The position numbers and the translations under genes were made by a program. Shown here piece after piece: positions 1 through 10,331 of a stretch of 10,331 nt of DNA. The first letter of the stretch is position 1. Each line of letters opens with the position of its first letter. The stretch covers positions 75,428-85,758 of the forward strand of contig MU070355.1 of NCBI GenBank assembly GCA_002284615.2, read 5' to 3'. Below the pieces are notes generated by a model. The model searched no databases, was not told the origin of the DNA, and saw only the letters and a list, made by a program, of their open reading frames with translations. This stretch comes from Dunaliella salina. Lineage: Eukaryota; Chlorophyta; Chlorophyceae; Chlamydomonadales; Dunaliellaceae.

Positions 1-489
1 GTGTGTGCGTGTGCGTGCGCGCGCGCGCGTGTGTACACAATGTGTGGACATAATCTGTGGACTGTGGACTTAGTGTGGACACAATGTGTGGACACAATCT
101 GTGTCTGGATGCAATCTGCCATGCCCCCCCCGCATACAACAAAAAGGAAATACATGACTGCACAGCGTATGTTGGCAACATGCAAGGGAGGGCCTCACCA
201 GCAAAAAAAGTGCCAAGCCCCACCGAGAGAGCAAGTTTGTAAGAAAAACAGACGGATGTGCATTATCATTGCTTGATGCGGCTACAATTTGCAGTGGGTC
301 TTGATTGTTTGAGCCAAACATTGACCAACTTACTGCAAATCGGAACTCACTTGATCCAGCTCCAAATCAATTGCATCCAGCAAAGGATGGACTGAGACAA
401 GAGAAGCGCAAGCTATCACATTCCCAGATGCCGTCGCCTTCAAAGAAGACAGCCAGCTTCAGGGAAATCTCAGTGTTCAAACATAGCCA
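1..489. other. 3' flank of the GT47 gene with GT/GC microsatellite
   Basis: Bases 1-34 are an alternating GT/GC (purine-pyrimidine) tract. Bases 36-107 hold loose repeats of a TGTGGAC(A)CAA motif. No gene is seen. No AATAAA or TGTAA poly(A) signal is evident downstream of the minus-strand stop within this stretch, so the transcript end is not located. Confidence 0.6.
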
Positions 490-614
490 TCAGTGCCTTC
501 TCCGCGGACAAGGGAGCATCCCTTTCACCTTCACATACTCCTCTGGTGGTGTGCCAGGGTAGTCCGCACGCATCCGCAAAATCTCTGATGTTGTCTCAAA
601 GGCATCATAGCGCC
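490..614 (-). CDS. GT47 terminal exon: RYDAFETTSEILRMR ... stop
   Basis: 125 nt, starting at phase 1, with a TGA stop at 492-490. The acceptor is CAG at 617-615. It encodes RYDAFETTSEILRMRADYPG, then TPPEEYVKVKGMLPCP and a basic RRRH end. DAF.T...+L..R is the usual last helix of algal GT47 proteins, so the protein ends close to the family's normal C-terminus. A possible internal GTGAAA donor after EEYVK would remove the tail, but no onward exon is needed because the frame closes here. Confidence 0.82.
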
Positions 615-3600
615 CTGTGGATCCACACAAGCACACAACAGCAGGATGTGTGAAAGAGGATCTGCGCAAGCACAAAACAGGATGCACAGATGGAAGCTGC
701 TCATGCAAACATGAGGACTGTGAAAGAGGAGGGGGGGCTGAGCTTGGCTTGTGTCCTCTGCCTGAAGCATAGATTTTGCTGGGTCCACTGCGAAAGGCTC
801 ACTTAGGAGGCCATGCCTGGGCTATCAGGACAGCTGGCATGGCAGCGCTGTGCAGTTCTCATTTGGTCTTCAACAGAGCTGCCGGATACAAAAACACAAC
901 CGCTCACAACCAGGCTAAGATGACCAAGCAATGCATTGCAGAAAGACAGCATCTCCTGGGCAAAGACAAATCCAGGTTTGTCCTAAAAGCTCAAGACTAA
1001 AAGCGCAAGACTAAAAGCTCAAGACAGTATTGACTCACTTGTGTTGGGTCCTCTAGTACACAACACAAGTGAGTCAATACTGTTTCTTTGCTGCTGAGTA
1101 AGTATATCCCATCTAATCCAGGTCCGAGCCAGCTTTTTGCAGCCCTAACTTCTGGGTCAAACCATTGCCTATTTCCAAACACCTGTTCCAAGGACCGGCC
1201 TTGCCCAGCCGACAACCACTTGCCTGATTCATCTAAGATTCCCCCCACGCTAGTCCCATGCATTAAGTGGTGTGCGGCACATTTCATCGCGGTCTGCATG
1301 CAACCAAGTGATGTGCAAGTGCTATTGGTCAAGAGGTGTGTGTGTGTGATGTGGTGCAGCGCACAAAATCTGTGAGCAGAATCGATCAACCCGTGTGTAA
1401 AAAAAGACATATGCAATCAAGAATCGGTGTGAATGTCATGCAGATCCCATAAAAAGAGCAGCACAATCCATGAAGGCTGTTACAATCAAGCAATGAGCTG
1501 TTCACCCCAGGCACAGTGTCTGGCCCTATGTCACAGCTCCATGGACATATTTCAGATGAGCAGCATAAATTCAATATTTGGCACCCTGCTTGGCACCTAC
1601 AAAGTTCTGAAATTGCAGACTATGAAGGTCGAACGATGTACCAAAATCGAGTCTAGAAGTGAAGTACAGATTTCATGGCCTGCAATGCGCCACAAGTGGT
1701 GAGCATCAGGTTGAAACTTGCAGGACGACAAAAGCGCCTTGCTTGCATACAGACCTCATGCACAAAAACATGCAGAATGCATGGCATAGAGAAGTAGCAT
1801 TTTCATCAATACATGGGCAATGTGTGGCATTTGTTGTTTGATACCTTTTAACACCAGGTAGCTGTTTGAAACGAGGATATTTTGGGTGACATTTGTTGCT
1901 CAGGCACATCCGATGGCATTTGATATGTGGGCTAGTGGGTGGCAATAGATACCAGGGCATATCTGGGTGGCATTAGATTTGAGGGCATTTTGGGTGGCAA
2001 TAGGTGCAAGGGCATATTTGGTGGCATTTGGTACACCATACTGTTTTGAAACCCTCAGCCTTAACTGCAATTTTAATCTCTTCAACGCAAGGTTTGAAGA
2101 GCAGGTATCAAATATCTTCCATTGTAAAACTCATGAGTAAGCCTCAATCAGCCTAATCATTCATGACTAATTCCCGAAGGTCCTGCCTCACACCATACCA
2201 GGCGCTGTGGCCTACTCATCCTGCTACATAACAAGGTTAGGCATCCATCTCTGGGAGGATCAGCAAACAAGAGGCTCGTAGAGACTCAAATGGTCTATGT
2301 GGCAAAATGAATGAGGGGCACCACAGGCACACCAATGCATGGATAGGCTCTGAGTAAGGATCCATTTGCTGCGCAGCAACAGAAGTGTGGTACACCTCAC
2401 AAAGATGGGATTTCAGTATCACATCAGGAATCAAATTCAAAGAGTCATGCAATTTGGATTTCAGCCATCACCTGCATCTTCCCATGGCTAGCAGTCAGTC
2501 ATATTGACTGCGCTGCTCCACACCGATGGCCTCAGTCACCGTGTAGATTTAGGGAATTGAGACTCCTTGGGCATCACACTGAAGGGCAGTTTGGAAATCA
2601 CCTGCATCTTCTTGCGCTGCTCCACACTGATGGACTCAATCACTGTGTGGATTTCAGGGATTTGAGACTCCTTGAGCATGACGCTGAAGGGCCGCCAATC
2701 CATCTCTGGCTCAAAGTAGTTGTGTACGTCATCACCTGCAGGCACCGTGAAGAGCAGGAGCCGTACAAAACTTTGAATGAACAAGGTATCACCAGGTGTG
2801 CTTCAAAACTTTGAATGAAGGCAAGGCATTACAAGAATGTGCTTCGAAACTTTGAATGAAGGCAAGGCATCATCGACGTTTAGGATGAAGACAAGGCATC
2901 ACCATCAGGTGCTCCAAAACTTTGAGTGGAGACAAGGCATTAGCAGCAGTGCTTCGAAACTTTGGAAGAAGAAAGGCAACCAGAACTTGGAATGAAGACA
3001 AGGCATTACCAGCCTGGCGAGCAGCTCTGGAAGTTGAAGTTGACAGAATTTGGAGGGCGCCACTTAGGGTGCCTTTCTTTAATGCATGCAGCCTATGGCT
3101 TGCATTGACTTTTTTTCTCCCCTTCTATTTGGAGGGCGAGAGGCAAACACTGGCTGGCAATGGTTGTTTGACCTCAAGCCACGTATTGGACAAAATACAA
3201 GGAGTACAGAAAAAGAGCACGATTACACCCGTCTTTTCTCATCCATTCATCATGGCATGTTTCCCACATGCCATGCTGGTCATTGCCTGATACCGTTTTG
3301 ACATAACAAGTGTGAGCATTCTACTTAAGGATTCTGCTCACTGACGACCACAACGTTGCAGCTTGCCACTGTCACCACACCTCTAGGAAATCACAAGGGC
3401 TAAGGATTCAGCTTACTAAGGACAACAGGGGGTGCAGCCCGCCAATGTCACCACAACCTGCTGTTCCCTGCCCAGGTTACAAGGATCAGGGTTTAGGGAC
3501 TTACGAGGGTTGAGGGTCCTGCTTACCAAGGACCACAGGGGCAGCAGCCTGCCACTGTCACCACAACCTGCTGTCCCCTGCCCAGGTTACAGGGATCAGG

Positions 3601-6513
3601 GTTTCGGGACTTGCGAGGGTTGAGGGTTCTGCTCACCAAGGACCACAGGGATGCAGCCTGCCGCTTCACCACAACCTGCCATTTCCTGCAATGTTACAAG
3701 GATTAGAAGTTCAGGGAAATACAAGGACCGAGGGTTCTGCTTACCAATGACTACAGGGATGCAGCCCGCCACCGTCACCACAATCTGACGATCCCCGCAA
3801 GCACCCCCCAGTGGAGAGAGGCTGCAAAGGAAAGGTTGGGGCGCACACAAGTTGGGCAGGTGCATTCATCAAGAGTGAGTGAGCATACATGCAGGATACA
3901 TGCACCAAAAATCGTGAAAAATGTGCACGAATCTCAAGCACGTGCATGGTATCATGCTGGACTGTAACAGACAGCATGAAGAGGGCCCGCTGGGGCACAA
4001 GTGCGTGCGCCATCTCAAGCTTCCTCTCACTTTGCTTCTACTCCGCTTCATGCGCTTGCTCTCACTTTGCTTCATGCACGCATCAATTGCAGAAAGCTAC
4101 TGCGAAATGAGAAGGTTGCCGCGCACCAGAACTTGGAGGCCTTCAGATAACGGACATAGTTTGGGGTGTGGGTAGTGACAGTGTAGCCAGTCCGGTTGTG
4201 GTGCTCATAGTATGTCTGGATGCATGCATAGAGTGGAGTACTCACAGTCAACTTGAGTGGATTGCTCACAGTCAGTATGTCTGGATGAACACATTCAGTG
4301 GATTGCTCACCGTCAGTATGAGTAGATTGCTCACAGTCAGTATGTCTGGATGCATGCATGGAGTGGAGTGCTCACAGGAGTGACATTGTAGCCAGTCCGG
4401 TTGTGGTGCTCATAGTATGTCTGGATGAACGCATAGAGTGGAGTGCTCACAGTTTGGATGCAGCTTGTAGTACCTGGGTGCACACCTAGACCTAAACCTG
4501 TCAGAGCTGTTAGGGAGCATTCAATCATAGGCAAAGGGGGCTTGCCATACCTACACATTTTGAAATGATTTCAAATTGGATAGAATCCAATACGTAATTT
4601 CTCTGCAAAGTCGGCTGAAGTCGATGAGGGCAAGCGGCAAGCACTCCCCCCTCTCGAAAGATGGGACATCAATGACAGGGCCAGTTAGGCAGGAGTAGCA
4701 GGAGTAAATATGGACAGGGTTGCTGCCTGGATTATTGTTTGCTGGGAATGGAGAACGATGGAAGCTTGACCCTCCAGTGACCTGAGAGAAGGCTGCACTT
4801 GCTCATGTGGTGGCTCAGACGCAAAGGCACTTGCTGGCAACCAGGGATGGGTCATACGTGGGTTTGGGAGAAGTTGTACGCGTTTAAACGTGTCAAAGAC
4901 GCATATGTTGCATAGGAGCGCGGGACGTGCGATTGGCATTTTAGGCAATTTTGGCATTTGCATTTGAAGCGTACGCGTATAAACTTCAATACATTAAAAT
5001 ACGCGTTTCACGTATGACCCAACCCTGCTGGCAACGGCTGTGTGATAATTTTGACCTACATTATGACTTCACCTCTTCATCTAAACGAGAGAGGCTGGCG
5101 GGGTATTGGTTGGAGCTTGTTGCGTCAAGAAACAGGCAGGAAGAATACCCTATCTGCAGTGGAGTTGGGAGCAAACATGGAAGCGACACAGAGGAACCTC
5201 ACTGCCTTGAGCATGCTGCAGTTTTGAAGTTTCACAGCTGCCGCATGTGCCACACTCTTACCTGCTCTCAGAAACAAGAGCCGACTTCCCAGCCCGTCTT
5301 GTCGATGCATAATACAACCAAAGTGGGGCGTGCTGATCAGGTTTGCTGTTCCCCTTTTTTTTGGTTGACTCAGGAGAGCTAAAACACAGCCTCTTGGTAT
5401 GTTCAACAGCTCCAGCTCCTCAATAGCAAGTGACCTTGACTTCAGAGACGCTAAGCGATAAGCCTGCATGGATGGGCCTGCAGGAACTTTACGGACTATC
5501 TGTGCAGGGCAGGTAGTCCCCATGAACACCCCCCCCCCACCCCACCCCAAATCCTCCCTTCCTTGAGACTGCCTCATCCAGCACTATTCAACCATGCCTC
5601 AGCATCTGCTGCACCATTCCAGGACCTGAAAAGTGTGTTGGACGCCTTTTTTTTCAATCTGCATAGTATCACTAAGAAAGCAGGTATGCAGCATTTGGCT
5701 GAAGGAAACTTCTCGAATGGCTGACTTGCTTGGAATGTTTCTCAGTAATAGCACAGGGAGCCCATGCGCCTCCAGAGCTCCTAGAATCAAGTTGGGAAGC
5801 ACCTTCAATGGGGAATTGGACTTAGAAGGTCTTTGCTCACCAAAGTGGCAAGACAATTGTGCCCAGTGACTTGGTTAAAAACACACTATTTTTCCCAGAA
5901 GCCATTGTTTGGCCTCCTTCAGCTGTTGATAGACTTGGCTTGTGAAGCAGCATATGCAGATGTGCTCAGGTTGCAAGGGGATGCAGCGATTGCAAAGCAG
6001 GGTCATTTCCTGCATTTGTTGCACACCCTTCCTGTCAGGTGCCCCCCACTACCACGCCCCCCCTTGAGCCCCCACAAAGTCAGGCTCCACGGCATATTTA
6101 GACGACGTGAGAGTAGCTTAAGTCCGTGGAGCACTGATTGTTTGGTGCAAGCTTGAAAATCCACCTCCTCCTGCCAGAACAGGTGCATAGCAGCCTCTGA
6201 GTCTCACACAGCATCTCTGCTTGCCAACCTAACATCAAGCCCTGATTACTTGGGACTTTTGAACTTTCGGTGCGTGGGGCACCAAGGATGCGTGCACGTT
6301 ACACGAGCAGCAAGGCGAAAAAAGTTAAGGGGGGTCTGTTCAGCAGGTTCAGCAGGACAACCTGCAAGCAGCCATGTTGACAGCAATGTTCCCACCACTC
6401 ACCCGCTGACGTATACCCCCTGAGTAGCCAGTGGCATCCTGGCAGTTGTCTGGCCAAGGGGCCTCCGTCGGGGGCTTCCTCTCTCCACAAATCCGCCCAG
6501 CAAAAAAGAAAGT
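490..6513 (-). CDS. Exostosin-like glycosyltransferase (GT47), C-terminal part, six exons, 5' part not identified
   Basis: Spliced exons: 6513-6403, 4215-4127, 3821-3745, 2735-2602, 1293-1224 and 614-490. Junction phases are 0, 2, 1, 0 and 1, and all agree. The ~201-residue product shows exostosin-family blocks in order: TFFFAGRICGER (start of the C-terminal nucleotide-sugar half), GYSGGIRQR, HHNRTGY, YLKASKFC, AGCIPVVIGDD, MDWRPFSV, IESISVEQRKKMQ, CAAHHLM and RYDAFETTSEILRMR. Known for the family: GT47 enzymes are Golgi type II membrane proteins that transfer sugars from nucleotide sugars to polysaccharide or glycoprotein chains (animal EXT, plant MUR3 and IRX10 types). Substrate cannot be read here. 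Missing are the N-terminal membrane anchor and the first half of the domain, which should lie upstream (higher coordinates) or beyond the window. Introns are 2187, 305, 1009, 1308 and 609 nt and full of repeats. Family call is strong; exon ends rest on phase, motif continuity and splice consensus, not transcripts. Confidence 0.85.
984..1025. repeat. 3 x 14-bp tandem repeat
   Basis: Three direct copies of TAAAAGCTCAAGAC; the middle copy has one change (GCGC for GCTC). The array ends at the left arm of the adjacent hairpin. Confidence 0.9.
1024..1083. repeat. Perfect 23-bp inverted repeat, 14-nt loop
   Basis: The left arm 1024-1046 begins ACAGTATTGACTCAC. The right arm 1061-1083 is its exact reverse complement. 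The loop is 1047-1060. No target duplication is visible outside the arms, so it is either a fold-back element lacking a clear duplication or a local inverted duplication. It is intronic in the GT47 gene. Confidence 0.92.
1224..1293 (-). CDS. GT47 exon: CAAHHLM ... GGILDES block, GC donor
   Basis: 70 nt, phase 0 to 1. The acceptor is GCATGCAG at 1301-1294. The donor side reads TCAG then GCAAGT, the classic GC-AG intron donor. The peptide TAMKCAAHHLMHGTSVGG continues ILDES plus G, and joins GRYDAFETT of the last exon. The family has a comparable CAA.H......G...LDE.G.yDAF connector between the MQ helix and the terminal helix. Reading through the donor instead gives an unrelated GKWLSAGQG tail, which lacks family resemblance. 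Confidence 0.75.
1876..2037. repeat. Degenerate 27-28-bp satellite, about six units
   Basis: Units resemble GGCATATTTGGGTGGCATT followed by a variable AGATTTGAG-like tail. The three best copies run from about 1956 to 2037. Unit lengths of 27 and 28 are not multiples of three, so a coding role is unlikely despite an open minus frame. Confidence 0.75.
2471..2587 (-). pseudogene. Disabled tandem copy of the 3' half of the MDWRPFSV exon
   Basis: In gene sense it matches the segment from CCCTTCAGCGTC to ATGCAG of exon 2735-2602, at an offset near 105 nt. Damage: one base is lost in the ATTTCAGGG/ATTTAGGG region, causing a frameshift to an early TGA. About 27 bp containing AGTCAGTCATATTGACT are inserted before the KKMQ equivalent. 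The donor-like ATGCAG then GTGATGG is kept. If spliced in, it would truncate the enzyme. Confidence 0.85.
2602..2735 (-). CDS. GT47 exon: DDVHNYFEPEMDWRPFSV ... KKMQ block
   Basis: 134 nt, phase 1 to 0. The acceptor is CAG at 2738-2736 and the donor GTGATT follows 2602. Residues run DDVHNYFEPEMDWRPFSV, then KESQIPEIHTVIESI, then SVEQRKKMQ. Family counterparts read DD..PFE..LDW..FSV, then E.+IP.L..IL.SI, then a Met-Gln ending the helix. The third-position base bias toward C and G is more marked than in other exons here. Its 3' half is duplicated about 105 nt downstream in a disabled form. Confidence 0.88.
2765..3025. repeat. Minisatellite with ~40-bp units next to an exon
   Basis: Six to seven diverged units built on AAAACTTTGAATGAAGGCAA then GGCATCACCAG and GTGCTTC. 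Lengths are about 38 to 45. It lies about 30 nt beyond the acceptor side of exon 2735-2602, inside the 1009-nt intron. Confidence 0.85.
3342..3685 (-). pseudogene. Ladder of four degenerate AGCIPVV exon copies
   Basis: Copies lie at 3685-3637 (49 nt), 3577-3527 (51 nt), 3467-3417 (51 nt) and 3382-3342 (41 nt). Their ends step by about 108, 110, 110 and 75. The three gaps between the first four exon units (true exon included) are exactly 59 nt, begin GT and end AG, and share sequence, so exon and intron were copied together. Each copy matches the TTGTGGTGAC...GGCTGC...CCTTG part of exon 3821-3745 but lacks its first 28 nt. One copy has a 1-nt loss and two a 1-nt gain near GGCTGC, and the fourth is shortened, so none can replace the true exon in frame. 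The 49-nt copy still reads AAGCIPVVLG in one frame. Confidence 0.88.
3745..3821 (-). CDS. GT47 exon: LSPLGG ... AGCIPVVIG block
   Basis: 77 nt, phase 2 to 1. The acceptor is a CAG after a CCTTTCC-type pyrimidine tract, and the donor GTAAGC follows 3745. It encodes LSPLGGACGDRQIVV then TVAGCIPVVI, the most diagnostic stretch of the exostosin domain (GCIPVVI with a following DD). The last base, G, joins GT of the next exon to give Gly, then Asp-Asp. This is the intact, in-frame member of a five-step exon ladder. The four neighbours toward lower coordinates are altered copies. Confidence 0.88.
3822..4126 (-). other. GT47 intron, 305 nt
   Basis: It begins GTGCGC and ends TTTGCAG in the gene's sense. 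It includes a short duplicated CTCTCACTTTGCTTC segment at about 4024-4075. Nothing else is supported. Confidence 0.65.
4127..4215 (-). CDS. GT47 exon: HHNRTGY ... YVRYLKASKFC block
   Basis: 89 nt, phase 0 to 2. The acceptor is a CAG at 4218-4216 and the donor GTGCGC follows 4127. The peptide begins TYYEHHNRTGYTV and ends YVRYLKASKF plus the first two bases of a Cys codon, completed by the next exon. SKFCL followed by a Pro/Gly-rich loop is a family hallmark next to the sugar-nucleotide pocket. NRTG is also a potential N-glycosylation sequon. The acceptor and first half of this exon are repeated upstream (see 4174-4453). Confidence 0.85.
4174..4453 (-). repeat. Acceptor/exon-start ladder of the HHNRTGY exon
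   Basis: The acceptor plus exon start (ATCCAG then ACATACT in gene sense) occurs four times. Exon-side first bases are at 4215 (true exon), 4280, 4345 and 4420, at steps of 65, 65 and 75. The copy at 4420 keeps about 41 nt of exon sequence, including HHNRTGY, before diverging. The middle two keep only seven. As a block, 4174-4248 matches 4379-4453 at an offset of 205. GTGAGC donor-like strings sit shortly after the copies. Confidence 0.85.
4842..5027. mobile_element. hAT-type MITE, 186 bp
   Basis: Terminal inverted repeats of 19 bp: left CAGGGATGGGTCATACGTG, right arm the complement of CAGGGTTGGGTCATACGTG (one mismatch). It is flanked by an exact 8-bp direct repeat CTGGCAAC at 4834-4841 and 5028-5035. 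CAGGG ends and an 8-bp duplication fitting nTnnnnAn are the hallmarks of the hAT superfamily. Three ACGCGT motifs (4878, 4973 and 5001) are candidate subterminal transposase sites. It has no coding capacity, so it must be non-autonomous. One mismatch in the repeats and an intact duplication suggest a fairly recent insertion. It lies in the 2187-nt intron. Confidence 0.93.
5262..6269. other. Exon-like cluster inside the intron, strand ambiguous
   Basis: Plus-strand reading: open segments with fair splice signals at 5427-5512 (SDKPAWMGLQELYGLSVQ), 5568-5683 (APFQDLKSVLDAFFFNLHS), 5899-6037 (LFGLLQLLIDLACEAAYADV) and 6178-6269 (TASLLANLTSSPDYLGLLNF). The first two join in phase across 55 nt, but later joins are not all in phase. 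Minus-strand reading: 5499-5262 (CTGCACAG acceptor, GAGCAG then GTAAGAG donor, with SLAIEELELLNIPRG), preceded by an open segment around 5830-5620 (LPNLILGALEAHGLPVLLLR). Neither matches a family I know. It may be a nested gene, a relic, or chance openness on both strands. Confidence 0.3.
5529..5550. repeat. C-rich homopolymer tract
   Basis: A run of ten C (5529-5538) is followed by ACCCCACCCC. In the plus-strand reading of the exon-like cluster it would form the pyrimidine tract of a 55-nt intron. Confidence 0.8.
6403..6513 (-). CDS. GT47 exon: FFFAGRICG ... GYSGGIRQR block
   Basis: 111 nt, 37 codons, phase 0 to 0. The acceptor is a CAG at 6516-6514 after a mixed pyrimidine stretch. The donor, GTGAGT at 6402, is close to consensus. 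The peptide starts TFFFAGRICGER and ends GYSGGIRQR. In plant and algal exostosins the same position reads like LLFFAG...YS.GIRQ, the strand-turn opening the C-terminal Rossmann-like half. Two cysteines (RICG, DNCQ) may pair. The next coding exon lies 2187 nt away, but the join GIRQR to TYYEHHNRTGY is what the family predicts, so the intervening sequence is intron. Confidence 0.85.
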
Positions 6514-6582
6514 CTGTGCATGGTAGAGGAGCACGCATCCCACGCTTTGTGGGTAAATTCAGTCTCAAGCCGCAACACTTAC

Positions 6583-6651
6583 CATAGTGGGTTACTATGA
6601 GGTGCTACTTCTAGAATCGCCTCGAGACCTCCGAAGCAATTTTGATCCCAT
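6583..6651 (-). CDS. Possible preceding exon of the GT47 gene
   Basis: 69 nt flanked by a good acceptor (CTTCCTGCTCAG) and a near-perfect donor (ATG then GTAAGTGTT). The open frame reads WDQNCFGGLEAILEV, then APHSNPL, ending at phase 2. EVAPHSNP could match the (D)VVVPP stretch that precedes the FFFAG block in GT47. The phase does not fit the acceptor at 6514 (phase 0). It fits only an acceptor at 6545, which would make a 38-nt intron. So this may be an exon with a very short intron, an exon in another isoform, or chance. Confidence 0.35.
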
Positions 6652-6703
6652 CTGAGCAGGAAGCAATGGAAGTGCATGACATGCAATGAAAGTGAATAAT
6701 GCT

Positions 6704-6934
6704 GCATGAATGTCCAATGGAAGTGCATGAATGTGCAATGGAGGTGCTTGAATGTGCAACGAGAGTGCATGAATGTGCAATGGAAGTGCTTGAATGTGCA
6801 ATGGAAGTGCATGAATGTGCAATGGAAGTGCATGAATGTGCGATGAGAGTGCATGAATGTGCAATGGAAGTGCATGAATGTGCAATGGAAGTGCATGCAT
6901 GTGCAATGAAAGTGCATGAATGTGCAATGAGAGT
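6704..6934. repeat. 21-bp minisatellite, 11 units
   Basis: The consensus unit is GCATGAATGTGCAATGGAAGT, copied 11 times with few substitutions and no indels. Because 21 is seven codons and the unit has no stop, one plus frame and all three minus frames are open across it (plus: MEVHECA heptads). It lies just upstream of the GT47 exons, probably in an intron. The open frames follow from the unit and are not evidence of a gene. Confidence 0.93.
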
Positions 6935-7330
6935 GCATGATGACGCATGCTTATGGCATGATGACGCTGACCGCATTGAGGATACGATGCCGCATGCCTA
7001 CTCTGAGTGACACATCACGAGTCTCATCTAAATGCTGACAGTCCATACATACATGAAACTGGCCAGGTAACCAGCATGAATTGTTTGGAGACATATCAAG
7101 AAAGTTGCACTTGCGTCATGACGCCACACCATTGAATCTTTTCAGGCGTTGGCCCATGACCCCTGTTTCTGCTTTGATAGGCAGGGCAACATGAGTGGTG
7201 AGCCTCAAAAAAATCTAAGAACGTAATAAAGATAAGAGGGTGCTCCAAAAATGCATACAACCACTTGGACTTGTGCATGAAGCATGTTAACCCTTCCTGC
7301 TCATCAATCTGCACAACTACTACATGCAGA
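6935..7330. other. No gene recognised
   Basis: Unique-looking sequence between the 21-bp minisatellite and the next degenerate repeat. A minus-strand open stretch at about 7340-7100 has no recognisable domain and no clear splice pair. Confidence 0.4.
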
Positions 7331-7573
7331 AACACTGCACATTGGTGCTGCACACAGAAGCTACGTACTATGCATGGAATCTATGTTGCTATGTTGCTAC
7401 GTTGCCATGAGCTATGTGTGGAAGCTGGAAGACTGCACATTGGGCTGGTGCTGCACAAAGAAGCTATATGCTATCTCACAGAGCCTATGTGTGGAAGCTA
7501 CGTCGCTATACACAAAAACTATGTGTTTCAGCCGGAAGATACTGCACACGGGGCTGATGCTGTTGGAGTTTGA
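7330..7573. repeat. Three diverged copies of a CTGCACAC...GAAGCTA segment
   Basis: Segments near 7334-7370, 7433-7468 and 7540-7570 share ACTGCACA(T/C), GG(G)CTG and GTGCTG-like cores, with GAAGCTA(C/T) following in the first two. Spacing is roughly 100 nt. No coding function is assigned. Confidence 0.6.
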
Positions 7574-7636
7574 GCTCCCTATGGCCCAACAAGCCTGAAT
7601 TTCAAACTAGGTCCATGTCAAGAGTTTGGAGAAAAA

Positions 7637-7670
7637 GGGAAGGGGAGGGGGGGGGGGAGGGGGAGGATTG
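7637..7670. repeat. G-rich tract, G-quadruplex potential on plus strand
   Basis: Successive G runs separated by single A bases, including one of eleven. It sits about 25 nt before the 30-bp hairpin. Confidence 0.8.
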
Positions 7671-7692
7671 AAAGTGATTGTTGAAAGCCCTC

Positions 7693-7760
7693 GCTTCCTT
7701 CCTCCATTGCTGTGTGTCTTCCTTGAACGGGGAAGATACACAGTAATGGAGGAAGGAAGC
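7693..7760. repeat. 30-bp inverted repeat with 8-nt loop
   Basis: The left arm 7693-7722 starts GCTTCCTTCCTCCATTG. The right arm 7731-7760 is its complement except at two positions. Both differences leave G opposite T, so a plus-strand RNA would pair along all 30 positions with two G-U wobbles, while a minus-strand RNA would have two A-C mismatches. Loop TTGAACGG at 7723-7730. Confidence 0.92.
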
Positions 7761-7899
7761 CGTGCTCATCTTCTCTGGAAAATCCCTTGTATTTGGCACG
7801 TCCTCTCTATTGCTCATCAAAAGGTGCACCGGTCCCTTGCTGCAGCACGGCAGACTGGAGAAAGCCATCCATGTGTAAGCTGCATATCTTTGAAGGACA

Positions 7900-8390
7900 C
7901 TCACCTTCTTCTTTTTCCTTTGTGACACTCACCATCTTCCTTTTTTTCGAGGACACTCACCATCTTTTTCCTTTCTGGGTCATTTATGCGGTCATCAAAG
8001 CCGCAGTCTGGCAAATGTAATGCAGCTGTTGCATGTGTTAGCTGCATTTTTGTGAAGGCCACCCACCCAATGGCCGTTCTTCTGCGGCATTGGAGATTAT
8101 TCACAGTCCTTTGGGTTATTGAAGGTTACTCACCATAAGGCGTTCCTCCGCATCATTGAAGGCCATTCACCATGGAAAGTTCCTCCATGTCGTTCAAAAC
8201 CTCGCGCACCATTGGATATTCCTGTGCCATTGAAAGTCACTAAGCACTGGTCGTTTCTCTATGTCCTTACAAAATCACTTACGATCCCACGCTTCTCAAG
8301 ATCAAAGATGTCATTAAAGCAGTGCATTGAAAGCCACTCACCATCAGCCGTTTCTCTGTGTCATTGAAGCGGTCATCAAAGCCGTGCATC
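7900..8390 (-). repeat. Degenerate repeats carrying splice-donor-like ends
   Basis: On the minus strand, GGTGAGTG or a close variant recurs at about 7915, 7932, 7960, 8133, 8168 and 8341. Three units have a related open segment just before it: 8383-8342 (GFDDRFNDTEKRLM), 8002-7961 (GFDDRINDPERKKM) and 8160-8134 (FNDAEERLM). Weaker forms lie near 8186 and 8270. The shared peptide and the fixed donor suggest copies of one exon end. I do not recognise the peptide. It is on the same strand as the GT47 gene and could belong to it. Confidence 0.5.
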
Positions 8391-8397
8391 AAAAATC

Positions 8398-8643
8398 TGC
8401 TCGCTCCAAACGACTTGGTGGCGTGGGGGCTCAACATAAAGGACTGCACGCTAGGTATGACGATGTCCTACAAAAGGCAGGCAACATTGAGTTGACCACA
8501 ATGGCTGCCTTGAAGGGAGAATACTGCTCGGTCCAAATGACTTGGTGGCATGCGGGCTCAACATAAATTACTACATGCTAGGCATGACGATGTCTTACAC
8601 AGGGCGAGCAACTTTCGGTTGATACCAATGGCTGCTGTGCAAG
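8398..8643. repeat. Tandem duplication, 127-bp offset
   Basis: 8398-8515 and 8525-8643 align over most of their length, sharing TGCTCG(C/G)TCCAAA(C/T)GAC then TTGGTGGC, GGGCTCAACATAAA, GCTAGG(T/C)ATGACGATGT and AATGGCTGC. The similar plus-strand peptides (AQHKGLHARYDDVL and AQHKLLHARHDDVL) fall in different frames, so one continuous protein is not implied. Confidence 0.88.
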
Positions 8644-8950
8644 ACTCAACCAAAAAGGTGACTTTTATGAGTTTGCCACGACAAAGCACGAAAGAGTGTG
8701 CAAATGTTTTTCGGTGCTTCTGGCTCCTTTCTAAGACTTCAGAAACCCCAAGCTCGCAAGAACGCCACACAAGCTTGTCCGGTCAATTTCGGCTTAAAAC
8801 GCCTCTCTTAACATTTTACCTGATATTCCCAACAGCCAAAGAATCTGTTCCAAAATCCACCTGAATGTCCGACTTATACATGACTGAACATTACTCAGCC
8901 TTTCTCAGGAATGGATACGAGATGAATAACAGGGTTCAAGGATGAAGTGG
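8644..8950. other. No gene recognised
   Basis: Open stretches exist on both strands (for example minus ELGVSEVLERSQKHRKTF), but without a clear splice pair or family resemblance. Confidence 0.4.
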
Positions 8951-9067
8951 GAGGCATAAGCATCAACACTGTTTCAGCACTTGCTACTCACTTACTGCAC
9001 TTACTGAAACTGTGCAGTATGAAAGGAGGCATCTGCATCAACACTGTTTCAGCAAGTGCAGTAAGTG
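8951..9067. repeat. Nested direct and inverted repeats
   Basis: GAGGCATAAGCATCAACACT and its continuation at 8951-8979 recurs at 9026-9054, an offset of 75. Within it, 8989-9010 (CACTTACTGCACTTACTGAA plus AC) is the inverse of 9046-9067 with one mismatch, giving a 22-bp stem with a 35-nt loop. No coding signal. Confidence 0.85.
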
Positions 9068-9324
9068 ATGACCAGAAATGATCAAGCACTCTAGCGCGCG
9101 TCCGAGCAGGACAAAAACAGCCTGGATGGGACTTGCCTTTCCAGGCCTGTGTGCCTGTTTCCACTTGCGGCCTGTAGGGCGGTCCCTGCAGAAAAGCGGG
9201 CAGCTCTGAGCTTGTTGACACACGCCAAGTGACGCAAATGACATGTTTGGCGCATGCTGATGATGCTTATGAATACATGATGTTCTTGTTCAGCGAATGG
9301 TGAAAGTCTGCAAGGCTTCAAGCA
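9068..9324. other. No gene recognised
   Basis: Minus-strand frames are open, but no domain or splice pair is supported. Confidence 0.35.
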
Positions 9325-9441
9325 ACCACCAAAAACACTACCACCACCAGCACTAAAATCATCACCACCACCACTACTATTACAACGACCACCACAACCA
9401 CCATTACTAACTACAACGACCACCATCACCACCACCCCACC
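9325..9441. repeat. CAN-type trinucleotide tract (ACC/ACT/ATC)
   Basis: An imperfect run of ACC, ACT, ATC and ACA triplets, interrupted by TACAACGACCACC twice. The Gly/Val-rich open frame on the other strand is a by-product. Confidence 0.85.
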
Positions 9442-9447
9442 ACTTTT

Positions 9448-9560
9448 ACTACTTGCAAATACACCAAGGAAGCATGGATGTCATGCTCCTGTATTTTGCC
9501 ACCTACTTGTATATGCCCCAATGCTGCAGGAATGTCATGTTCTCGTATCCACCTAGCGAG
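9448..9560. repeat. Two ~54-bp diverged tandem copies
   Basis: The minus strand reads GAACATGACATTCCTGCAGC, later ATACAAGTAGGTGG, then GAGCATGACATCCATGCTTC, later TTTGCAAGTAGT. Each copy ends in a GTAGG/GTAGT donor-like string, again suggesting copying around a splice junction, though no exon is recognised. Confidence 0.55.
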
Positions 9561-9941
9561 CGCAGCCCAGCACCAATGCGCCCGGTGTCCCCTGTGCATG
9601 CAGAAACAGAGGAAGGCGGTCATCACAAACAGATTTTATAGCCAGGCCATCAAACTGTACTGAGATCGGCCTGGGTGCTCAAGCACTTATGCAACATTTC
9701 TGTCGAAAACAAATCACGTGAATAATGGTGGGGCGTGCATATTTACCAGAAGCAATCGATGGTTACATTTTGCTGATTAAACAGAAGAAAAATATTTTTC
9801 TCGGAAGGTGCGTGTAAATTTTGCGCCGACCCCCTGCCCTGCCCCCCCCCCCCCCAAAAAACTCTTCCAATGCCCCTACAGACCCAACATTAGGGTATCA
9901 ACCTGCTCCCTTTGAAATTTCCTATCCATCAGCATACTCAC
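9561..9941. other. No gene recognised; 14-C run
   Basis: Bases 9842-9855 are a run of 14 C. The rest is unremarkable AT-richer sequence. Confidence 0.5.
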
Positions 9942-10126
9942 CACGCAGAAAAGTGAGCCGCAGCAGAGTTACGGGGCAAAAATCGAGCAGGGCGCCTGAG
10001 CATACCAACTGTGACAGGCGCCCACAACTGGCCTGCATGTCCACAAACTGCCCTCCTAACTTCGCCTTGCAATGACACATTGTATATTGTCACTATCTTG
10101 GTAGCCTGAAAGGACATGCTGGACAT
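9942..10126 (-). CDS. Possible 5' exon, unrecognised
   Basis: An ATG at 10126 opens a 62-codon frame that meets a strong donor (GCGTG then GTGAGTATG) after 9942. The peptide starts MSSMSFQATKIVTIYNVSLQ and ends RNSAAAHFSA. I recognise no domain, signal peptide or membrane segment. Its strand and position would suit an early exon of the GT47 gene, but nothing in the peptide supports that beyond location. Confidence 0.2.
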
Positions 10127-10331
10127 CTGCTTCCCTGACCCCTATGGTCAATTCCCAAGTGCATGTGGACTTGACTCCAGGTCATACACACAGGCTCCCC
10201 CTTTTTGACTCAAACTCTAGAAAGGGTACTAATCAACAGTTCTGAAGCTCAAGAACCTGATGACATATTTAGATTTCTGTTCAAGTGGCTCAGGAAAATT
10301 CTGGAGGGGGGGGGGGTCAAATAGTCGAGAC

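Follow-up and report, generated by a model that had tools for sequence, protein, structure and literature searches.

In amphioxus, tandem repeats known as mirage minisatellites have been described at exon-intron boundaries of Adh3, the globin genes BflGb6 and BflGb9, troponin C and PGBD5 (PMC3087553, PMC3902484). According to the sections of these reports consulted, mirages occur at either boundary and have units of tens to ~160 nt, many of which contain AG or GT (PMC3087553); the units in PGBD5 measure 60 and 108 bp, in a report that also cites troponin C (PMC3902484). By RT-PCR, splicing appears to be undisturbed by these repeats (PMC3087553). Here we describe five arrays of this kind in part of one gene of the green alga Dunaliella salina (Chlamydomonadales), all of them within a 10,331-nt stretch of contig MU070355.1 that was analysed as a whole (the window). 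As in the amphioxus genes, the repeats span an exon-intron boundary, on the donor or the acceptor side, and their copies carry AG or GT. Unlike in amphioxus, the host is a green alga rather than a cephalochordate, five arrays fall in one partial gene, and the arrays are described at the level of sequence. On their structural features, we assign them to the mirage minisatellites known from amphioxus.

Intron gain by duplication has reportedly been the subject of work by Rogers and by Gao and Lynch, known to us through the papers that cite them. Intron gain by tandem duplication is reviewed in PMC3443670, and in the potato RdRp gene, as presented in the part of the source consulted, the duplicated unit consists of the 3′ end of an intron plus the 5′ start of an exon (PMC4974935). 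In that process, as at the locus described here, a local duplication carries splice signals, and the potato unit resembles our array at exon B (see below); however, the duplicates here lie inside existing introns. Introners, which are likewise intronic repeats with splice signals, represent one family inserted at many sites (cf. PMC9860276), whereas each array here copies its own junction and no array matches another within the window. Human segmental duplicates contain variable internal tandem repeats at exon-intron boundaries, and the sections of the report consulted tie these to transcripts and new introns (PMC2812944). In both cases, the structure of the gene is altered by a minisatellite that expands over an exon-intron boundary (PMC2812944); unlike the human repeats, with their transcripts and new introns, the algal arrays are described at the DNA level. 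A literature search for exon-edge repeats in green algae returned no such title among the best-ranked matches, which is a weak result given partial journal coverage, and the portion consulted of a D. salina genome paper (PMC11140103) does not mention introns.

On the minus strand of the window lie ten exons of a gene for an exostosin-like GT47 glycosyltransferase. Their joined translation is identical (298/298 residues) to residues 213–510 of P0041, a protein of 585 residues named exostosin-like glycosyltransferase, Dunaliella salina, at NCBI. In its C-terminal part, the translation scores 57.8 bits against PF03016 (curated cut-off 33.4), placing it in the GT47 exostosin family, and there also matches the solved structure of Exostosin-2 over residues 56–138 (E 1.8e-07). 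These results bear out an earlier note on this DNA, which had assigned the exons it saw to a single GT47 gene. In the order of transcription, the exons lie at 9942..10008 (e1), 9507..9591 (e2), 9137..9185 (e3), 8342..8467 (e4, peptide DIVIPSV...EKRLM), 6403..6513 (A, TFFFAGRICGERK...RQR), 4127..4215 (B), 3745..3821 (C, LSPLGGACGDRQIVVTVAGCIPVVIG), 2602..2735 (D), 1224..1293 (E) and 529..614 (F). Exon e1 is identical to the corresponding P0041 residues but doubtful: the annotated model may be wrong here, with e2 extending upstream. Exons measure 49–134 nt and introns 305–2,187 nt. All ten acceptors are AG, and eight of the ten donors are GT. The other two are GC (GCAAGT), at 9135–9136 after e3 and at 1222–1223 after exon E, which means that at least two introns of the gene are of the GC-AG type. 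P0041 residues before 213 and after 511 have no match in the window, and hence the gene extends past both ends of the mapped stretch. A gene end at 490, as the coordinates in the earlier note would imply, is ruled out; P0041 continues beyond exon F, which is followed by a GT donor at 527–528 and is not the last exon.

Tandem copies are found at 5 of the 20 junctions, namely the donors of C, D and e4 and the acceptors of B and e4. In each array, the added copies sit to the intron side of the exon. The three ladders that had been noticed previously, at exons C, B and D, are real and greatly exceed chance, and the broader claim that several unrelated arrays each duplicate a junction of one gene together with its splice signal stands with a larger count, five instead of three. 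The array at the donor of C (3328..3821, minus strand, as are all five; self-BLAST) combines 43–58 nt of the exon 3′ end with the donor and up to ~50 nt of intron. It contains five donors, the real one and four extra copies, with a main offset of 110 nt, at which self-BLAST returns E 1.3e-75. This ladder had been described as copying the whole exon. We reject that description, as the acceptor and the 5′ part of exon C are absent from the copies, which retain only the 3′ 43–58 nt and the donor.

The array at the acceptor of B (4174..4453; self-BLAST and pattern search) shows four acceptors, with the first exon base at 4215 (the real one), 4280, 4345 and 4420. Its self-BLAST match (E 2.3e-28) is at an offset of 205 nt, with 94.7% identity over 75 nt. 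Its earlier reading as acceptor plus exon start holds for the four acceptors but not for the exon start, 42 nt of which are present in only one of the three extra copies (4379–4453); seven exon bases are left in each of the other two. The array at exon D (2471..2735; self-BLAST) comprises the 3′ part of the exon and the donor, with one extra copy at an offset of 104 (E 7.4e-22; 87.5% identity over 80 columns). Thus, a second copy of the exon 3′ half does exist, as proposed, but the BLAST match covers exon only, and the accompanying donor copy (15 identical bases, with five matching intron bases, GTGAT) sits behind a 26-nt insertion. Array D is the weakest of the five junction copies.

Exon e4 has an array at each edge, and the two differ in sequence from each other. 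At its donor, an array containing the exon 3′ end and the donor occupies 7894..8369 (self-BLAST; donor pattern), which confirms the suspicion that donor-bearing repeats at 7900–8390 were a further case of the same kind. Its copies are diverged, and one pair that includes the real junction has a self-BLAST E of 1.7e-04. Besides the real donor at 8341, there are nine donor-equivalent sites, eight of them GT. The GT sites give the impression of good preservation, but because they were picked by a donor pattern, this count is circular, and we do not use it as evidence of conservation. The unit length is uncertain, and both 44 and 104 nt were tried in the founder-unit test described below. At the acceptor of e4, a fifth array, absent from the earlier note, at 8397..8635 (self-BLAST) comprises the acceptor with 71 nt of exon start and 41 nt of intron; the segment 8397–8508 is copied once, at 8524–8635 (offset 127, 82%).

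No pair joining two different arrays occurs among the 22 same-strand self-BLAST pairs in the window (E up to 1e-3). The five arrays are therefore unrelated in sequence, as had already been said of the first three. A unit that spans the exon-intron boundary, as in a mirage, is clear in array C, array B and both e4 arrays, and weaker in array D. Many units also carry AG or GT: GTRAGC is kept in all five members of array C, that is, in the real donor and 4/4 copies, and CAG is present in the three extra copies of array B, where the search pattern itself required CAG.

Duplication in the window is not confined to these junctions. In a map of local copies of 40-mers, a copy scoring at least 24/40 lies close by for 24.6% of window positions, compared to 0.45% in ten Markov shuffles. 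By the measure used for junctions the figure is 32%, so that between one quarter and one third of the window is locally copied. Five further duplication families are wholly intronic, and there are four short arrays in addition. As intronic controls, none of which includes a junction, we consider an array of ~41-nt units at 2755..3013, also with an offset of 110 nt; an array of 27/54 nt at 1873..2033; a 21-nt array of ~11 copies at 6661..6961; and two duplications detected by self-BLAST, at 7331..7562 (offset 98, 70%) and 8950..9054 (offset 75, 30 nt at 93%). The introns also contain three near-perfect hairpins, at 1024–1083, 7693–7760 and 8988–9068, with arms of 27–30 nt that are 93% complementary and loops of 2, 8 and 27 nt. 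Long C or G runs lie outside exons at 5527–5549, 7637–7666, 9842–9855 and 10306–10316.

Most copies look non-coding. All four extra copies in array C are broken, copy 1 by a 1-nt loss, copies 2 and 3 by a 1-nt gain and copy 4 by truncation. The copy in array D has a 1-nt deletion and stops, besides the insertion ahead of its donor copy, and the copy at the e4 acceptor has two in-frame stops within ten codons. Array B contains a pseudo-exon, B′, that on reading of the sequence is open (4376..4420, minus strand): 45 nt in frame (TYYEHHNRTGYNVTP) between an AG acceptor and a GTGAGC donor. It corresponds to approximately the first half of exon B and is absent from the annotated P0041. B′ may not be simple debris. 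If the copies were tandem or mutually exclusive exons, they would be expected to be complete and in frame; here the C, D and e4-acceptor copies are broken, and B′ is open but partial.

Comparison of copies 1 and 2 of array C shows 46/56 identical positions in the exon-derived part and 47/51 in the intron-derived part. As the former is not better kept than the latter, there is no sign of extra constraint on the exon-like part of the copies. For the real C unit, the exon and intron parts show 43/55 and 34/48 identities with copy 1, and 43/56 and 36/48 with copy 2. The exon side, which would be expected to diverge more slowly, thus does so only slightly, if at all. The donor hexamer of array C has a mean identity of 0.90 and ranks 7th among 40 gap-free hexamers. 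Copy divergence in array C is ordinary drift. By eye, real and copy donors are of equal quality, and hence the choice of the real donor must come from position, for which exon definition would be a natural account. The P0041 annotation uses the outer splice sites; that these are the sites in use is suggested by the annotated protein and by homologues.

Among 49 homologues, only P0003, a GT47 protein from EukProt, has internal repeats. These were found with a diagonal scan (9/12 identical, offsets 8–149), which replaced self-BLASTP, as the latter showed no repeats even in P0003. In the first repeat, at a 24-residue offset, the units end where exon A ends in the D. salina gene, as judged by alignment; in D. 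salina itself, the junction scan showed no copies at either junction of exon A. The second is a 39-residue tandem unit at the protein start; on reading its letters, the start of a following exon may be duplicated there out of frame. The P0003 repeats hint that the process might not be confined to one gene of one species. A further protein, P0004, listed under Pelagomonas calceolata, matches exons D and F over stretches of 34 and 29 residues, at 91–93% identity. It shares the end of exon D and the start of exon F; where exon E would be expected, its sequence is different and has no convincing match in the window. The near-identity suggests that the source of P0004 may be mislabelled or contaminated. 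The peptide of exon e1 is unlike the same stretch in two other GT47 proteins, P0035 of Dunaliella tertiolecta and P0039. Scans of viral and prokaryote contigs with P0041 yielded no relative.

To assess junction preference, we used three null models, which do not agree with one another, and a simulation. One caveat applies throughout: the locus was picked for the pattern, and hence all junction P values are too small. When junction coverage was compared with that of shifted exon maps, 5/20 junctions were covered at the loosest thresholds, versus 5.8–6.5 expected (P 0.71–0.81), and 4/20 at 30/40, versus 3.6 expected (P 0.48). This test is conservative in that every copy of an array is counted as background. 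It also misses the donor of D (22/40, with an insertion nearby) and counts the acceptor of F (25/40), which we did not accept as an array; in the junction scan of the window, 15/20 junctions are without an accepted copy. When array spans were placed at random, or the exon map was shifted, 5/12 arrays fell at junctions, versus 3.2–3.3 expected (P 0.19–0.20). Subsets gave 5/10 (P 0.16–0.17) and, for the larger arrays, 5/8 (P 0.08–0.12). Within the region covered by the earlier note, the count was 3/7 (P 0.06–0.17), and with two more intronic duplications added it was 5/14 (P 0.27–0.31).

However many copies it has, an array goes back to a single event on a single ancestral unit. Given this, the coverage and span nulls are too lenient, and a null with one founder unit per array, which leaves ten families, is the most apt. 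Under this null, 5/10 families lie at junctions, versus 1.2–1.4 expected (P 0.0024–0.006, or 0.03–0.06 if exon-anchored pairs are twice as detectable). With 17 junctions, leaving out the doubtful e1 and the acceptor of e2, P was 0.0013–0.003, and 0.017–0.034 with doubled detectability. Over both junction sets, 1.0–1.4 families are expected, and P is 0.0013–0.007, or 0.017–0.065 with doubled detectability. The main count excludes the four short arrays (13, 14, 24 and 24 nt), the addition of which moves P from 0.0026 to 0.0029. With a margin of 5 nt, appropriate for array D, P was 0.005–0.011 (0.05–0.10 with doubled detectability), and omission of array D (4/10) gave P 0.02–0.04 (0.12–0.19). Simulation of random duplications, with exon constraint and a detection score, yielded 11–22% junction-spanning families, corresponding to P 0.003–0.044 for 5/10 and 0.0007–0.014 for 5/8; with array D left out, the simulated fractions give P 0.019–0.15. 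These numbers hint at a junction excess of about two- to four-fold, at a locus picked for that excess. A preference of duplications for junctions at this locus is hinted at, not proven.

The arrays are likely to be minisatellites of the mirage type, in which a tandem duplication of local DNA extended over an exon edge by chance. We infer the following course of events. An error of replication or repair would copy 40–130 nt in place. Where the segment straddles a donor, a new donor would arise downstream of the old one, and where it straddles an acceptor, a new acceptor would arise upstream. The complete exon would stay intact, and because it is untouched, the duplicate would be spliced out as intron and be near neutral, as long as the site adjoining the complete exon is used. 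Unequal exchange could then gain or lose units, and selection would preserve the real exon but not the copies, which would drift. Since introns are long and exons short, exon definition would pair the nearest strong sites across the short exon and would probably pick the true ones, even if a decoy donor is as good as the real donor. The outcome would be intron growth and a stock of pseudo-exons, with no function needed for the decoys. The presence of the extra copies on the intron side in all five arrays is as such tolerance predicts. The exact gene model, the pervasive tandem duplication, the broken copies and the mirage-like anatomy together make duplication debris a probable reading, and some points count against it. 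The founder-unit P values are mostly small, so position-blind duplication is a little strained as an account of this locus; the real C exon has diverged from its copies about as much as the intron part has, although selection should hold it; and B′, as read from the sequence, keeps the frame, has both an acceptor and a donor, and may be more.

The earlier note had raised two other explanations, a duplication process linked to junctions and selection for decoy sites. In the former, exon edges would be hot spots in D. salina, owing for example to co-transcriptional breaks, R-loops or boundary structure. The founder-unit comparison, with five of ten families against 1.0–1.4 expected, speaks for it (P 0.0013–0.007; 0.017–0.065 with doubled detectability; up to 0.10 with the 5-nt margin), as do the simulation (P 0.003–0.044) and the arrays of different sequence at both edges of e4. 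However, the span nulls (P 0.06–0.31) show little excess and the coverage null (P 0.48–0.81) none, the founder-unit P rises to 0.02–0.19 without array D, and this is one locus, selected for its pattern, at which three quarters of the junctions are without an accepted copy. We consider such a process unlikely and would not claim it from this locus. The same low expectation attaches to a wider version, in which exon edges in Dunaliella would be real duplication hot spots, mirages at many genes would feed intron growth and new exons, and B′ would be a nascent exon.

Selection for decoys would mean that copies are retained since they slow or regulate splicing, through intron retention or an NMD switch. 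GT or AG is indeed kept in many copies, and GTRAGC throughout array C. Yet the C donor hexamer is surpassed by others in the same alignment, between copies the exon parts are no better kept than the intron parts, and most copies are broken; this idea of the earlier note is thus unsupported, and we regard it as very improbable. Tandem alternative exons, whether mutually exclusive or cassette, seem equally far-fetched: B′, with its 45 nt in frame between AG and GTGAGC, is what such an exon might look like, but it covers only about half of exon B and is missing from P0041, all four C copies are frameshifted or truncated, and those of D and the e4 acceptor carry stops. Least credible of all is an assembly artefact in which mis-joined reads made the copies. 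If the window derives from the published D. salina draft, which combines Illumina with ~10x PacBio data in an ALLPATHS-LG assembly (NSFN01; PMC5658486), there might be some room for such errors; however, matches within arrays are 72.6–94.7% identical and include indels, differences that would not arise from a single mis-assembled sequence.

Within the sections of the literature examined, structures named mirages have so far been described in amphioxus. The finding of five arrays in part of one algal gene suggests that mirages arise generally, as a by-product, wherever repeat-rich introns undergo local duplication. In practical terms, they are a trap for gene prediction, which can be misled by decoy exon edges of the same apparent quality as the real ones. 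Algae with repeat-rich introns would be a good place to test whether mirages breed introns and exons.
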